A stretch of DNA of 64,000 nucleotides from Qipengyuania aquimaris (GTDB lineage Bacteria > Pseudomonadota > Alphaproteobacteria > Sphingomonadales > Sphingomonadaceae): positions 2,184,381 through 2,248,380 of the forward strand of contig NZ_WTYI01000001.1 in the NCBI RefSeq assembly GCF_009827445.1, in the 5' to 3' direction. Numbering within the stretch: the first letter of the stretch is position 1; the number at the start of each line of letters is the position of its first letter. Below the pieces are notes generated by a model. That model saw only the letters and a program-made list of their open reading frames with translations, was not told the origin of the DNA and made no database searches. Below, piece by piece: positions 1 to 64,000 of the stretch. The position numbers and the translations under genes are program-made.

Positions 1-113
1 AAGAGCTGGTTGTACGCCAGGCGCCGATCAAGGCGGGCGCACTGCTGATGCGCGGCGAGACATGGCAGAGTGCACGCGACCCGCGGCTGGAAGGCTATGT
101 CGACATGCCTTGA
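1..113 (+). CDS. 3' end of an unrecognised protein (partial)
   Basis: An open frame enters from the left edge and stops with TGA at 111-113, leaving about 36 residues that end in Gly-Tyr-Val-Asp-Met-Pro. The tail is hydrophilic with several Arg and Asp residues. I do not recognise the family from so little. It lies upstream of the acyl-CoA synthetase on the same strand with about 110 bases between them, so the two may or may not be co-transcribed. The frame is supported only by its lack of stops and its GC-rich third positions. Confidence 0.5.
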   Translation, partial: ELVVRQAPIKAGALLMRGETWQSARDPRLEGYVDMP

Positions 114-224
114 GGCGTTAGATCCGCCTCTCTTGCCGTAAAGGCAGCGTGGGCCTAAGCCCCTGCCCGTGAGTAAACTCATAAGATAACAGAACAGAAT
201 ATACGTTTTTCGAGGAGCCTGCCT

Positions 225-2027
225 GTGCTGTCGGATATCGATTCCGCGAACAATCTGGTCGAACTTTTCCTGAAGCGCGCCGATGCCAGGCCGGACAAGC
301 CGTTTCTCGGCTGGAAAGCGGATGGCAGCTGGCAAACGATGAGTTGGGGCGAAGCGGCTAACCGCGTCTGCCTGCTCGCAGAAGCCCTGCGCGGGCTCGG
401 CCTCAAGGACGGCGACCGCGTGTGCCTCGTTTCCGAGAACCGCCCGGAGTGGTGCATCGCCGATCTCGCGATCATGGCGGCAGGGTGCATCACGGTTCCC
501 GCCTACGTTACCAACACCGAGCGCGATCACGCTCATATTCTCGACAATTCGGGCTCGCGCGCCGTCATCGTCTCGACCGAAAAACTGCTCAAGCCGCTGC
601 ACGGCGCGCTGCAATCGACCGGCATTGCCGAACACGTCATCGGTATCGAGGACCTGCATCGCCAGCAGTCGGGCAGCTTCACCTATCATGACTGGTCGAC
701 CATGATCGAAGTCGACGCCGTGGCCGCTCGTGCCGCAGTCGAAAAGCGCATTGCCGAGATCGGCCGGGGCGACACAGCTTGTATCATCTATACCAGCGGC
801 ACCGGCGGTGCCCCGCGCGGAGTTAAACAGCATCACGGCGCGATCCTGTGCAATTCTGCAGGTGCGGCGGAAATCCTGATTGAGGATTTCGGGCTTGGCG
901 ACGAAGAACGCTTCCTTTCCTTCCTCCCGCTGTCGCACGCCTATGAGCATACCGGCGGCCAATTCCTGCCGATCAGCGTTGGGGCGCAGATCTTTTATTC
1001 CGAAGGGCTGGAAAAGCTCGCGAGCAATATCGAGGAAACTCGCCCCACCATCATGGTCGTCGTGCCGCGCCTGTTCGAAGTGCTGCGCACGCGGATCATG
1101 AAGCAGGTCCAGAAGCAGGGCGGCCTTGCCGAAAAGCTGATGAACACCGCACTCGAAGTCGGTGCGCGTCGGGCAGAAGGCAAGCGCCAGTTCGGCGACG
1201 GGTTGAAGGATGCGATGGTCGGGCGGCTCTTGAAGCCGAAGATCCGCCAGCGCTTCGGCGGCCGGATGAAGGCGATGGTATCGGGCGGCGCACCGCTCAA
1301 CCCCGAAGTCGGCATCTTCTTCGATTCGATGGGTCTGACCATGCTGCAAGGCTATGGCCAAACGGAAGCGGGCCCTGTGATCGCGTGTAATCGCCCCAAG
1401 GCGGGCATCGCAATGCATTCCGTCGGTCCGGCCATGCGCGGGGTCGATGTGAAGATCGCCGAGGATGGCGAAATCCTGTGCCGCGGCGAGCTTGTCATGC
1501 ACGGCTATTGGCAGAACGAATCAGAGACCGAGCGCACGATCAAGGACGGATGGCTGCACACGGGCGATATCGGCCATTTGGACGAGAAAGACCGGATCGT
1601 GATCACCGATCGCAAGAAGGACATGATCGTCAACGACAAGGGCGACAATGTCGCGCCCCAGAAGATCGAAGGCATGCTCACCCTGCAGCCTGAAATCGGC
1701 CAGGCCATGGTCGCGGGGGACAAGCGCCCTTACATCGTCGGCCTGCTGGTGCCGGACGCCGAATGGGCGGTCGACTGGTCGCGGGCCAACGGCAAGAAGT
1801 TCGATCTCAAGGCGCTTCAGGACGATCCGGAATTCCGCAGTGCCGTGCGCAAGGCGGTCGACCGCGTGAACAAGGACCTCTCGGTCATCGAGAAGGTCCG
1901 TCAATTCGCCTTTGCAGACGAAGCCTTCAGCATCGAGAACGAGGAAATGACGCCCTCGATGAAAATCCGCCGCCACAAGATCAAGGACCGCTATGGCGAC
2001 CGGCTGGACGGGCTCTACCGGGGTTAA
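225..2027 (+). CDS. AMP-dependent acyl-CoA synthetase / long-chain fatty acid CoA ligase
   Basis: ANL-superfamily adenylating enzyme of 600 residues, expected to activate fatty acids with ATP and CoA at the inner membrane. Visible motifs are the AMP/phosphate loop YTSGTGGAPRG near 189-199, GYGQTEAG at 376-383, WLHTGDIG at 443-450 and DRKKDMIV at 462-469. The length and the long linker between motifs fit the FadD15-like long-chain group. Start is a GTG preceded by a GGAG-type ribosome site at about 8 bases. The phosphate loop departs from the usual TSGTTGxPKG: the third Thr is Gly and the Lys is Arg. The gene converges on the next one and their stop codons overlap in TTAA. Chain-length specificity cannot be read from sequence. 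Confidence 0.9.
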   Translation: MLSDIDSANNLVELFLKRADARPDKPFLGWKADGSWQTMSWGEAANRVCLLAEALRGLGLKDGDRVCLVSENRPEWCIADLAIMAAGCITVPAYVTNTERDHAHILDNSGSRAVIVSTEKLLKPLHGALQSTGIAEHVIGIEDLHRQQSGSFTYHDWSTMIEVDAVAARAAVEKRIAEIGRGDTACIIYTSGTGGAPRGVKQHHGAILCNSAGAAEILIEDFGLGDEERFLSFLPLSHAYEHTGGQFLPISVGAQIFYSEGLEKLASNIEETRPTIMVVVPRLFEVLRTRIMKQVQKQGGLAEKLMNTALEVGARRAEGKRQFGDGLKDAMVGRLLKPKIRQRFGGRMKAMVSGGAPLNPEVGIFFDSMGLTMLQGYGQTEAGPVIACNRPKAGIAMHSVGPAMRGVDVKIAEDGEILCRGELVMHGYWQNESETERTIKDGWLHTGDIGHLDEKDRIVITDRKKDMIVNDKGDNVAPQKIEGMLTLQPEIGQAMVAGDKRPYIVGLLVPDAEWAVDWSRANGKKFDLKALQDDPEFRSAVRKAVDRVNKDLSVIEKVRQFAFADEAFSIENEEMTPSMKIRRHKIKDRYGDRLDGLYRG

Positions 2028-2530
2028 GCTGCCTCCGCCCTGCCGAAAGCGCGGATTTGGGCGAGTTGGCTGGAAATGCGGTTAGCCCCCATCTCTAAGT
2101 CAGAAAGAAGATCCCTCATATCGCCGCGTGAATATCTGCGGGGCGGGTGATCGCTTCGCCCGCCTTTGACGTATTCGGAAAGGAGAATTACGACCTCATC
2201 CTCTCCAATCTCAAAAATCCCGTGTGCAAGGTAGGGTCTGTGAAGCGACAGCTCTTGCCATTCATGCAAGATTTTCTGCGCCACTCGCTGATGCCCAGCG
2301 AATGAGTGATTGTGCAGAACCGCCAAAAGGGAACGAAGGCGCGCTGCGGCTCCCGGATGCACACTTTCCTCACCGAGTTTGTAACTTTTGGCTCGCAGAT
2401 CTTCGATGCAATCGGAGACGGTCTTTTCGGCCTTGGAGAAGACATCAAGACAAGCCCCACGCCAATACATTGCTGCGAGGTCGAAATTCGGCGCAGTTAC
2501 TGGCTCACGGCACGAGATAATTGCTTTCAT
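2024..2530 (-). CDS. Hypothetical protein
   Basis: A 168-residue soluble protein with no family I recognise. I start it at the internal ATG beginning MKAIISCRE, because the longer open frame upstream is antisense reading of the neighbouring gene. A GAGGA lies directly against this ATG, which is closer than usual. The C-terminal half has acidic and amphipathic helices and ends in repeated Ala. It lies 41 bases downstream of another unrecognised gene on the same strand, so the two may form one transcript. Its stop overlaps that of the acyl-CoA synthetase by four bases, leaving no room for a terminator between them. Confidence 0.6.
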   Translation of the reverse strand: MKAIISCREPVTAPNFDLAAMYWRGACLDVFSKAEKTVSDCIEDLRAKSYKLGEESVHPGAAARLRSLLAVLHNHSFAGHQRVAQKILHEWQELSLHRPYLAHGIFEIGEDEVVILLSEYVKGGRSDHPPRRYSRGDMRDLLSDLEMGANRISSQLAQIRAFGRAEAA

Positions 2531-2571
2531 TCCTCGTTCTTGGCGAGAAATGTTTGATTTTTGGTGACTGC

Positions 2572-3099
2572 TTAAGCAGCCGCTTCCTCGATAAACTCGG
2601 GATAGAAACTCGGCGCGCGGTCGGACCAGCCCGGGGCGGTCGCGGCGGCTTCGCTCAGCGATTGTAGCAGCATCTTGCGCCGGTCGGGCCGAATCTGCGG
2701 CAGGGCGGCTGCGGCGCAGAAGGCGCTCGGCAGCCATGGCCGTGCGTCGGCGCCGAGCAGGCGTTCGTAGAGGAACCGGAATGCCGAGAAGCTGTCGATC
2801 CGCTCCTGTGCCAGGTCGAAGGCGGCAACGCGGGTCAGCTTGCCCACGAAACCCTCGATCCGGTCGAGGCTCGAATCCACGGGGATCGAACCGCGCAGGG
2901 CCTTGAGCTCCTGATAGGTCACATACTGGCTGCGAATGGCGGCGTTCTCGCCCGCATTGCGCCCCCAGATCCGGAACGCATCGCAGCGACCGAGGCCGAT
3001 ATCGAGGCTACGCCGGATGTATCGCTGTTCCGCCGCAGTAAAGCTGGCGAACTCGCGCATCTCCGCGATGGTCATCGAAGCTGTATTTGCAACGGCCAT
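2572..3099 (-). CDS. Hypothetical protein
   Basis: A 175-residue protein that looks entirely alpha-helical, with no signal peptide or membrane segment. I place the start at ATG 3099, because a G-rich ribosome site (GGGGGG) lies about 8 bases upstream; an in-frame GTG nine bases earlier sits directly against that run. The N-terminal part resembles a short helical bundle rich in Arg and Ala, and the C-terminus ends in Glu-Glu-Ala-Ala-Ala. I recognise no family. It lies 87 bases downstream of thiSG and upstream of another unknown gene, all on the minus strand. Confidence 0.6.
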   Translation of the reverse strand: MAVANTASMTIAEMREFASFTAAEQRYIRRSLDIGLGRCDAFRIWGRNAGENAAIRSQYVTYQELKALRGSIPVDSSLDRIEGFVGKLTRVAAFDLAQERIDSFSAFRFLYERLLGADARPWLPSAFCAAAALPQIRPDRRKMLLQSLSEAAATAPGWSDRAPSFYPEFIEEAAA

Positions 3100-3186
3100 G
3101 ATCGGCACCCCCCTGTTACAGGTCCCCCTGTTTCAGGCAAAGTGTCCGCGAATATGGTTAACGTCCGGTAAGCGCCCCGAGCGGCA

Positions 3187-4158
3187 TCAAATCAGGCCGG
3201 CAAGCGGGCTCGACGGATCGGCATATTTGCGGGTCGCCATGCGTCCGGCGAGATAGGCATCGCGCCCGGCCTCGACTGCCCGCTTCATCGCACGGGCCAT
3301 GCGGATCGGGTCTTTCGCTTCCGCGATCGCAGTGTTCATCAGCACGCCGTCACACCCCAGTTCCATGGCCACCGCCGCATCGCTGGCTGTGCCGACGCCG
3401 GCATCGACCAACACGGGGACATTTGCCCCCTCCTTGATCAACCGGATGGTCACGCGGTTCTGGATGCCGAGGCCCGAGCCTATAGGTGCGCCGAGAGGCA
3501 TTACCGCGACCGCGCCCGCATCCTCGAGCTGCTTGGCTGCGATCGGATCATCCACGCAATAGACCATGGGCAGGAAGCCCTCCTTGGCGAGCGTTTCCGT
3601 CGCAGTGAGTGTTTCGCGCATGTTCGGATAGAGCGTGCGCGCCTCGCCCAGCACCTCCAGCTTGACGAGGTCCCAGCCGCCTGCCTCGCGCGCCAGCCGC
3701 AAGGTGCGAATGGCGTCTTCGGACGTGAAGCAGCCCGCGGTGTTCGGCAGGTAGGTGACCTTCTTGGGGTCGATATAATCGGTCAACATCGGCGCCTTGG
3801 GGTCGCTGACGTTGACCCGGCGTACCGCCACAGTGACGATTTCCGCCCCGCTCGCTTCGAGCGCGGCAGCGTTCTGTTCGAAATCCTTGTATTTGCCAGT
3901 GCCCACGATGAGGCGGCTCTTGAAAGTCCTGCCGGCAACGCTCCAGCTGTCGTCGCCCTGGCCGCCGCCTACGAAATGGACGATCTCGAGCGTATCTCCA
4001 TCCGCGATCGCGTGCGAATCGAGTTCGCTGCGCGGAGCAATCACGCCATTGTGCTCGACAGCGACCTTGGCCGGATCGAGTTCGAGCTCACGCACGAGTT
4101 CGGCGATGGTCGAGGCAGCGGTGCGGCGGGTTTCGCCATTTACAGTCAGCGCAATCAT
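3187..4158 (-). CDS. thiG: Fused sulfur carrier ThiS - thiazole synthase ThiG
   Basis: One uninterrupted 323-residue frame holds both thiazole partners. Residues 1-66 are a ubiquitin-fold ThiS ending in Gly-Gly-Gly at 64-66. From about 72 the ThiG TIM barrel begins, with the Schiff-base lysine expected in [10 protein letters not shown] (about Lys166) and glycine-rich phosphate-binding loops near the end. ThiG condenses 1-deoxyxylulose 5-phosphate, dehydroglycine and the ThiS thiocarboxylate into the thiazole of thiamin. In the fused form the Gly-Gly terminus that is normally adenylated is internal, which is mechanistically puzzling. The gene starts nine bases after the merC-like gene and is probably co-transcribed with it. 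I saw no TPP riboswitch upstream. Confidence 0.93.
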
Positions 4159-4167
4159 GCGCCCGAC

Positions 4168-4572
4168 TTAGTCTCCGCAGCGCTCCTTGCAAGCGGCGGA
4201 GTGGCAATGGCGCATATTCAATATGTGCCCAAGCGAAACGAGGGCGACCCCGATAATCGTCAGGACCGCTTCCTTCATGCCGTGCGGCACGGCCAGCGCA
4301 CCGCCCATGAAGGTCAGGCCGGTCATGGCGATAACGAAAGGCGCGGCCATCCGGTGGCGCAGTGCGCCCCAGCCGATCGCAACTGCCGCGATCAGCGTGG
4401 CGACAACGAGCCCCCAGCGATGCAGTTCGGGTGCAAGAAAGAATTCCCCGCCGATGCCCAGGCCGGAAACGAGCACGATCGAAAGCAGGCAATGAAGCGC
4501 GCACAGGCCCGAAAGGCCGATACCGACACGGTCGAGACGCCGACGAATCGGAGAAATGGCGCGTTGCAACAT
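4168..4572 (-). CDS. MerC domain-containing membrane protein
   Basis: A 134-residue integral membrane protein with four hydrophobic segments (about 19-40, 53-70, 77-96 and 103-118). The Cys-x4-Cys-x-x-Cys-rich features of MerC are partly present: Cys24 and Cys28 in GLCALHCLL near the first helix, and a C-terminal His/Cys cluster HCHSAACKERC. MerC proteins take up mercuric ions, but chromosomal relatives like this one are often tied to zinc or other metal homeostasis, so the metal is uncertain. The start at ATG 4572 is the first in frame; a much longer open frame upstream is antisense to ctaA. A cluster of palindromic half-sites lies 15-34 bases upstream. Confidence 0.85.
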   Translation of the reverse strand: MLQRAISPIRRRLDRVGIGLSGLCALHCLLSIVLVSGLGIGGEFFLAPELHRWGLVVATLIAAVAIGWGALRHRMAAPFVIAMTGLTFMGGALAVPHGMKEAVLTIIGVALVSLGHILNMRHCHSAACKERCGD

Positions 4573-4586
4573 GTCATGCGAGATAT

Positions 4587-4606
4587 GTGATAGTATCACG
4601 TGATAC
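4587..4606. promoter_or_regulatory. Candidate operator: three alternating GTGATA/TATCAC half-sites
   Basis: Within 20 bases lie two overlapping perfect palindromes: 13 bases at 4587-4599 (GTGATA, G, TATCAC) and 14 bases at 4593-4606 (GTATCAC, GTGATAC). They share the central half-site, giving GTGATA - TATCAC - GTGATA. The block is just upstream of merC on the minus strand and in the leader of ctaA on the plus strand. The symmetry suggests a dimeric repressor or activator. I do not recognise the regulator; a metal-responsive one is an inference from merC. Confidence 0.5.
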
Positions 4607-4713
4607 AAGGGTCTCGCGTTAAAACCTTTCTTTTTCCGGACTTGCAGGCGGCGAACCTGCCGTTGAGCGATTCTCACTTGCGCTCGCGTCCTGCGGCGGC
4701 AAACAGGCGCGTC

Positions 4714-5739
4714 ATGATTTCCCATCCTGCGCAGCTTCGCCCGATTGCCCTTGCAAACTGGCTCTTCTTCGTCGCCGCCATGGTTATCGTGATGGTCGCC
4801 GTGGGCGGCATCACGCGTCTCACCGAAAGCGGCCTGTCGATTACCGAATGGAAACCGATAACGGGCGCGATCCCGCCTTTGAGCGAAGCGGCATGGCAGG
4901 CGGAGTTCGACCTCTACAAGGCGACCGGGGAATACAAGAATGTGACCGGACCTGCCGGAATGGATCTGGCTGCCTTCAAGTTCATCTATTTCTGGGAGTG
5001 GTTCCATAGGCTCTGGGGCCGGCTGATCGGCCTTGCTTTCGCCTTGCCACTCGCCTGGTTCTGGGTCCGCAAGGCAATCCCGCAAGGCTACAAGCTTCGC
5101 CTGGTCGCGCTGCTGGCACTCGGCGGCCTCCAAGGTGTCTTCGGCTGGTTCATGGTGAAGAGCGGCCTCAACGAGACCATGACCGACGTCAGCCACTTCA
5201 TGCTGTCGCTCCATTTCCTCACCGCCATGCTGACGCTTGGCGCGCTGGTCTGGGTCGCGCTCGATCTCAGGCAATTCGCACGCGGCAACAAGCGCATGGC
5301 GCACTGGACTGTTACGGCGAGCTGGGTCGGCGCCGTGCTGTTCATCCAATTGCTATTGGCTGCCTGGGTGGCGGGCCTCAATGCCGGGCTCGCCAGTGAC
5401 AGCTGGCCGCTGATGCAGGGGCGCTTCATCCCCGAATATGATAGCTCGCGCGGCCTGCTCTACGCGATGACGCACGATCCCTACCTCATCCACTGGATGC
5501 ACCGCTGGTGGGCGTGGGTGGCCGTCGCCGCACTGATCGTGATGGCCCGGAGGGTGCGCACAATCGAGCGCAAGGCTTCGGTTGCGATCCATTCGGCATT
5601 CGGGACGCAAATCGTCCTGGGTATAGCCACCGTGATGACCGGCGTTTCGCTCTGGATAGCGGTTTCGCACCAAGTGGTCGGCGCGCTGCTGGTGGCAGCC
5701 TTCGTTTGGGCCGCACATCTCCTTGGACGCAGGGTGTGA
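4714..5739 (+). CDS. ctaA: Heme A synthase
   Basis: CtaA oxidises the C8 methyl of heme O to formyl to make heme A for cytochrome c oxidase. The protein is 341 residues, usual for the alphaproteobacterial type, with about eight membrane helices. Recognisable are the N-terminal helix followed by GGITRLTESGLSITEWKP, the EWFHRLWGR motif with a heme-ligand His, the SHFMLSLHF pair and IHWMHRWWAW near the C-terminal helices. I start at the ATG encoding MISHPAQLRP; the frame is open for 38 more codons but those look non-coding. The gene ends in a four-base GTGA overlap with cutA. Confidence 0.93.
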   Translation: MISHPAQLRPIALANWLFFVAAMVIVMVAVGGITRLTESGLSITEWKPITGAIPPLSEAAWQAEFDLYKATGEYKNVTGPAGMDLAAFKFIYFWEWFHRLWGRLIGLAFALPLAWFWVRKAIPQGYKLRLVALLALGGLQGVFGWFMVKSGLNETMTDVSHFMLSLHFLTAMLTLGALVWVALDLRQFARGNKRMAHWTVTASWVGAVLFIQLLLAAWVAGLNAGLASDSWPLMQGRFIPEYDSSRGLLYAMTHDPYLIHWMHRWWAWVAVAALIVMARRVRTIERKASVAIHSAFGTQIVLGIATVMTGVSLWIAVSHQVVGALLVAAFVWAAHLLGRRV

Positions 5740-6056
5740 CCGCCCTGATCTATTGTCCGTTCCCCGACGAGGATAGCGCGAAGGAAACTGGTCGCGTCCT
5801 GATCGAGGAAGGGCTGATAGGCTGCATCAATGTCGGGGCATCAATCTATTCGCTTTTCGTCTGGAATTCCGAGATCGGGGAAGGCGAAGAGATCCCGGTC
5901 CTTATAAAGACGGACAAGTCCTTGCTTGAGCGGGCGATTTCCCGGCTGGAAGACTTGCACCCTTACGACACTCCGGCAATACTCGGATGGCCCTGCATCG
6001 CCGGAACGGCCACGACCGATTGGCTGGGGCATTTGGGGAGCGGGGTCGATGACTGA
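5736..6056 (+). CDS. cutA: CutA divalent-cation tolerance protein
   Basis: CutA1 is a small trimeric ferredoxin-like protein linked to copper and other divalent-metal tolerance; its molecular role is still poorly defined. The 106 residues match the family length. The pattern TALIYCPFPDEDSAKE at the N-terminus, LIGCINV, YSLFVWNSEI, and the C-terminal LHPYDTPAI are typical. It starts with GTG inside the ctaA stop region (GTGA overlap), so translation is probably coupled. It overlaps the next gene by eight bases. Confidence 0.9.
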   Translation: MTALIYCPFPDEDSAKETGRVLIEEGLIGCINVGASIYSLFVWNSEIGEGEEIPVLIKTDKSLLERAISRLEDLHPYDTPAILGWPCIAGTATTDWLGHLGSGVDD

Positions 6057-6765
6057 CAGCAAACGGCGAAGTGTTCTTCACGCCATAGGTGCGCTGGCGC
6101 TCCTGCCACTGGCCGGAACGCGAGCAGTTGCAGCATCGCGGGCAGCGGTGTCATTCCCGCAGGGCCCCATCCGGTTGAGGCGCAAGCTCGTCCGCAGCCT
6201 GAAAGACGGGGCCTCGATCGACGTGGTCCGCGAATGGTCCTGTCGGTTCGAAAAATTGGGTGCCGGTGCGCGGATGCAAGGTCACCAGGTCGCTGTCGAG
6301 GTTGCAGCGCCACCACCACTAAAGGCGATGGCCGCGATCGAAGAGGCGCGCGACGCCAGCGGGTTTCTCCCGCTTGAACTGGATCGGACCGGCCTGATCG
6401 TGGACTGGTCTCGAGCGACAGGGTCGGGCGTGGACCAAGCTGTCAGGCGGGCGCTCGATATGGTGGAGGAAACGGTCGCCAAGGCGGACGAAAAGCAAAC
6501 TTCGAAGGAATTCGTCACGAGCGTCGGTAGCATGGCTGCCGAACTCGTCAGCCAGATCCCGCGCGATCTCCTCTTTCCCACGCCCGGAGGGCATGTCGAA
6601 GCACGGCCGGTCGAACTCGCCGACGGATTGGCAGGCTCTTTCGAAGTGGCGATCGCGGCGCAAATCCACGCCGAAAGCGGCCTTCTGCGCAGCTTCGAGC
6701 GCACCGTGACCACAAGGGTCGGCGACAGCGTGCGCCTTTCCAGCGAGACCTGGGAAATCCTCTGA
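6049..6765 (+). CDS. Hypothetical exported protein with Tat-like leader
   Basis: A 238-residue protein of unknown family. The N-terminus reads Lys-Arg-Arg-Ser-Val-Leu followed by a hydrophobic stretch and Ala-Val-Ala-Ala, which resembles a twin-arginine signal peptide cleaved near residue 30. The mature part is rich in charged residues, with no metal or nucleotide motif that I can see. The start ATG lies within the last codons of cutA (eight-base overlap), and the longer upstream open frame is discarded. It is the third gene of a ctaA-cutA operon. I infer a periplasmic location and no function. Confidence 0.75.
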   Translation: MTDSKRRSVLHAIGALALLPLAGTRAVAASRAAVSFPQGPIRLRRKLVRSLKDGASIDVVREWSCRFEKLGAGARMQGHQVAVEVAAPPPLKAMAAIEEARDASGFLPLELDRTGLIVDWSRATGSGVDQAVRRALDMVEETVAKADEKQTSKEFVTSVGSMAAELVSQIPRDLLFPTPGGHVEARPVELADGLAGSFEVAIAAQIHAESGLLRSFERTVTTRVGDSVRLSSETWEIL

Positions 6766-6932
6766 TAGGCTGACGGCGTATTATTTTACCTCCTCTGAGA
6801 CGCGCGGAAAAGCTTGACGAATCGAGGTTCAAACGCCATTTGGCGCGCGCTCAGCAGGTCTGATTCAAGGCTTGCGATGTGATTTCGTGTCGGCTTACGG
6901 CACGTTGAACTCGAGAAAACGGACATCAAGCC

Positions 6933-7412
6933 ATGAAGGCTCTCACCAAGGTGACCCAGTCGGCCAAGCCGGCAGAGGTCGAAAAGGACTGGCACATCAT
7001 CGACGGGGAAAACCTCGTCGTCGGCCGTCTTGCGGCGATCATCGCCAACATCCTGCGCGGCAAGCACAAGCCGAGCTACACTCCGCACGTCGATTGCGGC
7101 GATCACGTCATTGTCATCAATGCCGACAAGGTGAAGTTCACCGGCAAGAAGATGACCGACAAGATCTATTACAAGCACACCGGCCACCCCGGCGGCATCA
7201 AGGAAACGACCCCGGCCAAGGTGCTGGAAGGCCGCTTCCCCGAGCGCGTCCTGGAAAAGGCCGTGCAGCGCATGATCCCGCGTGGCCCGCTTGGCCGTGC
7301 GCAGATGAAGGCGCTCCACCTCTACAACGGCACCGAGCATCCGCATGAGGGCCAGAAGCCCAAGACGCTCGACGTCGCTTCGATGAACCGCAAGAACAAG
7401 GCTGTTGCATAA
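6933..7412 (+). CDS. rplM: 50S ribosomal protein L13
   Basis: L13 is an early-assembly protein of the large ribosomal subunit. The 159-residue protein contains the family core [16 protein letters not shown], the [15 protein letters not shown] region and the conserved [16 protein letters not shown] near the C-terminus. It is slightly longer than the E. coli protein (142) because of a short N-terminal lead and a C-terminal tail. It overlaps rpsI by one base (TAATG), the usual rplM-rpsI operon. The 167 bases before it probably hold the promoter, but I cannot place its boxes with confidence. Confidence 0.97.
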
Positions 7413-7936
7413 TGGCTGACGAAACCAAGAACGAAACCGTCTCGGATCTCGCAGATCTGAAGGACATCGCCGGCGACGCACCCGAGGGTGATTCGGCAGA
7501 GATCGCTGCCAAGGCCGACGTTCCCCTGCGCGAGCAGGAACTCGACGCCCAGGGCCGTGCCTATGCTACTGGCCGCCGTAAGGACGCCACTGCGCGCGTC
7601 TGGCTCGTTCCGGGCAGCGGCAAGGTCACCGTCAACGGCCGCGACCAGGAAGTGTACTTCGCACGTCCGACGCTCCGCCTCGTGATCGACCAGCCGTTCG
7701 CCATCACCGAGCGCCAGGGTCAGTACGACGTGGTCGCCACCGTCAAGGGCGGCGGTCTTTCGGGCCAGGCAGGCGCCGTGAAGCACGGTATCTCGCAGGC
7801 TCTCGCCAAGTACGAGCCGGCCCTGCGTTCGACGGTCAAGGCCGCCGGCTTCCTCACCCGCGACAGCCGCGTGGTCGAGCGTAAGAAGTACGGCCGCGCC
7901 AAGGCACGTCGTAGCTTCCAGTTCTCGAAGCGTTAA
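7412..7936 (+). CDS. rpsI: 30S ribosomal protein S9
   Basis: S9 belongs to the small-subunit head, and its C-terminal tail contacts P-site tRNA. The protein is 174 residues. The first 45 or so form an acidic extension, and the conserved body begins at [16 protein letters not shown]. The C-terminus ends in the expected basic tail, [18 protein letters not shown]-terminal extensions of this kind occur in alphaproteobacterial S9. The start ATG overlaps the rplM stop by one base, and a hairpin terminator follows 33 bases after the stop. Confidence 0.97.
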
Positions 7937-7968
7937 TTCGCTTCCCAAGGTTCTTTACGAACACCGAG

Positions 7969-8003
7969 GAAGGGCGGCTCCGGATGGGGTCGCCCTTTTC
8001 GTT
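7969..8003 (+). terminator. Rho-independent terminator after rplM-rpsI
   Basis: AAGGGCG at 7970-7976 pairs with CGCCCTT at 7991-7997, with a 14-base loop. A T-rich run (TTTTCGTTT) follows on the plus strand. Confidence 0.8.
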
Positions 8004-8043
8004 TGAACTTATGAGAATTGCTGCGGGACCGATCGCCGAGCGG

Positions 8044-8241
8044 TCAGCGCTGGATGAGCATGATCATCCAGGCAAGGCCGGTACCTGCGAAAAACAGAGG
8101 CCAGCTCCACCAAAATTCGTACTGCATCATGTCGGCGCGAAAGATCGACAGGAAGCCGCCGCGCGACCCCTGCGATCCGATGATCAGTGCGACCACGAAG
8201 GTCAGGATGCCCCCAAGGGGCATAGCTTTGACAAATTCCAT
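8044..8241 (-). CDS. Small hypothetical membrane protein
   Basis: A 65-residue protein with two hydrophobic segments (about 9-23 and 41-63) separated by a short polar loop with several Gly and Ser residues. I start it at ATG 8241, because AGGGAAA lies about six bases upstream; an in-frame ATG ten codons earlier has no ribosome site. It lies between the ribosomal-protein terminator and the metallophosphoesterase gene, which is upstream on the same strand. I recognise no family; its size suggests a small inner-membrane protein. Confidence 0.6.
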   Translation of the reverse strand: MEFVKAMPLGGILTFVVALIIGSQGSRGGFLSIFRADMMQYEFWWSWPLFFAGTGLAWMIMLIQR

Positions 8242-8305
8242 CGCCAGTTTCCCTTTGTAGAAAACCGACATCGCAGAAACTGGTTAAAATCTGCTTAGGC
8301 GACGA

Positions 8306-9166
8306 TCAGTGAACCGGCGGGTCTACGCGAGGGATCTGCCTCACAGGGGCCACCGGCTCGCCGGGCGTTCTGGGCGGCAGCGCATTTTCCGGGACGTCGT
8401 CGATCTGCATGTCGCCGGTCTGCACGTCCTCCAGATTGCGCACTCTGACAGAAAGCCGCTCACCGTCCCACGCAATCTCGTTGAAGCTTGGCGGTGTGGA
8501 CCGCGTCCTCTTCGACAGCGTACCGGCACCGATCATCCGGACCGGACCCTCTACGGTGTCTTCGAGAATGTCGAAGGCGTCATGCACGTGACCCGATAAG
8601 ACGGCCGCGACCGGGCGTTTTGCCAGCTCGCGCAGTGCCTTGTCGCCGTTCTTCGTCAGCGCCGTGCCCTGGGTGCCGACTTCGCGAAGCGGGTGGTGCA
8701 CCGTAACCAGAGCTTTCTCGCCAGCCGGCAGGTTGTCGATCATGCGCAAGCATTTTTCGAGAGCAGCATCGGTAACCCATCCCTTCGACCAGTTCAGTCG
8801 CGGTTGCGCGCGGACAGCTGTTTTCAAAGGGATGATCGCCAGGCAACCGAGGTCGATCTCGCGTTCCACCTTCTCGCTCATTCCACGGAAGCGGCGATAA
8901 GGATCAAAGAAGCGTTCGATCGGGTTGAAATACGGCATGTCGTGATTGCCGACTTCGACAGTCACCGGTGCGTCCAGCGAGTTGATCCAGCTTGTCGCAG
9001 CCGCAAATTCACGATGCCGCGCCCGCATGGTCAAGTCGCCGGTAATCGCCACGGCGTCTGGACGCTTCTCTGAGATTTCCTGCTTCACCCAGTCGAGCGC
9101 GCGATTATTCTCGAGCCCGAAATGGATGTCCGAAAGGTGGAAGATGCGCCGTGCGTCAGTAGCCAT
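8306..9166 (-). CDS. Calcineurin-like metallophosphoesterase
   Basis: A 286-residue cytoplasmic hydrolase of the binuclear metal phosphoesterase superfamily. The metal-binding motifs are in order: SDIHFG (Asp13 and His15), ITGDLT (Asp44), VGNHD (Asn74, His75), VHHP near 162 and SGHVHD near 199. The C-terminal region is Pro-rich and lacks an obvious domain. The substrate is unknown; relatives include cyclic-nucleotide phosphodiesterases. The start ATG overlaps the end of the lipid-kinase-like gene by 11 bases, so the two are probably translated from one message. Confidence 0.85.
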   Translation of the reverse strand: MATDARRIFHLSDIHFGLENNRALDWVKQEISEKRPDAVAITGDLTMRARHREFAAATSWINSLDAPVTVEVGNHDMPYFNPIERFFDPYRRFRGMSEKVEREIDLGCLAIIPLKTAVRAQPRLNWSKGWVTDAALEKCLRMIDNLPAGEKALVTVHHPLREVGTQGTALTKNGDKALRELAKRPVAAVLSGHVHDAFDILEDTVEGPVRMIGAGTLSKRTRSTPPSFNEIAWDGERLSVRVRNLEDVQTGDMQIDDVPENALPPRTPGEPVAPVRQIPRVDPPVH

Positions 9167-10013
9167 GATGCGTCGCTAGCAGATCGACATCGCATACAGC
9201 CACCGTGAATGCGGATCCGGCACTTACTTCGCCCTTCTCCCCGTCGACGAGGACAGGGATATCGCGTTTTTGCTGACTTTCGAACACCACCTCGTCGACG
9301 AGGCCCAGGCGCTCATGCGGGCCTTCGCGAAACCTGCGGCGCATCAGGGAGAGGCCGTGGCGGAGGTAATCGGTCGTTGTGTCGGCATAATAACCGTCGA
9401 GTTGCATGCCGCGATGGGAGGGCGTGATCTCTATCAGCGGATAGCCGCCCTTTCGCCCCAAAACGGGCTGGAGGCAGTGGATCTTGTCGCCTCCGGCTGT
9501 CTGGGCGACCGCATCGCCCGCCTCTTCCGACAAGGCGGCAACATCCATGTCACGCATGGCCTCGCGCACCTCGCCCCATGAGGTTGCCGGCCCCACAAGC
9601 AGTCCTGCAAGCGCATCCCCTGCTTCGCAGCGTGCGACATTGGGCCGCACCCCGCGCGAAGCCCCCCTCGCAACTCGCGCAACGATCGTCTGAAGATCGG
9701 CATCGCCCCCATGTAGCCGCTTGCACAAGAGGTTCATCGTGCCGCCCGGCAGGACGAGGATTTCACCAGACCAGCCATAGAGATTGGTTATGGCCGCGTT
9801 CAACGTGCCGTCCCCCGTGAAGATGGCCAGGCGTCCGATCCCGGCATCCTCGAGGTCTTTTGCGTTCGGTAGCTCCTCGTCCGGGAAGCGGATTCGCCGC
9901 GAGATGTTGAAACCATGGTCGCAGCAGTAGCTATCGAGCGCCTCAAGCGCCGCATCGCTATTGCTCCCGCTTTCGGCATTGCACAAAAGCCAGATGGTTT
10001 CCTCAGTCGGCAT
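9156..10013 (-). CDS. Diacylglycerol kinase-family protein
   Basis: A 285-residue protein with the DAGK catalytic-domain signatures: TGDGTLN at 66-72 and PGGTMN at 89-94. The family phosphorylates lipids such as diacylglycerol, or sphingoid bases in some groups. Usually the first motif reads GGDGT, and here the first Gly is Thr. Pairing with a metallophosphoesterase gene that overlaps its end suggests a linked phosphorylation and dephosphorylation function, but the substrate is a guess. In sphingolipid-making bacteria a sphingosine or ceramide kinase role is conceivable. Confidence 0.75.
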   Translation of the reverse strand: MPTEETIWLLCNAESGSNSDAALEALDSYCCDHGFNISRRIRFPDEELPNAKDLEDAGIGRLAIFTGDGTLNAAITNLYGWSGEILVLPGGTMNLLCKRLHGGDADLQTIVARVARGASRGVRPNVARCEAGDALAGLLVGPATSWGEVREAMRDMDVAALSEEAGDAVAQTAGGDKIHCLQPVLGRKGGYPLIEITPSHRGMQLDGYYADTTTDYLRHGLSLMRRRFREGPHERLGLVDEVVFESQQKRDIPVLVDGEKGEVSAGSAFTVAVCDVDLLATHHGY

Positions 10014-10051
10014 AAGGGTTTAGCGCGCCAGTGCCAAAGCAGTTCCCCCCA

Positions 10052-10393
10052 CTAGATGCGGCCTGACAGTACGAGCCATGCCGTGCCCAGGTTGAGAAGG
10101 CTGTAGATGCCATAGGCGGTCACTGCTCCCGGCCACCCATTACCTGCAAGCAACATTGCCGCGAGCAGCACCAGGAACTCGAAAGCGAGCGACATGCGCC
10201 CGCCCGCACTGCGATAAAAGCCTGGCAAGGCATCAAGCATGGGGTGTCCGCTATCCAGGACTGCCCGATGGACGGCGAAATTCGCGACCCCGAGAACGAA
10301 AAGAACAACCAGAAGCATAGTGGCGAAAAGATAGGCCTGTCGTTCGCAGATTGCGAATCGCGCTTCGTCGGAGATGGAACGCAAATCGTCCAA
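10052..10393 (-). CDS. Hypothetical membrane protein
   Basis: A 113-residue protein with three predicted membrane helices (about 22-42, 66-85 and 88-110) after a short charged N-terminus. No family recognised. The first possible start in this frame is a TTG at 10391-10393 with no convincing ribosome site, so the start is weakly supported. It is divergent from the UrcA-family gene, and the region between them contains a clear palindrome, so the two could share a regulator. Confidence 0.5.
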   Translation of the reverse strand: MDDLRSISDEARFAICERQAYLFATMLLVVLFVLGVANFAVHRAVLDSGHPMLDALPGFYRSAGGRMSLAFEFLVLLAAMLLAGNGWPGAVTAYGIYSLLNLGTAWLVLSGRI

Positions 10394-10426
10394 ACGCCGT
10401 CGCCGCCGGTCGATATAGACGTGCGA

Positions 10427-10438
10427 CTACAGTTGTAG
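10427..10438. promoter_or_regulatory. Palindrome CTACA-N2-TGTAG, candidate BlaI/CopY-type operator
   Basis: Perfect five-base arms with a GT spacer contain TACA-N2-TGTA, the core recognised by BlaI/MecI/CopY-family repressors. It lies 34 bases upstream of the minus-strand membrane protein and 84 upstream of the UrcA-family start. A TAATAC at 10444-10449 could be a -10 box. No repressor gene of this family lies in the window. Confidence 0.4.
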
Positions 10439-10457
10439 ATGAGTAATACGGTGGTCA

Positions 10458-10505
10458 GCGGCAGGCCCTGACCCAACAGTCCCCCTAGACACCCGGGCCT
10501 GCCGC
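10458..10505 (+). other. 11-bp GC-rich hairpin in the UrcA-family leader
   Basis: Bases 10458-10468 (GCGGCAGGCCC) are exactly complementary to 10495-10505, with a 26-base loop. The stem ends four bases before the ribosome site GGAGAG (10510-10515). There is no T-run after it, so it is not a standard terminator. It may shield or stabilise the leader RNA. Confidence 0.55.
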
Positions 10506-10521
10506 CAACTGGAGAGACGAC

Positions 10522-10827
10522 ATGAAAACCCCCCTTATCATGATCAGCGCCCTCGCCCTCGCCGTACCCGCCACGGCATCGGCACAAAGGGCAGAAGAAC
10601 AATCGATCTCGGTCGAGTACCGCGACCTGAACCTAAGTTCACCGGAAGGTCGCAAACGGCTGGAGAATCGCATCGAAGCAGCCGCCCGTCAGGTATGCGA
10701 CCTCGATGAGACACGCCTCGGATCGCGCATTCGCAGTCGTGACGCCCAGCGGTGTTACGTTGACGCCAAGAAAACCATCGATGCCCAGTTTGCTGCCGTC
10801 GTAGAACGGCACGCAAGAGGCGGCTGA
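10522..10827 (+). CDS. UrcA family protein
   Basis: A 101-residue exported protein. A signal peptide covers about residues 1-22 and ends in Ala-Thr-Ala-Ser-Ala-Gln. The mature part has the UrcA-family pattern: a VEYRDLNLSSPEG segment, a helical region with Glu and Arg, and two cysteines (in VCDLDE and RCYVDAK) that could form a disulfide. The family is named after a uranium-induced gene of Caulobacter; its function is not known. The start ATG has GGAGAG six bases upstream. The gene is monocistronic, framed by a leader hairpin and a strong terminator. Confidence 0.85.
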   Translation: MKTPLIMISALALAVPATASAQRAEEQSISVEYRDLNLSSPEGRKRLENRIEAAARQVCDLDETRLGSRIRSRDAQRCYVDAKKTIDAQFAAVVERHARGG

Positions 10828-10851
10828 TACCCCCAGTCCGTCTAATCCTCT

Positions 10852-10896
10852 GGACCCCGATCGGAATGCAGTCCCCCGGTCGGGGTCCTCCCTTTT
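10852..10896 (+). terminator. Terminator after the UrcA-family gene
   Basis: GGACCCCGA at 10852-10860 pairs perfectly with TCGGGGTCC at 10880-10888. A pyrimidine run including TTTT follows on the plus strand. Confidence 0.7.
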
Positions 10897-10917
10897 CCCA
10901 GGTAACTCGCCAGACTA

Positions 10918-11655
10918 TTAACGGCCCGCCATCGCCTTGACCTTGGGCAGGTAAGTCCGCCCGATGCGCAGTGCCTCACCGTCATCCATTTCCACCGACC
11001 ACACGCCAAGCCCATCGTGGCGCAGGCCCTTGATGTGTTCCTTCTTGAGGATGGTCGAACGATGGATGCGAATGAACTTCGCCGGGTCCAGCCGCTTTTC
11101 CAGCCCCGCGATCGTCTGCAGCAGGAGATACGACCTGTCTCCCACGTGCAGGCGCACGTAATCGCGTTCGGCATCGATGCGGCTTACTTCATCGGTTTCG
11201 ATCCGAATGAGCTCGCTGCGATGCGGAATCCACAATTCTTCAAGCCATTTGCTCTCGCTGCGTTCGGTGTCGGTGCGCCGTGACAGGGCGCGCTGGATTG
11301 CGCGCTCCAGCCTTTCCGGTTTGACCGGCTTGAGCACATAATCGACTGCGTCCAGGTCGAAGGCCTCGACCGCATAGTTATCGTGCGCGGTGACGAATAC
11401 GACCGCCGGTCGTTCATCCTGGCCGGCCAGTTCCCGGGCGACCGAAAGGCCATCCACCTCGGGCATGGTCATGTCGAGCAGGATCAGGTCCGGGCCCAAG
11501 GCCTCGATCAAGCGCAGAGCCTGCGCACCGTCGCTGGCAGTGCCCACGACCGAAAGGTCTTCCATTTTCGCGCAGATCACCTGCATGCGCTCAACCGCGA
11601 GCGGCTCGTCATCGACGATCAAGGTCTTGAGTTTTTCGCCGTTCTCGTCAGCCAT
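10918..11655 (-). CDS. LytTR-type two-component response regulator
   Basis: A 245-residue regulator. The receiver domain (about 10-125) has VDDEP, the phospho-acceptor Asp61 in LILLDMTMP, and the conserved Lys in YVLKPVKP. The C-terminal LytTR DNA-binding domain (about 145-240) carries the pattern DYVRLHVGDRSYLL and FIRIHRSTIL. It overlaps the histidine kinase gene upstream by eight bases, so the pair is co-translated. LytTR regulators bind direct repeats upstream of target genes; I did not identify a target here. Confidence 0.92.
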   Translation of the reverse strand: MADENGEKLKTLIVDDEPLAVERMQVICAKMEDLSVVGTASDGAQALRLIEALGPDLILLDMTMPEVDGLSVARELAGQDERPAVVFVTAHDNYAVEAFDLDAVDYVLKPVKPERLERAIQRALSRRTDTERSESKWLEELWIPHRSELIRIETDEVSRIDAERDYVRLHVGDRSYLLLQTIAGLEKRLDPAKFIRIHRSTILKKEHIKGLRHDGLGVWSVEMDDGEALRIGRTYLPKVKAMAGR

Positions 11656-12874
11656 GCTTCACCATCGGTAGTCGGAGTTCTGTTTCATAGCCGTCGAGCG
11701 ACGCGCCGGATGTGATCGACGCCTCGTTCCCGAACCGCGCCTCCAGACGATCGCGTACATTGGCGAGGCCGATCCCGAAGCCGCCCTTGTGCCCGCTTGG
11801 CATTCCCGGACCGTCGTCACTCACACGGAGCACCAGCCGGCCATATTCCTCGCGCGCGACGATCCTGATGGTCACCGGCTTGTTGCTGGCCGAAACACCG
11901 TACTTGACCGAGTTTTCGACCAGCGGCTGCAAGATCATGCCGGGTACTTTCAGCTGGGCGAGGTCTCGGGGAAGGTCGACATCGACTTTAAGGCGCTCGG
12001 GGAAACGAACGGACTCGATCTCGAGGTAGTGTTCCTGCAGATCGATTTCGTCTTCAAGCGTTACATCGCCGGTGGAATCGTCGGCGAGCGAGTGGCGATA
12101 GAAGCGCGAGATCGACTGGATCATCTGTTCGGCGCGATCTTCCTTGCCGGTCATCACCAAGGCAGAAAGGGAATTGAGCGTGTTGAACAGGAAGTGCGGA
12201 TTGACCTGGTAACGCAAGCTGCGCAGCTCGGCCGCCTTCGCGGCACTCCTGAACCGCTCGCCCCTGCGCTCTGCGGCCCTGGCCTGAACCCCGGCGAACA
12301 TTGCCAGATAGAGCGCGGCCCACGCGAGCAGCAGGAAATAGCGGCTGAGCGCGAGGTCGGTCAGTCGGCGCCAGGTGTCGGCAGCAGTCGGTGCCGGTTC
12401 GATTACGATGGATGCTGTGACGGTCTGGCTATCGGCGTCGGGTGATCCGTCGCCGGCCCCTCCGTTATCGGGAATGGGCGCGGGTACGTCGAGCAGGAGA
12501 TTACCCGATTCGTCGCGGCGGATATTGAGGCCCCTCTTGGCGCCGATTTCCTGCCGGACCTGGTCTTCTATGGGCGAGAAAACCATGGTGTTGATCTGCG
12601 CAATCAACAGCGAGGCAGGCGCGGCCATGACGATGGCAACCCACATCTTGACCGCCAGCGTGTGGCGCATGAAGAGCCGGATGCAGAGCCACAGCAGGAC
12701 CGTAACTCCCGCTCCTGCGACACAGACCAGGAAACGCCGCCAAAGCAGCGCGTCCTGCATCTCCAGACCGACAACCGCACCGCGGGCTGTGATCAGCAGG
12801 AAATAGGCCAGCCACAGCCCCGCGATCGAGACGAGGACCGTCCTGACCGGGACATTTGCGACTTCCGAATTCAT
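11648..12874 (-). CDS. LytS/YehU-type sensor histidine kinase
   Basis: A 408-residue membrane kinase. Three membrane helices precede a roughly 60-residue extracytoplasmic loop rich in Pro, Asp and Thr, and a fourth helix follows near 180-200. The cytoplasmic part has the His_kinase motif with the phospho-accepting His in QVNPHFLFNTLNSL (about 227), then an HATPase domain with NSVKYG and SDDGPGMP. I start at ATG 12874; an in-frame GTG at 12916 would add 14 residues and neither has a clear ribosome site. It lies 99 bases downstream of fumarase and overlaps the response regulator. Confidence 0.9.
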   Translation of the reverse strand: MNSEVANVPVRTVLVSIAGLWLAYFLLITARGAVVGLEMQDALLWRRFLVCVAGAGVTVLLWLCIRLFMRHTLAVKMWVAIVMAAPASLLIAQINTMVFSPIEDQVRQEIGAKRGLNIRRDESGNLLLDVPAPIPDNGGAGDGSPDADSQTVTASIVIEPAPTAADTWRRLTDLALSRYFLLLAWAALYLAMFAGVQARAAERRGERFRSAAKAAELRSLRYQVNPHFLFNTLNSLSALVMTGKEDRAEQMIQSISRFYRHSLADDSTGDVTLEDEIDLQEHYLEIESVRFPERLKVDVDLPRDLAQLKVPGMILQPLVENSVKYGVSASNKPVTIRIVAREEYGRLVLRVSDDGPGMPSGHKGGFGIGLANVRDRLEARFGNEASITSGASLDGYETELRLPMVKHG

Positions 12875-12973
12875 CTGGCGTTCAGCGTTCAAAACAGGCC
12901 CTATGTGCCCTTCCACCGGTCACAAGGGAAGTCCGGCGGTCGAACGGCTCATGCCGTTGGTCGATGACGAATG

Positions 12974-14500
12974 CTATTCGGCGGGTTCGAGATCGTTTTC
13001 CGCAATACGCCTACGCCATTCGGCTGGTGCGAGCGTGTGGACGTTCTTGCCTTCGCTATCCACGGCAACGGTGACAGGCATGTCCTGAACTTCGAATTCG
13101 TAGATCGCCTCCATGCCGAGATCCTCGAAAGCGACGACCTCGGCGCCCTTGATCGCACGGCTGACGAGATAGGCCGCTCCGCCCGTAGCCATGAGGTAGG
13201 CGACCTTGAACCTGCTGATGACCTCGACCGCGTCATGGCCGCGTTCGGCCTTGCCGATCATGGCGAGAAGGCCGAGATCGAGCATCATCTCGGTGAACTT
13301 GTCCATGCGCGTGGCAGTGGTCGGACCCGCGGGACCGACGACCTCGCCCATGACCGGATCGACCGGGCCAACATAGTAGATCGCCCTGCCCTTGAATTCG
13401 ACGGGAAGCTCTTCACCGGCCTCCAGCATGTCCTTGATGCGCTTGTGCGCGGCATCGCGCCCCGTCAGCATCTTGCCGGACAAGAGCAGGCGATCGCCAT
13501 GCTTCCAGCTGGCGACCTCTTCCTGCGTCAGCGAGTTGAGGTCCACGCGCCGCGCGGCCGAATCCGGCTTCCAGGTGACCTGAGGATATTCGTCGATATT
13601 CGGCGGGTCGAGATAGGCGGGGCCCGATCCGTCGAGCGTGAAATGTGCGTGGCGCGTTGCAGCGCAATTGGGAATCATCGCCACGGGCTTTCCCGCCGCA
13701 TGGCAGGGCGCATCCATGATCTTGACGTCGAGCACGGTGGACAGTCCACCAAGCCCCTGCGCACCGATGCCCTGCGCATTGACCGCATCGAAGATATCGA
13801 TCCGCAACTGCTCGAGATCGGTCTGCGCACCGCGCTGCTTGAGCTGCCCCATGTCGATCGGGTCCATCAGCGAAAGCTTGGCCAGCTTCATGCAATGCTC
13901 GGCCGTGCCGCCGATGCCGATGCCAAGCATGCCCGGAGGGCACCAGCCGGCGCCCATCGAGGGAAGCTGTTCTACCACCCAGTCGACGATATTGTCGGAC
14001 GGGTTCATCATCTTGAACTTGGACTTGTTCTCGCTGCCGCCGCCCTTGGCTGCGACGTCTATTTCGACAGTATCGCCGGGGACCATTTCGACCGAGAGTA
14101 CGCTGGGCGTGTTGTCGCGCGTGTTGCGGCGGGTGAAGGCGGGGTCGGTCAGGATCGAGGCGCGCAGCTTGTTGTCCGGGTGGTTGTATGCCTGGCGCAC
14201 GCCCTCATCGACGACTTCCTGGAGGGAGCGCTTCGAATCGAGGCGGCAATTCATGCCCCATTTCACGAAGACATTGACGATGCCCGTGTCCTGGCAAATC
14301 GGACGATGACCTTCCGCGCACATGCGGCTGTTCGTCAGGATCTGCGCGATCGCGTCCTTGGCCGCCGGCCCCTTCTCCGCCTCATACGCCTCGCCCAGGG
14401 CGCGGATGTAATCCATCGGGTGATAATAGGAGATGTATTGCAGAGCGTCGGCGACGCTCTCGATCAGGTCCTGTTCCTTGATGGTTGTCATGTCGCTCAT
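12974..14500 (-). CDS. Class I (iron-sulfur) fumarate hydratase
   Basis: A 508-residue oxygen-sensitive [4Fe-4S] fumarase of the TCA cycle, converting fumarate to malate. The N-terminal alpha domain contains ICQDTGIVNVF, GGTAEHCMKL and PNCAATRHAHF, which carry cysteines expected to bind the cluster. The C-terminal beta domain begins near VDLNSLTQEE and contains the conserved YVGPVDP. I start at ATG 14500 (MSDMTTIKEQD); the longer frame lacks support. A long antisense open frame covers almost the whole gene and is a composition artefact. Transcription could continue into the two-component pair. Confidence 0.93.
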   Translation of the reverse strand: MSDMTTIKEQDLIESVADALQYISYYHPMDYIRALGEAYEAEKGPAAKDAIAQILTNSRMCAEGHRPICQDTGIVNVFVKWGMNCRLDSKRSLQEVVDEGVRQAYNHPDNKLRASILTDPAFTRRNTRDNTPSVLSVEMVPGDTVEIDVAAKGGGSENKSKFKMMNPSDNIVDWVVEQLPSMGAGWCPPGMLGIGIGGTAEHCMKLAKLSLMDPIDMGQLKQRGAQTDLEQLRIDIFDAVNAQGIGAQGLGGLSTVLDVKIMDAPCHAAGKPVAMIPNCAATRHAHFTLDGSGPAYLDPPNIDEYPQVTWKPDSAARRVDLNSLTQEEVASWKHGDRLLLSGKMLTGRDAAHKRIKDMLEAGEELPVEFKGRAIYYVGPVDPVMGEVVGPAGPTTATRMDKFTEMMLDLGLLAMIGKAERGHDAVEVISRFKVAYLMATGGAAYLVSRAIKGAEVVAFEDLGMEAIYEFEVQDMPVTVAVDSEGKNVHTLAPAEWRRRIAENDLEPAE

Positions 14501-14621
14501 CGCCGCGCGTTCCCATGTTGCAGATTTGCGCTCCCCGATAGGCGCGATTGAGGCCATCGGTCAAAGCGCTTGGAAGCAACGGGTCTTGCGCCTAAGGCAA
14601 CGGGAGCTTGCATAAGCGTGT

Positions 14622-14634
14622 TATTACTGTAATA
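14622..14634. promoter_or_regulatory. Palindrome TATTAC-T-GTAATA before the PIMT-tolC pair
   Basis: A perfect 13-base palindrome with a single central base lies 17 bases upstream of ATG 14651, between the divergent fumarase and PIMT-like genes. TTGCAT at 14608-14613 and TAATAC at 14630-14635 could be weak promoter boxes, in which case the palindrome overlaps the -10 region. The regulator is unknown. Confidence 0.35.
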
Positions 14635-14650
14635 CAGCTCGCGGATAGCC

Positions 14651-15250
14651 ATGAACACTACAACGACCACTCGCCCCGATTTCTCCGTCGCCCGCAAGGC
14701 GATGATCGACAGCCAGTTGCGCACCAGCGGTGTCAACGAGGCTTTCGTCATCGAACGCATGGGCACCGTGCCGCGCGAAGACTTCGTACCCGACAACGCC
14801 AAGGGCACGGCCTATATGGACCGCGCCATCCGGCTTGCCGATGGCGGCTTCCTGCCTGCACCGCTGTTTCACGGTGCGATGCTGGCCGAAGCACGCCCTT
14901 CGAGCGAGGACAGGGTTCTCGTGATCGATGGCGGCAGCGGATATCTGCCAGCACTGGTCGAACCGCTGGTCGGCTCGGTCGAGGTGCTCGGCGCGGACAA
15001 GGCTGCGGCAACGAAGAAAAAAGGCGATTACACGCTCGTCCTGATCGACGGTGCCGTAGAACACGTCCCCGCCAATGTGGCCAAGCTGGTGGCCGAAGAA
15101 GGGCGCATCGTAACCGGCTTGGTCGAGCGCGGCGTGACCCGTCTCGCCACCGGACGCAAATCGGGCAAGGCGCTGGCGCTCTTGCCGCTCGCCGAAATGG
15201 GCGTTCCCCGCCTCGGCGCATTCGACAAACCGGAAAGCTGGAGTTTCTGA
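14651..15250 (+). CDS. Protein-L-isoaspartate O-methyltransferase family protein, reduced
   Basis: A 199-residue relative of PIMT, which normally methylates isoaspartyl residues with SAM. The N-terminal MIDSQLRTSGV and VPREDFVP, and the SAM loop VLVIDGGSGYLPAL, are recognisable. The region after motif I is shortened: where active enzymes have a second SAM-binding strand with an acidic residue and then about 40 residues, this protein goes directly to YTLVLIDGAVEHVP. Catalysis is therefore doubtful. Its stop is followed without a gap by the TolC start (TGAATG), so the two are translationally linked. Confidence 0.8.
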   Translation: MNTTTTTRPDFSVARKAMIDSQLRTSGVNEAFVIERMGTVPREDFVPDNAKGTAYMDRAIRLADGGFLPAPLFHGAMLAEARPSSEDRVLVIDGGSGYLPALVEPLVGSVEVLGADKAAATKKKGDYTLVLIDGAVEHVPANVAKLVAEEGRIVTGLVERGVTRLATGRKSGKALALLPLAEMGVPRLGAFDKPESWSF

Positions 15251-16753
15251 ATGAATTCGGGAGGGGTCCGTACAGTTCTGGCGCTTTCGGCAGCCGTCGC
15301 AGCGCTAGCCGTACCGCAGGGTGTCGCACAGGCAGACACGCTTCAGGAAGCACTGACGGACGCCTATCTGAATAACCCGACGCTCGAGGCTGCGCGGGCC
15401 CAGCTAAGGGCGACCGACGCTGGCGTGCCGCTGGAACGCGCAGCTGGACTGCCGTCGGTCGATGCCAGCTCGACCTTTACCGAAGTCCTCAAGCAGAATT
15501 CGACCAGTTTCTTCGCTCCCGGCCGTTCGCTGACAGCCGGGGTCGATCTCGGCGTCCCGATCTATTCCGGCGGAGCGGTCAAGAATGCCGTTCGATCCGC
15601 CAAGGAACGTGTCGATGCCGGCCGGGCCGACCTGCGCGCCACCGAAAGCGCAATCTTCAGCCAGGTCGTCGCCGCCTACATGGACGTGCTGCGCGGCCAG
15701 GCACTGGTCGCCCTTTCGGCCAACCAGGTGAACGTGCTTTCGATCAATGTCGATGCAACGAGCGACAGGTTCGAGATCGGTGACCTGACGCGCACCGACG
15801 TTGCCCAATCGCAGGCGCGCCTTGCTGTCGCCCAAGGCGATCTTCGTAGCGCGCAAGCCAACCTCATTGCCGCGCGCGAGACCTACGTCGCGCTCGTAGG
15901 CGATGCCCCGGAAGATCTGGCCCCCCCTCCCCCGCTTCCGGGCTTCCCCGAGAATGTATCCACGGCGGTCGATATCGCGCTGGAATCGAATCCCGACCTG
16001 ATCGCCGCACGCGAACGGGCGGCAGCCGCCGGTTACGACATCGAGGTGGCCGGTTCCGGTCGCCTCCCGCGGGTTTCCGTGTTCGCCGGTTACGACTACC
16101 AGAACTTCCTTGGCAGTGTGGCCGACGGGCGCCTCGACCCGACCGATCCGGATAGCCCGATCGTGCCCAGCGACCAGACGGCAGCCGGCGCATCGATGGG
16201 TGTTTCCCTCCGCCTCCCGATCTTCCAGGGTGGCCGGACAGCAGCCCTCCAGCGGCAGGCGCAAGCCCGTGCTTCCGCTGCGCTCGAAAACGTCATCGCC
16301 GCAGAACGCGACGTGATTGCGCAGGTCAGGGCCTCTTGGTCGAGCTGGCAGGCCAGCCTCGCCATCATCGAAAGTTCGCAATCGGCCGTTTCCGCCGCCG
16401 AACTGAGCCTCGAAGGCGTGCGTGCGGAAAACTCGATCGGGAACCGGACGATCCTCGACGTGCTCAATGCGGAACAGGAATTGCTGCAAAGCCGCGTCCA
16501 GCTCGTGACCGCGCGCCGCAATGCCTATGTCGCAGGCTTCAGCCTTCTCGCCGCAATGGGCCGTGCCGAAGCGCGCGATCTGGGCCTTGCGGACGAAGGT
16601 GTCCTTTACGATCCGGTCGTCAATTACGACCGCGTGAGCGGCAATATCTTCGACTGGGCGCGGGATCCCGACCCGGTTGCGCAGTCTCCGAGGACGGTGG
16701 ATGTCCCTGCTGCGACTGCAGAAATTCCCGAAACTGCTGACTCGGCCGACTAG
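15251..16753 (+). CDS. TolC family outer membrane efflux/secretion channel
   Basis: A 500-residue outer membrane channel subunit. A signal peptide covers about 1-30, ending Val-Ala-Gln-Ala. Two outer-membrane efflux repeats follow (about 35-235 and 245-450), each with long Ala- and Gln-rich helices and a strand-containing part such as SVDASSTFTEV. Conserved TolC features include the DLTRTDVAQSQARLA segment and, in the second repeat, SIGNRTILDVLNAEQELL. The trimer would span the outer membrane and periplasm for type I secretion or RND efflux. The inner-membrane partners are not in this window. Confidence 0.93.
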   Translation: MNSGGVRTVLALSAAVAALAVPQGVAQADTLQEALTDAYLNNPTLEAARAQLRATDAGVPLERAAGLPSVDASSTFTEVLKQNSTSFFAPGRSLTAGVDLGVPIYSGGAVKNAVRSAKERVDAGRADLRATESAIFSQVVAAYMDVLRGQALVALSANQVNVLSINVDATSDRFEIGDLTRTDVAQSQARLAVAQGDLRSAQANLIAARETYVALVGDAPEDLAPPPPLPGFPENVSTAVDIALESNPDLIAARERAAAAGYDIEVAGSGRLPRVSVFAGYDYQNFLGSVADGRLDPTDPDSPIVPSDQTAAGASMGVSLRLPIFQGGRTAALQRQAQARASAALENVIAAERDVIAQVRASWSSWQASLAIIESSQSAVSAAELSLEGVRAENSIGNRTILDVLNAEQELLQSRVQLVTARRNAYVAGFSLLAAMGRAEARDLGLADEGVLYDPVVNYDRVSGNIFDWARDPDPVAQSPRTVDVPAATAEIPETADSAD

Positions 16754-16809
16754 GCTGGTCTATACCAAGCGTCCCGATTCGGGATTCGTTGGAGGCAACA
16801 GGGACAGGC

Positions 16810-17316
16810 ATGGGACAGCAGGGCGAACCTTCGGTCGAGGAAATCCTCGACTCGATCAAGAAAGTCATCGCACGCGATAGCGAAGAGCGCAGCGAGATGA
16901 TCGCCGAGCGTCGCAGCCGCCGTGCAGCGCCAGCCGACACCAGCGAACCCGTCGACGAGCAGGAAGCGGAAGACGTGCTCGAGCTGGGCAACGATCTCGG
17001 CGAAGAGATCGCTGTCGATGGTGCGGCTTCCAGCAATGCGGACGCTTACGCATCTGACGAGGATGATGACGACGCGGACGGCCTGACCCGCGGCGATACC
17101 CGTCAGGCCATGCGCGATAACTTTGCCGCGCTCGCCATGCTTTCGCAGCCCGGCAAGCAGCCGCAGATCGTGCGTCAGGGCGAAACTTCGCTCGAGGGCC
17201 TGGTGCGCGATATGCTGCGCCCGATGCTGGCGGAATGGCTCGACAACAACCTGCCCGGGATGGTCGAAGACCTCGTGAAGGCAGAGATCGCCCGCATCGC
17301 CGGCAAGAAGAGCTAA
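16810..17316 (+). CDS. PopZ-family (DUF2497) polar organising protein
   Basis: A 168-residue protein with the two conserved ends of the family: EPSVEEILDSIKKVIA at the N-terminus and LEGLVRDMLRPMLAEWLDNN plus a final helix at the C-terminus. Between them lies an acidic, low-complexity stretch rich in Asp, Glu and Ala, as in Caulobacter PopZ, which forms a polar matrix and tethers ParB-parS. I prefer ATG 16810 to an upstream in-frame TTG. The gene follows TolC by 56 bases. Polar function in this organism is inferred from the family. Confidence 0.85.
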   Translation: MGQQGEPSVEEILDSIKKVIARDSEERSEMIAERRSRRAAPADTSEPVDEQEAEDVLELGNDLGEEIAVDGAASSNADAYASDEDDDDADGLTRGDTRQAMRDNFAALAMLSQPGKQPQIVRQGETSLEGLVRDMLRPMLAEWLDNNLPGMVEDLVKAEIARIAGKKS

Positions 17317-17358
17317 TCCCCCTACCCTTGGCCACTTGCGCGCGCTACACCGCGCGCC

Positions 17359-19479
17359 ATGACAAAGAACATCCGGGCCGCACTCCCGCTCGCTAGCGCA
17401 CTCGCGCTCCTCGCCACGCCGCTCGCTGCGCAGGACGCAGCTGCACCGATGAGCGCGCAGGATCTCGTGACCATGCCGCGCCTCGGAAGTCCGGCGGTGA
17501 ATCCCGAAGGGACGCACGCGGTCTACGCGGTGACGACCACCGACCCGGAAAGCTACAAACGAACCAGCACGCTTTACCTGCGCTCGCTTGCAGAGCCGGA
17601 GAGCGCCCCTATCGCACTCGACATCGATGGCGGATCGGCGTCCTTCGCCGACGACAATTGGCTGTATTTCATGGCCGACGGTGAGGGAGACGATGCGACG
17701 AGCCAGGTCTGGCGCGCACGGATCGCCGCGGACGGAACGGTTACCGGTAAGTCCCAGGTCACCGCCCTGCCCCGCGCAGTTCACGGATACCGCGTCTCAC
17801 CCAACGGCGAGCATATCGCGATCTGGACCGACATTGCGCGCACCTGCACCGCCATCGATTGCGATGACAGCGCGAAGGCGCACCTCCCGGGGCCCGGTGA
17901 CGGTCGGCTCTACGAAGGCGACGGCGGATTTTACCGGCATTGGGATAGCTGGGAAACGCCCGGCACGCTCAGCCGCGTTTTTACCTTCCCGATCGAAAAC
18001 GGTGTCGCCGCAGGCACGGGTACGCCCGTCGACGGCCCGCTGGGTGCGGGCGGCCCGAACGGCGACACCCCGACGATGCCCTTCGGCGGCGGAGAAGACG
18101 TCGCTTGGGCGAGCGATGGCAAGGGCGTGTTCTTCACCGCGCGCGAAACCGGCGCGGGCGAACCTTACTCCACCAATCTCGACATCTGGTTTTCGGACCT
18201 GTCCGGCAATGCGCCGGTCAACCTGACCGCCGCGAACGAAGCGCTCGATGCGCTTCCCACCCCCTCGCCCGACGGTCAGTATCTGGCCTATGTCGCCATG
18301 GCGCGCCCCACCTACGAGGCCGACCGCCAGGTGGTCATGCTGCGCGATCTCAAGACCGGCGTGACGACCGCCCTTACTTCAGCTTTCGACCGCAGCTTCC
18401 AGAGCCTCGCCTGGACGCCGGATTCGCGCTGGCTGGTTGCCGGGGCGCAGGACGTGCTCGATACGCCCGCATACCGCATCGATCCGCGCGACGGGTCGGT
18501 CGAACGGCTCGATCTGATGGCCGGGAACGAGGCGCGGATTTCCGACATCACGCCGCTGCACGGCGGTGATCTCGTCTTCACGCGCAATTCGATCGGCGCA
18601 CCGTCCGAAATGTACCTGTCGCGTGACTGGGGCCAGGCCAAACCGATGACGCAGGTCGCGGCCGACGTGATGGAGCGGCTCGCTCCTGTCGTGGTCGAAC
18701 GCTTCAGTTTCACTGGCGCCGGCGGCGATACTGTATGGGGCCAGATTACCAAGCTCGACGGTCACGAAGGGCCCATGCCCGCCATCCTTTATGTGCACGG
18801 AGGCCCCCAAGGCTCGTTCAACGACGGCTGGTCCAGCCGGTGGAACCCCCGTGTCGTCGCCAGCCAGGGTTATGCCGTCATCTCCGTCGATTTCCATGGC
18901 TCGACGGGCTACGGGCAGGCCTTCACCGATAGCATCCGCAATGATTGGGGCGGAAAGCCCCTCGAAGACCTGCAATTGGGCCTCGCCGCAGCGCTGGAGA
19001 AGGACAGCCAGATCGATGGCACCCGCGCTTGCGCAATGGGTGCAAGTTACGGCGGCTACATGATGAACTGGATCGCCGGACAATGGCCCGACCGGTTCGA
19101 CTGCCTCGTCCAGCACGACGGCCTCTTCGATATGCGAAGCTTCTATTACACCACGGAAGAGCTGTGGTTTCCCAAGTGGGAATTCGGTGGTTCCTATGCT
19201 GAAAACAGCGAAGCCTATGAGCGCTGGAACCCGGTGAACTACGTCGAAAACTGGCAGACACCCATGCTCGTCATTGCCGGCGAACAGGATTTCCGCGTGC
19301 CTTACACGCAAGGCCTTGCGAGCTTCACTGCCCTGCAGGAGCGTCAGATCCCGAGCCAGCTGCTCGTCTTCCCGACCGAAAACCACTGGGTTCTCGGCGC
19401 GAAGAACTCGCTACAGTGGCATAAGACCGTATTCGCCTGGCTCGACCGCTGGCTGAAGCCGGAAAGCGATAGTGAATAA
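17359..19479 (+). CDS. S9 family prolyl oligopeptidase / acylaminoacyl-peptidase
   Basis: A 706-residue secreted serine peptidase. A signal peptide ends near Ala-Ala-Gln at about residue 25. The N-terminal part is a beta-propeller with WD40-like strands, and the C-terminal alpha/beta-hydrolase domain starts near 440. The catalytic triad is readable: Ser563 in GASYGGYM, Asp644 in GEQDFRVP and His676 in [16 protein letters not shown] forms the oxyanion region. The likely role is periplasmic cleavage of oligopeptides or acylated N-termini. The gene overlaps the next by eight bases. Confidence 0.92.
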
Positions 19480-19837
19480 GTCGCTGGAGAAAGCCCGGCG
19501 CGCCTTTGCCAAAATCGGAGGGGGCAGTGTCGAGCGGCAGATTTTCCTGTGCGCCGTCAGCGAGAAGCAGAAATGCTGCTCGCGCGAGGACGGCAAGGCG
19601 GCCTGGAACTATCTCAAGAAGAGGATGAAGGAACTCGGCCTCGTCGGCCGGGAAGCGACAGTCCAGCGTAGCAAGGCGGATTGCCTCCAGATTTGCGCGA
19701 AAGGTCCCATCGCCGTCGTGTGGCCGGAGAACGTCTGGTACCACTCCTGCAACGAGGAAGTCCTCGAGGCCATCATCCAGCGCCACCTCATCGGCGGCGT
19801 CCCGGTCGAAGAATACCGGTTGCGAGCGCCCGATTAG
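19472..19837 (+). CDS. Thioredoxin-like (2Fe-2S) ferredoxin domain protein
   Basis: A 121-residue protein of the thioredoxin-fold [2Fe-2S] ferredoxin family. The expected cysteines appear as [12 protein letters not shown] near 26-36 and as DCLQIC and WYHSC later, with the GPIAVVWPE core between. Such proteins transfer electrons or resemble NuoE-type subunits; the partner is unknown. It starts with GTG inside the end of the S9 peptidase gene, overlapping eight bases, so it is translated from the same message, although a functional link is not obvious. Confidence 0.85.
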
Positions 19838-19846
19838 GCCCCGGCC

Positions 19847-20146
19847 CTAGTCCTTGTCCTGCCAGCTGTCGCGCGTCGGATCTTCGACGGATTCGTCGTG
19901 GCCGGTGCCGGAGGAGAGGAACATCAGGCCCATCAGGGCGCCTGTCAGCAACATCGTGAAGCCGATGCCGAGCGCGATCGCGATGTAGTAATGCGCCGAT
20001 GCGGCGCTGCCCTGCTTGTACAGCAGCGCCATGGCGATGGCGACAATGCCAACGGTCAGCAAGAACAGGAACCGCATGAGGCGCCGGAAACGCGCCCAAG
20101 CGTAGGCTGCCTGTTCAGGATCATCGAGTGGCGAATTGCTGGTCAT
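19847..20146 (-). CDS. Small hypothetical membrane protein
   Basis: A 99-residue protein with two hydrophobic helices (about 24-44 and 52-76), a charged N-terminus rich in Asp and Arg, and an acidic C-terminal tail with Asp and Glu. I start at ATG 20146, which has GAGGGG just upstream; the longer frame reads through the promoter region. It converges on the ferredoxin gene with nine bases between them, and it is divergent from the CBS-domain gene. I know of no function for the family. Confidence 0.75.
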   Translation of the reverse strand: MTSNSPLDDPEQAAYAWARFRRLMRFLFLLTVGIVAIAMALLYKQGSAASAHYYIAIALGIGFTMLLTGALMGLMFLSSGTGHDESVEDPTRDSWQDKD

Positions 20147-20256
20147 ATCCCCCTCATGGCGATTGCAGCACGGCTCTTCAACAAGCGCGACGCGCCCGAC
20201 TCGCCAAGATGCATAAAAAATGGCATCGTACCGGCAGGCGGAAAATGGAGGCGCGC

Positions 20257-20688
20257 ATGAATATCGGCACACTAATCGAGGGTCGGGCAAGTTCGGACAT
20301 CATCTCGGTGGAAGTGGGTCAAACCGTGCGCGACGCTGTTCGGATACTGGCCGATAAGCGGATCGGTGCCCTTCCCGTCCTTGAACAAGGGCGTGTCGCG
20401 GGAATTTTCTCGGAGCGCGATGTCATTCATCGGCTGGCCGAAGAAGGGCAGAGCTGCCTCGATAGTAGGGTCGGCGATGTGATGACTTCGCCCGCCATTA
20501 CCGTGGAACGAACAACGCTCATCGATGACGCTCTCGCTCTGATGACCCGGCGTCGAATTCGTCACCTTCCGGTCATCGAGAGCGAAGCGATGTGCGGCTT
20601 CATCTCGATCGGAGATCTCGTGAAGTCCCGCTTCGACGAGGTCCAGCACGAGGCCGAAGCTTTGCGGGATTACATCACACACGCTTGA
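20257..20688 (+). CDS. CBS domain protein
   Basis: A 143-residue protein made of one pair of CBS motifs (about 10-60 and 75-130). Typical features are ILADKRIGALPVLEQG, GIFSERDVIHRLAE and LMTRRRIRHLPVIES, GFISIGDLVK. The pair forms a Bateman module that binds adenosyl ligands such as AMP, ATP or SAM. Stand-alone versions probably regulate unknown partners. I start at ATG 20257, with GGAG six bases upstream; the frame continues upstream without support. Confidence 0.88.
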   Translation: MNIGTLIEGRASSDIISVEVGQTVRDAVRILADKRIGALPVLEQGRVAGIFSERDVIHRLAEEGQSCLDSRVGDVMTSPAITVERTTLIDDALALMTRRRIRHLPVIESEAMCGFISIGDLVKSRFDEVQHEAEALRDYITHA

Positions 20689-20719
20689 GGAGGGCCAACC
20701 GGCTCCCTACATAGCCGCT

Positions 20720-21049
20720 ATGGCCGATATGCTCACCCTCACTCCCTCGGCAGCTGCGCGAGTCGCGGCCATTGCAGAAAAGCAGGCGAAACCTGCCATC
20801 CTGCGCCTTTCCGTGGAAGGCGGCGGATGCTCCGGCTTCCAGTACAAGTTCGATCTCTCGGACGGTGCGGATGCCGACGATAGCGTGAGCGAAACCGATG
20901 GAGTGCGCCTTGTGGTCGATCCTGTCAGCCTCGATCTGGTCGCGGGAAGCACGGTGGACTTCGTGGAATCTCTCGGCGGCGCGGCATTCAAGGTTGAAAA
21001 TCCCCAAGCTGCGGCCGGGTGCGGCTGCGGTTCGAGCTTCGGGATTTAG
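20720..21049 (+). CDS. erpA: Iron-sulfur cluster insertion protein ErpA (HesB/IscA family)
   Basis: A 109-residue A-type carrier that delivers Fe-S clusters to apoproteins. The three invariant cysteines are visible: one in GGGCSGFQYKF and two in the C-terminal GCGCGSSF. The length and the SLGGAAFKVENPQA segment fit ErpA better than IscA. It lies downstream of the CBS gene by 31 bases and upstream of exodeoxyribonuclease III, all on the plus strand. Which proteins it serves cannot be read here, but the window encodes fumarase and ferredoxins that need clusters. Confidence 0.9.
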   Translation: MADMLTLTPSAAARVAAIAEKQAKPAILRLSVEGGGCSGFQYKFDLSDGADADDSVSETDGVRLVVDPVSLDLVAGSTVDFVESLGGAAFKVENPQAAAGCGCGSSFGI

Positions 21050-21087
21050 GTTAGACCCGCGCGACGCTTTCGGGCATCAGTTCGCCC

Positions 21088-21873
21088 ATGCGTATCGCCA
21101 CTTTCAATATTAACGGGATCAAGGCCCGCCTGCCACGCCTCAAGGAGTGGCTTGAAGAAACTCGCCCGTCGGTCGCCTGCCTGCAGGAAATCAAGACGAT
21201 GGACGAAGGCTTTCCGGCCGAAGAATTCGAAAGCATCGGCTATCATGCCATCTGGCATGGGCAGAAAAGCTTCAACGGCGTCGCGATCCTGGCCGATGGT
21301 GTAAAGCCGGTCGAAATCCAGCGCGGGTTGGGCATCGATGGGCCCAAGGACGGCGAGGGGGAACAGGCCCGCTATCTCGAGGCCGAGGTGTACGGGGTGC
21401 GCATTTGCAATCTCTACCTGCCGAACGGCAACCCGCATCCGGGCCCGAAATTCGATTACAAGCTGGCCTGGATGGAGAAGCTTCGCGCGCGGATGAAGGC
21501 CGTTTGGGAAGAAGAAGTGCCTACGGTCGTGCTGGGCGACTTCAACGTCATTCCGGAAGACAAGGACGTATGGTCGCCCAAGGCGATGGCGTCCGATGCG
21601 TTGATGCAACCGGAATCGCGCGACGCCTATTTCCGCCTGCTTGGCGATGGCTGGACCGATGCGATCGATACGCTCAATCCGCGCGGCGGCGTGTGGACTT
21701 ATTGGGACTACCAGGCAGGCGCCTGGCAGCGCGACCATGGCTTCAGGATCGACCACCTGTTGCTCTCGCCCGAACTCGCCGACCGGATGACGGCAGCGGG
21801 CGTAGACAAGGAATATCGCGGTCGCGAGAAGTCCAGCGACCACACGCCGGTCTGGGTTGAGATCGCCGACTGA
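21088..21873 (+). CDS. xth: Exodeoxyribonuclease III
   Basis: A 261-residue AP endonuclease and 3'-5' exonuclease acting in base excision repair. Catalytic motifs are present: NINGIKAR at the N-terminus, LQEIK with the metal-binding Glu, LGDFNVIPEDKDVW in the middle, and SDHTPVW with the catalytic His at the C-terminus. The length matches the family. It starts 38 bases after erpA and is followed by a hairpin shared with the opposing hydrolase gene. Confidence 0.95.
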   Translation: MRIATFNINGIKARLPRLKEWLEETRPSVACLQEIKTMDEGFPAEEFESIGYHAIWHGQKSFNGVAILADGVKPVEIQRGLGIDGPKDGEGEQARYLEAEVYGVRICNLYLPNGNPHPGPKFDYKLAWMEKLRARMKAVWEEEVPTVVLGDFNVIPEDKDVWSPKAMASDALMQPESRDAYFRLLGDGWTDAIDTLNPRGGVWTYWDYQAGAWQRDHGFRIDHLLLSPELADRMTAAGVDKEYRGREKSSDHTPVWVEIAD

Positions 21874-21885
21874 CAACCCGAAAGC

Positions 21886-21920
21886 AAAAGGCCGCCACGC
21901 CTGAGCGCAGCGGCCTCGTA
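21886..21920 (-). terminator. Terminator between converging xth and the SleB-like gene
   Basis: AGGCCGC at 21889-21895 pairs with GCGGCCT at 21910-21916. The A-rich bases before it (AAAGCAAA) give a TTTGCTTT-like tail on the minus strand, so it best serves the leftward cell wall hydrolase gene. It may also stop xth. Confidence 0.65.
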
Positions 21921-21937
21921 TTCCCGTCCAAAGAATT

Positions 21938-22591
21938 TTATCGGTAAAAGATGTGCGTCTTGATGGTGGCGCGAGCGACCTTGCGCTTTGCCCAGCTAGG
22001 GCGGACGTAATTCGCGTGGAAATAGAGCGAATCGTCGGCTTCGCTGTCCCACAGGCCTTGGTGCGCAATGCGCGCAACAGCCTTGGCGCGTTTCCATGCA
22101 GCAGAGCCCTGCTTGATGCGCGGCATTTTGCCGCCGCGAACGAAGCTGAACTGGGCGCGCTGGTAGACCACGCCGCAATAGCTGGAGGGGAACTGGCGCG
22201 ATTCGCTGCGGTTGATGACGACCTGCGCAACAGCCAGCTGGCCTTCGAGCGGCTCACCGCGCGATTCGAAATAGACGGCACCTGCAAGGCAGCGCATCTC
22301 TTCCGACAGCTGTCCGGCTGCAGGCATGGCGGAAACCAGCGCGTGCAGGCTCTCGGCCTTTGGCGCTTCCGCGGGAATTTCTTGGGTGGCTTCCGTTTCT
22401 TCAGGAAGTTCTTGGACGACTTCGCCTTCGACGAATACCGGCACGACCTCATCGGTCAGTTCGGTTTCGGAGACGATCGTCTCGCTATCCGCTTCAGCAG
22501 CGAAGGCGATGGAGCCGGTTTCTTCCGCACCGGCGAAACTTGCAACAAGCGTAACCGCGCTCGCCGCGAGGGCTAGGTAAGTCTTTCGCAT
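21938..22591 (-). CDS. SleB-like cell wall hydrolase
   Basis: A 217-residue exported protein. A signal peptide is at about 1-22, an acidic Glu-rich linker covers about 40-75, and the C-terminal Hydrolase_2 (SleB/CwlJ) domain starts near 95. The latter has the expected CLAGAVYFESRGEP with the catalytic Glu, AQVVINR and CGVVYQ, and ends with the SLYFHANYVRP segment. In Gram-negative bacteria these act on peptidoglycan in the periplasm during growth. A 202-base gap without a gene follows upstream, probably holding its promoter. Confidence 0.88.
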   Translation of the reverse strand: MRKTYLALAASAVTLVASFAGAEETGSIAFAAEADSETIVSETELTDEVVPVFVEGEVVQELPEETEATQEIPAEAPKAESLHALVSAMPAAGQLSEEMRCLAGAVYFESRGEPLEGQLAVAQVVINRSESRQFPSSYCGVVYQRAQFSFVRGGKMPRIKQGSAAWKRAKAVARIAHQGLWDSEADDSLYFHANYVRPSWAKRKVARATIKTHIFYR

Positions 22592-22793
22592 TATTCCGAG
22601 TGACTAAGCGGTGAACTCGCAGTCGCAGGCCGGGATCAGAGGCACGTTACTTGTGCCATACTATTCAGATCCGTTTTTCGAGCCTGCCGGTCGTTCCCCG
22701 TCTGCGTGCTAGCTTGCCGACCCCATTGTCGTCCAAAGCCGCCTACGCATCGAAGCTGGGCAGCCAAATAGTCACAATTGAAACCGTGTCAAG

Positions 22794-23144
22794 TTAACGG
22801 GGGTCGGAATCGATGAGCCGTTCCATTTCGGGGCCATCCAGCTCCAAAATCCAAAGATCGGGGTCCTGGTCCATGCGGCGACGGATATAATCGTCAAATT
22901 CGCGCGCATTTTCAATGTCTTGAGTTCTTGTTGCTTGAAAGCGGCGTGTCCCATCCAACTGCGGCATCCGCTCCCAAAACATTGTATTTTTGCCACTGTG
23001 TGTGGTTAATATGCCCAGCGTTCCTGCATCGCGCTCGCCCGATTGAAGGACGGTAGCAAAGCCTCCGGCGGCCTGGGCCTGGCGTATCAGGCCGCTCACC
23101 TCGATATGTGTCGGCAGGCGCGCGTCTTCGAAGCCGTGGCTCAA
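22794..23144 (-). CDS. DUF1491 family protein
   Basis: A 116-residue protein with the DUF1491 features: an N-terminal RLPTHIEVSGLIRQAQAAGGFATVL and a C-terminal DPDLWILELDGPEMERLI. The family is restricted to alphaproteobacteria and has no known function. It begins with TTG, four bases overlapping the stop of the thioesterase gene (TTGA), so I infer coupled translation. An ATG seven bases further upstream is in another frame and not used. Confidence 0.75.
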   Translation of the reverse strand: MSHGFEDARLPTHIEVSGLIRQAQAAGGFATVLQSGERDAGTLGILTTHSGKNTMFWERMPQLDGTRRFQATRTQDIENAREFDDYIRRRMDQDPDLWILELDGPEMERLIDSDPR

Positions 23145-23599
23145 GCGGCATATCCCGGTAGGCCGGAGAGTGAGATGCGCGATTTCATGAAGGTGCCCGT
23201 GCCGCGGCCTATTTCGTCACCTTCGGCATCGACCAACCGTGATTCGGCCACGAAAACGCGCCGCTTGCCGCTGACCCAGCGCCCTTCCGCAGTAACGCGC
23301 CCTTCGCGGACCGGCTTGGTGAAATGGAGGTTGAAGGACGTGGTCAGCAGGAAACGGTCCGTAACCAGCGTATTCGCCGCATAGAATGCCGCATCGTCGA
23401 GCATCTTGAAGTAGATCGTCCCGTGCGCTGCGCCGGCGGCATGATAGGCAGCCTCGGTCACATCGAAAGTGATGCGCGCGCTGCCTTCCCCCGTGATCTC
23501 GAGCGAGGAATCGAACAGGCCGTTTACGGGTGCAGAGGCGTACAATCCCTCAAGAGCGCGCCAGTGACCCTCCGCGCCGCTATTGCCAGACATTGCCAT
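23141..23599 (-). CDS. PaaI-family hotdog thioesterase
   Basis: A 152-residue hotdog-fold protein of the PaaI group, which hydrolyses acyl-CoA thioesters. The core AAGAAHGTIYFKMLDDAAFYAAN corresponds to the active-site helix: the His-Gly pair and the Asp of DDA are positioned as expected. The following strands contain TSFNLHFTKPVREGRV. It is not a well-defined substrate class. It starts ten to fifteen bases after the ribosome hibernation factor and overlaps DUF1491 at its end, in a leftward run of genes. Confidence 0.82.
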   Translation of the reverse strand: MAMSGNSGAEGHWRALEGLYASAPVNGLFDSSLEITGEGSARITFDVTEAAYHAAGAAHGTIYFKMLDDAAFYAANTLVTDRFLLTTSFNLHFTKPVREGRVTAEGRWVSGKRRVFVAESRLVDAEGDEIGRGTGTFMKSRISLSGLPGYAA

Positions 23600-23611
23600 C
23601 GAAATGTCCCG

Positions 23612-24181
23612 TCAGCGCGGCTCGACCCAGCCGATCGAACCATCGGGCCGGCGGTAAACCATGTTATGCGCTTCCGTAGCGCCATTCTTGAAGAGCAGCG
23701 CGTTCGTATTCTGCAGGTCGAGCATCATGACCGCATCGGCCACCGAGCATTCGGGGATCATCGCACTCGTCTCGGCAACGATCGGCGGGCTGTCCGAAGT
23801 GATCTCATCGTCGTTCTCGGGCTCGGGCGCGGCGAAGATCGTATAGGCGGCCTCTTCTTCGCGCATGGCATACTGCGCCTGCTCGTGCCGGTCCTGGATT
23901 CGCCTCTTGTAGCGGCGGAGCTGCTTTTCGATCTTGGTTGCCGCCTTGTCGAACGCCTGGTGGATATCGTGGGCCTCCGCATGACCCTTGAGGATGAGGC
24001 CTTGCATGACGTGGGTGACGATGTCCGAAGAGAACGCGCCGCCAGCCGCCTTGCCGAAGGTGACGTGCGAGGAAATCGCGCGGTTGAAATACTTGTCGAC
24101 GATGCCTTGCATGCGGTCTTCGACATGGGTCTGCAGCGCAGCGCCGGTATCGATCTGATGACCCGAGACGCGAATATCCAT
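23612..24181 (-). CDS. hpf: Ribosome hibernation-promoting factor, long form
   Basis: A 189-residue long-form HPF that makes 100S ribosome dimers in stationary phase. The N-terminal S30AE domain (about 1-100) begins MDIRVSGHQIDTGAALQTHVEDRM and includes the basic KIEKQLRRYKRRI. The C-terminal domain (about 130-187), with VADAVMMLDLQNTNALLFKN and YRRPDGSIGWVEP, is the dimerisation domain. The linker between is acidic. The domain order and length match the alphaproteobacterial protein. Confidence 0.92.
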   Translation of the reverse strand: MDIRVSGHQIDTGAALQTHVEDRMQGIVDKYFNRAISSHVTFGKAAGGAFSSDIVTHVMQGLILKGHAEAHDIHQAFDKAATKIEKQLRRYKRRIQDRHEQAQYAMREEEAAYTIFAAPEPENDDEITSDSPPIVAETSAMIPECSVADAVMMLDLQNTNALLFKNGATEAHNMVYRRPDGSIGWVEPR

Positions 24182-24248
24182 ATTTCTCTCCTTTACCGCA
24201 GCATGCCGGTCGGGAACGTGGCGACACGCGCCGCGCCCTCCAACGAAA

Positions 24249-24938
24249 CTAACCCCAAAGCGGGTTTTCGATCCCGCTCATGAATTTCCTGTGGCGCGCA
24301 AGCTCTTCCTCGCTGGGCGCATGGGCTCGCGGCTCGCGGCGCGGACGGTCCGGCGCCTGGCGAACGGCAACCACTTTGTCCTGCTCGACGACCTGCACGC
24401 GCTCTGCCGCGAGTTCCAGGCCGATCTGGCGACCACCCTTGAGTTCCACATAGACCTGGGCGAGCAATTCCGCGTCGAGCAGGGCGCCGTGCTTGACGCG
24501 ATGGCTGCGATCGATGCCGTAGCGCGAACACAGCGCATCCAGCGACAATTTCGCGCCCGGGTGCCTTTTCTTGGCCATGGCGACGGTGTCCACCATCCTG
24601 CTCATGCAGATGGCTTCGCGCTCGCACAGGGTCAATTCGGCATTCAAAAAGGCGAAATCGAACCCGGCATTGTGAGCGATGAGAGGCGCGTCACCGATAA
24701 AATCGAGCAATTCATGCGCGGTATCGCGGAATAGCGGCTTGTCCGACAAGAACGCCGCAGACAATCCGTGCACAGCCTCTGCCCCTGCGGGCATATCGCG
24801 TTCCGGGTTGTAATAAGCGTGGAACACCTCGCCCGTCGGGACAAGATTGACCATTTCCACGCAACCGATTTCGACCATCCGGTCGCCTGTCTTGGGATCG
24901 AGGCCGGTGGTCTCAGTATCGAAAACGATCTCGCGCAT
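24249..24938 (-). CDS. dnaQ: DNA polymerase III epsilon subunit (proofreading exonuclease)
   Basis: A 229-residue DEDDh exonuclease. Acidic motifs are FDTETTG at the start (Asp7 and Glu9), NAGFDFAFLN in the middle and HGALLDAELLAQVY at the end, with the His of the DEDDh class. The C-terminal part is a short linker and tail that would bind the polymerase alpha subunit. It follows coaE by 41 bases in the ppsR-maf-aroE-coaE-dnaQ order found next to the Caulobacter origin. Confidence 0.95.
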   Translation of the reverse strand: MREIVFDTETTGLDPKTGDRMVEIGCVEMVNLVPTGEVFHAYYNPERDMPAGAEAVHGLSAAFLSDKPLFRDTAHELLDFIGDAPLIAHNAGFDFAFLNAELTLCEREAICMSRMVDTVAMAKKRHPGAKLSLDALCSRYGIDRSHRVKHGALLDAELLAQVYVELKGGRQIGLELAAERVQVVEQDKVVAVRQAPDRPRREPRAHAPSEEELARHRKFMSGIENPLWG

Positions 24939-24979
24939 TGCAGGGACTATCGGACTCGTGCTGGCGGATTACAAGGTTT

Positions 24980-25582
24980 TTAGATTCGCGACTGGCTACG
25001 CAAATCGTCGATGAGGCTGTGCACCGCCTGTTCGGTTTGCGAAAGCGTCGTTCCAGTGTCGATGATGTGGTCGGCGCGAGCGCGCTTCTCTGCGTCGGGA
25101 ACCTGAAGTGACAGTATGTGCGCAAATTTCTCGGGCGTCATCGCAGGGCGGGCCAGCACGCGCTCGCGCTGGACCTCGGCCGGGGCAGAGACGACCACCA
25201 CCACATCTACCGCCTCGGAGCCGCCTTTCTCGAACAGGAGTGGGATGTCGAATACCACCATGTCCTGACCGGCGTGTTCGATCAGGAAGGCGCCCCGTTC
25301 TTCGGCGACTGCCGGGTGAACGATGGCCTCGAGACGGGCGAGGGCGGGTTTGTCGCCGAACACCAGCTTGCCTAGCTTGTCCCTCAGGACACCGGTTTCG
25401 TCGGTGCTGCCCGGAAATTCAGCTTCGATAGCAGCGAGGAGCCTCCCGCCGGGGCCCTGCATCCGGCGGACTTCCCTGTCGGCATCGAAGACCGGCACGC
25501 CCGCACGCTCGAACATCTCGGCGACCGTGGATTTACCCATCCCGATCGAGCCGGTGAGCCCGATGATAATCGGCCGAGTCAT
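24980..25582 (-). CDS. coaE: Dephospho-CoA kinase
   Basis: A 200-residue P-loop kinase doing the last step of coenzyme A synthesis, phosphorylation of the 3'-hydroxyl of dephospho-CoA. The Walker A motif is GLTGSIGMGKST at 9-20, followed by GVPVFDADREVR and, near the middle, DMVVFDIPLLFEKGG. The N-terminal start overlaps the aroE stop by four bases (ATGA). Family length is normal. Confidence 0.94.
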   Translation of the reverse strand: MTRPIIIGLTGSIGMGKSTVAEMFERAGVPVFDADREVRRMQGPGGRLLAAIEAEFPGSTDETGVLRDKLGKLVFGDKPALARLEAIVHPAVAEERGAFLIEHAGQDMVVFDIPLLFEKGGSEAVDVVVVVSAPAEVQRERVLARPAMTPEKFAHILSLQVPDAEKRARADHIIDTGTTLSQTEQAVHSLIDDLRSQSRI

Positions 25583-26430
25583 GAAGTAAGCCTTTCGCGC
25601 AGCTCACCATCATGCTCTCGCGGTGCCTCGACACCGAAGAAAAATCGAAAGGCGGCCGAAGCCTGACCGATCAGCATGGAAAGACCATCGATAGTCCGCA
25701 GCCCCGCATCGCGCGCCGACGTCAGGAAAGCTGTCTCGAGCGGGTCGGTGACGATATCATAGGCTATCGATCCCGGCGGGGCGTGGCTCCAGTCAAAGGG
25801 CAATGACGGCTGGCCGCGCATTCCAAGGGGGCTGGCATTGATGACCAAATCGCAGCAGCCGTCCCGGTCGTCGAAGGCAAAGTCCGTCACTTCGGCAAAA
25901 TGCGACAGCGGCGCGACATGGTGTTCTCCCTCGGCCAGTTCATCAAGAAGAGCGCGCGCTTTGTCGGTATCGCGTCCCGCAAGGACGAGGGTGAACCCTT
26001 CCTTCGCAAGTCCCGCCACGATGGCACGCGCTGCACCTCCCGTGCCCAGAATGCGTGCCATCCGGAAATAATGCGTGCCCGACAGTTCCGATCGCAAGGG
26101 TTCGAGAAAGCCCGCGACATCCGTGTTGCGCCCTACCAGCGCTCCGTCCGGAGCCTTCACGACCGTATTTACCGCTCCCACACGCTTGGCCAGGGGCTCC
26201 ATCCGGTCGAGGTAAGGGATGATCGCCTGCTTATGCGGCATGGTGACATTGCACCCGCGCCAGTCGGGGTCTCCCCGCCGTTCGGCAAGATAGTTTTCGA
26301 GACCGGATGATGCGACATGGTGCGCGCGATATTCCGCCTCGATCCCGAGCTTTTCGATCCAGAAGCCGTGGATCGCAGGAGACTTGGACTGCGCGATCGG
26401 GTCGCCGATGACCTCTGCGTAAGGCTTCAC
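25579..26430 (-). CDS. aroE: Shikimate dehydrogenase
   Basis: A 283-residue NADP-dependent enzyme converting dehydroshikimate to shikimate. The substrate-binding domain opens with [17 protein letters not shown], and the nucleotide-binding domain has the GTGGAARAI loop. Downstream is the conserved NASPLGM. I start at GTG 26430, because it overlaps the maf stop in GTGA and the extra upstream reading is antisense to maf. It overlaps coaE by four bases. Both neighbours belong to a tightly packed operon. Confidence 0.93.
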
Positions 26431-27023
26431 GAGGGAAGGGCGCCTCCATCGCGCAGCGCGTCGAGAACCTGGAGCAACGGCATTCCCAGTACGGTAAACT
26501 GGTCGCCGATGATGCTTTCGAACAGTTGCACGCCCGGACCCTCGATCCGGAAAACGCCGACACAGTAAGAAACTTCCGGCCATTCGGCATCGAGGTATGC
26601 TTCGATGAATTCCTCGGACAGCTCCCGAACTTTGAGGCGCGCGAAATCCGATCCCATCCAGACGATCTTCCCGTCTCGTGCCAGCGCAGCAGCACTGTGC
26701 AAGGTCATTACCTTGCCGGAAAAGAAACGCAGGTGCTCTGCCGCCTGGTCGCGGGTTGCAGGCTTGTCGAACCTGCGCCCATCGACTTCGACAAGTGAAT
26801 CGCTGCCCAGGACCAGACCGTGCGATTTCACGCCGGTCGCCTTTGCTGCAGCCAGAGCCTGCGCGATCTCTGCGGGATCGGCGCCCTCCATCTCGGCTTC
26901 CAAAGCACGCTCGTCGACATCGGCGGGCTCTGCCGAATAGGAAACGCCGGCCGCATCCAGCATCGCCTTGCGCGAGGCGGAATTCGAGGCGAGCACGATG
27001 CCTGTGCCCGAAATGCCGCTCAT
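26427..27023 (-). CDS. maf: Maf family nucleoside triphosphate pyrophosphatase
   Basis: A 198-residue Maf protein, which hydrolyses non-canonical or canonical NTPs to monophosphates. The N-terminus has [12 protein letters not shown], corresponding to the Ser/Arg nucleotide-binding loop, and the [14 protein letters not shown] segment carries the conserved Asp. The C-terminal half contains the Tyr-Cys-Val-Gly and Gly-Met-Pro-Leu pattern. It overlaps ppsR and aroE by four bases each. Which nucleotide it prefers is not visible. Confidence 0.9.
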
Positions 27024-27877
27024 ATCGCCTTCACCCCTTCGAAATCGCCGCCCGTTTTGTGGCTGCGCTCGCTACACAGCCGAATGACCGCAGCAGCAGT
27101 TTCCTCGATTGAGCGGCGCGTCACATCGATAACCGGCCATCCATTATCAGCGAACATCCGGCGTGCGAACGCCACTTCCGATTTGACCCGCTCGTTATCG
27201 ATATAGGCAGTCTGAGACTGCTCGTTCAGCGTGAGGAGGCGATTGCGGCGGATCTGGACGAGGCGTTCCGGCGCGGTTGTAAGGCCGACGACAAGGGGCT
27301 TGCGCAGCTCGAAGAGTTTAGGGGGCGGGGGACTTTCGACCACCAGCGGGATATTCGCGACCTTATATCCGCGATTGGCTAGATAGATGCTCGTCGGCGT
27401 CTTCGAGCTGCGCGAGACGCCTGCCAGGATGATGTCGGCCTCTTCCCAGTTTTCCCAGCCGATACCGTCATCATGGGCGATGGTGAACTGGATCGCCTCG
27501 ACGCGTTCGAAGTAAGCCTTGTCCATCTGGTGCTGGCGGCCAGGACGTCCATGAGCTTCCTGCCCCAGCGCTTTTTCCAGCGCCTCCGTCACACGATCGA
27601 GAATCGGCACGGCAGGCAGCCCGTTCTGGGCGCACACCTCTTCAAGGCGCGCACGCGCCTCGGGATTGACGAGGGTGAAGAGGACCAGGCCGGGATTTGC
27701 CTTGAGTTCCGGCACGATCCGGTCGAGATGTTGGCGCGAGCGGACCATGGGCCAGAAATGGCGCACGACATCGGCATCGTCGAACTGCGCGAGTGCGGCC
27801 TTGGCCAGCATTTCAAGCGTTTCGCCGGTGGAATCGGACAGCAGGTGGAGATGAATACGGTCGGCGATGTTGGTCAC
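27020..27877 (-). CDS. ppsR: PEP synthase / PPDK regulatory kinase-phosphorylase (DUF299)
   Basis: A 285-residue bifunctional regulator that phosphorylates and dephosphorylates phosphoenolpyruvate synthase or pyruvate phosphate dikinase. The phosphate-binding loop is [11 protein letters not shown] at 153-163. I use the GTG at 27877 (TNIADRIHL), because the longer upstream frame runs into the putative origin and has no homology-like sequence. This gene is the first of the leftward overlapping chain; in Caulobacter its counterpart is numbered CC_0001, next to the chromosomal origin. Confidence 0.9.
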
Positions 27878-28118
27878 TTTCGGCCTGTGGAGAAGCACCG
27901 GATAAACCACGGCACAAGTCTGCCGACAAGTTCGGGGATCAATTCCCTCCCCATTGCGAGTCATCTCCGGGGGCGATTCCCGCACAGCAAATGGAACTTG
28001 TGCGCAGGCTGGGGAGAAGCGGGATAAGTTTGACTCGACTCAAGACAGAGCACGAGTCGCAATCCCGTATCCGGCCTTTTCCTTGCGGGAGAAATGGGGC
28101 AGGGGGCGGCTATGCCCG

Positions 28119-28127
28119 ATATCCACA
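28119..28127 (+). other. Putative DnaA box (one mismatch)
   Basis: ATATCCACA differs from TTATCCACA only at the first base. It lies 24 bases before the AT-rich tract in the candidate origin. A second candidate, TGTGGAGAA at 27886-27894, is the reverse complement with one change. Confidence 0.5.
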
Positions 28128-28151
28128 GGGCCAACAGACTCCTTCAACTCT

Positions 28152-28157
28152 TATAAT
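28152..28157 (+). promoter_or_regulatory. TATAAT-like -10 hexamer within the AT-rich tract before hemE
   Basis: A perfect TATAAT lies 33 bases upstream of the hemE start. No good -35 is seen at 17 bases, so promoter function is unproven; the hexamer could simply belong to the DNA-unwinding tract. Confidence 0.35.
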
Positions 28158-28189
28158 AATACTTATTTATTGGATTGGACTCTCTCTCG

Positions 28190-29215
28190 ATGCCCGGCCT
28201 TCTGCTCGACACTCTGAACGGTAAGCGCTCTGACAAGGTGCCGCTCTGGCTCATGCGCCAGGCTGGCCGGTACCTTCCCGAATATCGCGAATTGCGCGCC
28301 GAGAAGGGCGGATTCCTCGCGATGGCTTACGACAGCGAGGCGGCTTGCGAGATTACGCTGCAGCCAATCGACCGTTTCGGTTTTGATGGGGCGATCCTGT
28401 TTTCGGATATCCTGATCGTGCCGCATGCCCTTGGGCAACACCTGGAATTTCTGGCGGGTGAGGGGCCCAAGCTTTCTCCTCCGCTCGTCGAAGCCGAACT
28501 CGATGGATTGAGTCCGGATCGCTCCCGCTACGATCCGATTTACGAAACGGTTCGCCTTTGTCGCCAGCGCCTGTCGGAAAATGTGACAATGCTCGGCTTT
28601 GCGGGCAGCCCGTGGACGGTTGCGACCTACATGGTTGCTGGCGAGGGTAGCCGTGACCAGCACGATGCGCGGGCCATGGCTTATCGCGACCCAGGCAAAT
28701 TGCAGGCGATCATCGATGCGATTGCCCATGAAACTATCGAGTATCTTTCCGGCCAGATCGAAGCCGGTGCAGAGGCCGTGCAGCTCTTCGACAGCTGGGC
28801 CGGCAGCCTTGCGCCCGACGAGTTCGAACGCTGGGTTATCGCTCCGAACGCGAAGATCGTAGCGGCCTTATCGCAGCGGTATCCTGCAACTCCGATCATT
28901 GGCTTTCCCAAGGGAGCTGGAGAAAAGCTTCCGGCCTATGCTCGCGAAACAGGCGTGAAGGCGGTTGGCGTAGATGAAACGCTCGATCCGGTGTGGGTCG
29001 CACGCGAATTACCCGCTGGGATGGCCGTACAAGGCAATCTGGACCCGCTTCTGCTGCTTTCGGGTAGTCCGGCCCTCGAAACGCGCATCGAGACAATCCT
29101 CGAGGCTTTTTCCGACCGGCCCCATGTCTTCAATCTGGGTCATGGCATTGATCGCCGCACCCCGATTGCGAATGTGGAGCGCCTGATTGCAACTGTCCGG
29201 GGCTGGCAGGGGTGA
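28190..29215 (+). CDS. hemE: Uroporphyrinogen decarboxylase
   Basis: A 341-residue heme-pathway enzyme that decarboxylates the four acetate groups of uroporphyrinogen III. The N-terminal WLMRQAGRYLPEYR is the hallmark with the substrate-binding Arg pair, and IILFSDIL-like (AILFSDIL) and FAGSPWTVATYMVAG follow. The C-terminal HNLGHG-type motif appears as FNLGHGI. I start at ATG 28190 rather than an upstream in-frame TTG. There is no clear ribosome site. The gene lies beside the candidate origin, as in Caulobacter. Confidence 0.95.
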   Translation: MPGLLLDTLNGKRSDKVPLWLMRQAGRYLPEYRELRAEKGGFLAMAYDSEAACEITLQPIDRFGFDGAILFSDILIVPHALGQHLEFLAGEGPKLSPPLVEAELDGLSPDRSRYDPIYETVRLCRQRLSENVTMLGFAGSPWTVATYMVAGEGSRDQHDARAMAYRDPGKLQAIIDAIAHETIEYLSGQIEAGAEAVQLFDSWAGSLAPDEFERWVIAPNAKIVAALSQRYPATPIIGFPKGAGEKLPAYARETGVKAVGVDETLDPVWVARELPAGMAVQGNLDPLLLLSGSPALETRIETILEAFSDRPHVFNLGHGIDRRTPIANVERLIATVRGWQG

Positions 29216-29246
29216 CGAAGCTGTCTGCTGTCCCTACATCGACTGC

Positions 29247-29690
29247 ATGCAGGATATTCTTGCGATGACCTATCTTTGGCTCAAGGCCGGCCACATCATT
29301 TTCATGGTGTTCTGGATGGCAGGTCTGTTCATGCTCCCGCGCCAGATGATCTACTGCCACGAGGCCGCGGCGGGATCCGAAGAGGAAGCGACCTGGGCCA
29401 AGCGCATGGGCCTGCTGCGCAAGATTATCCTAACGCCGAGCCTGATCGTCGTCTGGGTCCTTGGTCTCGCCCTTGCGATGAGTATCGGGGCGTTCGATCA
29501 AGGCTGGTTCCATGCGAAATTGCTGTTCGTGCTGCTCCTGACCGGTTTTCACGGATTCATGGTCGCCAAGTCGAAGGCCATGTCGAGAGGCGACCGCCCG
29601 CTTAGCGAAAAGCAGTTGCGGCTGTACGGCGAAGTGCCCGGCATCCTGCTTGCGGTGATTGTAGTCCTGGTGATCGTCAAACCGTTCTGA
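29247..29690 (+). CDS. hemJ: Protoporphyrinogen oxidase HemJ
   Basis: A 147-residue membrane enzyme of the HemJ type, oxidising protoporphyrinogen IX to protoporphyrin IX. There are four hydrophobic segments and the family signatures: WLKAGHIIFMVFWMAGL near the N-terminus with a conserved His, LPRQMIYCHE, and WFHAKLLFVLLLTGFHG with two His residues. The upstream 20 codons of the open frame look non-coding, so I start at ATG 29247; ATG 29265 is possible. It follows hemE in the same heme operon. Confidence 0.88.
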   Translation: MQDILAMTYLWLKAGHIIFMVFWMAGLFMLPRQMIYCHEAAAGSEEEATWAKRMGLLRKIILTPSLIVVWVLGLALAMSIGAFDQGWFHAKLLFVLLLTGFHGFMVAKSKAMSRGDRPLSEKQLRLYGEVPGILLAVIVVLVIVKPF

Positions 29691-29853
29691 CGCTGGCCGC
29701 GACCATCGTTTGCCGATTGACGGCAGGCGGGGCGACATTTATCTGCATTCCACCAACCGGCAAGAGGCCCCCGCGATTCAACAGGGTGCCGGGTCTGCTT
29801 TCTCCAAGCCCATACCGACCCGCCGGCCATTCCATATACCTGAGTAAAAACAC

Positions 29854-31119
29854 ATGCATCTCAAAGATTTGAAAGCAAAAGCGCCCGCAGACCTCGTGGC
29901 AATGGCCGAGGAACTGGGCGTCGAAGGCGCATCCACCATGCGCCGCCAAGACCTCATGTTCTGCATTCTCCGCGAACTGGCGGAAGATGAAGAATATGAC
30001 GAAAAGATCATGGGCATCGGCACGATCGAAGTGCTGCAGGACGGTTTCGGCTTCCTGCGCAGCCCCGAAGCGAATTATCTCGCCGGTCCCGACGATATCT
30101 ACGTCTCGCCCAACCAGGTCCGCAAATGGGGCCTGCGCACGGGTGACACTGTCGAAGGTGAAATCCGCGCGCCTAAGGAAGGCGAGCGCTATTTCGCGCT
30201 GACGAAGCTGACTAGCGTCAATTTCGAAGATCCCGACCAGGTCCGCCACCGCACCAATTTCGACAACCTGACCCCGCTTTACCCGGAACAGAAGCTGTCG
30301 CTCGATACGCTCGATCCGACGGTCCAGGACAAGTCGGCGCGCGTGATCGATATCATCTCGCCGCAGGGCAAGGGTCAGCGCGCGCTGATTGTCGCTCCGC
30401 CGCGTACCGGTAAGACCGTCCTGCTGCAGAACATCGCCAAGGCGATCACCGACAACCATCCGGAAGTCTTCCTCCTGGTCCTGCTCGTCGACGAGCGTCC
30501 GGAAGAAGTCACCGACATGCAGCGCAGCGTGAAGGGCGAGGTTATTTCGTCGACCTTCGACGAACCCGCAAACCGCCACGTCCAGGTCGCCGAAATGGTG
30601 ATCGAGAAGGCGAAGCGTCTTGTCGAACACAAGCGCGACGTCGTCATCCTCCTCGACTCCATCACCCGTCTCGGCCGCGCCTACAACACCGTCGTGCCCA
30701 GCTCGGGCAAGGTGCTCACCGGCGGTGTCGATGCCAACGCGCTCCAGCGCCCCAAGCGCTTCTTCGGTGCTGCGCGTAACATTGAGGAAGGCGGCTCTCT
30801 CTCGATTATCGCGACCGCGCTGATCGATACCGGCAGCCGCATGGACGAGGTCATCTTCGAAGAATTCAAGGGCACGGGTAACAGCGAAATCGTCCTCGAC
30901 CGCAAGGTTGCCGACAAGCGCATCTTCCCGGCTCTCGACGTCGGCAAGTCCGGTACCCGCAAGGAAGAACTGCTGGTCGAGAAGGACAAGCTGTCGAAGA
31001 TGTGGGTCCTGCGCCGTATCCTCATGCAGATGGGCACGGTCGACGCGATGGAATTCCTCCTCGACAAGATGAAGGACTCCAAGACCAACGAAGACTTCTT
31101 CGCCAATATGAACCAGTAG
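29854..31119 (+). CDS. rho: Transcription termination factor Rho
   Basis: A 421-residue hexameric RNA helicase that ends transcription. The N-terminal helical domain (about 1-45) starts [20 protein letters not shown], then the cold-shock-like RNA-binding domain with GFGFLRSP (about 60-75), and the ATPase domain with Walker [12 protein letters not shown] near 180-190 and the R-loop region. There is no large insertion between helical and RNA-binding domains. It is preceded by a 163-base leader, C-rich relative to G, and followed by a strong terminator. Position in the hemE-hemJ-rho order matches other alphaproteobacteria. Confidence 0.97.
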
Positions 31120-31122
31120 GCG

Positions 31123-31160
31123 AAAGGGCCGCTTCCCAAACCGGGGAGCGGCCCTTTCCA
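31123..31160 (+). terminator. Strong terminator after rho
   Basis: AAAGGGCCGCT at 31123-31133 pairs perfectly over 11 bases with AGCGGCCCTTT at 31147-31157, loop of 13. A short T-run is part of the 3' arm. It would stop plus-strand transcription. Confidence 0.82.
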
Positions 31161-31207
31161 GTTAGACCTTGCAGTTCTTGTTGATCCGAAATTGAAGAAG
31201 TGTACCC

Positions 31208-31372
31208 TTAGCGGCGGTACACTGGCGTTTGGCCATTTGTGCCCTTCACGAGATTAATCGCGTGGTCGCAGTCGCGCTCGTATACGTAGGCTTCGCCCGA
31301 CGCGATAATCTCGTGATTGGCTGCCTTAAGGCGCCACCGCCAGCCACCTGACTGGTATTTCTCAAAATACAT
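31208..31372 (-). CDS. YegP-like DUF1508 protein (54 aa)
   Basis: A short gene with one DUF1508 repeat. The pattern YFEKYQSGGWRWRLKAANHE, EIIASGEAY and DCDHAINLVK matches the single-repeat form of this family, whose role is unknown. The start ATG has a near-perfect ribosome site, AGGAGGTA, five bases upstream, one of the best in the window. The protein is 54 residues and ends in Tyr-Arg-Arg. It lies between the rho terminator and a divergent MerR-like gene. Confidence 0.85.
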   Translation of the reverse strand: MYFEKYQSGGWRWRLKAANHEIIASGEAYVYERDCDHAINLVKGTNGQTPVYRR

Positions 31373-31539
31373 ATCTTACCTCCTTTCTGGCACCGCTCGT
31401 GATGCCGTATGGATGGTGGACGCAAGATGTTGTGCATACAAGCTATAGAAAGACACTAATTATTGTGTTGAGAGAAAGTGAGTGCAGGATTAACGGTTTT
31501 CTGCGATAAATATAAAAAGTTCTGAGCAGGACTTTGTAT

Positions 31540-32007
31540 ATGACTTCTGTTGATAAGATACGTGCCAAAGCCGTGAAGGAGATTTGCGGCTTCGGGTCGG
31601 TCGCGATGATCGACTACTTGGAGCGTAGTGGCGTCTTCATACCACAAATAAGGCGCCGCAAGCGCAGGGGTGTTCCGCGACTCTATACATTCCGCGATGT
31701 CCTTATACTGAAGACAATTGCGACTTTGCTAGAGAACGGCGCCTCCGTCGCTGCCATTAAAGACGCGCTGGAAAAGCTACAGGCCTATCGCTGGAAGGCC
31801 GATCCGGCTGTCTTGGAGCATAGTCCCGGCGCTATCAGGCATTTGGTTTTTAGCGGAGGGAACTTCTATTTTCCGAGAAGTCGGGATGAGTTGGTTGACC
31901 TTACATTTGACGGTCAGCTGACGTTCGCTTTCGTATTAGACTTGGACCGCCTTCATACGGTTGTGCAGTCAGAGTGGGGGCAAGAAAGAATTAGGTTGTT
32001 GGGCTAA
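31540..32007 (+). CDS. MerR-like DNA-binding regulator
   Basis: A 155-residue protein whose first 75 residues form a MerR-type winged helix-turn-helix: a helical VKEICGFGSVAMIDYLERSG, an arginine-rich wing with PRLYTFRDV, and LLENGASVAAIKDALEKL. The rest is not a known sensor domain. A coding TTG at 31534 precedes ATG 31540; I prefer the ATG. Codons such as ATA, TTA and AGG are more frequent than in neighbours, and the upstream region is AT-rich, which hints at recent transfer. Its stop overlaps the next gene by four bases (CTAA). Confidence 0.65.
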   Translation: MTSVDKIRAKAVKEICGFGSVAMIDYLERSGVFIPQIRRRKRRGVPRLYTFRDVLILKTIATLLENGASVAAIKDALEKLQAYRWKADPAVLEHSPGAIRHLVFSGGNFYFPRSRDELVDLTFDGQLTFAFVLDLDRLHTVVQSEWGQERIRLLG

Positions 32008-32402
32008 GCCTTCATGCGCTCCAGCATTCCAGCCATTTCTTCCCAGGCCTTGTTCACCGCCTTGAGTGGTCTCACCATCACCTTGAAATCCACGATCATA
32101 CCGGCTTCATCAAATTCGATCAGGTCGATGCCGTTGACGTGTATCCCGCCCATTTCCGTAGTGAATTCCAGCATGGCGTTCGGGCCGTCGACCAGTTCGC
32201 GCACATAGGTGAAACTGTCGTTCCCAAGGGTCTTGCCTGCAGCGGAGAGGTAACCCACCACTAGGTCGCGGCCCTTTTGCGGCGTATGCACGACGGGTGA
32301 GTGGAACTGGGCATCTTCCCGGATGATTGCGGCGAGGTCCGCTGGCCGCGACCCGGCATCGATTACCTCATGCCATCGCTTCAAACCCATTTTAGCGCTC
32401 AT
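32004..32402 (-). CDS. NTF2/SnoaL-like protein
   Basis: A 132-residue protein of the nuclear transport factor 2-like (alpha+beta cone) superfamily. The pattern RWHEVIDAGSRPADLAAII at the N-terminus, FHSPVVHTP, and the LEFTTEMGGIHVNGIDLIEFDE strand segment are typical of SnoaL-like isomerases or scaffold proteins. Substrate unknown. It begins four bases inside the end of the glutamate synthase-like gene (ATGA), so it is translated with it. Confidence 0.75.
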   Translation of the reverse strand: MSAKMGLKRWHEVIDAGSRPADLAAIIREDAQFHSPVVHTPQKGRDLVVGYLSAAGKTLGNDSFTYVRELVDGPNAMLEFTTEMGGIHVNGIDLIEFDEAGMIVDFKVMVRPLKAVNKAWEEMAGMLERMKA

Positions 32403-33988
32403 GCGTGCCTCCGGAAACTATCGGCTCTCGCTGCCTCCCAATGGCGGGCGAGAGGAGTGGAGGACGGCTTGTCGAGCAGCACACCCGGTTCGGCAAAATA
32501 GTATATCTTGTCGAAGGCATCGGATCGCGCGCCATTGATCCGCTCTCGCATATCGAGCGGTTTCATGTCCCAGGGGTTGTCGAGACCCATGGCGATCGTG
32601 ATTTCTCGCAAGGAATGCAGCGTTTGGCGCTGGAAGCGGGCTACGCGCGGGGCCTTGTCCTCGACGATGAGGCCGCGCTGACGCCACTCTTCCTGTGTGG
32701 CGATGCCTGTTGGGCAGGTGCCCTTGTGGCAATTCATCGACTGCACGCAGCCGAGCGAGAACATGAAAGGCCGCGCCGCGTTGCACCAGTCGGCACCGAG
32801 GGCGAAGCTCTTGGCCATTTGCGCGCCCGAATGAATCTTGCCTGACGTGGCAATCTTTACTTTGTCGCGAAGGCCGGTGCCCACAAGCATGTTGCGTACG
32901 AAGATCTGCCCTTCACGCAGCGGCATTCCGACAGAGTTGGAAAGCTCGAGAGGTGCGGCGCCCGTCCCGCCTTCGGCGCCATCGACGGTGATGAAGTCCG
33001 GATGCAATCCGGTTTCCAGCATCGCCTTCCCGACCGCGAAGATCTCGTGAGGAAGGCCCACGCACAGCTTGATGCCGACAGGCTTGCCGCCCGATAATTC
33101 GCGCAACCTTGTCACGAACTCGAGCATTTCGATCGGGGTGTCGAATTCCGGGTGTGCTGCCGGCGAGGTGACGGTTTCGCCAATCGGCACACCGCGGGCT
33201 TCTGCAATTTCCTTCGTCACCTTCGCGCCGGGCAGGACGCCGCCATGACCGGGCTTGGCGCCCTGGCTCAGTTTGAGTTCGATCATCTTGACCTGGTCGG
33301 AGGTGGCGTTTTCCTTGAATTGGTCCGGATCGAAGCGGCCATCCTTGGCCCTTGCGCCGAAATACCCACTTCCCAATTCCCAGATCAGGTCGCCACCGGG
33401 CTTGCGGTGATACTTGCTGATCGAGCCTTCGCCGGTGTTGTGCGCGAAGTTGCCCTCTTTAGCGCCGGCGTTAAGCGCTTCGATCGCACGGCCGGAAAGC
33501 GACCCGAAGCTCATGGCGGAGATATTGAGGAGGGACGACGAGTACGGCTTGGCGCAAGTGGTTTCGCCGACCGTCACGCGCCATTCCTCGGGCGCGGTGG
33601 AGGAGGGGGCAATCGAGTGGCCGACCCACTCATATTCATCGGAATAGACGTCGAGCTCGGTCCCCATCGGGTGCGAGTCGAGGTCGCCCTTGGCTCGTGC
33701 ATAAACAAGCGCGCGAGCCTGGTGGCTGAACGGCCTGCCCTCGAGATCCCCTTCGACCACGTAGGACTGGGCGAAGGGGCGCAGGTCTTCCATGATCCAC
33801 CTGATCCGGGCGATGAGCGGGTAATTTCTTCTAAGAGTATGTTTTTCCTGTGAAAAATCCCAGACTGCAACGAGCAGAGCGGGAACCAGGATCCACAGCA
33901 ACCACCTTGCCGGCTCCCATAGTCCGGCAATCGCCACAAGCGCGTAGAGAAGGACCGGGATAATGTACCGGAAGGGGAGCTTTTCCAT
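32399..33988 (-). CDS. FMN-binding glutamate synthase family protein
   Basis: A 529-residue protein with two short N-terminal membrane segments and then a glutamate-synthase alpha-subunit-like FMN barrel. Typical motifs are NTGEGSISKYH, KPGHGGVLPGAKVT, ITVDGAEGGTGAAP and the C-terminal cysteine cluster around CVQSMNCHKGTCPTGIA that could bind an iron-sulfur centre. It lacks the glutaminase domain, so classical glutamate synthase activity is unlikely. Reaction unknown; a membrane-anchored oxidoreductase is the best description. Confidence 0.85.
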   Translation of the reverse strand: MEKLPFRYIIPVLLYALVAIAGLWEPARWLLWILVPALLVAVWDFSQEKHTLRRNYPLIARIRWIMEDLRPFAQSYVVEGDLEGRPFSHQARALVYARAKGDLDSHPMGTELDVYSDEYEWVGHSIAPSSTAPEEWRVTVGETTCAKPYSSSLLNISAMSFGSLSGRAIEALNAGAKEGNFAHNTGEGSISKYHRKPGGDLIWELGSGYFGARAKDGRFDPDQFKENATSDQVKMIELKLSQGAKPGHGGVLPGAKVTKEIAEARGVPIGETVTSPAAHPEFDTPIEMLEFVTRLRELSGGKPVGIKLCVGLPHEIFAVGKAMLETGLHPDFITVDGAEGGTGAAPLELSNSVGMPLREGQIFVRNMLVGTGLRDKVKIATSGKIHSGAQMAKSFALGADWCNAARPFMFSLGCVQSMNCHKGTCPTGIATQEEWRQRGLIVEDKAPRVARFQRQTLHSLREITIAMGLDNPWDMKPLDMRERINGARSDAFDKIYYFAEPGVLLDKPSSTPLARHWEAARADSFRRHA

Positions 33989-34002
33989 CGCAATCGACGC
34001 CT

Positions 34003-34698
34003 TCAGGCTAGGTGTTCGGCAAAAAACTCGCTCGTGCGGCGGTCGGCTAGATTCGCAGCTTCATCACTGCGACGATTGCCAAACTCCGTCGCGAAGCCGT
34101 GATCGAGACCCTCGTAGTCGTGAAGGGTTACCTTGGGGTGGTCGTCGAGGCCGGCATGCATGGCTGCCTGAATTTCCTTGTCCACGAAACCGTCCTCGGT
34201 CGGGATGTGGAGCATGAGTGGATTCGCGATGGCGTGCTTTTCGCCCAGAAGATTGTCGACGCCGACGGCGTAATATCCGACCGTAGCATCGCTATCCGTC
34301 CGTGCCGCAGTCATGTAGGCGAGGCGTCCGCCAAGGCAGTAGCCGACCGCGCCGACCTTGGAGCACCCTTCGCCGCGAGCGTATTTGATCGCCGCCTCGA
34401 TGTCCCGGACGCCTTGGTCCTGGTCGAACTTTCCGAATAAATCCAACGCTTTATTCATTTCCGGCTCGATATCGGGGTCGAGTTCGATGCCATCCTCGAA
34501 TTGCCAGAACAGGTCCGGGGCCACCGCCAGGTATCCGTCTTCCGCGAGCTTGTCGCACTTGCGGCGAATTCCGGCGTTGATACCGAATATCTCCTGGATG
34601 ACTATGATCGCGGCTTTCGGCTTGTCGGCCGGCCTCGCGACATAGGCGTTGAATGTGTTTGCGCCATCGAGTGTGGAGATGGTGACCAGTTCGCTCAT
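34003..34698 (-). CDS. Dienelactone hydrolase family protein
   Basis: A 231-residue alpha/beta hydrolase. The nucleophile Cys of the classical enzyme appears in GYCLGGRLAY (Cys near 124), with Asp and His expected toward the C-terminus (His in HGFATEFG). IVIQEIFGINAG forms the oxyanion-hole region. The family cleaves dienelactone or related esters; the substrate here is not known. I start at ATG 34698, which has GGGAG nine bases upstream; the longer frame lacks support. It ends 14 bases before the glutamate synthase-like gene. Confidence 0.88.
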   Translation of the reverse strand: MSELVTISTLDGANTFNAYVARPADKPKAAIIVIQEIFGINAGIRRKCDKLAEDGYLAVAPDLFWQFEDGIELDPDIEPEMNKALDLFGKFDQDQGVRDIEAAIKYARGEGCSKVGAVGYCLGGRLAYMTAARTDSDATVGYYAVGVDNLLGEKHAIANPLMLHIPTEDGFVDKEIQAAMHAGLDDHPKVTLHDYEGLDHGFATEFGNRRSDEAANLADRRTSEFFAEHLA

Positions 34699-34808
34699 GC
34701 GTGTATTCTCCCTAGATAGTTGCAGGCCTAGCGCTTGTGGCGCGGGGCTGGCAAACCCAGATATGGAAAGACCCAGATGTCTTCTGGGCATTCAACGGAG
34801 GAAACGCG

Positions 34809-35072
34809 ATGAAGGTCCAAATCGAAATCGACTGTACGCCAGAGGAGGCGCGGACCTTCATGGGCCTGCCCGACGTAGGAAAGGCGAACGACGTTTACGT
34901 CGACATGATGTCGAAAGCGATGAAGGGTGTTTCCAGTCCGGACCAGCTGCAGGAATACGCGCGACAGCTCGCGCCCATGGGGCAGGCCGGTTTCAAGCTG
35001 TTCCAGAGCTTCATGGAGGGCGCCAATGCTGCGCGCACTTCCGGCAAGACCACCAAGTCTTCGGACGACTAG
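34809..35072 (+). CDS. DUF6489 family protein
   Basis: An 87-residue protein beginning MKVQIEIDCTPEEARTFMGLPD, the signature of a small family common in sphingomonads. The first strand is followed by amphipathic helices and a polar Thr/Ser-rich tail. No function is known. ATG 34809 has GGAGG seven bases upstream, so the start is firm. It lies just upstream of mnmE by 14 bases and could be translated from the same message. Confidence 0.8.
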   Translation: MKVQIEIDCTPEEARTFMGLPDVGKANDVYVDMMSKAMKGVSSPDQLQEYARQLAPMGQAGFKLFQSFMEGANAARTSGKTTKSSDD

Positions 35073-35086
35073 GATAGCTCTTCCTC

Positions 35087-36361
35087 ATGAGTGATACGAT
35101 CTTCGCTCTTTCGAGCGGATCGCCTCCTGCCGCTATCGGGATCATCAGGATCAGCGGTGGAAGTGCGCGGGAGGCTTTGGAGCGGCTGGCAGGAAGGGTG
35201 CCGGAGCCTCGCCGGGCAACGTTGCGGACCCTGAGGGACGGGGCAGGGGGCGTTCTGGACAGTGCGCTCGTCCTCTGGTTCGATGGCCCGCAAACAGCCA
35301 CGGGCGAGGAGCTGGCGGAAATCCATTGCCATGGTGGGCGCGCCGTTGTCGCTGCGATCGAGGTTGCACTGGGTTCGATCCCGGGGTTGCGTAGAGCGGA
35401 GCCCGGCGAATTCACCAGAAGGGCTTTCGCGAATGGTGTGCTGGATCTCGCCGAGGCGGAAGGTCTGGCGGACCTGTTGGCTGCAGAAACCGAATTGCAG
35501 AGGCTTGCAGCCCAGGCCTCTGCCGATGGCGCGATTTCGACCCAGGTCGATGCGTGGCGATCGCAGGTTCTCGGCTTGTCCGCCTATGTCGAGGCGGCAC
35601 TCGATTTTTCTGACGAGGATGATGTCGAAGCGTTGCCGCCCGCCTTTCAGGATGGGTTGGCAGCAGTCGTGGCAGATATTCGCGCCGCGCTGCAGTCTCC
35701 GCGTGCAGAGCGACTGCGCGATGGCATCAGGGTTGTTCTTGCCGGTCCGCCGAACGCCGGAAAATCCTCTCTATTCAATGCTCTTCTTAACGAAGGTGCT
35801 GCGATCGTCACCGATGAAGCGGGGACTACCCGTGATGTTATCGAGAGGCCGGTGGCGTTCGAGGGCATGCCATTCGTATTGATCGATACCGCCGGCCTCA
35901 GGGACGATGGCGCGGCCCTGGTTGAAGCCATCGGTATCGACCGCGCGCGCAAAGAGCTCGAGAAGGCCGACATTGTGCTTTGGCTCGGCGCAGAAGGAGA
36001 AGGCCCGGAAGGTGCATTGGAGATTGCGGCCAAATGCGATCTCGAAGGCGCTGGAAAGAAGAACGCTGATCACACACTCTCGGCCGCCAGCGGTGTCGGG
36101 CTGGAGGGCTTGGTGGAGGATTTGGTGGCGAGAGCGAGGGGCTTGGTTCCCAAGCGCGGCATGGCTGCCTTCAATCAACGCCAGGCAGAAGCGCTTAGTC
36201 ACGCATTTGATGCTCTCGAGGGGATTAAAGAGGGTGATGACCTCCTTCTCATAGCGGAGCGCTTGAGGCTCGCCCGCAGGGCATTTGACAGGCTGCTTGG
36301 CCGCCAATCCACCGAGGAAGTTCTAGATGCCTTGTTCGGGCGCTTCTGCATCGGGAAGTGA
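35087..36361 (+). CDS. mnmE: tRNA uridine-5-carboxymethylaminomethyl synthesis GTPase MnmE
   Basis: A 424-residue GTPase that works with MnmG on the wobble uridine of several tRNAs. The N-terminal folate-binding domain (about 1-118) is followed by helical and G domains. G1 is GPPNAGKS at 220-227, then GTTRD at 246-250 and DTAG at 267-270. The C-terminal Cys is in FCIGK. The fourth G motif reads AKCD at 315-318, lacking the Asn of NKxD. The protein is about 30 residues shorter than E. coli MnmE. It is followed by a parS site. Confidence 0.94.
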   Translation: MSDTIFALSSGSPPAAIGIIRISGGSAREALERLAGRVPEPRRATLRTLRDGAGGVLDSALVLWFDGPQTATGEELAEIHCHGGRAVVAAIEVALGSIPGLRRAEPGEFTRRAFANGVLDLAEAEGLADLLAAETELQRLAAQASADGAISTQVDAWRSQVLGLSAYVEAALDFSDEDDVEALPPAFQDGLAAVVADIRAALQSPRAERLRDGIRVVLAGPPNAGKSSLFNALLNEGAAIVTDEAGTTRDVIERPVAFEGMPFVLIDTAGLRDDGAALVEAIGIDRARKELEKADIVLWLGAEGEGPEGALEIAAKCDLEGAGKKNADHTLSAASGVGLEGLVEDLVARARGLVPKRGMAAFNQRQAEALSHAFDALEGIKEGDDLLLIAERLRLARRAFDRLLGRQSTEEVLDALFGRFCIGK

Positions 36362-36364
36362 GAT

Positions 36365-36380
36365 TGTTTCACGTGGAACA
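36365..36380. other. parS site 1 (between mnmE and mnmG)
   Basis: TGTTTCACGTGGAACA, 16 bases, one change from the palindrome TGTTCCAC-GTGGAACA. ParB-family proteins bind this sequence near origins. It is in the 65-base gap before mnmG. Confidence 0.9.
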
Positions 36381-36426
36381 CCGCGAGGCTTTGACCCGAT
36401 AGGCAAACACATTTATCGGGCGCTTT

Positions 36427-38283
36427 ATGCAAAGATTTGACACCATAGTGATCGGCGGCGGGCACGCTGGCGTTGAGGCGGCCTGCGCGTCTGCGCGGAT
36501 GGGCGCACATACGGCTCTCGTCAGTTTCGATCTGTCGAAGATCGGTGCGATGAGCTGCAATCCCGCAATCGGCGGCCTCGGCAAGGGTCATTTGGTGAGG
36601 GAGGTGGATGCTCTCGACGGGGTGATCGGCCGTGCTGCCGACGCGGCGGCAATCCATTACCGGATGCTCAATCGGTCAAAAGGCAGTGCCGTATGGGGAC
36701 CGCGTGTGCAAGCGGATCGCGCGCTATTCCATGCGGCGGTGCAGGGCATCGTAGATTCTCAGTCGAATCTGACACTGGTTGAGGGGGAAGCGGCGGCGCT
36801 GAGGCTCGCAGATGGCACCGTTACGGGTATTGAGCTTGCCGACGGTAGTTCTATCGAGGCGCGCTCGGTCATTCTGTGTACCGGAACCTTCCTCGGGGGC
36901 ACGCTCTTCCGCGGCGAGGAGCGTTTCGAGGGCGGGCGCATCGGAGAGAATGCCGCACATCGTCTGGCAGAGCAGCTGCGTGCTGCTGATTTGCCGATGG
37001 CGCGACTCAAGACGGGAACTCCGCCTCGCCTCGATGGGAGGACAATCGATTGGGCGCGGTTGGATGTTCAGCCTTCGGACGAAGAGCAGTGGACTATGTC
37101 CTCCCTTTCGAGTGGGCGGGCAAACCCTCAGGTCTTTTGCGCAATCACGCGCACGAATGAGGCGTCTCACGACATCATCCGCAACAATCTCGAGCGATCA
37201 CCGCTATTCTCCGGCGCGATTGGCGCCGCCGGGCCGCGTTATTGCCCTTCGATCGAGGACAAGATCCATCGTTTCGGAGACCGGGACGGGCACCAGATCT
37301 TCCTCGAGCCGGAAGGTCTATCGACACGTGCGGTCTACCCCAACGGCATCAGTACTTCGCTTCCGGTCGACGTGCAGCTGGACATGCTCCGCGCGATAGA
37401 AGGCTTGGAGAAAGTATCGATGGAGGTGCCGGGCTATGCCGTCGAGTATGACCACATCGATCCGCGCGCCCTCCGTTCAACTCTCGAGGTGCGAGCCATT
37501 CCGGGCTTGTATTGCGCGGGTCAGATCAATGGCACGACCGGTTACGAGGAGGCCGCAGCACAGGGGCTTGTCGCGGGAATGCATGCGGCGGCGAGAGCGC
37601 TTGGGACCGAGGGTGCACAGCTCGACCGGGCAAATTCATACATCGCGGTAATGATCGACGATCTTACTCTACAGGGTGTGACGGAACCATATCGCATGCT
37701 CACCTCGCGTGCGGAATATCGTTTGCGGCTACGCGCAGCCAATGCCGACACCCGTCTCACACCCTTGGGGATCGATGTAGGACTGATTGGCGAGGGGCGC
37801 CGCCGGTGGTTTGAGGAGCGTGAAGGCAGGCGCGACGTGATCGATGCGTTTCTCTCGCAGACGATTTCTGCCAGGGATCTGCAGTCCAGCGCCCGCTCGG
37901 TGAAGCCGGATGCGCGCGGTCGAAGCGCCCGCGATTGGCTGAAGGGCGGTCACGTCACACTACAAGACCTTGCCTCTCAACTTGATGGTTTCGATGCCTC
38001 GGACTCCCTGGCTGTCGAGATGGCGGAGGATGCATTCTATTCGCCTTATCTGGAGCGACAGGATGCTGAGCTGCGCGAACTTCGTGCTGGCGAGCACCTG
38101 AGGATATCGGAGCAGTTCGTTTTTGCTGACGTACCTGGCTTGTCCAACGAAATGGTTGAACGTTTGACTGCGGCAAAGCCGCCAACCTTATCTGCGGCTG
38201 GACGAATACCCGGAGTTACTCCGTCTGCGCTTGCGGCGCTGATGGTGCACGTAAAGCGCGCAGAAGAGGTTCAGGCGCTGTGA
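36427..38283 (+). CDS. mnmG: tRNA uridine-5-carboxymethylaminomethyl enzyme MnmG
   Basis: A 618-residue FAD-dependent partner of MnmE. The N-terminus has the dinucleotide loop [14 protein letters not shown], followed by MSCNPAIGG and [14 protein letters not shown]. The C-terminal helical domain includes the [13 protein letters not shown] segment that contacts MnmE. Length is normal for the family. It starts with ATG 46 bases after parS 1 and ends in a four-base GTGA overlap with rsmG. The neighbours mnmE-mnmG-rsmG-parA-parB form the classical origin-proximal block. Confidence 0.96.
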
Positions 38284-38912
38284 TAGAGCAAGAAAAAGAA
38301 GCGCGAGACTACATTCAAGAGAAGGGCGGGGCGCCCGCTCTTCGGTCGCTATCAGTGCTTTCCGAGCGGCTAAAAGACGAGAATCAGCGCCAAAACCTTG
38401 TTGCCAACGGGTCGCTGGACCACATCTGGATCCGGCATTTCGCAGACTCGGCGCAACTTCTGGACCATGTTCCACGTGAAACAAGGGGCCCCTGGCTCGA
38501 TTTGGGGAGTGGTGCCGGCTTTCCAGGGCTGGTCCTCGCGATATTGCGGCCCGACATCGAGTTTGTGTTGATCGAATCGCGCCGTTTAAGGGTGGAGTGG
38601 CTCGAAAGAATGAGCTCCGAGCTGGGCCTTGAAAATTGCCGCATCAAGGGATGTCGTTTGGAGCAAGTCACTACTGTCGAGGCGGGAGTCATTTCGGCTC
38701 GCGCGTTTGCTCCGCTTGCCAAACTGCTGCTTTTATCCGCACGCTTCTCCACAGACGACACACGCTGGGTGTTGCCGAAAGGGCGTTCTGCGGCTCATGA
38801 AGTGCAGGAGCTACCCGGACGGGAGTCGAAAATGTTCCACGTGGAACAGTCACTCACGGATCAGGAGGCGGGAATTGTCGTTGGTCGGGGCAAAGTGAGG
38901 GAAAAAGCGTGA
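38280..38912 (+). CDS. rsmG: 16S rRNA (guanine-N7) methyltransferase RsmG
   Basis: A 210-residue SAM-dependent methyltransferase that modifies G527 of 16S rRNA. The SAM-binding motif is [15 protein letters not shown] (about 73-87). Other features are the [14 protein letters not shown] segment and VLPKGRSA near the C-terminus. The GTG start overlaps the mnmG stop. Two parS sites lie within the reading frame and encode His-Val-Pro-Arg-Glu-Thr and Met-Phe-His-Val-Glu-Gln. It overlaps parA by four bases. Confidence 0.93.
38468..38483. other. parS site 2 (inside rsmG)
   Basis: TGTTCCACGTGAAACA is identical to the consensus parS originally defined in Bacillus. It overlies rsmG codons. Confidence 0.93.
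38833..38848. other. parS site 3 (inside the rsmG 3' end)
   Basis: TGTTCCACGTGGAACA is a perfect 16-base palindrome within rsmG, 60 bases before parA. Confidence 0.93.
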
Positions 38913-39700
38913 TTACCGTCGCAATTGCCAATCAGAAGGGTGGCGTGGGCAAAACGACCACCGCCATCAATATCGCAACGGCGATGGCCGCCACCGGTTG
39001 GAAAACCCTCCTCATCGATCTTGACCCCCAAGGCAACGCGTCAACCGGCATGGGGATTGAGGCCGTCGATCGGAAGTATTCCAGCTACGACATTCTGCTT
39101 GAGCAAGGTACCTTGGCTCAATGCGCGCAGCCGACTGAAATCCCTGGCCTCGACATTGTCCCTGCGACCCAGGACCTTTCAGGCGCGGAAGTGGAACTGG
39201 TCGCCGTCGATGACCGCACTGCGCGCCTGTCGAAAGCGCTCTCACAGTCAGGTGCAACCGGTTTCGCAAGTTACGATATTTGCTTCATCGATTGCCCGCC
39301 GTCTCTGGGGCTTCTGACCCTGAACGCCCTCGGCGCGGCCGATACGCTCCTGGTGCCCTTGCAATGCGAATTCTTTGCGCTGGAGGGGCTGAGCCAACTT
39401 CTCCAGACGGTTGAACGGGTCCAGCAACGTTTCAATCCGGACCTGGGTATCGTCGGAATAGCTCTCACCATGTTCGATCGCCGCAACCGTTTGACCGACC
39501 AGGTTGCGGACGATGTTCGCGATTGCCTCGGGAATCTTGTTTTTGAGAACGTAATCCCGCGCAATGTACGACTGTCCGAAGCGCCCAGCCACGGCATGCC
39601 GGCGCTCGTATACGACCACAATTGTCCCGGTAGTCGCGCCTACATCGGATTGGCGCGCGAATTAATCGGAAGACTGCCCGAGAGGAGGAAGGCCGCATGA
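38909..39700 (+). CDS. parA: Chromosome partitioning ATPase ParA
   Basis: A 263-residue ATPase that moves ParB-parS complexes. It contains the deviant Walker A motif KGGVGKTT at 10-17, the DLDPQGNAS motif and CPPSLGLLTLNAL. The start is GTG overlapping the rsmG stop. The protein is of the Soj type without an N-terminal helix-turn-helix. It overlaps parB by four bases (ATGA). Chromosomal, not plasmid, in character because of context. Confidence 0.97.
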   Translation: MITVAIANQKGGVGKTTTAINIATAMAATGWKTLLIDLDPQGNASTGMGIEAVDRKYSSYDILLEQGTLAQCAQPTEIPGLDIVPATQDLSGAEVELVAVDDRTARLSKALSQSGATGFASYDICFIDCPPSLGLLTLNALGAADTLLVPLQCEFFALEGLSQLLQTVERVQQRFNPDLGIVGIALTMFDRRNRLTDQVADDVRDCLGNLVFENVIPRNVRLSEAPSHGMPALVYDHNCPGSRAYIGLARELIGRLPERRKAA

Positions 39701-40635
39701 GCCAGGCAATCGATCGCAAGAAGAAGCTTGGCCGCGGGCTCGGCGCGCTGCTTGGAGAAGTCCAGCGCGAGGAGCCGTTGGTCAATTCCGGTAACGAAAG
39801 CAACGAGTTGGCTAGTGCAGCTGCCCCTTCTGTCACCTCGGGGCTCAGCTCGATCCCCGTTGCCGATATCGAACCATTGCCCGGGCAGCCAAGAACGCAT
39901 TTCGACGACGAGGCGCTCGACGAACTGGCCGCATCCATCGCCCAGCGAGGCGTGATTCAGCCCGTCATCGTCACTGCGAGGGCGAGCGGAAAATATCGGC
40001 TGGTGGCCGGTGAACGCCGCTGGCGCGCTGCACAGCGGGCGCGACTTCACCAGATCCCCGCGATCGTTCGCGATCTGGAAGAGCGCGAAGTCCTCGCTCT
40101 GGCGCTTATCGAGAATCTCCAGCGTGAGGATCTCAATCCTTTGGAAGAGGCGCGCGCATATCAGAAACTCGCGGAAGACGAGGGCATGACCCAGGCCGAA
40201 ATCGCAGGCCTGGTCGACAAATCCCGTAGCCACATCGCCAATTTGCAGCGCTTGCTGGCCCTGCCCGACGATGTCCAGGATCTCCTGGCTAACTCCAAGC
40301 TTTCAATGGGCCATGCGCGCGCCCTGATCGGCAATGACGACGCGTCTGCCATTGCGGCACGTGCTGCGAAGGAAGGACTTTCGGTCCGCGAGGTCGAGAA
40401 ACTCGTACGCAAGGCATCTCGCCCGGCAGCCTCAGGTCGCGTCAAACCCCAGATCCCCGAAGCCGAAACGGACGCGGATATCGCGGCTGTCCAAGGGCAT
40501 CTTGAGGAATTTCTCGGCTTGCCGGTGAAGATCAGGACGGATGAGACGCCAAGTACCGGTACGGTCACCATTCGCTACCATACGCTCGACCAGCTTGATC
40601 TGATTTGTCAGCGCCTCACGGGTGGCGACATCTGA
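39697..40635 (+). CDS. parB: Chromosome partitioning protein ParB
   Basis: A 312-residue CTP-dependent clamp that loads at parS and spreads. The N-terminal LGRGLGALL is the ParA-interacting peptide, GERRWRA (105-111) and ENLQREDLNP (139-148) are the CTP-binding boxes, and the helix-turn-helix is at about 164-186. The C-terminal dimerisation domain lies after about 265. The gene ends the mnmE-parB block; the following gene is on the other strand. Confidence 0.97.
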   Translation: MSQAIDRKKKLGRGLGALLGEVQREEPLVNSGNESNELASAAAPSVTSGLSSIPVADIEPLPGQPRTHFDDEALDELAASIAQRGVIQPVIVTARASGKYRLVAGERRWRAAQRARLHQIPAIVRDLEEREVLALALIENLQREDLNPLEEARAYQKLAEDEGMTQAEIAGLVDKSRSHIANLQRLLALPDDVQDLLANSKLSMGHARALIGNDDASAIAARAAKEGLSVREVEKLVRKASRPAASGRVKPQIPEAETDADIAAVQGHLEEFLGLPVKIRTDETPSTGTVTIRYHTLDQLDLICQRLTGGDI

Positions 40636-40679
40636 GCCTGACAAAGTGACAAGAAATCAATATCTTGACGACTGAAAGC

Positions 40680-41447
40680 TCACTTTGACGGAGTGACCTC
40701 TCGATATACCGCCTTCTGTGGCTCGGAAATTGTTACGGGCACCAGCATGTATTCCTGGCCATAATAGCTTGGCACGCGGCGGAATTCGCCGCTGAGGGCG
40801 CTTTCCATGTAATCGTCCAGGTAGGCCTCGCATTCCCCGTAAGGCGAAGCCGGCACGTCTCGCGCATCATCAATGGCATCCCCGATCACACTGCCGGCCG
40901 CTGCGCCCAATCCGGTTCCTACCACCGTGCCAAGCAAGCGATTGCCATCGCCGGCTATCCGATTTCCGGTCACTCCTCCGATTGCTCCGCCTACCAGGGC
41001 GCCAAGTATTCTGCCGCGATCGGTCTCGTCGTAGGTGGCCAGCCGGTTGCGGCACTCCGCTAGCCATGCTTCGCGGTCGAACTGGACTACCCGCGCGCCA
41101 GCGGGGAGATCGATGACCTCTACCCGCTCACCACTACTACCCTGAGTGTAAATCCGCTGCTTAGTCACCGAGCTGGTGGGGGCCGCGGTCATTGATGGGG
41201 ACTGGGTAAAGTCTGCGCCCGCACGGACAGGAACGTCCACGATCTCGACTCTTTCGATGACAACCGGAGGCTGGCGGGTCGGAATAACCCTCTGTGCGGG
41301 GAAGACGGTTTCCACGACTTCGGCCTCAATCCCAGGGGCATTTTGACCCTCGACTGCAAGGGTCGTGTCTCCATCAACTGCCTGAGCGAGCGCTGGAGTG
41401 TATGAACACAAGCATGCGCCAGACAGAACCATAGCGAAATATTTCAT
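40680..41447 (-). CDS. Exported protein with glycine-zipper motif
   Basis: A 255-residue exported protein. The signal peptide ends Ala-Leu-Ala-Gln at about 22. A glycine zipper domain covers about 145-190, with LGALVGGAIGG and GTGLGAAAG, a repeated GxxxG pattern of outer membrane proteins such as Rick_17kDa_Anti. The part before it has charged and beta-strand segments with Val-Glu-Ile-Val-Asp repeats. I start at ATG 41447, with GGAG eight bases upstream, and discard a longer frame. It is convergent with parB. Confidence 0.8.
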   Translation of the reverse strand: MKYFAMVLSGACLCSYTPALAQAVDGDTTLAVEGQNAPGIEAEVVETVFPAQRVIPTRQPPVVIERVEIVDVPVRAGADFTQSPSMTAAPTSSVTKQRIYTQGSSGERVEVIDLPAGARVVQFDREAWLAECRNRLATYDETDRGRILGALVGGAIGGVTGNRIAGDGNRLLGTVVGTGLGAAAGSVIGDAIDDARDVPASPYGECEAYLDDYMESALSGEFRRVPSYYGQEYMLVPVTISEPQKAVYREVTPSK

Positions 41448-41546
41448 CCCGGACACTCCATGAGACAAGGGCTGTAAGCTTGGAGTTACCAAGCCAAGCC
41501 GGTTATCGCAAAGTACCACTGGAGACCGTCTTATTGCGGGGCAGAA

Positions 41547-42029
41547 TCAGATCCGACCGGATAGGATCGACGCCAATCTCTCAACGCCGGCACGGTCGTC
41601 ATGATCGAAACGAGCCTCATTAGGGCTGTCCAGATCGATGACAGCCACGACGCGGCCATCGCGGATAACAGGAACGACCAGCTCCGATTTCGTATCGGCA
41701 TCGCAGGCGATATGTCCCGGAAAGGCATGGACATTCTCGACCAGCTGCGTTTCGCTGCTAGCAGCAGCGACACCGCAAACTCCACTTCCAAGTGGAATTC
41801 GGATGCAGGCTGGCCGGCCCACGAACGGCCCGAGTACGAGCCCACCTTCGACAAGGCGGTAAAAGCCCGTCCAATTCACGTCAGGCAGGAATTCCCACAA
41901 CAAAGCGGCGGTATTCGCCATATTGGCCACGGAATCTGTTTCGCCCGACGTCAGGGCGTCCGCAGCCTCGCATAGTTGCCTGTAGGCTTCGGGCTTGGGG
42001 CAATCGGGATCTGGACGAAAATCAAACAT
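41547..42029 (-). CDS. Free methionine-(R)-sulfoxide reductase, GAF type (fRMsr)
   Basis: A 160-residue GAF-domain enzyme that reduces free methionine-R-sulfoxide. The three catalytic cysteines are at 75 (RPACIRI), 85 (GVCGVA) and 109 (HIACDA); their spacing of 10 and 24 equals that of E. coli fRMsr. NWTGFYRL near 52-59 is also typical. It is a single-domain cytoplasmic protein. Upstream is a 78-base gap before the divergent sorbosone dehydrogenase-like gene. Confidence 0.88.
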   Translation of the reverse strand: MFDFRPDPDCPKPEAYRQLCEAADALTSGETDSVANMANTAALLWEFLPDVNWTGFYRLVEGGLVLGPFVGRPACIRIPLGSGVCGVAAASSETQLVENVHAFPGHIACDADTKSELVVPVIRDGRVVAVIDLDSPNEARFDHDDRAGVERLASILSGRI

Positions 42030-42106
42030 GAAGGCGATCTAGGCTGCGCCGCGTGCGATGCAAGGGGCGTTGCGGGTAATGCGATGCTGGCGTAACGCTG
42101 GTTCGC

Positions 42107-43558
42107 ATGAGCATCCTCAAGAAGCTGGGCATCGCCCTTCTCGTCATAATCGTGATCCTCGGGATCGTCTTCTTCTTCGTCTCGCGCGGGGATACGGCTG
42201 ATATTCCCTTCGACGAGGTGGTGGGCGCTGATCCGCGACTGGATGAACCAAATGCCGAAACTTTCCCGACCATCGCAATTGCCGAACCCATCGGCTGGGC
42301 GGAAGGCGAAGTTCCGACTGCAGCCGAAGGCCTTCAGGTACAGCGTTTTGCAGAAGGGCTGGAACATCCGCGGACACTGCAGGCACTGCCGAATGGCGAT
42401 ATTCTCGTTTCCCTGACACGCGCTCCGGCCAAAGACGAGGGGGGCCTGACCGCTTGGATTGCCGACTTGCTAATGAGCAGGGCTGGCGCAGGTGGCGACT
42501 CGCCAAATCAGGTCGTGCTGCTTCGCGATGAGGACGGCGATGGGAACGCAGAAACGCGTCGGGTCCTGATCGAAGGGCTCGATTCCCCTTCGGGACTCGC
42601 TTGGAACGACGGCACTCTCTATGTCGCAAATCACGACGAAGTGCTTGCATTTCCCTACGAACTCGGCGGGGAAACTATAGCCACCGAAGGGGCGAAGATT
42701 GCCGACCTGGCGCCTGCTGGCGGCCATTGGATGCGCAACCTGGCCCTCCACCCAGACGGCGACAGGCTCTATGTCGCGGTCGGTTCGGATAGCAATATCG
42801 GCGACAAGGGGATGGAGGCGGAAGAGGGCCGCGCCCTGATCTGGGAAATCGATCTCGCTTCCGGAACCCAGCGCATATTCGCCGGGGGCCTTCGCAATGC
42901 AAACGGCCTCGACTTCAGCCCCTGGTCGGGCGAGCTGTGGACGACGGTAAACGAGCGGGACATGCTCGGCTCGGACCTCGTCCCGGATTACCTCACCAAT
43001 GTTCCCGTAGGCGCACAATACGGGTGGCCGTGGGTTTATTGGGGCGACAACTTCGATCGCCGCGTCAAATACCCCTATCCTTCGTATATCAATTACATCC
43101 GCACGCCCGAGTATGCGCTTGGCCCGCACGTAGCGGCTCTCGGACTGGTCTTCAGCCGTGAAGGGGCCGCCCTGGGCGAGGACTTTTCGAGCGGTGCGTT
43201 TATTGCGCGCCACGGGTCCTGGAACCGGAAGCCGCCGTCGGGATACGACGTGGTCTACGTTCCCTTCGATGAACGCGGCAACCCGACCGGGCAACCGATC
43301 GAGGTGCTGGGCGGCTTCTTGACAGGCGACGGAAAAACCCGCGGGCGGCCGACCTGGGTCGAATGGGCCGGAGACGGCTCCCTTCTCGTCAGCGACGATA
43401 CAGCAGGGATCATCTGGCGCGTGAGTTCTCCGGGTGCCACGCCGCAAGGTGGTATCGAGCGGGTCACAGGACGCAGCCTCCCACCTCAGCGTGAGCTTAG
43501 GGGGCAGGCTGCGACGTTCTCCGGAGAGGACTTCGCCCGGGAAGTGACGGTCGACTAA
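42107..43558 (+). CDS. Membrane-anchored sorbosone dehydrogenase-like beta-propeller protein
   Basis: A 483-residue protein with one N-terminal membrane helix (about 7-25) followed by a glucose/sorbosone dehydrogenase type beta-propeller. Characteristic are HPRTLQALPNGDILVSL, GHWMRNLALHPDGDRLYVAVGS, and the late GSWNRKPPSGYDVVYVPF. PQQ-dependent relatives oxidise sugars in the periplasm; this protein may or may not bind PQQ. It ends before a short hairpin shared with the acyl-CoA dehydrogenase. Confidence 0.85.
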   Translation: MSILKKLGIALLVIIVILGIVFFFVSRGDTADIPFDEVVGADPRLDEPNAETFPTIAIAEPIGWAEGEVPTAAEGLQVQRFAEGLEHPRTLQALPNGDILVSLTRAPAKDEGGLTAWIADLLMSRAGAGGDSPNQVVLLRDEDGDGNAETRRVLIEGLDSPSGLAWNDGTLYVANHDEVLAFPYELGGETIATEGAKIADLAPAGGHWMRNLALHPDGDRLYVAVGSDSNIGDKGMEAEEGRALIWEIDLASGTQRIFAGGLRNANGLDFSPWSGELWTTVNERDMLGSDLVPDYLTNVPVGAQYGWPWVYWGDNFDRRVKYPYPSYINYIRTPEYALGPHVAALGLVFSREGAALGEDFSSGAFIARHGSWNRKPPSGYDVVYVPFDERGNPTGQPIEVLGGFLTGDGKTRGRPTWVEWAGDGSLLVSDDTAGIIWRVSSPGATPQGGIERVTGRSLPPQRELRGQAATFSGEDFAREVTVD

Positions 43559-43575
43559 GTCGCGCGGCGCGACTT
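43557..43575. terminator. Hairpin between convergent genes
   Basis: AAGTCGCG pairs with CGCGACTT over a three-base loop. It starts within the stop codon of the sorbosone dehydrogenase-like gene. No T-run on either strand, so terminator function is moderate. Confidence 0.45.
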
Positions 43576-43578
43576 GCG

Positions 43579-45318
43579 TCAGCCCAAAAGCGCTTCGGTA
43601 TCGATTGCGTAGAGGCCGTGCGAACCCGCGGTAGCTGCTGCGCGCAGGCCAGCTGCCTCAGGCACGATGCGGTCCAGGAAGAAGCGAACGCTTGCTTGCT
43701 TTGTCTTGGCTAGCGCCGGTGCGTTACCCGCTTCTACAGCCCTCATCTGGCGCAGGAGTTGCCATCCGGCGACTGCTACCGACAGCATCGTCGTGAACGG
43801 GACGCTGCCCGAAAGGCGATCATCGAGGCTGGCCTCTTCGCGCATCCATTTGGCAACAGCCGCGCAATCCCCCGCGAGCGCAAATAGCGCCGGTTCGTCG
43901 GCGCAGTCGCGCGCGATGTCTTCTGTAAGCGATATCAGCGCCTGTCCGTCGTCCATGCCCAGCTTTCGAGTGACGAGGTCGGCCGCCTGGATACCGTTCG
44001 TACCTTCGTAGATCGGTGCGATTCGCGAATCGCGCCAGTGCTGGGCCGCGCCGGTTTCCTCGACGAATCCCATCCCGCCATGGACCTGGATGCCCAGGCT
44101 TGCGACTTCGATCCCGATATCGGTACCCCAGGCCTTGATCAGCGGCGTCAGGACTTCGCCACGCGCACGAGCCGCATCGTCGCCCAGCGTTCCGCGGTCG
44201 ACCTGACCGGCGGTGTAATAGAGGAGGGCACGCGATCCTTCCGTCAGCGCTTTCATTCTCAGCAACATCCGGCGCACATCGGGGTGCTCGATAATCGACA
44301 CGGGATTGCGATCCGGAGAACCGGCGCGTGCCGACTGCACTCGTTCCTTCGCATAGTCCATTGCTTGCTGGGTGGCGCGCTCGCCGATCTGGACACCCTG
44401 GTTGCCGACATTGATGCGAGCGTTGTTCATCATCGTGAACATGGCCATCAGGCCGCGGTGCTGGGCTCCGACCAGTTCCCCGATGCATTCGTCGTTATCG
44501 CCATAGCTCATCACGCAGGTGGGCGAGGCATTGATACCGAGCTTATGTTCCAGGCTGACGCACCGCACGTCGTTCCGTGAACCGAGGTTGCCCTCTGCAT
44601 CCACGTGGTATTTCGGCACAACGAAGAGCGAAATACCCCGGCTGCCTTCAGGCGCATCGGGTAGGCGTGCCAGTACGAGGTGGATGATATTCTTGGAAAG
44701 CTCGTGCTCGCCCCAGGTGATGTAAATTTTCTGACCCTTGATCCGGTATTTTCCGGCATGTTCGCCATCCTCGATCGGGATTGCGGTTGCCCTCAGCGCG
44801 CCAACGTCGCTGCCGGCCTGCGGCTCGGTCAGGTTCATCGTCCCGGACCATTCACCACTAACCAGTTTGGGAAGATACTTCTGCTGCAGTTCACCGGAAC
44901 CGTGATGTTCTAACGCCTCAATCGCGCCAACGCTCAACATCGGCAGCAGGTTGAAGGCCATGTTTGCCGTGCCGAGGTTCTCCAGCACATTGCATGCAAG
45001 CGTGAAGGGCAGGCCCTGGCCGCCGAATTCGGCCGGGGACGCGATCGCATTCCAACCCTGTTCGACATAGGCCTCGTAGGCAGAGTCGAACCCGTCCGGC
45101 AGGCGCACGACCCCATTCTCGAGTTTTGCGCCCTCAAGGTCACCGATTCGGTTGAGGGGGGCGAACTCTCCTGCCGCGAATTGGCCCACGCCCTCGACAA
45201 TAGCCTCGACCATGTCGGGCTCGGCGGCGGCGAACTTTTCGCTTGCTGCAAGCTCTTCGATTCCGGCGTTTACCCGAATGGCGAGCAGCTGATCCTGGGT
45301 GGCGGGAGTGTAAGTCAC
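43579..45318 (-). CDS. Acyl-CoA dehydrogenase with C-terminal extension
   Basis: A 579-residue flavoprotein for beta-oxidation-type dehydrogenation. The N-terminal helical, middle beta and C-terminal helical domains are followed by an additional C-terminal domain, giving the roughly 580-600-residue class. Motifs include LTEPQAGSDVGALRA in the FAD-binding middle domain and MGFVEETGAAQHWRDSRIAPIYEGTN in the C-terminal domain. I place the start at GTG 45318, with AGAGGA nine bases upstream. A large upstream extension of the open frame is antisense to the Sua5 gene. Confidence 0.92.
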   Translation of the reverse strand: MTYTPATQDQLLAIRVNAGIEELAASEKFAAAEPDMVEAIVEGVGQFAAGEFAPLNRIGDLEGAKLENGVVRLPDGFDSAYEAYVEQGWNAIASPAEFGGQGLPFTLACNVLENLGTANMAFNLLPMLSVGAIEALEHHGSGELQQKYLPKLVSGEWSGTMNLTEPQAGSDVGALRATAIPIEDGEHAGKYRIKGQKIYITWGEHELSKNIIHLVLARLPDAPEGSRGISLFVVPKYHVDAEGNLGSRNDVRCVSLEHKLGINASPTCVMSYGDNDECIGELVGAQHRGLMAMFTMMNNARINVGNQGVQIGERATQQAMDYAKERVQSARAGSPDRNPVSIIEHPDVRRMLLRMKALTEGSRALLYYTAGQVDRGTLGDDAARARGEVLTPLIKAWGTDIGIEVASLGIQVHGGMGFVEETGAAQHWRDSRIAPIYEGTNGIQAADLVTRKLGMDDGQALISLTEDIARDCADEPALFALAGDCAAVAKWMREEASLDDRLSGSVPFTTMLSVAVAGWQLLRQMRAVEAGNAPALAKTKQASVRFFLDRIVPEAAGLRAAATAGSHGLYAIDTEALLG

Positions 45319-45366
45319 GAATGCATTCCTCTTGGCTTTCTCGAGCGTCAGATATAGCGCGCGGGC

Positions 45367-46302
45367 ATGGGCGGCAAATACGCTACGGAAACGCTTCAGG
45401 CGAATGAAGGTGGCATTGCGCGTGCTGCAGCGATCTTGCGCGCCGGCGGGCTCGTGGCGGTGCCGACCGAAACGGTATACGGCCTTGCGGCCAGGGCTGA
45501 CAGCGAAGAGGCAGTGGGTCGCATTTACGAAGCGAAGGGAAGACCAAGCTTCAATCCACTCATCGTCCACGTGCCTACGATCGAGCAGGCAGAACGCCTC
45601 GCTGTGTTCAGCGCAAGATCTCGGGAACTGGCGCAGGATAATTGGCCCGGACCCCTGACGCTTGTGCTGCCCAGGCGAGAAGATGCAGAATTGGCAGCGA
45701 GGGTCACGGCCGACCTGCCGACCTTGGCGCTGCGTATGCCCGATCATCCTGTGATGGCGGCGTTGCTCGAAGCGGTCGACTTTCCTTTGGCCGCCCCGTC
45801 CGCCAATCGCAGCGGGTTCATCAGCCCGACGAGCGCGAAGCACGTGCTTGCATCCCTCGACGGCCGGATCGATGCCGTGATCGATGGTGGGGCCTCGCGG
45901 TCTGGGCTCGAATCGACGATCGTCGCGGTGCGGGAGGACGACACCGTAGAGCAGCTTCGCCCGGGTCCGATTGAAGTTGCGCGGCGCAACTCCGGGTCCG
46001 GCACGGGATCTATCGAGGCACCCGGCCAACTCGCTAGCCACTATGCTCCCGGCAAACCCCTGCGCCTTAGGGCCGACGACCGTGCCGATGATGAGTTCAT
46101 GATCGGCTTCGGAGAGATCGCTGGAGATTGCACGCTCTCCGAGGCGGGCAATCTGGAGGAAGCGGCGTCACGCCTTTATGCTTGCCTCCACGAAGGCGCA
46201 CGGTCGGACAAGCCGCGAATTGCGGTCGCGTCCATTCCCGATCGAGGAATAGGCGCGGCGATCAACGATCGCCTGCGCCGTGCGGCAACACCGCCCGATT
46301 AG
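45367..46302 (+). CDS. L-threonylcarbamoyladenylate synthase (Sua5/TsaC family)
   Basis: A 311-residue enzyme making threonylcarbamoyl-AMP for t6A on ANN-decoding tRNAs. The N-terminal YrdC domain (about 10-200) has AVPTETVYGLAARADSEEAV, KGRPSFNPLIVHV and the PSANRSGFISPTSA core. The C-terminal Sua5 domain (about 225-311) makes it the long type, with the conserved SHYAPGKPLRL linker. It is divergent from acyl-CoA dehydrogenase across 48 bases. It converges on a lipoprotein gene by a four-base overlap TTAG. Confidence 0.93.
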   Translation: MGGKYATETLQANEGGIARAAAILRAGGLVAVPTETVYGLAARADSEEAVGRIYEAKGRPSFNPLIVHVPTIEQAERLAVFSARSRELAQDNWPGPLTLVLPRREDAELAARVTADLPTLALRMPDHPVMAALLEAVDFPLAAPSANRSGFISPTSAKHVLASLDGRIDAVIDGGASRSGLESTIVAVREDDTVEQLRPGPIEVARRNSGSGTGSIEAPGQLASHYAPGKPLRLRADDRADDEFMIGFGEIAGDCTLSEAGNLEEAASRLYACLHEGARSDKPRIAVASIPDRGIGAAINDRLRRAATPPD

Positions 46303-46628
46303 TCGTCTTCAGGTTCAACAGGGATGGTCGGCAGGATTTGCTGCATCTCGGCGTAAGTATCGCGTGCTTCGCTGCAGGATCGGCGATTTCCTTCCTCGCA
46401 TTCATCCAGCTGCTTTTCATATTGCCGTTCCAGCTTGGCGAGACGCTCCTCGCGCCGGCGGATCTCGCGCCCGCGCTTTTCATCGGCTTCCGACTGGCTG
46501 GTAGTCGCCAAGTCTACACCTTTGCTGACAACCTTTACAGGAGCGGTCGCAACATCGACGAGCGTACTTACGCAGCCGCTTGCGGCTAGGGCGGCAAAGG
46601 GGAGGGTGAGAGTAGCTAGGCGGCGCAT
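46299..46628 (-). CDS. Putative lipoprotein
   Basis: A 109-residue protein with a lipoprotein-like leader ending Ala-Ala-Ser-Gly-Cys. After it comes a short hydrophobic region and a coiled-coil of about 45 residues rich in Glu, Arg and Lys, then a Glu/Asp C-terminus. The start ATG 46628 has AAGGA six bases upstream; a longer frame is discarded. It follows a GIN-domain protein upstream on the same strand and its stop overlaps the Sua5-type gene. The function is unknown. Confidence 0.65.
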   Translation of the reverse strand: MRRLATLTLPFAALAASGCVSTLVDVATAPVKVVSKGVDLATTSQSEADEKRGREIRRREERLAKLERQYEKQLDECEEGNRRSCSEARDTYAEMQQILPTIPVEPEDD

Positions 46629-46681
46629 GCGAAATCCTTTCGCTGTGCCGCCTAGCTCAATTTCCCTTACTGGGCGATGAC

Positions 46682-47461
46682 TTAGGCCTCGGAATCTTCG
46701 GTCTGGACATCCTGTGCCGGCTTGGCGCCTGCCCGGCACACGAGCTTGCCCGATCCCATCGACGATACTTCGCAGGTCGCGCTGCCGTTGACCGTCACCG
46801 TTCCAGATCCGACAATGCTGGCCTCTACAGTGCCGTCGGAAGAAAACTCCGCATCACCCGAGCCGGCGACAGTGACCTCTGCAGTCTCCACCTGCAGATC
46901 GGCCATTGCACCCTTGCCGGTTCCGGCAATGGTCATTTCGAGCGACTTGGCGTTGCCGGATGCTTCGAAATCGCCTGATCCCGCGATGGTTACTTCCAGC
47001 TTTTCGGCATCGATATTGCCGACCTTGGCCGATCCGGAGCCCGCGATGGTAGCTTCGGCGGGGCCGCTCATTTCGTCCGCCTCGATCGAGCCGGATCCAG
47101 CCAGGACCATGGCTGTCAGGCTCGGCATCGTAACCCGCACAGTGGCTGAGCCCAGGTCCTTGCCGCTGTCCTTTTCCCGGCTCACGGCGAGCGAATCGCT
47201 GTCGAGATGGAAGCGCAGCGCGTCGACCGCCGCCTGATCGCCGGAAACCTCGATATCGAGTGCGTCACCCTTGCTGATGATGACCGTGTCGGGCGAGGCC
47301 AGTACGAATTCCGAAGGATTCGCGCCCGCCATGTCGACTTCTGCCAGCGGTACGCCTTCGCTATCTCCGATAGTGACGTTCACGCCATCGCAGCCAGCAA
47401 TCAGCGTGCTGGCGGCCAAAGCGGCGACGGGCGCGAGGCCCTTGAGTATTCTGGTCAGCAT
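46682..47461 (-). CDS. GIN-domain (DUF2807) lipoprotein
   Basis: A 259-residue putative lipoprotein with lipobox Leu-Ile-Ala-Gly-Cys at 20-24. The mature part is a DUF2807 beta-solenoid: from residue 120 a Gly-Ser-Gly (or Gly-Thr-Gly) turn recurs about every 18-20 residues (near 122, 141, 161, 180, 200, 218 and 236). The family is widely spread, with an unknown, possibly adhesion or cell-surface, role. It is followed downstream by the small lipoprotein gene. A candidate promoter element lies 30-50 bases upstream of its start. Confidence 0.85.
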   Translation of the reverse strand: MLTRILKGLAPVAALAASTLIAGCDGVNVTIGDSEGVPLAEVDMAGANPSEFVLASPDTVIISKGDALDIEVSGDQAAVDALRFHLDSDSLAVSREKDSGKDLGSATVRVTMPSLTAMVLAGSGSIEADEMSGPAEATIAGSGSAKVGNIDAEKLEVTIAGSGDFEASGNAKSLEMTIAGTGKGAMADLQVETAEVTVAGSGDAEFSSDGTVEASIVGSGTVTVNGSATCEVSSMGSGKLVCRAGAKPAQDVQTEDSEA

Positions 47462-47491
47462 TGGTGGTTTCCCTCTATTACCCGCGTTTCC

Positions 47492-47509
47492 GTATTGCTT
47501 ACGTAATAC
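47492..47509. promoter_or_regulatory. Candidate operator upstream of the GIN-domain gene
   Basis: The block contains the 8-base palindrome TTACGTAA (47499-47506) and arms GTATT/AATAC around it. It lies 31 bases before the start. Read on the minus strand it contains TGTATTAC followed by GTAA, similar to the element upstream of the PIMT-like gene. Confidence 0.35.
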
Positions 47510-47532
47510 ACCAATGCCACCAGTTCAAGGCA

Positions 47533-47567
47533 AACGAAAAGGGCCGCCCCTTGCGGAGCGGCCCCTT
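47533..47567 (-). terminator. Terminator after carD
   Basis: On the minus strand, GGGCCGC (47564-47558) pairs with GCGGCCC (47547-47541) and is followed by TTTTCGTTT. It ends the carD transcript. Confidence 0.8.
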
Positions 47568-47594
47568 CGTCGATTTCCCGATGGCGTTCGCCGA

Positions 47595-48128
47595 TCAGGC
47601 TTCTTCGGTGTTCTCGTAATACTGCGGCGCATGCTCGCGCAGCACACCGAGGATCTTTTCCAGCGCAGTTGCTTCGTCCGTTTCTTCCATCGCCGCGAGT
47701 TCGCGTGCGAGACGGCTCGATGCCGCTTCGAAGATCTGGCGTTCAGAATAGCTTTGCTCCGGCTGGTCGTCCGGACGGAAGAGGTCGCGCGTAACTTCGG
47801 CGATCAGGACGATTTCGCCCGAATTGATCTTCGCTTCATATTCCTGTGCGCGGCGCGACCACATGGTCCGCTTGACCTTGGGCTTGCCCTTCAGGGTTTC
47901 CATCGCTTCCTTGAGCGTCTTGTCCGAAGACAGCTTGCGCATTCCGATCGATTCGACCTTGTTGACCGGCACGCGCAGGGTCATGCGCTCTTTTTCGAAG
48001 CGAAGAACATAGAGGTCGAGCTGCATCCCGGCGATTTCTTCGCTCTGCAGTTCGATCACACGGCCCACGCCGTGCTTGGGGTAAACGACGTAGTCGCCAA
48101 CGTCGAAGGCATCAGCCTTGCTCGCCAT
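47595..48128 (-). CDS. carD: CarD family RNA polymerase-binding regulator
   Basis: A 177-residue regulator. The N-terminal RNA polymerase-interacting domain starts FDVGDYVVYPKHGVGRVIEL (about 7-26), and the C-terminal domain is helical with basic residues and the AQEYEAKINSG segment. CarD stabilises open promoter complexes, including rRNA promoters. It has a clear terminator. Upstream on the same strand lie brkB, fdxA, the S4 protein and the helicase. Confidence 0.92.
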   Translation of the reverse strand: MASKADAFDVGDYVVYPKHGVGRVIELQSEEIAGMQLDLYVLRFEKERMTLRVPVNKVESIGMRKLSSDKTLKEAMETLKGKPKVKRTMWSRRAQEYEAKINSGEIVLIAEVTRDLFRPDDQPEQSYSERQIFEAASSRLARELAAMEETDEATALEKILGVLREHAPQYYENTEEA

Positions 48129-48290
48129 GCATCAATCCTTTCAACGGGCCGATCAAGATTTTCGCGCTGCGAAAGACCCTGTCCGCAATCCTCGGCGGAG
48201 TGCGGTCAAACGGTCAAATTGCAGAGTGAATGCTCTTCCGGCCCTTTCGATTCTCACATCTGGCCGGGAGCACACCGGCGCAGTTGTTGC

Positions 48291-48296
48291 ATTATA
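48291..48296 (-). promoter_or_regulatory. Possible -10 box upstream of carD
   Basis: ATTATA on the plus strand reads TATAAT on the minus strand, 163 bases before the carD start. No good -35 is seen, and the leader would be long, so this is speculative. Confidence 0.2.
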
Positions 48297-48312
48297 TAGC
48301 ACAGAAAGTGGA

Positions 48313-49218
48313 TTATTGCGAGTCTGAGACGCTTTCGGTCGATCCGGATCGCTTTCCCTGCGAGCGTTGCGCTACTAACTCGGCGCCGAGCAAGAGAAAG
48401 AAGCCGCTCGCATAGAACCAGGTGATCAGGACGATTACCGCACCTAACGAGCCGTAGGTGGCATTATAATTGCCGAAATTCGCGGCATAGTAGGCAAAGG
48501 CCGCCGTCGCTGCGATCCAGGTTGCCGCGAAAAGAATAGCACCGGGCCAGATCGCGCCCCACTCGGGTGCGGGCTTGTTCGGTGCGAAACGGTAAAGCAA
48601 TGCGGCTGCTCCGCTCGCCACGACCAGGAGGCTCGCAAACCCCGCGATATCGCCGACCGGACCGGACAGTGCGGCAATCGCGGTAACCACGCCACCGGAT
48701 GCAGCCAATCCCACGACGCCGGCAATCGTAATCAGGAGCGCGACCAGGTTGGCTCTGACGAAGCCGCGCTCTTCCTCCGCGCCAAATGCTACATTCAAAC
48801 CTGTCATCAGGGCGCGCGCCCCGTTGCGGGCACCGACGAGGGCGATACCGAGCGACAACAGCAGGCCGAAGCCCTTCGCGCCGGCAGCCCCTTCGCTAAC
48901 GTTTTCCAGTTGGTCGCCGATGAGCTCTGCGGCCGAATCGGGTAAATTGCGCGACAGTGTCGCGATATGGCCAGCGACCGTCTCCGGATCGGCGAAAAGG
49001 CCATAGCCGAGGACCAGCGCGCCGAGCGCCGGGACCAGCGCGAGCAGCGCGTAGTGCGCCACACCCGCAGCAATGATGCCGATGTTATTGTCGCTGCCCT
49101 TGGACCAGGCGGCCTTCAGGTCGTCCAGCAAGTCGATGTCTGGATCAGTCGCCTTCGCCGGGCTCGGGCGAGAAGTATTTGTCGAACTTGCCCTCTTCGC
49201 CCTTGTGCTCGTCGGCAT
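48313..49218 (-). CDS. YihY/BrkB family membrane protein
   Basis: A 301-residue membrane protein with about six hydrophobic helices after a roughly 40-residue polar N-terminus. The family hallmark [26 protein letters not shown] opens the first helix, and [21 protein letters not shown] the last. Family members are named for a wrongly assigned RNase role and for serum resistance; the activity is unknown. With ATG 49218 it overlaps fdxA by 74 bases; an in-frame TTG at 49131 just after fdxA is a shorter option. Confidence 0.85.
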
Positions 49219-49483
49219 CTGCAGGCGGTTCTTTCTGGCTGGTGATGTTCGGCCATTCGGCGGAGAACTTGGTGTTCAGCTCGAGCCATTTTTCCAGATT
49301 GTCTTCGGTGTCCGGCAGGATGGCTTCGGCCGGGCATTCCGGTTCGCACACGCCGCAATCGATGCATTCCGACGGGTTGATGACGAGCATGTTCTCGCCT
49401 TCGTAGAAGCAGTCGACGGGGCAGACCTCGACGCAATCTGTGTATTTGCATTTGATACAGGCGTCGGTGACGACATAGGTCAT
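49145..49483 (-). CDS. fdxA: 7Fe ferredoxin FdxA
   Basis: A 112-residue ferredoxin with a [3Fe-4S] and a [4Fe-4S] cluster. The cysteine pattern [17 protein letters not shown] near the N-terminus and [12 protein letters not shown] near 40-51 is diagnostic, and the acidic C-terminal extension of about 50 residues is typical of FdxA. Start ATG overlaps the S4 protein stop by four bases (ATGA). The helicase-S4-fdxA-carD order is common in alphaproteobacteria. Confidence 0.95.
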
Positions 49484-49791
49484 GGTGCGATATTTCCCTG
49501 TCTCGCAGTGGTCGTGCCGCTGCTATTTCCATTTTGTCCGTCCGGGTCAAGCTCGCGGTAACAAGCCTGGGCTTCTCTTGGGGGTCCGCGGCGATCGGGT
49601 AGGGAGAGAACTTCGATTAGCCGGACTGTGTTCCCAAGGGGCAGGGTGAGCACATCGCCAGGCTGGATATCCCGGCTGGATCGGGTGACGCGCTCGCCAT
49701 TGCGCCGAATGTGACCCTTGCCGACCAGCTTGTTCGCTGCGCTGCGGGTTCGCACGAAGCGCAGCAAGCAGAGCAAACGGTCGATACGCAC
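49480..49791 (-). CDS. S4-domain RNA-binding protein (Hsp15-like)
   Basis: A 103-residue protein with an S4 domain near its N-terminus. [21 protein letters not shown] and [15 protein letters not shown] are the signature helices and loop, as in heat-shock protein 15, which rescues stalled 50S subunits. The rest is a basic-to-neutral tail. The GTG start lies two bases after the helicase stop. It overlaps fdxA by four bases. Confidence 0.85.
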
Positions 49792-49793
49792 GC

Positions 49794-52301
49794 TCAGCCT
49801 TGCTTGATGAGATCGGCAAGCCCTGCAAATGCGCTGCCTTCGCGCGGTTTGCTCGCCGCAGGAGCACTGCGCTGCTGCTTGCGGCGGGATGGACGCCATT
49901 CCCAGCTGTCGGCACGGGGAGGGCCAAATGCGCCTTCTGCCAGGGGCTTCGCGCGCTGGACCCGGAAGCCAGCCTGTCCAAGCAGGCGCTCGGCGTTCTT
50001 TTCTTCCAGGCCGATCGAGATCGGAAGCGCGAGATTGAGGCGGAACTTGCGGGTTTTGTCCGCCTTGGCCCGCGCTTCGTGGGCGGAGCGAAAGATCTTT
50101 TCTGCAAGGTCGAGCCGGATGGCCTGCGACCCGGCATGGCGATAGCCCGACGGGAGCTTCTTCGCGTCCGGAATAACCGGCAGCATCGCCTCCTGCAGCG
50201 GACGCCGATCAATGCCCATAGCGCTGAGCAGTTGCCGCGGCGCAGGTTTGAGCAGCATCGGCGAATAAATGTCCAACGCGCCGAACGTCACGCCGATCTT
50301 GCGCAAGAAGGGTCGCATTTCTTTCGGCAGGTGCTCAATCCCTGCTTTCTCGCGCGTGACGAAACCGTGGCCCGAAATGAGATTCAGCAACAGGGCGCGG
50401 GCCTGCGATCCCGCATCCGGGTTGGTTGCCGCGATATGCATCTTGCGCAGCGGTTCGAGCGGTTCGAGCTGCTTATCGAGCCACTTGTCCAATGCGGCCA
50501 TCAAGTTGGCCCGCGATGCGTCCGGAAGGCTTGCCAGCTCACGCGCAGGTTCGAGCTCCGGCTTCACCTGGCCGGCGCGCGTACGCAGTTTCGCCAGCAT
50601 GTGCCCTCTCCACCGGATAGCACCGCGTCCCAGTTCGATATCTTCCAGATCAGAAGCGGCGAGGGCATCGGCACGTTCGCCCAGCAGGCGCGGAAGGGCC
50701 TTTTCAGCCGCGGCGAGCAGCATCTTGCGGTCCGCATGATTGGCTGCGGCATCGACTACGAAGCGAAACCCCTCGACGTGGCCCAAGGGTTCGTCCTCGA
50801 CCTTCAGGATATTGTCGTCGGTCAGGGTGATGGGGAGCATGGATGCGTCCTGTCCCAGCGATTTCATCAGGATAGCCGTCCTTCGGTTTACGAATCTTTC
50901 GGTCAGCCGCGCATGGAGCGCGTCCGATAGTTTTGCTTCGACTGCGCGGGCGCGCGACGCGATTTCGTCACGCGCCAAGACCCAGTCCGGGCGCTGGCAG
51001 ATATAGGCCCAGGAGCGAATCGCGGCGATCCGCCCTTGCAGCGTATCGATGTCGCCACTCGTATTGTCGAGTTCGGAGATCCGCGCCGCGACGAAGTCGG
51101 CCCCGATATAGCCCTGTTGGAGATCTTGCCATAACCGCGCCACAAAGCGGGCATGTACGTCCGGCCCGCGCTGGCGAAAGTCGGGAAGCGAGCAGGCCTC
51201 CCAGAACCGGCGAACCTGCCCGTGGCCGCGGATGTTGGCGGCGAAAGGCTCTTCGGCAAGGCGCTTGAGGGTGGCCAGGTCGATCGCTTCTGGCGCAAGG
51301 CGGAGCGCCTCGTGCCGGGGCGGCGTCTCCAGGTCGCCGATCAGCGTGGCGATACTGTCGAAACGCGGTTCCGCCTCTCTGCAGAACAGCCTCGTGATCG
51401 GGGCGAAGCGGTGCTCCTCGATCGCATACACTTCTTCCTCGGTAAACTCGGGGGCGGGCCCCATCTTCTCGCCTGCACCGGCGAGCGTTCCGAAGGTCCC
51501 GTCTCGCTGATGACGGCCTGCGCGCCCGGCAATCTGGGCCATTTCGGCCGGATGAAGCCTGCGCATCCGCACTCCGTCGAATTTGGTCAGCCCTGCGAAA
51601 GCCACGTGGTTCACATCGAGGTTGAGCCCCATCCCGATGGCATCGGTCGCGACGATGTAATCGACTTCACCATTCTGGAACAATTCGACCTGTTTGTTGC
51701 GCGTTTCCGGTGATAGCGCTCCCATGACAACAGCTGCACCGCCGCGAAACCTGCGGAGCATCTCGGCGACGGCGTAGACTGCTTCGGAGCTGAACGCGAC
51801 AATCGCGCTGCGCGGCGGCAGGCGCGACAGTTTTCTCGGTCCGATGTGCGCAAGCGTCGAAAAGCGCGGCCGGTCGGATATCTCGGCGTCGGGAACGAGC
51901 GCCTTGACCATCGGCTCCAGGGTCGCGGCACCCAGCAGCATCGTTTCCTCACGCCCGCGCGCATTGAGCAGGCGATCGGTAAAGACGTGTCCCCGTTCGC
52001 GGTCGGCGGAGAGTTGTGCTTCATCGAGTGCGACGAAGGCTGCATCGGGAGACCGAGGCATGGCCTCCACCGTGCAGCACAGGTATCGCGCTCCGGCGGG
52101 CTCGATCCGCTGCTCACCGGTAATGAGCGCGACCGCCTTATCGCCCTTGATCGCGACCAGTCGATCATAGACCTCGCGCGCAAGCAGGCGCAGCGGAAAG
52201 CCGATAACACCGCTCGAATGCGCGCACATTCGTTCGATGGCGAGGTGGGTCTTGCCGGTATTGGTGGGCCCGAGGACCGCCTTGATCGAGGCGTCTTTCA
52301 C
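49794..52301 (-). CDS. Suv3-like DEAD/DEAH helicase
   Basis: An 835-residue superfamily 2 RNA/DNA helicase resembling mitochondrial Suv3. Walker A is GPTNTGKT at 11-18, followed by FPLRLLAREVYDRL, DEAQLSADRERG and, in the second RecA fold, VATDAIGMGLNLDV and IAGRAGRHQRDG. A long Arg- and Lys-rich C-terminal part follows. I start at GTG 52301, with AGG five bases upstream; the longer frame has no support. In this lineage it is clustered with S4, fdxA and carD. Confidence 0.88.
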   Translation of the reverse strand: MKDASIKAVLGPTNTGKTHLAIERMCAHSSGVIGFPLRLLAREVYDRLVAIKGDKAVALITGEQRIEPAGARYLCCTVEAMPRSPDAAFVALDEAQLSADRERGHVFTDRLLNARGREETMLLGAATLEPMVKALVPDAEISDRPRFSTLAHIGPRKLSRLPPRSAIVAFSSEAVYAVAEMLRRFRGGAAVVMGALSPETRNKQVELFQNGEVDYIVATDAIGMGLNLDVNHVAFAGLTKFDGVRMRRLHPAEMAQIAGRAGRHQRDGTFGTLAGAGEKMGPAPEFTEEEVYAIEEHRFAPITRLFCREAEPRFDSIATLIGDLETPPRHEALRLAPEAIDLATLKRLAEEPFAANIRGHGQVRRFWEACSLPDFRQRGPDVHARFVARLWQDLQQGYIGADFVAARISELDNTSGDIDTLQGRIAAIRSWAYICQRPDWVLARDEIASRARAVEAKLSDALHARLTERFVNRRTAILMKSLGQDASMLPITLTDDNILKVEDEPLGHVEGFRFVVDAAANHADRKMLLAAAEKALPRLLGERADALAASDLEDIELGRGAIRWRGHMLAKLRTRAGQVKPELEPARELASLPDASRANLMAALDKWLDKQLEPLEPLRKMHIAATNPDAGSQARALLLNLISGHGFVTREKAGIEHLPKEMRPFLRKIGVTFGALDIYSPMLLKPAPRQLLSAMGIDRRPLQEAMLPVIPDAKKLPSGYRHAGSQAIRLDLAEKIFRSAHEARAKADKTRKFRLNLALPISIGLEEKNAERLLGQAGFRVQRAKPLAEGAFGPPRADSWEWRPSRRKQQRSAPAASKPREGSAFAGLADLIKQG

Positions 52302-52491
52302 GTAGCCTAGGTGGCAGCGCGATGCGGGCTTCGCAACCGCTCGCCACGCAATACCCGCAACTCGGCGCAATTCGGGTCCGAGCAGGCCTGAGTTAAGCGT
52401 GTCTTTACCTTGAATCCTGCATAGACTACTCCGCAAACATAGATCGGCGGGCGCGCGGGATCGCGCCATCTGTCGTGACGGAGGAATTCAG

Positions 52492-54102
52492 GTGCAGGTG
52501 TCCGATTTGGACAAGCCAGATCAGATTTCAGAGGAGCAGGCCGCTAATGAGCGCGCTCCTGATGCTGATCCTGTGGTCGATGCATTCCACCACGCCGGGA
52601 GCGCTGGCAAGTTCTCTCTCGGCGCTCTTAAATCGCAGGTCTTCGCTCGCATCGAAACACTCGACATCGCGCCCGATCTGGGGGCCGATATCGGCTCGAA
52701 GCGCTGGTTCAGGGGGCTGGGTACCTTTGTTGGCCTGTCTGTCGTAGCACTGGCATTCTGGCCTGATTTTGCACCGCTGGAAGCCGCTTCGCCGCTGCCT
52801 GACGATGGCGAGATCCTTGGCGAATACCATAGCCAGGCGATCCTTCCACTAGCGCTCGGAGCCGATACCGGGCGCCGGATGGGGCCGAGCAACCTCGTGA
52901 GACCGCTGGCCGAGGCGCCTGAACGTCCGCAATTACAGATGCTGGCAACGCTGGGGTCGGGAGACAGCTTCGAGCGAACCCTCCTGCGATCCGGCGTCGG
53001 CAGATCGGAAGCGCAAGACATCCTGTCGCTCGTGGAACGGGCCATGCCGCTGAGTGAGCTTGAGCCGGGCACCCAGATCGACATCACCTTGGGCCGGCGA
53101 CCGGCTCCCGGGGCTTCGCGGCCTTTGGAAGAACTGAAGTTCCGCGCACGCTTCGATCTCGAATTGGCTGTTTCCAGGTTTGACCCCGGGGCGGACCTGA
53201 CCCTGACGCGCAAGATCATCCGGGTCGATGAAACGCCGCTTCGCATCCGCGGAACCGTAGGCGAGAGCCTGTATCGATCCGCTCGCGCAGCCGGAGCGCC
53301 GGCAAGCGCGATCCAGGCGTATCTCAAGGCCCTCTCCGCGCAGGTCAGCCTCGACAGCGAAGTCCGCGAGACGGACACTTTCGATATGATCATCTCGCAT
53401 CGCCGTGCGGCGACGGGGGAGCGTCAGGCGGGCCAGCTGCTGTTCGCCGGACTCGAGCGCGGTTCGCGCCAGCCGATCCAGCTGATGCGTTGGGGTAAGG
53501 ACGGGCAGTTCTACGAAGCTTCGGGCGTGGGGGAAGAGCGCGGTGGTCTGATGGCTCCGGTCCCGGGCCGGATGAGCTCGAGTTACGGTATGCGTCGCCA
53601 CCCCATCCTTGGCTACCGGCGAATGCATGCCGGGGTCGATTTCAAGGCGCGGCATGGCACGCCGATCGTCGCCGTAACCGACGGCCGGGTAACCGGCGCA
53701 GGTCGAATGGGCGGGTGCGGCAATGCGGTGCGCCTGCGTCACGGGAACGGCATCGACACGCGCTATTGCCACATGAGCCGGATCGCGGTGCGCGGCGGCC
53801 AGTCGGTCAAGCGCGGTCAGGTCATCGGCTACGTCGGATCGACCGGCCTTTCGACGGGACCGCACCTTCATTACGAAATGTATCGCGGTGGGCGCGCGGT
53901 GAATCCCGCTTCGGTGAAGTTCGTCACCCGCGCTCAGCTTTCAGGCGACGAGTTACAGAAATTTCGCGAGGCACTTCGCAAGATCAGAACCGTCGAAGCA
54001 GGTGCCGCGCTGGAGGATCTTGCCCCGACCGCCGACGAAGCGGCGGAAGACGGGCCGAAGCGCGAGATCGACAAGCTCAACATGCCTCAGCAGGTATCCT
54101 GA
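52492..54102 (+). CDS. M23 family metallopeptidase (LytM domain)
   Basis: A 536-residue protein with a single membrane segment near 75-95 and a long periplasmic region. The M23 domain (about 355-475) has zinc-binding His379 and Asp383 in MHAGVDFKARHG and His458-Leu-His460 in GPHLHYEMY. Before it is an OapA-like or LysM-like region with an alpha/beta pattern. It probably cuts peptidoglycan crosslinks or activates amidases. The GTG start has GGAGGA six bases upstream. A C-terminal acidic tail follows the domain. Confidence 0.9.
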   Translation: MQVSDLDKPDQISEEQAANERAPDADPVVDAFHHAGSAGKFSLGALKSQVFARIETLDIAPDLGADIGSKRWFRGLGTFVGLSVVALAFWPDFAPLEAASPLPDDGEILGEYHSQAILPLALGADTGRRMGPSNLVRPLAEAPERPQLQMLATLGSGDSFERTLLRSGVGRSEAQDILSLVERAMPLSELEPGTQIDITLGRRPAPGASRPLEELKFRARFDLELAVSRFDPGADLTLTRKIIRVDETPLRIRGTVGESLYRSARAAGAPASAIQAYLKALSAQVSLDSEVRETDTFDMIISHRRAATGERQAGQLLFAGLERGSRQPIQLMRWGKDGQFYEASGVGEERGGLMAPVPGRMSSSYGMRRHPILGYRRMHAGVDFKARHGTPIVAVTDGRVTGAGRMGGCGNAVRLRHGNGIDTRYCHMSRIAVRGGQSVKRGQVIGYVGSTGLSTGPHLHYEMYRGGRAVNPASVKFVTRAQLSGDELQKFREALRKIRTVEAGAALEDLAPTADEAAEDGPKREIDKLNMPQQVS

Positions 54103-54139
54103 GATTGAACCGCCACAGCGATTGCGACACAGGGGCCAC

Positions 54140-55141
54140 ATGATGAGCAACGCATCCTACCCAGCCACGCGCATGCGGCGGACGCGCGCGTACGACTGGA
54201 GCCGCCGCATGCAGCGCGAAACCGTGCTGACCGCGTCCGATCTGATCTGGCCGCTTTTCGTGACTGACGGCGAAGGTGTGGAGGATCCGGTACGGAGCTT
54301 GCCCGGGGTGTCGCGCTGGTCGGTCGACGGGATCGTCAAGCGGGCGAGGGAAGCTGTTGACCTGGGTATCCCTTGCATCGCTCTTTTCCCGAACACGCCG
54401 GCAAGCGCGCGCAGCGAGGATGGTGCAGAGGCGCTCAACCCTGACAATCTGATGTGCCGAGCCATCAAGGCCGTTCGCGACGCTTGCGGAAGCGATATCG
54501 GCATCCTCACCGATGTGGCGCTCGACCCTTATACAAGTCACGGACAGGACGGGCTGGTCGATGAGGACGGCTATGTCCTGAATGACGATACCGTCGCAGT
54601 TCTAGTCGACCAGGCGCTGGTCCAGGCCGACGCCGGGGCGGATATCGTCGCGCCATCGGATATGATGGACGGCCGCGTGAAGGCCATTCGCATGGCGCTC
54701 GAAATGAACGGACATCCTAATGTCCAGATCATGAGCTACGCCGCGAAATACGCCTCGGCTTTCTATGGCCCGTTTCGTGACGCCGTGGGGTCTGGCGGTT
54801 TGCTGAAGGGTGACAAGAAGAGCTACCAGATGGACCCGGCCAACGGTGATGAGGCCTTGCGCGAAATCGCGCTCGACATAGCCGAAGGTGCGGATAGCGT
54901 CATGGTAAAGCCCGGCCTCGCCTACCTCGACGTTGTCTGGCGGGCGAAACAGCAATTCGGCGTTCCGATCTATGCCTACCAGGTTAGCGGCGAATATGCG
55001 CTGATCGAGGCAGGCGCTGCAGCAGGCATCGGGGACCGCGATGCCTTGCTTATGGAAAAGCTCGTCGCATTCAAGCGCGCTGGCTGTTCGGGCGTGCTAA
55101 CCTATCACGCACCTGTGGCGGCAAGGCTGCTCAATGGCTGA
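54140..55141 (+). CDS. hemB: Delta-aminolevulinic acid dehydratase (porphobilinogen synthase)
   Basis: A 333-residue enzyme condensing two aminolevulinates to porphobilinogen. Key motifs are YTSHGQDG in the metal-binding region, MDGRVKAIR, MSYAAKYASAFYGPFRDA with the first catalytic Lys, and MVKPGLAYLD with the Schiff-base Lys. The Asp-rich pattern rather than Cys at the metal site points to the magnesium or metal-independent type. The ATG start at 54140 has GGGG six bases upstream. It heads a six-gene overlapping operon. Confidence 0.95.
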   Translation: MMSNASYPATRMRRTRAYDWSRRMQRETVLTASDLIWPLFVTDGEGVEDPVRSLPGVSRWSVDGIVKRAREAVDLGIPCIALFPNTPASARSEDGAEALNPDNLMCRAIKAVRDACGSDIGILTDVALDPYTSHGQDGLVDEDGYVLNDDTVAVLVDQALVQADAGADIVAPSDMMDGRVKAIRMALEMNGHPNVQIMSYAAKYASAFYGPFRDAVGSGGLLKGDKKSYQMDPANGDEALREIALDIAEGADSVMVKPGLAYLDVVWRAKQQFGVPIYAYQVSGEYALIEAGAAAGIGDRDALLMEKLVAFKRAGCSGVLTYHAPVAARLLNG

Positions 55142-57179
55142 AGCGGGTAGCGCAGCTTCGCGCCGCTGGCTTTTCACTCTCACGATCTTCGTGGGAAGCT
55201 TTCTGCTGTTCATGGTCCAGCCGATGGTCGCGCGCATGGCATTGCCGCGGCTCGGCGGCGCGCCCAATGTCTGGAACAGCGCGATGCTGGTTTACCAGGC
55301 GCTGCTTCTCGGCGGATATGCTTACGCACATTTCATCGGCAGGTTCACGATCAAGCGTCAGGCGATGGTCCACGTCGCCTTGCTCGCCCTCGCCGGTCTG
55401 ACCCTGCCGCTCGCTTTGAAGGCAGGCGGCGCTGCGGCCCCGGGCTGGGAAGTCGTCTGGGTGCCCTGGCTCTTCCTCCTGACCGTGGGCCCGGTCTTCT
55501 TCGCCGTTTCGGCCCAGGCACCGCTGATGCAGAGCTGGTACGCCGCGGGCGACGGGGCGGGCGATCCCTATCCGCTTTATGCCGCCAGCAACCTCGGAAG
55601 CTTCGGCGGCCTGCTTGCCTATCCTCTCCTCGTCGAGCCCATCCTTCCTCTCGGTGAGCAAAGCCAGCTCTGGACGATCGGCTACGGCGCCTTGGTCCTG
55701 CTGGTCGCGAGCGTTGCCTTCGCGCGGCGCAAGGCGGTTGCGGTCACTCATGTCGCCGAAGAGGCGCATTCCAAGATCAAGGGCTCCACTATCGCGCTGT
55801 GGTTGATCCTGTCGGCCGTGCCTTCCGGGCTGATGCTTTCCACGACCACCTTCCTAACGACCGACATCATGGCGATGCCGCTGCTGTGGGTGATCCCGCT
55901 CGGTCTTTACCTGCTCTCCTTCTCGATTGCCTTTGCCGAGAACCGCACGCTCGCCCGGCTGTTCGTGTTGTCCGCGCCGGTATTGGTGCCCTTGTGTGCA
56001 GCGCTGTCGATCGGCGAGAAAGCGGACCTTGGGGTAACCGCCGGGATAGCCACGATTGCGCTGCTCTTCATCGGAGCGATTGCGCTTCACGCGCGCCTTT
56101 ATTCACTGCGCCCGCCGGCGAGCGAGCTTACGCGCTTCTATCTCTTCATGTCGCTTGGCGGCGTGATCGGCGGGGCTTTCACCGCCCTGTTTGCACCGGT
56201 CCTGTTTGATTGGACTTGGGAGCATCCTATCCTGATCATCGCGTTGGTAGCGCTCTTGCCGCTGGACGGCTGGAAGCACCTGCTCGAGCGGATTCGCATC
56301 CGGGAAATCCTGTTTCGTGCCGGACTGGTATTCGCAGTTTTCTTCGTGATGATGCTTACGGGCCTGACGACACAAATTGCCCTGAGCACTGTGGGCGACC
56401 GGACCCGAAGCTATTTCGGGATCTACACGGTGGCGGAACAGAACGACGGATCGCGCTGGCTCATCCACGGCACCACAACCCACGGAATGCAGATGGAGGG
56501 AAGTACCGAGCCGACGACATATTATGGCCGCGATTCCGGTGTCGGTCGGGTGCTGGCACAGACGCCGCGGCTGTTTGGTGACGAGGCGCGGATCGGCGTA
56601 GTCGGCCTGGGGGTCGGAACGCTCGCCTGCTATCGCCAGCCGGGCCAGGAGTGGACCTATTTCGAGATCGACCCCGCCGTTCTCGACTATTCGACCCGGG
56701 GGCAATTCACCTATCTTTCGGAATGTACCCCCGAAGCGCAAACAATAATCGGTGATGCGCGTCTGGAGCTGGCAGCCTTGCCCAGCGATGCTTTCGATGT
56801 ACTCGTGATCGATGCTTTCTCGTCTGATTCCATTCCGCTGCACTTGCTGACCCGCGAGGCGATCGCCGTGTACCGGCGGGTGATGCAGCCCGATGGCGTG
56901 TTGCTGATCCACATCAGCAATCGCTTTATCAGACTGGAGCCGGTCATCGAAGCTCTGGCGCGTGATGCCGGGCTAACCGCCACCATCCGCAACGATATGG
57001 AAAACAAGGAAGCGCGGACGTTCACGTCCGGCTGGATCGCGCTGAGCGCTGACGGATCCAAGCTCGAGAGCATTACCGAGCAGGACGGCTGGGAGCCATT
57101 GGGCGAGCCTGCCGAAAGGCTCTGGACGGACGACTACGCTTCGGTCCTTCCGCATCTGAAGGTGAACCTGAGCGAATGA
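55134..57179 (+). CDS. Fused membrane-transporter/spermidine synthase-like protein
   Basis: A 681-residue protein. The first 420 residues contain about ten membrane helices and the last 210 or so form a Rossmann methyltransferase/spermidine synthase-like domain with GVVGLGVGTLACY and the DAFSSDSIPLHLLT segment. The latter replaces the usual catalytic Asp/Thr pattern of SpeE, so polyamine synthesis is not assured. Such fusions are widespread but uncharacterised. It begins inside the end of hemB (eight-base overlap) and ends in a four-base overlap. Confidence 0.82.
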   Translation: MAEAGSAASRRWLFTLTIFVGSFLLFMVQPMVARMALPRLGGAPNVWNSAMLVYQALLLGGYAYAHFIGRFTIKRQAMVHVALLALAGLTLPLALKAGGAAAPGWEVVWVPWLFLLTVGPVFFAVSAQAPLMQSWYAAGDGAGDPYPLYAASNLGSFGGLLAYPLLVEPILPLGEQSQLWTIGYGALVLLVASVAFARRKAVAVTHVAEEAHSKIKGSTIALWLILSAVPSGLMLSTTTFLTTDIMAMPLLWVIPLGLYLLSFSIAFAENRTLARLFVLSAPVLVPLCAALSIGEKADLGVTAGIATIALLFIGAIALHARLYSLRPPASELTRFYLFMSLGGVIGGAFTALFAPVLFDWTWEHPILIIALVALLPLDGWKHLLERIRIREILFRAGLVFAVFFVMMLTGLTTQIALSTVGDRTRSYFGIYTVAEQNDGSRWLIHGTTTHGMQMEGSTEPTTYYGRDSGVGRVLAQTPRLFGDEARIGVVGLGVGTLACYRQPGQEWTYFEIDPAVLDYSTRGQFTYLSECTPEAQTIIGDARLELAALPSDAFDVLVIDAFSSDSIPLHLLTREAIAVYRRVMQPDGVLLIHISNRFIRLEPVIEALARDAGLTATIRNDMENKEARTFTSGWIALSADGSKLESITEQDGWEPLGEPAERLWTDDYASVLPHLKVNLSE

Positions 57180-57730
57180 ACGGCATTCCCTTCCGGCATG
57201 AGACTGAGAGACTGGTCCTGCGGGACTGGAGGGACGAGGACTGGCCTCTTTTCTGGGAAGCGACCAATACCCCCTCCGTCATGCGCTGGCTGGGCGGGGT
57301 CTGCGATGATGAAAAGCGCACCGCAGCGCAAAACCGCCTCCTCTCGTACAAAAAGGAACACGGTCACACCTTCTGGGCGGTCGAGCGTAAGGACGATAGC
57401 GCCATTCTCGGCTTCTGCGGATTGAAACGGTGCAACCAGGCCGGCGGACCGGTCGGGATGATGGAGGTCGGCTGGCGCCTGCGCGAAGATGCCTGGGGCA
57501 AGGGCTACGCAAAAGAGGCAGCCATAGCTTCGCTGGATCTCGCTTTCGCCCGTTTCGGGGCGGAAGAGGTGATCGCCCTGACCGTCCACGGCAATTCCCC
57601 CAGCTGGGGCCTCATGGAGCGGCTCGGTATGAAGCGGCGCGAGGACCTGGACTTCGCCAATGACGAGTTTGACGAGGAGAGCCCTGTAATCATCGTGTAC
57701 TCCATCGACGCGGATAGCTGGAATGGCTGA
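57176..57730 (+). CDS. GNAT family N-acetyltransferase 1
   Basis: A 184-residue acetyltransferase of the RimJ/RimL-like subgroup. The acetyl-CoA-binding region is RLREDAWGKGYAKEA, where the expected R/Q-x-x-G-x-G/A loop is visible. HETERLVLRDW opens the fold. The substrate is unknown. It is followed without a gap by a second, clearly related GNAT, so a tandem duplication is likely. Overlap with the upstream gene is four bases (ATGA). Confidence 0.85.
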   Translation: MNGIPFRHETERLVLRDWRDEDWPLFWEATNTPSVMRWLGGVCDDEKRTAAQNRLLSYKKEHGHTFWAVERKDDSAILGFCGLKRCNQAGGPVGMMEVGWRLREDAWGKGYAKEAAIASLDLAFARFGAEEVIALTVHGNSPSWGLMERLGMKRREDLDFANDEFDEESPVIIVYSIDADSWNG

Positions 57731-58280
57731 CATTATCGCCGAAACCGGCCGTCTCGTCCTGCGGACAATCGAAGAGAGCGACGCTGCAGAGCAGATGCGC
57801 GTTCTCAACACGCCAACGGTGATGGCAAGGCTCGGAGGTGTAAAGGAACTGCACGAAATCGAGGCAAAGCATGCGAAGGCCCAGGCGCTGTATTCCCGTC
57901 ACGGCTTCAGCTTCCTGATGATGATCGAAAAGACGACCGGCGATCTCGTGGGTCATTGCGGGATCAAGCAGGTCGACAACCCGCTTGCTCCGAACCAGGG
58001 CGATCACGAAGTCGGCTGGCTGGTCCGCGAAGACCGGTGGAGGCGCGGTTATGCGCGAGAGGCGATGGAGGCGGTGCTCGCATGGGCGTTTGGCCGGGTG
58101 GATGCGCCGCACGTCGTCGCCTTGACCAGCGAGGCGAATGTGGGAAGCTGGAAACTGATGGAAAAGCTCGGCATGACGCGGCGTACCGATCTTGATTTCG
58201 ACGATCCCGATTACCCGCCCGAAGACACACGGGTCATCCAGTACAGCCTGACCCGCGAGGAATGGGAGAAGTACCAATGA
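57723..58280 (+). CDS. GNAT family N-acetyltransferase 2
   Basis: A 185-residue paralogue of the preceding gene. It shares LVLR near the start, LGGV, EVGW-x2-RED, GYA-x-EA, and near the C-terminus LME-x-LGM-x-RR-x-DLDF. The two are diverged enough that the duplication is old. The acetyl-CoA loop reads RWRRGYAREA. Start overlaps gene 1 by eight bases, and its stop overlaps the next start by four. Confidence 0.85.
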   Translation: MADIIAETGRLVLRTIEESDAAEQMRVLNTPTVMARLGGVKELHEIEAKHAKAQALYSRHGFSFLMMIEKTTGDLVGHCGIKQVDNPLAPNQGDHEVGWLVREDRWRRGYAREAMEAVLAWAFGRVDAPHVVALTSEANVGSWKLMEKLGMTRRTDLDFDDPDYPPEDTRVIQYSLTREEWEKYQ

Positions 58281-58843
58281 ACCGCCCCGGTGTGAACATC
58301 GTGCCGATCCACGGCAAGACTCCGAAGATCGACGACAGCGCATTCATTGCACCCGGCTGCACTATCGTTGGCGATGTCACGATCGGGGCCGAGAGTTCGA
58401 TCTGGTACAACTGCGTCCTGCGCGCGGATGTCAGCCGTATCGTCATCGGGGAGCGGACCAATGTGCAGGATGGTAGCGTGCTCCATTGCGATCCGCCGCG
58501 TCCGGGCGATCCCGATGGATCGCCGCTCATCATCGGCGATGACGTATTGATCGGTCACATGGCCATGATCCACGGTTGCGTGATCGAAAACCGCGGATTC
58601 GTCGGTCTTGGCGCAATCGCGATGAACAAGGCCGTGATCGGCAGCGATGCCATGCTCGCCGCCGGCGCCATGCTCACCGAAGGCAAGGTGACGGGAGAGC
58701 GGGAGTTGTGGGGCGGTCGCCCCGCGCGCAAGATGCGTGACCTCGACGAAGCGGCGGTGATGGGCATGCGGATGGGTACCGCGCATTACGCGGAAAACGC
58801 GCGGCACCATGCGGCGGCAGTGGATGAAGCGCTCAAGAGCTGA
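58277..58843 (+). CDS. Gamma-class carbonic anhydrase family protein
   Basis: A 188-residue left-handed beta-helix of hexapeptide repeats. Zinc-binding histidines are at about 70 (SVLHCD), 94 and 99 (IGHMAMIHGC), which matches the family's three-His pattern. The C-terminal helix follows GGRPARKMRDL. Members range from active carbonic anhydrase to ferripyochelin-binding-like proteins, so activity is uncertain. The start ATG overlaps the preceding stop by four bases. Confidence 0.88.
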   Translation: MNRPGVNIVPIHGKTPKIDDSAFIAPGCTIVGDVTIGAESSIWYNCVLRADVSRIVIGERTNVQDGSVLHCDPPRPGDPDGSPLIIGDDVLIGHMAMIHGCVIENRGFVGLGAIAMNKAVIGSDAMLAAGAMLTEGKVTGERELWGGRPARKMRDLDEAAVMGMRMGTAHYAENARHHAAAVDEALKS

Positions 58844-59111
58844 CCTAGCCGAACCCGGTGCGCTTACGCATTTGATCGATTCCGAGGGCCGTCTTGCGAT
58901 CCGGGTCACTCCGGGCGCCCGGACACAAGCAATTCTGATCGAGAACAAAAGGGTGTCGGTCAAAGTCCGCGCCAAACCCCAGGATGGCGCGGCAAACGAG
59001 GCGGTGCGTGTCCTGCTTGCTCAGGCTTTGCGCGTTGCGCCGTCCCAGGTCGAATTGTTGCGCGGCGCAACTTCGCGCGAGAAGCTCTTCAGGATTATCC
59101 GGCAGCTTTGA
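58824..59111 (+). CDS. DUF167 (YggU-like) family protein
   Basis: A 95-residue protein of the DUF167 alpha/beta fold. The conserved RLAIRVTPGARTQAI and KPQDGAANEAVRVLLAQALRVAPSQVELLRGATSREKLFRI patterns are present. Its function is not established. I start at ATG 58824, inside the end of the carbonic anhydrase-like gene by 20 bases, but a later TTG start is possible. It ends the hemB operon and overlaps the convergent DUF1993 gene by 17 bases. Confidence 0.75.
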   Translation: MKRSRADLAEPGALTHLIDSEGRLAIRVTPGARTQAILIENKRVSVKVRAKPQDGAANEAVRVLLAQALRVAPSQVELLRGATSREKLFRIIRQL

Positions 59112-59604
59112 CGTAAGCGCCCATGTGCGGGACCAGGTCCGCCTTGCCGAGATCGACGCCGTTCATGCGCATGATCGCGTAGGCCGTGCTGGTGTGGAAA
59201 TAGAAATTCGGCAGCGCCCAATCGCGCGCATATTCCTGCGCCGAAAGGTGGAAGGTCATGCCGATAGGCAATGTCATGTCGAATTTTTCTTCAGCGCCAA
59301 GAAAGTCGTCCGGACGAACCCGGTCGAGCATGGCCAAAGCTTCGCTGATCCGCTCCTTGGCTTCCGCGAAGGTGGTGGGGTCTTCGTCTCTAGAGGTGAA
59401 GTCGAGGCCTGCCAGCCTGGTCAGGCCTTCACCGGGCAGATTGGTCACGAAGCGATATTGGGTGGAGAGCGGAAGCATGTCGTCCGCCAGCTTCTCGGCC
59501 AGCAATGCATCGCCCTTTTCGTGCTTGGCAGCCTTGTCGGTCATACCCGAAAGGGCGCGCAGCATGTTGCGCCAGGTCGGTATCAGCAAATCGTGAGGTG
59601 TCAT
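59095..59604 (-). CDS. DUF1993 family protein
   Basis: A 169-residue protein of the DinB-like four-helix-bundle type. The start MTPHDLLIPTWRNMLRAL, a mid-region Glu/Ala-rich helix, and the C-terminal NFYFHTSTAYAIMRMNGVDLGK are typical. His residues in the bundle could bind metal. Start ATG 59604 has GGGAG six bases upstream. It overlaps DUF167 convergently. Function is unknown. Confidence 0.85.
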   Translation of the reverse strand: MTPHDLLIPTWRNMLRALSGMTDKAAKHEKGDALLAEKLADDMLPLSTQYRFVTNLPGEGLTRLAGLDFTSRDEDPTTFAEAKERISEALAMLDRVRPDDFLGAEEKFDMTLPIGMTFHLSAQEYARDWALPNFYFHTSTAYAIMRMNGVDLGKADLVPHMGAYVKAAG

Positions 59605-59651
59605 CGAATTCTCCCGGACAGGCGCTTGGCCTAGCCGGAGCAGCCGCGGCG

Positions 59652-61250
59652 TCAATCCCTCACGAGCGAGCGCAGCGCCTCGATCCGGTCCGCTTCGTGC
59701 GGAGGCTTGTCCCAGCGGATGCGGTGGATGCGCGGAAAGCGCATGGCGAGGCCGGACTTGTGCCGCTTGCTCTCGTGCACGCTGTCGAAAGCCACCTCGA
59801 AGACGAGGCTCTTGTCGGTTTCGCGCACCGGTCCGAACCGGTTGACGGTATTGCTGCGCACGTGCCGGTCGAGCTTCTTCAGTTCCTCGTCGGTAAAACC
59901 GGAATAGGCTTTCCCGACAGGTAGCAGGTCGGCTCCCTGGTCGGGATCGCCGTCCCAGCAACCGAAGGTGTAGTCGGAAAAGAAGCTGGATCGCTTTCCG
60001 CTGCCGCGCTGCGCATACATCAGCACGCAGTCGACCAGCAGCGGATCGCGTTTCCATTTGTACCAGTAGCCGACGCGTCTCCCCGCGATATAGGGGCTGT
60101 CCTTGCGCTTGAGCATAAGGCCCTCGATCGCATCGTCGCGGCTGCCTTCGCGGATTTCTGCGAGGTGCTCGAAATCGCGGGCCTCGACCAGGCTCGAAAG
60201 ATCGAAATGGCTTTCCGGTAACCGGGCCATCAGCCGCTCCAGCGCCGCGCGGCGACGGGTCCAGTCCTTTTCCCGCAGGTCGTTCCCCTCGGCGATGAGG
60301 ACGTCATAGAGGCGTACGAAAGCGGGCGCTTCGGCAAGCATCTTCTTGCTCACGGTCTTGCGGCCGAGGCGCTGCTGGAGCGCGTTGAAGCTGGCGGCGC
60401 CGCCCGCCTCTCCGCCCTGGACATTGCCTCGCACCAGCAATTCCCCGTCGAGCACGGCGTTGAACGGAAGCACATCGAGAAGTTCGGGGAACGTCGCAGA
60501 GATATCGTCGCCACTGCGCGAATAGAGCCGGGTTTCACCGCCTGCCCGTACCAGTTGCACGCGGATGCCGTCCCATTTCCACTCGGCGGCATATTCCGTC
60601 AGGTCGACGACCGTTTCTTCCAATGGGTGCGCGAGCATGAACGGCCGGAAGGTGGGCAGGTTCTCGATATCGGGCGGGTCCTTGCCGTGCGCCGCCCAGT
60701 TGAACAGTTCGGGGTAGGGCGCGGCGAGGCCGTGCCAGTACTCCTCGACCTCGTCGACCGACACGTCGAACGCCTGTGCGAAGGCGGTCTTCGCCAGACG
60801 GCTCGAGACACCGATGCGCATTCCGCCGGTCGCCAGTTTGAGCAGGGCATAACGACCAGAAGCGTCGAGCCGGTCGAGCAGGCGCGGCAGTTCGGTGACC
60901 ACGCTCTTGCGGTTCATCGAGGACAGGAGCTCGACCGCCTCGCTCACAGAGGGCGGGGAGGGTGGCTCCTCCGGTGCCGGCCAGAGTAGGCTGGCGGTTT
61001 CTGCCGTATCGCCGACGAAATCGCGGCTGAGTGTCCACAGGACCGGATCGACGCGGTCCTTCATCAGATTGCGGATAGTCGAACTCTTCACGGCTGGAAA
61101 ATCCAGACCGTCAGCAAGTGCAGCCAGCGCCCAGCCACGGTCGGGATCGGCTGTGGCCCTCAAATATTCCGCGATCAGGCGCAACTTTTCGTTGCGCGAA
61201 CGCGTATAGACCAGGGCATCGACGAGTGCGGCAAACTCTTCCACGCTCAA
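59652..61250 (-). CDS. ATP-dependent DNA ligase (Lig-associated cluster)
   Basis: A 532-residue single-polypeptide ATP-dependent ligase with a DNA-binding domain before the catalytic core. The nucleotidyl-acceptor Lys is at about 225 in EWKWDGIR. Other core motifs include GELLVRG, DAIEGLMLKRKDSPY and YKWKRD. Related ligases occur with an exonuclease, a helicase and a phosphoesterase; here only the exonuclease is adjacent. The TTG start overlaps the exonuclease stop (TTGA); a GTG at 61244 is an alternative. Confidence 0.9.
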   Translation of the reverse strand: MSVEEFAALVDALVYTRSRNEKLRLIAEYLRATADPDRGWALAALADGLDFPAVKSSTIRNLMKDRVDPVLWTLSRDFVGDTAETASLLWPAPEEPPSPPSVSEAVELLSSMNRKSVVTELPRLLDRLDASGRYALLKLATGGMRIGVSSRLAKTAFAQAFDVSVDEVEEYWHGLAAPYPELFNWAAHGKDPPDIENLPTFRPFMLAHPLEETVVDLTEYAAEWKWDGIRVQLVRAGGETRLYSRSGDDISATFPELLDVLPFNAVLDGELLVRGNVQGGEAGGAASFNALQQRLGRKTVSKKMLAEAPAFVRLYDVLIAEGNDLREKDWTRRRAALERLMARLPESHFDLSSLVEARDFEHLAEIREGSRDDAIEGLMLKRKDSPYIAGRRVGYWYKWKRDPLLVDCVLMYAQRGSGKRSSFFSDYTFGCWDGDPDQGADLLPVGKAYSGFTDEELKKLDRHVRSNTVNRFGPVRETDKSLVFEVAFDSVHESKRHKSGLAMRFPRIHRIRWDKPPHEADRIEALRSLVRD

Positions 61251-62251
61251 TCGTCCTCGTCTTCATAGCCGACGAGAGCCAGCGCGCGGGCGCGCCTTTG
61301 ATGCAACTGGCACCAGCGCAGCAGCGCATCCTCGCGTCCGTGGGTAATCCAGTTCTCCTGCGCATCGACTTCGCGGATCGTGCGGGTGAGCTCGCCCCAG
61401 TCCGCGTGGTCCGAAATGACCAGCGGCAATTCGACGTTTCGCTGACGAGCACGCTGGCGCACACGCATCCAGCCGCTTGCCATGGCAGTGATCGGATCGG
61501 GCAGGCGGCGGCTCCAGCGATCGTTCAGCGCAGATGGCGGACATACGACGATGGCCCCTCGCATTTCTTCTTTTGTGTGGTCGGCGACCAGCCGAAGCTC
61601 GCCAAGATCCACGCCGTGCTCCTCGTAGAGACGGCACATCTTCTCCATCGCGCCGTGCAGGTAGATCGGGTCCGTGTGCCCCGCTTTCCGCAATTCCGCG
61701 ATGACGCGCTGCGCCTTGCCCAGGGCATAGGCACCGACAAGCACGCAGCGATCCGGATGGGCGGCGAGCCGGTCCAGCAGCTTTCGCATCTCCTCCTCGA
61801 TCGGGGGATGGCAGAATACGGGCAGGCCGAAGGTCGCCTCGGTGATGAAGATGTCGCAAGCCGTGACCTTAAAGGGCGGGCAGGTGGGGTCGGCGCGTCG
61901 CTTGTAGTCGCCTGTAACGATCACTCGTTCGCCCGCATGTTCCAGCAGTATCTGCGCGCTGCCGAGAACATGGCCTGCCGGGATATAGGTCGCATCGACT
62001 CCGCCGGGCAGGCGGATCGTTTCGCCGTATTCGACCGGGGTAGCGCCGTCGGAAGTCGCGTAGCGCAACTTCATGATCGCCAGCGTTTCGGGGGTGGCGA
62101 CGGTCTGCCCATGACCTCCGCGCGCGTGGTCGGCGTGGCCATGTGTCACCAGCGCCTTGTCGACGGCCCGTGAAGGATCGACCCAGCAATCGGCCGGCTC
62201 GATGTAGATCCCGTGCGGTTCGGGTTTGATCCAGGAAAAAGGCGCGGCCAT
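61247..62251 (-). CDS. Ligase-associated DNA exonuclease (metallo-beta-lactamase fold)
   Basis: A 334-residue metallo-beta-lactamase/beta-CASP-type nuclease. The metal-binding motif HGHADH is at 37-42, with later Asp and His residues in VTGDYKR and ISDHADW. Its closest relatives are annotated as ligase-associated exonucleases that prepare DNA ends. It overlaps the ligase by four bases, supporting a joint repair role. The gene follows the clpA terminator with 16 bases between. Confidence 0.9.
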   Translation of the reverse strand: MAAPFSWIKPEPHGIYIEPADCWVDPSRAVDKALVTHGHADHARGGHGQTVATPETLAIMKLRYATSDGATPVEYGETIRLPGGVDATYIPAGHVLGSAQILLEHAGERVIVTGDYKRRADPTCPPFKVTACDIFITEATFGLPVFCHPPIEEEMRKLLDRLAAHPDRCVLVGAYALGKAQRVIAELRKAGHTDPIYLHGAMEKMCRLYEEHGVDLGELRLVADHTKEEMRGAIVVCPPSALNDRWSRRLPDPITAMASGWMRVRQRARQRNVELPLVISDHADWGELTRTIREVDAQENWITHGREDALLRWCQLHQRRARALALVGYEDEDD

Positions 62252-62266
62252 CGCCGACTCAAGCGA

Positions 62267-62300
62267 AAGGGGCGCGAACCGTTCCCGATCCGCGCCCCTT
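62267..62300 (-). terminator. Terminator after clpA
   Basis: AAGGGGCGCG at 62267-62276 pairs with CGCGCCCCTT at 62291-62300 over a 14-base loop. It ends the leftward clpA transcript just before the exonuclease gene; the T-tail on the minus strand is short. Confidence 0.7.
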
Positions 62301-62320
62301 CGATTGCTTATGGCAGGATG

Positions 62321-64000
62321 TCAGTCCTTACCCTTATCGCCCTTGCTGCCGCCTTCGCTGGCATCTGCGTCGGGCTTTTTCTTGGGCGCCGCCTTCTTCT
62401 TCGCCGCGGGCTTGCGCTTCGGCTTGGTCTTGGGCGGGGCGGGAGTGAGTTCGAACGACGGCTTGCCATCCTTCATCGTCACTGCGACTTCGCCGCCATC
62501 GGCCAGCTTGCCGAACAACAGCTCTTCAGCGAGCGGCTGCTTGATCTTTTCCTGGATCAGGCGACCCATCGGGCGTGCGCCGTAGAGCTTGTCATAGCCC
62601 TTGTCCGCCATCCATGCGCGCGATTCCGCGTCGAACTGGATATCGACATTCTGTTCGGCCAGCTGCAGTTCGAGCTGGAGGATGAACTTGTCGACAACGC
62701 GGGCCACGGTTGCCTTGTTGAGGTAACCGAAGGGAACGATCGCATCGAGACGGTTGCGGAATTCCGGCGTGAACATGCGCTTCACCGCTTCCTCGCTCGC
62801 ATCTTCCTTGGATACGTCGCCGAAACCGATGCCCTGCTTGGCCATGTCGGATGCACCCGCATTGGTCGTCATGATGAGGACCACGTTGCGGAAATCGACC
62901 GTCTTGCCGTGATGGTCGGTCAGGCGGCCGTTATCCATCACCTGCAACAGGATGTTGAAGAGGTCCGGGTGGGCCTTCTCGATTTCGTCGAGCAGCAGCA
63001 CGCAATGCGGGTTCTGATCAACCGCATCGGTTAAAAGACCGCCCTGGTCGTAACCAACATAGCCCGGAGGCGCACCGATCAGGCGGCTGATCGAATGACG
63101 CTCCATATACTCGGACATGTCGAAGCGCTTGAGCTCGATACCCATGATCGAGGCGAGCTGGCGCGCGACTTCGGTCTTGCCGACGCCGGTCGGGCCGCTG
63201 AACAGGAACGAACCGATGGGCTTGTCCGGATCGCGCAGGCCTGCGCGGGACAGCTTCATGGCCGTCGACAGCTTCTCGACTGCCGGATCCTGGCCGAAGA
63301 CGACGTGCTTGAGGTCGCGCTCGAGGTTCTCGAGAGCCTTCTTGTCGTCGCTCGACACCGATTTCGGCGGGATGCGCGCCATTGTCGCAATGACGGCCTC
63401 GATCTCGCGTGCGGTTATCTTCTTCTTGCGGCGGCTGGGCGGCACCAGCATCTGCATCGCGCCCACTTCGTCGATCACGTCGATCGCCTTGTCGGGCAGC
63501 TTGCGGTCGTTGATGTAACGCGCCGACAGCTCGACGGCGGTCTTGAGCGCATCGGGGGTGTACTTGACCTTGTGATGCTCTTCAAAGGCACTGCGCAGAC
63601 CTTTGAGGATCTTGATCGTGTCCTCGATCGTGGGTTCGTTCACGTCGATCTTCTGGAACCGGCGCAGCAGGGCGCGGTCCTTTTCGAAGTGATTGCGGAA
63701 TTCCTTGTAGGTGGTCGAGCCGATGCAGCGGATCGAACCGCTGGAAAGCGCGGGCTTCAAGAGGTTCGACGCATCCATCGCGCCGCCGCTGGTCGCGCCG
63801 GCACCGATCACTGTGTGGATCTCGTCGATGAAGAGCACGGCTTCGGGCATGCTCTCGAGCTCGTTCACGACCTGCTTCAGCCGCTCCTCGAAATCGCCAC
63901 GATAGCGTGTGCCTGCCAGCAGTGCGCCCATGTCGAGCGAATAGATCACCGCATCCTGCAGTACTTCGGGCACGTCGCCTTCGACGATCTTGCGCGCGAG
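62321..64000 (-). CDS. clpA: ClpA, ATPase subunit of the ClpAP protease (partial)
   Basis: The last 560 residues of ClpA. The gene continues beyond the right edge, so its start is missing. The first nucleotide-binding domain is cut near its end, with FIDEIHTVIGAGATSGGAMDASN visible. The second has Walker A GPTGVGKTEVARQLA and DEIEKAHPDLFNILLQVMD, and the C-terminal D2-small domain follows. The final 60 residues are a Lys- and Pro-rich extension, longer than in E. coli. It unfolds substrates for ClpP, often with the ClpS adaptor. A hairpin terminator follows. Confidence 0.93.
   Translation of the reverse strand, partial: LARKIVEGDVPEVLQDAVIYSLDMGALLAGTRYRGDFEERLKQVVNELESMPEAVLFIDEIHTVIGAGATSGGAMDASNLLKPALSSGSIRCIGSTTYKEFRNHFEKDRALLRRFQKIDVNEPTIEDTIKILKGLRSAFEEHHKVKYTPDALKTAVELSARYINDRKLPDKAIDVIDEVGAMQMLVPPSRRKKKITAREIEAVIATMARIPPKSVSSDDKKALENLERDLKHVVFGQDPAVEKLSTAMKLSRAGLRDPDKPIGSFLFSGPTGVGKTEVARQLASIMGIELKRFDMSEYMERHSISRLIGAPPGYVGYDQGGLLTDAVDQNPHCVLLLDEIEKAHPDLFNILLQVMDNGRLTDHHGKTVDFRNVVLIMTTNAGASDMAKQGIGFGDVSKEDASEEAVKRMFTPEFRNRLDAIVPFGYLNKATVARVVDKFILQLELQLAEQNVDIQFDAESRAWMADKGYDKLYGARPMGRLIQEKIKQPLAEELLFGKLADGGEVAVTMKDGKPSFELTPAPPKTKPKRKPAAKKKAAPKKKPDADASEGGSKGDKGKD

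Follow-up and report, generated by a model that had tools for sequence, protein, structure and literature searches.

The 312-bp gap between the ppsR and hemE genes of Qipengyuania aquimaris (positions 27878–28189 of the 64,000-nucleotide stretch of DNA analysed here, referred to below as the window) is almost certainly the chromosomal replication origin, and probably one that is opened through a relaxed basal unwinding system (BUS). We rate the second of these statements below the first because the mechanism of opening is less certain. As a location for an origin the gap is an ordinary one, as known in relatives: in Caulobacter crescentus the origin Cori lies between hemE and COG1806/ppsR (PMC1914354), bearing out the precedent cited in a preliminary description of this DNA, and an oriC by hemE has been predicted for most Sphingomonadaceae (PMC4741004), so a hemE-adjacent origin is not in itself new. 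The newer point is that the opening element of this and many other alphaproteobacterial origins appears to depart from the published three-letter rule, and that the part of DnaA that would read it has changed too.

The chromosome is complete, at 2,662,510 bp, and the window corresponds to its positions 2184381–2248380. The gap and its surroundings contain the following features:

27023–27877, minus strand: ppsR (DUF299/COG1806, Kinase-PPPase; PF03618, E = 1.4e-96), GTG start at 27877, left flank
27878–28189, no strand: ppsR–hemE intergenic gap of 312 bp, the probable oriC, with blocks conserved in 81 relatives, a KOPS split and parS sites in proximity
28190–29215, plus strand: hemE (PF01208, URO-D, E = 5.3e-110), ATG start at 28190, right flank
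36365–36380, no strand: parS site 1, from a genome search allowing up to two mismatches
38468–38483, no strand: parS site 2, from the same search
38833–38848, no strand: parS site 3, from the same search
38909–39700, plus strand: parA (Pfam AAA_31, E = 2.9e-58)
39697–40635, plus strand: parB (Pfam ParB_N, E = 6.9e-34)

The two start codons bound the gap exactly where it had been placed, with hemE on one side and ppsR/COG1806 on the other, as in a hemE-type (Cori-type) oriC. Pfam upholds the gene identities behind the neighbour order proposed earlier (dnaQ-coaE-aroE-maf-ppsR / hemE), returning RNase_T exonuclease for dnaQ, CoaE, shikimate dehydrogenase for aroE, Maf, Kinase-PPPase for ppsR and URO-D for hemE. 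The HemE protein is 95–96% identical to those of Qipengyuania intermedia and Q. nanhaisediminis, which places the bacterium in the Erythrobacteraceae, and ppsR and hemE are adjacent in most of the alphaproteobacteria sampled (67 of 80 in the second of our sets, for example). Neither Rfam nor tRNA scanning of the window gave a match. The parAB genes, parS and PopZ-family gene said to lie nearby were likewise recovered. The whole genome contains exactly three parS sites within two mismatches, all of them 8–11 kb from the gap, and Pfam detects a DUF2497 protein at 16789–17316 in the window, DUF2497 being a family that includes PopZ.

Strand polarity was followed using GGGNAGGG, a KOPS-like octamer, in 839 kb sampled from the 2.66-Mb chromosome, at a resolution of a few kb. 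Across 253 contiguous kb, the best switch in octamer orientation falls between 27945 and 28097, within the gap, and 33 of the 42 sites fit it. The opposite switch is found at 946.6–949.3 kb on the chromosome (90 of 94 sites), roughly half a chromosome from the gap, and the two switch points define replication arms of ~1.40 and ~1.26 Mb; a pair of opposed switches of this kind is the polarity expected of an oriC in general. No dif site was found near the 947-kb switch with a regular expression modelled on that of E. coli. An origin at dnaA (~1.80 Mb) was considered and rejected, there being no polarity switch there; the dnaA gene itself occupies chromosome positions 1804693–1806057, about 407 kb from the origin.

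The same octamer allows a split at 20369–26433, 2–8 kb to the left of the gap, that scores equally well. This genome has a weak GC skew with a broad minimum, a basin at ~17–34 kb of the window. The earlier expectation that the minimum would not lie elsewhere holds in so far as the basin includes the gap, but the basin is shallow and the skew at 18.6 kb is marginally below that at 27.6 kb. These two observations would suit a true origin either a few kb leftward of the gap within the window or at another place altogether, with the ppsR–hemE gap being just a conserved regulatory region. We regard this as very improbable, however, as the DnaA boxes, the AT-rich tract, sequence conservation, the GANTC cluster and the Caulobacter precedent all centre on the gap. 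The identification of the gap as oriC, first put forward in the preliminary description, is now backed by KOPS-like polarity, the clustering of parS, conserved blocks and the literature.

Within the gap, matches to the DnaA box consensus (TTATCCACA) and conserved blocks are arranged as follows:

27886–27894, minus strand: DnaA box TTCTCCACA, one mismatch, its core TGTGGA conserved in at least 90% of 81 relatives
27900–27912, minus strand: block GGATAAACCACGG, possibly a weak DnaA site, with ATAAACCACGG conserved at 90% or more
27924–27931, no strand: conserved block CGACAAGT, from the alignment of 81 relatives
28010–28018, minus strand: TGGGGAGAA, partly conserved and perhaps DnaA-box-like, two mismatches
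28119–28127, plus strand: DnaA box ATATCCACA, one mismatch, adjoining the unwinding region, its TCCACA core near-invariant

The boxes at 27886 and 28119 are the two 9-mers that had been described as one base away from the DnaA box. Matches of this quality number seven in the whole window where 4.65 are expected, so the overall count is unremarkable; a Poisson estimate puts the chance of two falling within 312 bp at roughly 3 in 10,000. No perfect box is present in the gap, the genome's only two perfect boxes being elsewhere, and the DnaA boxes and AT-rich element that characterise a hemE-type oriC are found here without one.

When the gaps of 81 Erythrobacteraceae and close genera are aligned, near-invariant blocks emerge at TGTGGA (27886), ATAAACCACGG, CGACAAGT, part of CAGGCTGGGGA and, at 28122–28146, TCCACAGGGCCAACAGACTCC(A/T)TCA, directly after which comes the AT-rich tract. 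With up to three mismatches allowed, 126 of the 398 Sphingomonadales genomes contain the 21-mer TCCACAGGGCCAACAGACTCC, usually once per genome and usually identical, and the 28122–28146 block is diverged yet alignable in other Sphingomonadaceae. One member of that family with a 2.1-Mb genome carries, upstream of hemE, 12 DnaA boxes with no more than one mismatch, far above any relative, and no ppsR was found adjoining its hemE.

The gap resembles the Cori type of Caulobacter crescentus, and the predicted Sphingomonadaceae oriC, in its ppsR/COG1806–hemE neighbourhood (PMC1914354, PMC4741004). It is also like the Cori type in its several weak DnaA boxes, AT-rich element and several GANTC sites. 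It differs in being shorter, at 312 bp, in its lack of a perfect DnaA box, in the absence from the gap of the CtrA site TTAA-N7-TTAA (or of any TTAA) and in the absence, on either strand of the gap, of the IHF consensus WATCAANNNNTTR. CtrA sites are a criterion for Caulobacter and Rickettsia and are not known to define sphingomonad origins.

To the right of the second box lies the putative opening element:

28128–28138, plus strand: 11-nt spacer GGGCCAACAGA between the box at 28119–28127 and the triplets
28139–28153, minus strand: DnaA-trio-like triplets, CTC CTT CAA CTC TTA on the top strand and 3′-GAG GAA GTT GAG AAT-5′ on the bottom
28148–28171, no strand: candidate AT-rich DNA-unwinding element, 21 of 24 positions A/T, 28151–28171 having one G/C

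The 21-base tract at 28151–28171 had been recognised earlier, and proves to be the sole such 21-mer in the 64-kb window, overlapping the window's most AT-rich 24-mers; the conserved blocks, the GANTC cluster and the DnaA-trio-like triplets had not been picked up. The DnaA box at 28119–28127, 11 nt, C-started triplets (28139–28150) and the AT tract follow one another in the layout of a BUS. In Bacillus subtilis this system comprises DnaA-boxes 6/7 and the DnaA-trios 3′-GAT-5′ (PMC6669920, PMC8287927, PMC10721633), and the gap is like it in having a DnaA box, triplets on one strand leading into an AT-rich region, a G in first position and a spacer that falls in the published BUS peak of 10–13 nt. 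Unlike the B. subtilis system, the gap does not have a central adenine in every trio or a run of at least three NAN triplets, the DnaA of this genome has Val for Asn187, and a second DnaA box is not recognisable: by eye, no co-oriented box follows 28127, whereas tandem boxes are visible in many other alphaproteobacteria.

Under the published BUS rule, a box with no more than two mismatches must be followed, within 0–16 bp, by at least three consecutive NAN trios (PMC8287927). In the window the rule fails after two consecutive NAN trios, the third trio (GTT) breaking the run, and among the 81 relatives it is satisfied in 11, as against 38% of shuffles. Across all 81 the first trio position is C on the top strand in 93, 95 and 90% of cases for trios 1–3 respectively, with varying trio centres (A in 73% and T in 26% at trio 2, A in 88% at trio 3), and trio 4 starts with C in just 57% of the Erythrobacter clade. 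In many relatives other registers of the C periodicity score at least equally well, and the triplet register given here should accordingly be taken as provisional.

Could the block at 28122–28146 be something other than a set of trios? The gap might be oriC with this block serving as the site of another factor, or as part of a divergent hemE/ppsR promoter, whilst the AT tract alone specifies opening. Failure of the published rule in the window, and its rarity in the relatives compared with shuffles, would be consistent with this, as would the GANTC site that the block contains and a degree of conservation far beyond the need of a degenerate trio. Set against these points, 11 nt separate it from a conserved DnaA box, as in a BUS, it leads directly into the AT tract, and the homologous place in other alphaproteobacteria has clear triplet repeats on one strand only; we therefore consider a block without trios unlikely. 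A reading of TCCACAGGGCCAACAGACTCC as peculiar to the clade and unconnected with trios was abandoned when a register of triplets starting with C became apparent 11 nt from the box.

For the relaxed BUS that we prefer, the triplet code was derived by fitting a tied three-position model to 30 other alphaproteobacterial origins from random starting bases, none being preset. This unbiased model superseded a preset C[AT]N count, which was replaced because the pattern presupposed the base. It returned C (.77) at the first position, A (.32), C (.32) or T (.30) at the centre and A (.60) at the third, with an LLR of 66 compared with 0.7–8.8 for shuffled sequences. Both C and A have a period of 3 (lag-3 C is 0.50, the maximum of 1000 nulls being 0.42). 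The.T. pattern of the published rule showed no clear enrichment on either strand.

A held-out set was drawn from 80 further hemE upstream regions, 67 of which have an adjacent ppsR, and scored with a model neutral at the central base. In the 67 origins the best runs scored 6.79 on the top (expected) strand, 3.63 on the bottom strand and 4.14 in shuffled sequence; the expected strand wins in 61 origins, and 31 beat all 20 of their own shuffles. The centre in those 31 runs is A (.41), C (.21) or T (.37), whereas the canonical trio motif would give T throughout on the top strand. A typical sequence reads TTATCCACAGGTAT CAA CTA CAA CAA CTA CCTTTTTATATAAATA. Outside the Sphingomonadaceae, the alphaproteobacterial unit is 5′-CNA-3′ (3′-GNT-5′ on the strand that would be bound), with the first G kept and the centre free, a result that the held-out genomes confirm. 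In 14 Sphingomonadaceae from outside the Erythrobacter clade the unit is instead C-A-N (LLR 34.5 versus at most 4.8), so one rule does not fit all: CNA applies outside the family and CAN within it.

Further clues come from the DnaA protein. The B. subtilis structure shows capture of the first two bases of a trio, the guanine being held by Arg202 and Glu228 and the central adenine by Asn187 via its N6 amine (PMC10721633). An ungapped alignment places Val, Lys and Glu at B. subtilis positions 187, 202 and 228 in the DnaA of this genome. Position 187 is occupied in 28 Sphingomonadaceae by Val (18), Ile (4), Tyr (2) or, in one protein each, Met, Leu, Phe and Asn, and in other alphaproteobacterial families by Tyr (24 of 30), Phe (5) or His (1). 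The comparison beyond the alphaproteobacteria was with the DnaA of three solved structures, Thermotoga maritima having Asn at this position and Aquifex aeolicus Gln. With the guanine contacts kept in kind and the adenine contact lost, the pocket fits a motif with a kept G and a free centre, and the centre of the trio is apparently free because DnaA has replaced the adenine-reading residue. As judged from these sequences, the association between residue change and motif change is a correlation in which the set outside the alphaproteobacteria is small. A non-canonical opening element nevertheless appears to be class-wide and coupled to the change in the DnaA pocket. We found no account of a deviant alphaproteobacterial DnaA-trio in the literature searched, subscription journals and supplements lying outside that search.

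The gap is also rich in GANTC, the recognition motif of the CcrM methyltransferase:

27958–28182, no strand: seven GANTC sites by motif count, at 27958, 27975, 28032, 28037, 28054, 28137 and 28178
28054–28058, no strand: invariant GANTC, found in all 81 relatives aligned, N being G in 53 and T in 28
28137–28141, no strand: GANTC overlapping trio 1, shared by 57 of the 81 relatives, with its bottom-strand target adenine (opposite 28140) as the central base of that trio

This is equivalent to 22.4 sites per kb, ~22 times the 1.04 per kb of a 400-kb genome sample, and seven further pentameric palindromes of this form have densities in the gap between 0 and 9.6 per kb. Under a first-order Markov null of the gap, 1.75 sites are expected (P = 0.0014). 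The mean is 14.9 per kb in the 81 relatives and 8.1 per kb in 67 more distant gaps. Other clusters exist: four sites in 312 bp at 16541–16790 of the window, just before the DUF2497 (PopZ-like) gene at 16789, and the densest sampled, eight in 312 bp at ~2.535 Mb on the chromosome, at and downstream of what by eye is a tRNA-Gln-like gene.

CcrM is encoded at chromosome 325160–326305 (phmmer E = 2.1e-147 to the CcrM structure, PDB 6pbd). One of the two perfect DnaA boxes (TTATCCACA) lies at 325129–325137, 23–31 bp before the ccrM start and amid several GANTC sites, and a perfect box is similarly placed in 25 of 25 genomes of the genus and absent in five Sphingomonadales of other families, which suggests that DnaA may control the CcrM methyltransferase. 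The other is at 1508750–1508758, ~90 bp before ftsZ in the ftsA–ftsZ intergenic region (genes named by eye).

The GANTC cluster could be a methylation switch of the type formed by GATC, Dam and SeqA at E. coli oriC, with CcrM methylating the bound-strand adenine at the centre of trio 1 and thereby modulating re-initiation. Such a switch would be compatible with a relaxed BUS, as an added layer. The two origins are alike in having a dense cluster of methylation sites that are few otherwise in the genome, with GANTC and CcrM here in place of GATC and Dam, but we know of no SeqA-like reader for GANTC and CcrM. The density of sites, the persistence of one of them in every relative despite a variable N, the coincidence of a target adenine with the trio 1 centre and the ccrM gene with its upstream DnaA box all argue for a switch. 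The trio 1 site is lost in 24 of the 81 relatives, however, and the Caulobacter origin, which likewise carries several GANTC sites, kept its initiation control unaltered when CcrM was lost (PMC3973325). For this last reason any role for GANTC at the gap is put forward as a hypothesis, and a doubtful one, though less so than a block without trios.

Putting these elements together, DnaA would bind the weak boxes across the gap and, from the box at 28119–28127, a DnaA-ATP filament would grow rightwards, gripping the bottom strand as the triplets GAG GAA GTT GAG AAT. The AT-rich tract at 28148–28171 would then be opened for helicase loading and forks would depart both ways. The opening element would be a relaxed BUS, in which the first G of each triplet is kept and the centre, adenine in the published motif, is free. 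The position and conservation of the gap, the polarity switch, the triplet periodicity and the change of residue are observed; binding, filament, unwinding and a causal link between residue and motif are predictions from sequence. More tentatively still, and with somewhat less than even confidence, we propose that alphaproteobacteria may use a variant trio code, 3′-GNT-5′ (3′-GTN-5′ in Sphingomonadaceae) rather than 3′-GAT-5′, because their DnaA has swapped Asn187 for an aromatic or aliphatic residue whilst keeping the guanine contacts, and that in the Erythrobacter clade trio 1 may also be fused to a CcrM site at its central adenine, such that methylation could tune opening directly.

In 15% of genomes a survey of BUS sequences detected no trios, and its authors suspected deviant motifs that lack the central adenine (PMC8287927). 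A deviant motif in one bacterial class, together with a matching change in the DnaA pocket, bears on the question that the survey raised. Origin finders would gain, as the (.A.) rule is satisfied less often here than in shuffled sequence, and the coupling of initiator and origin would become testable through exchange of a single residue and a single base position.
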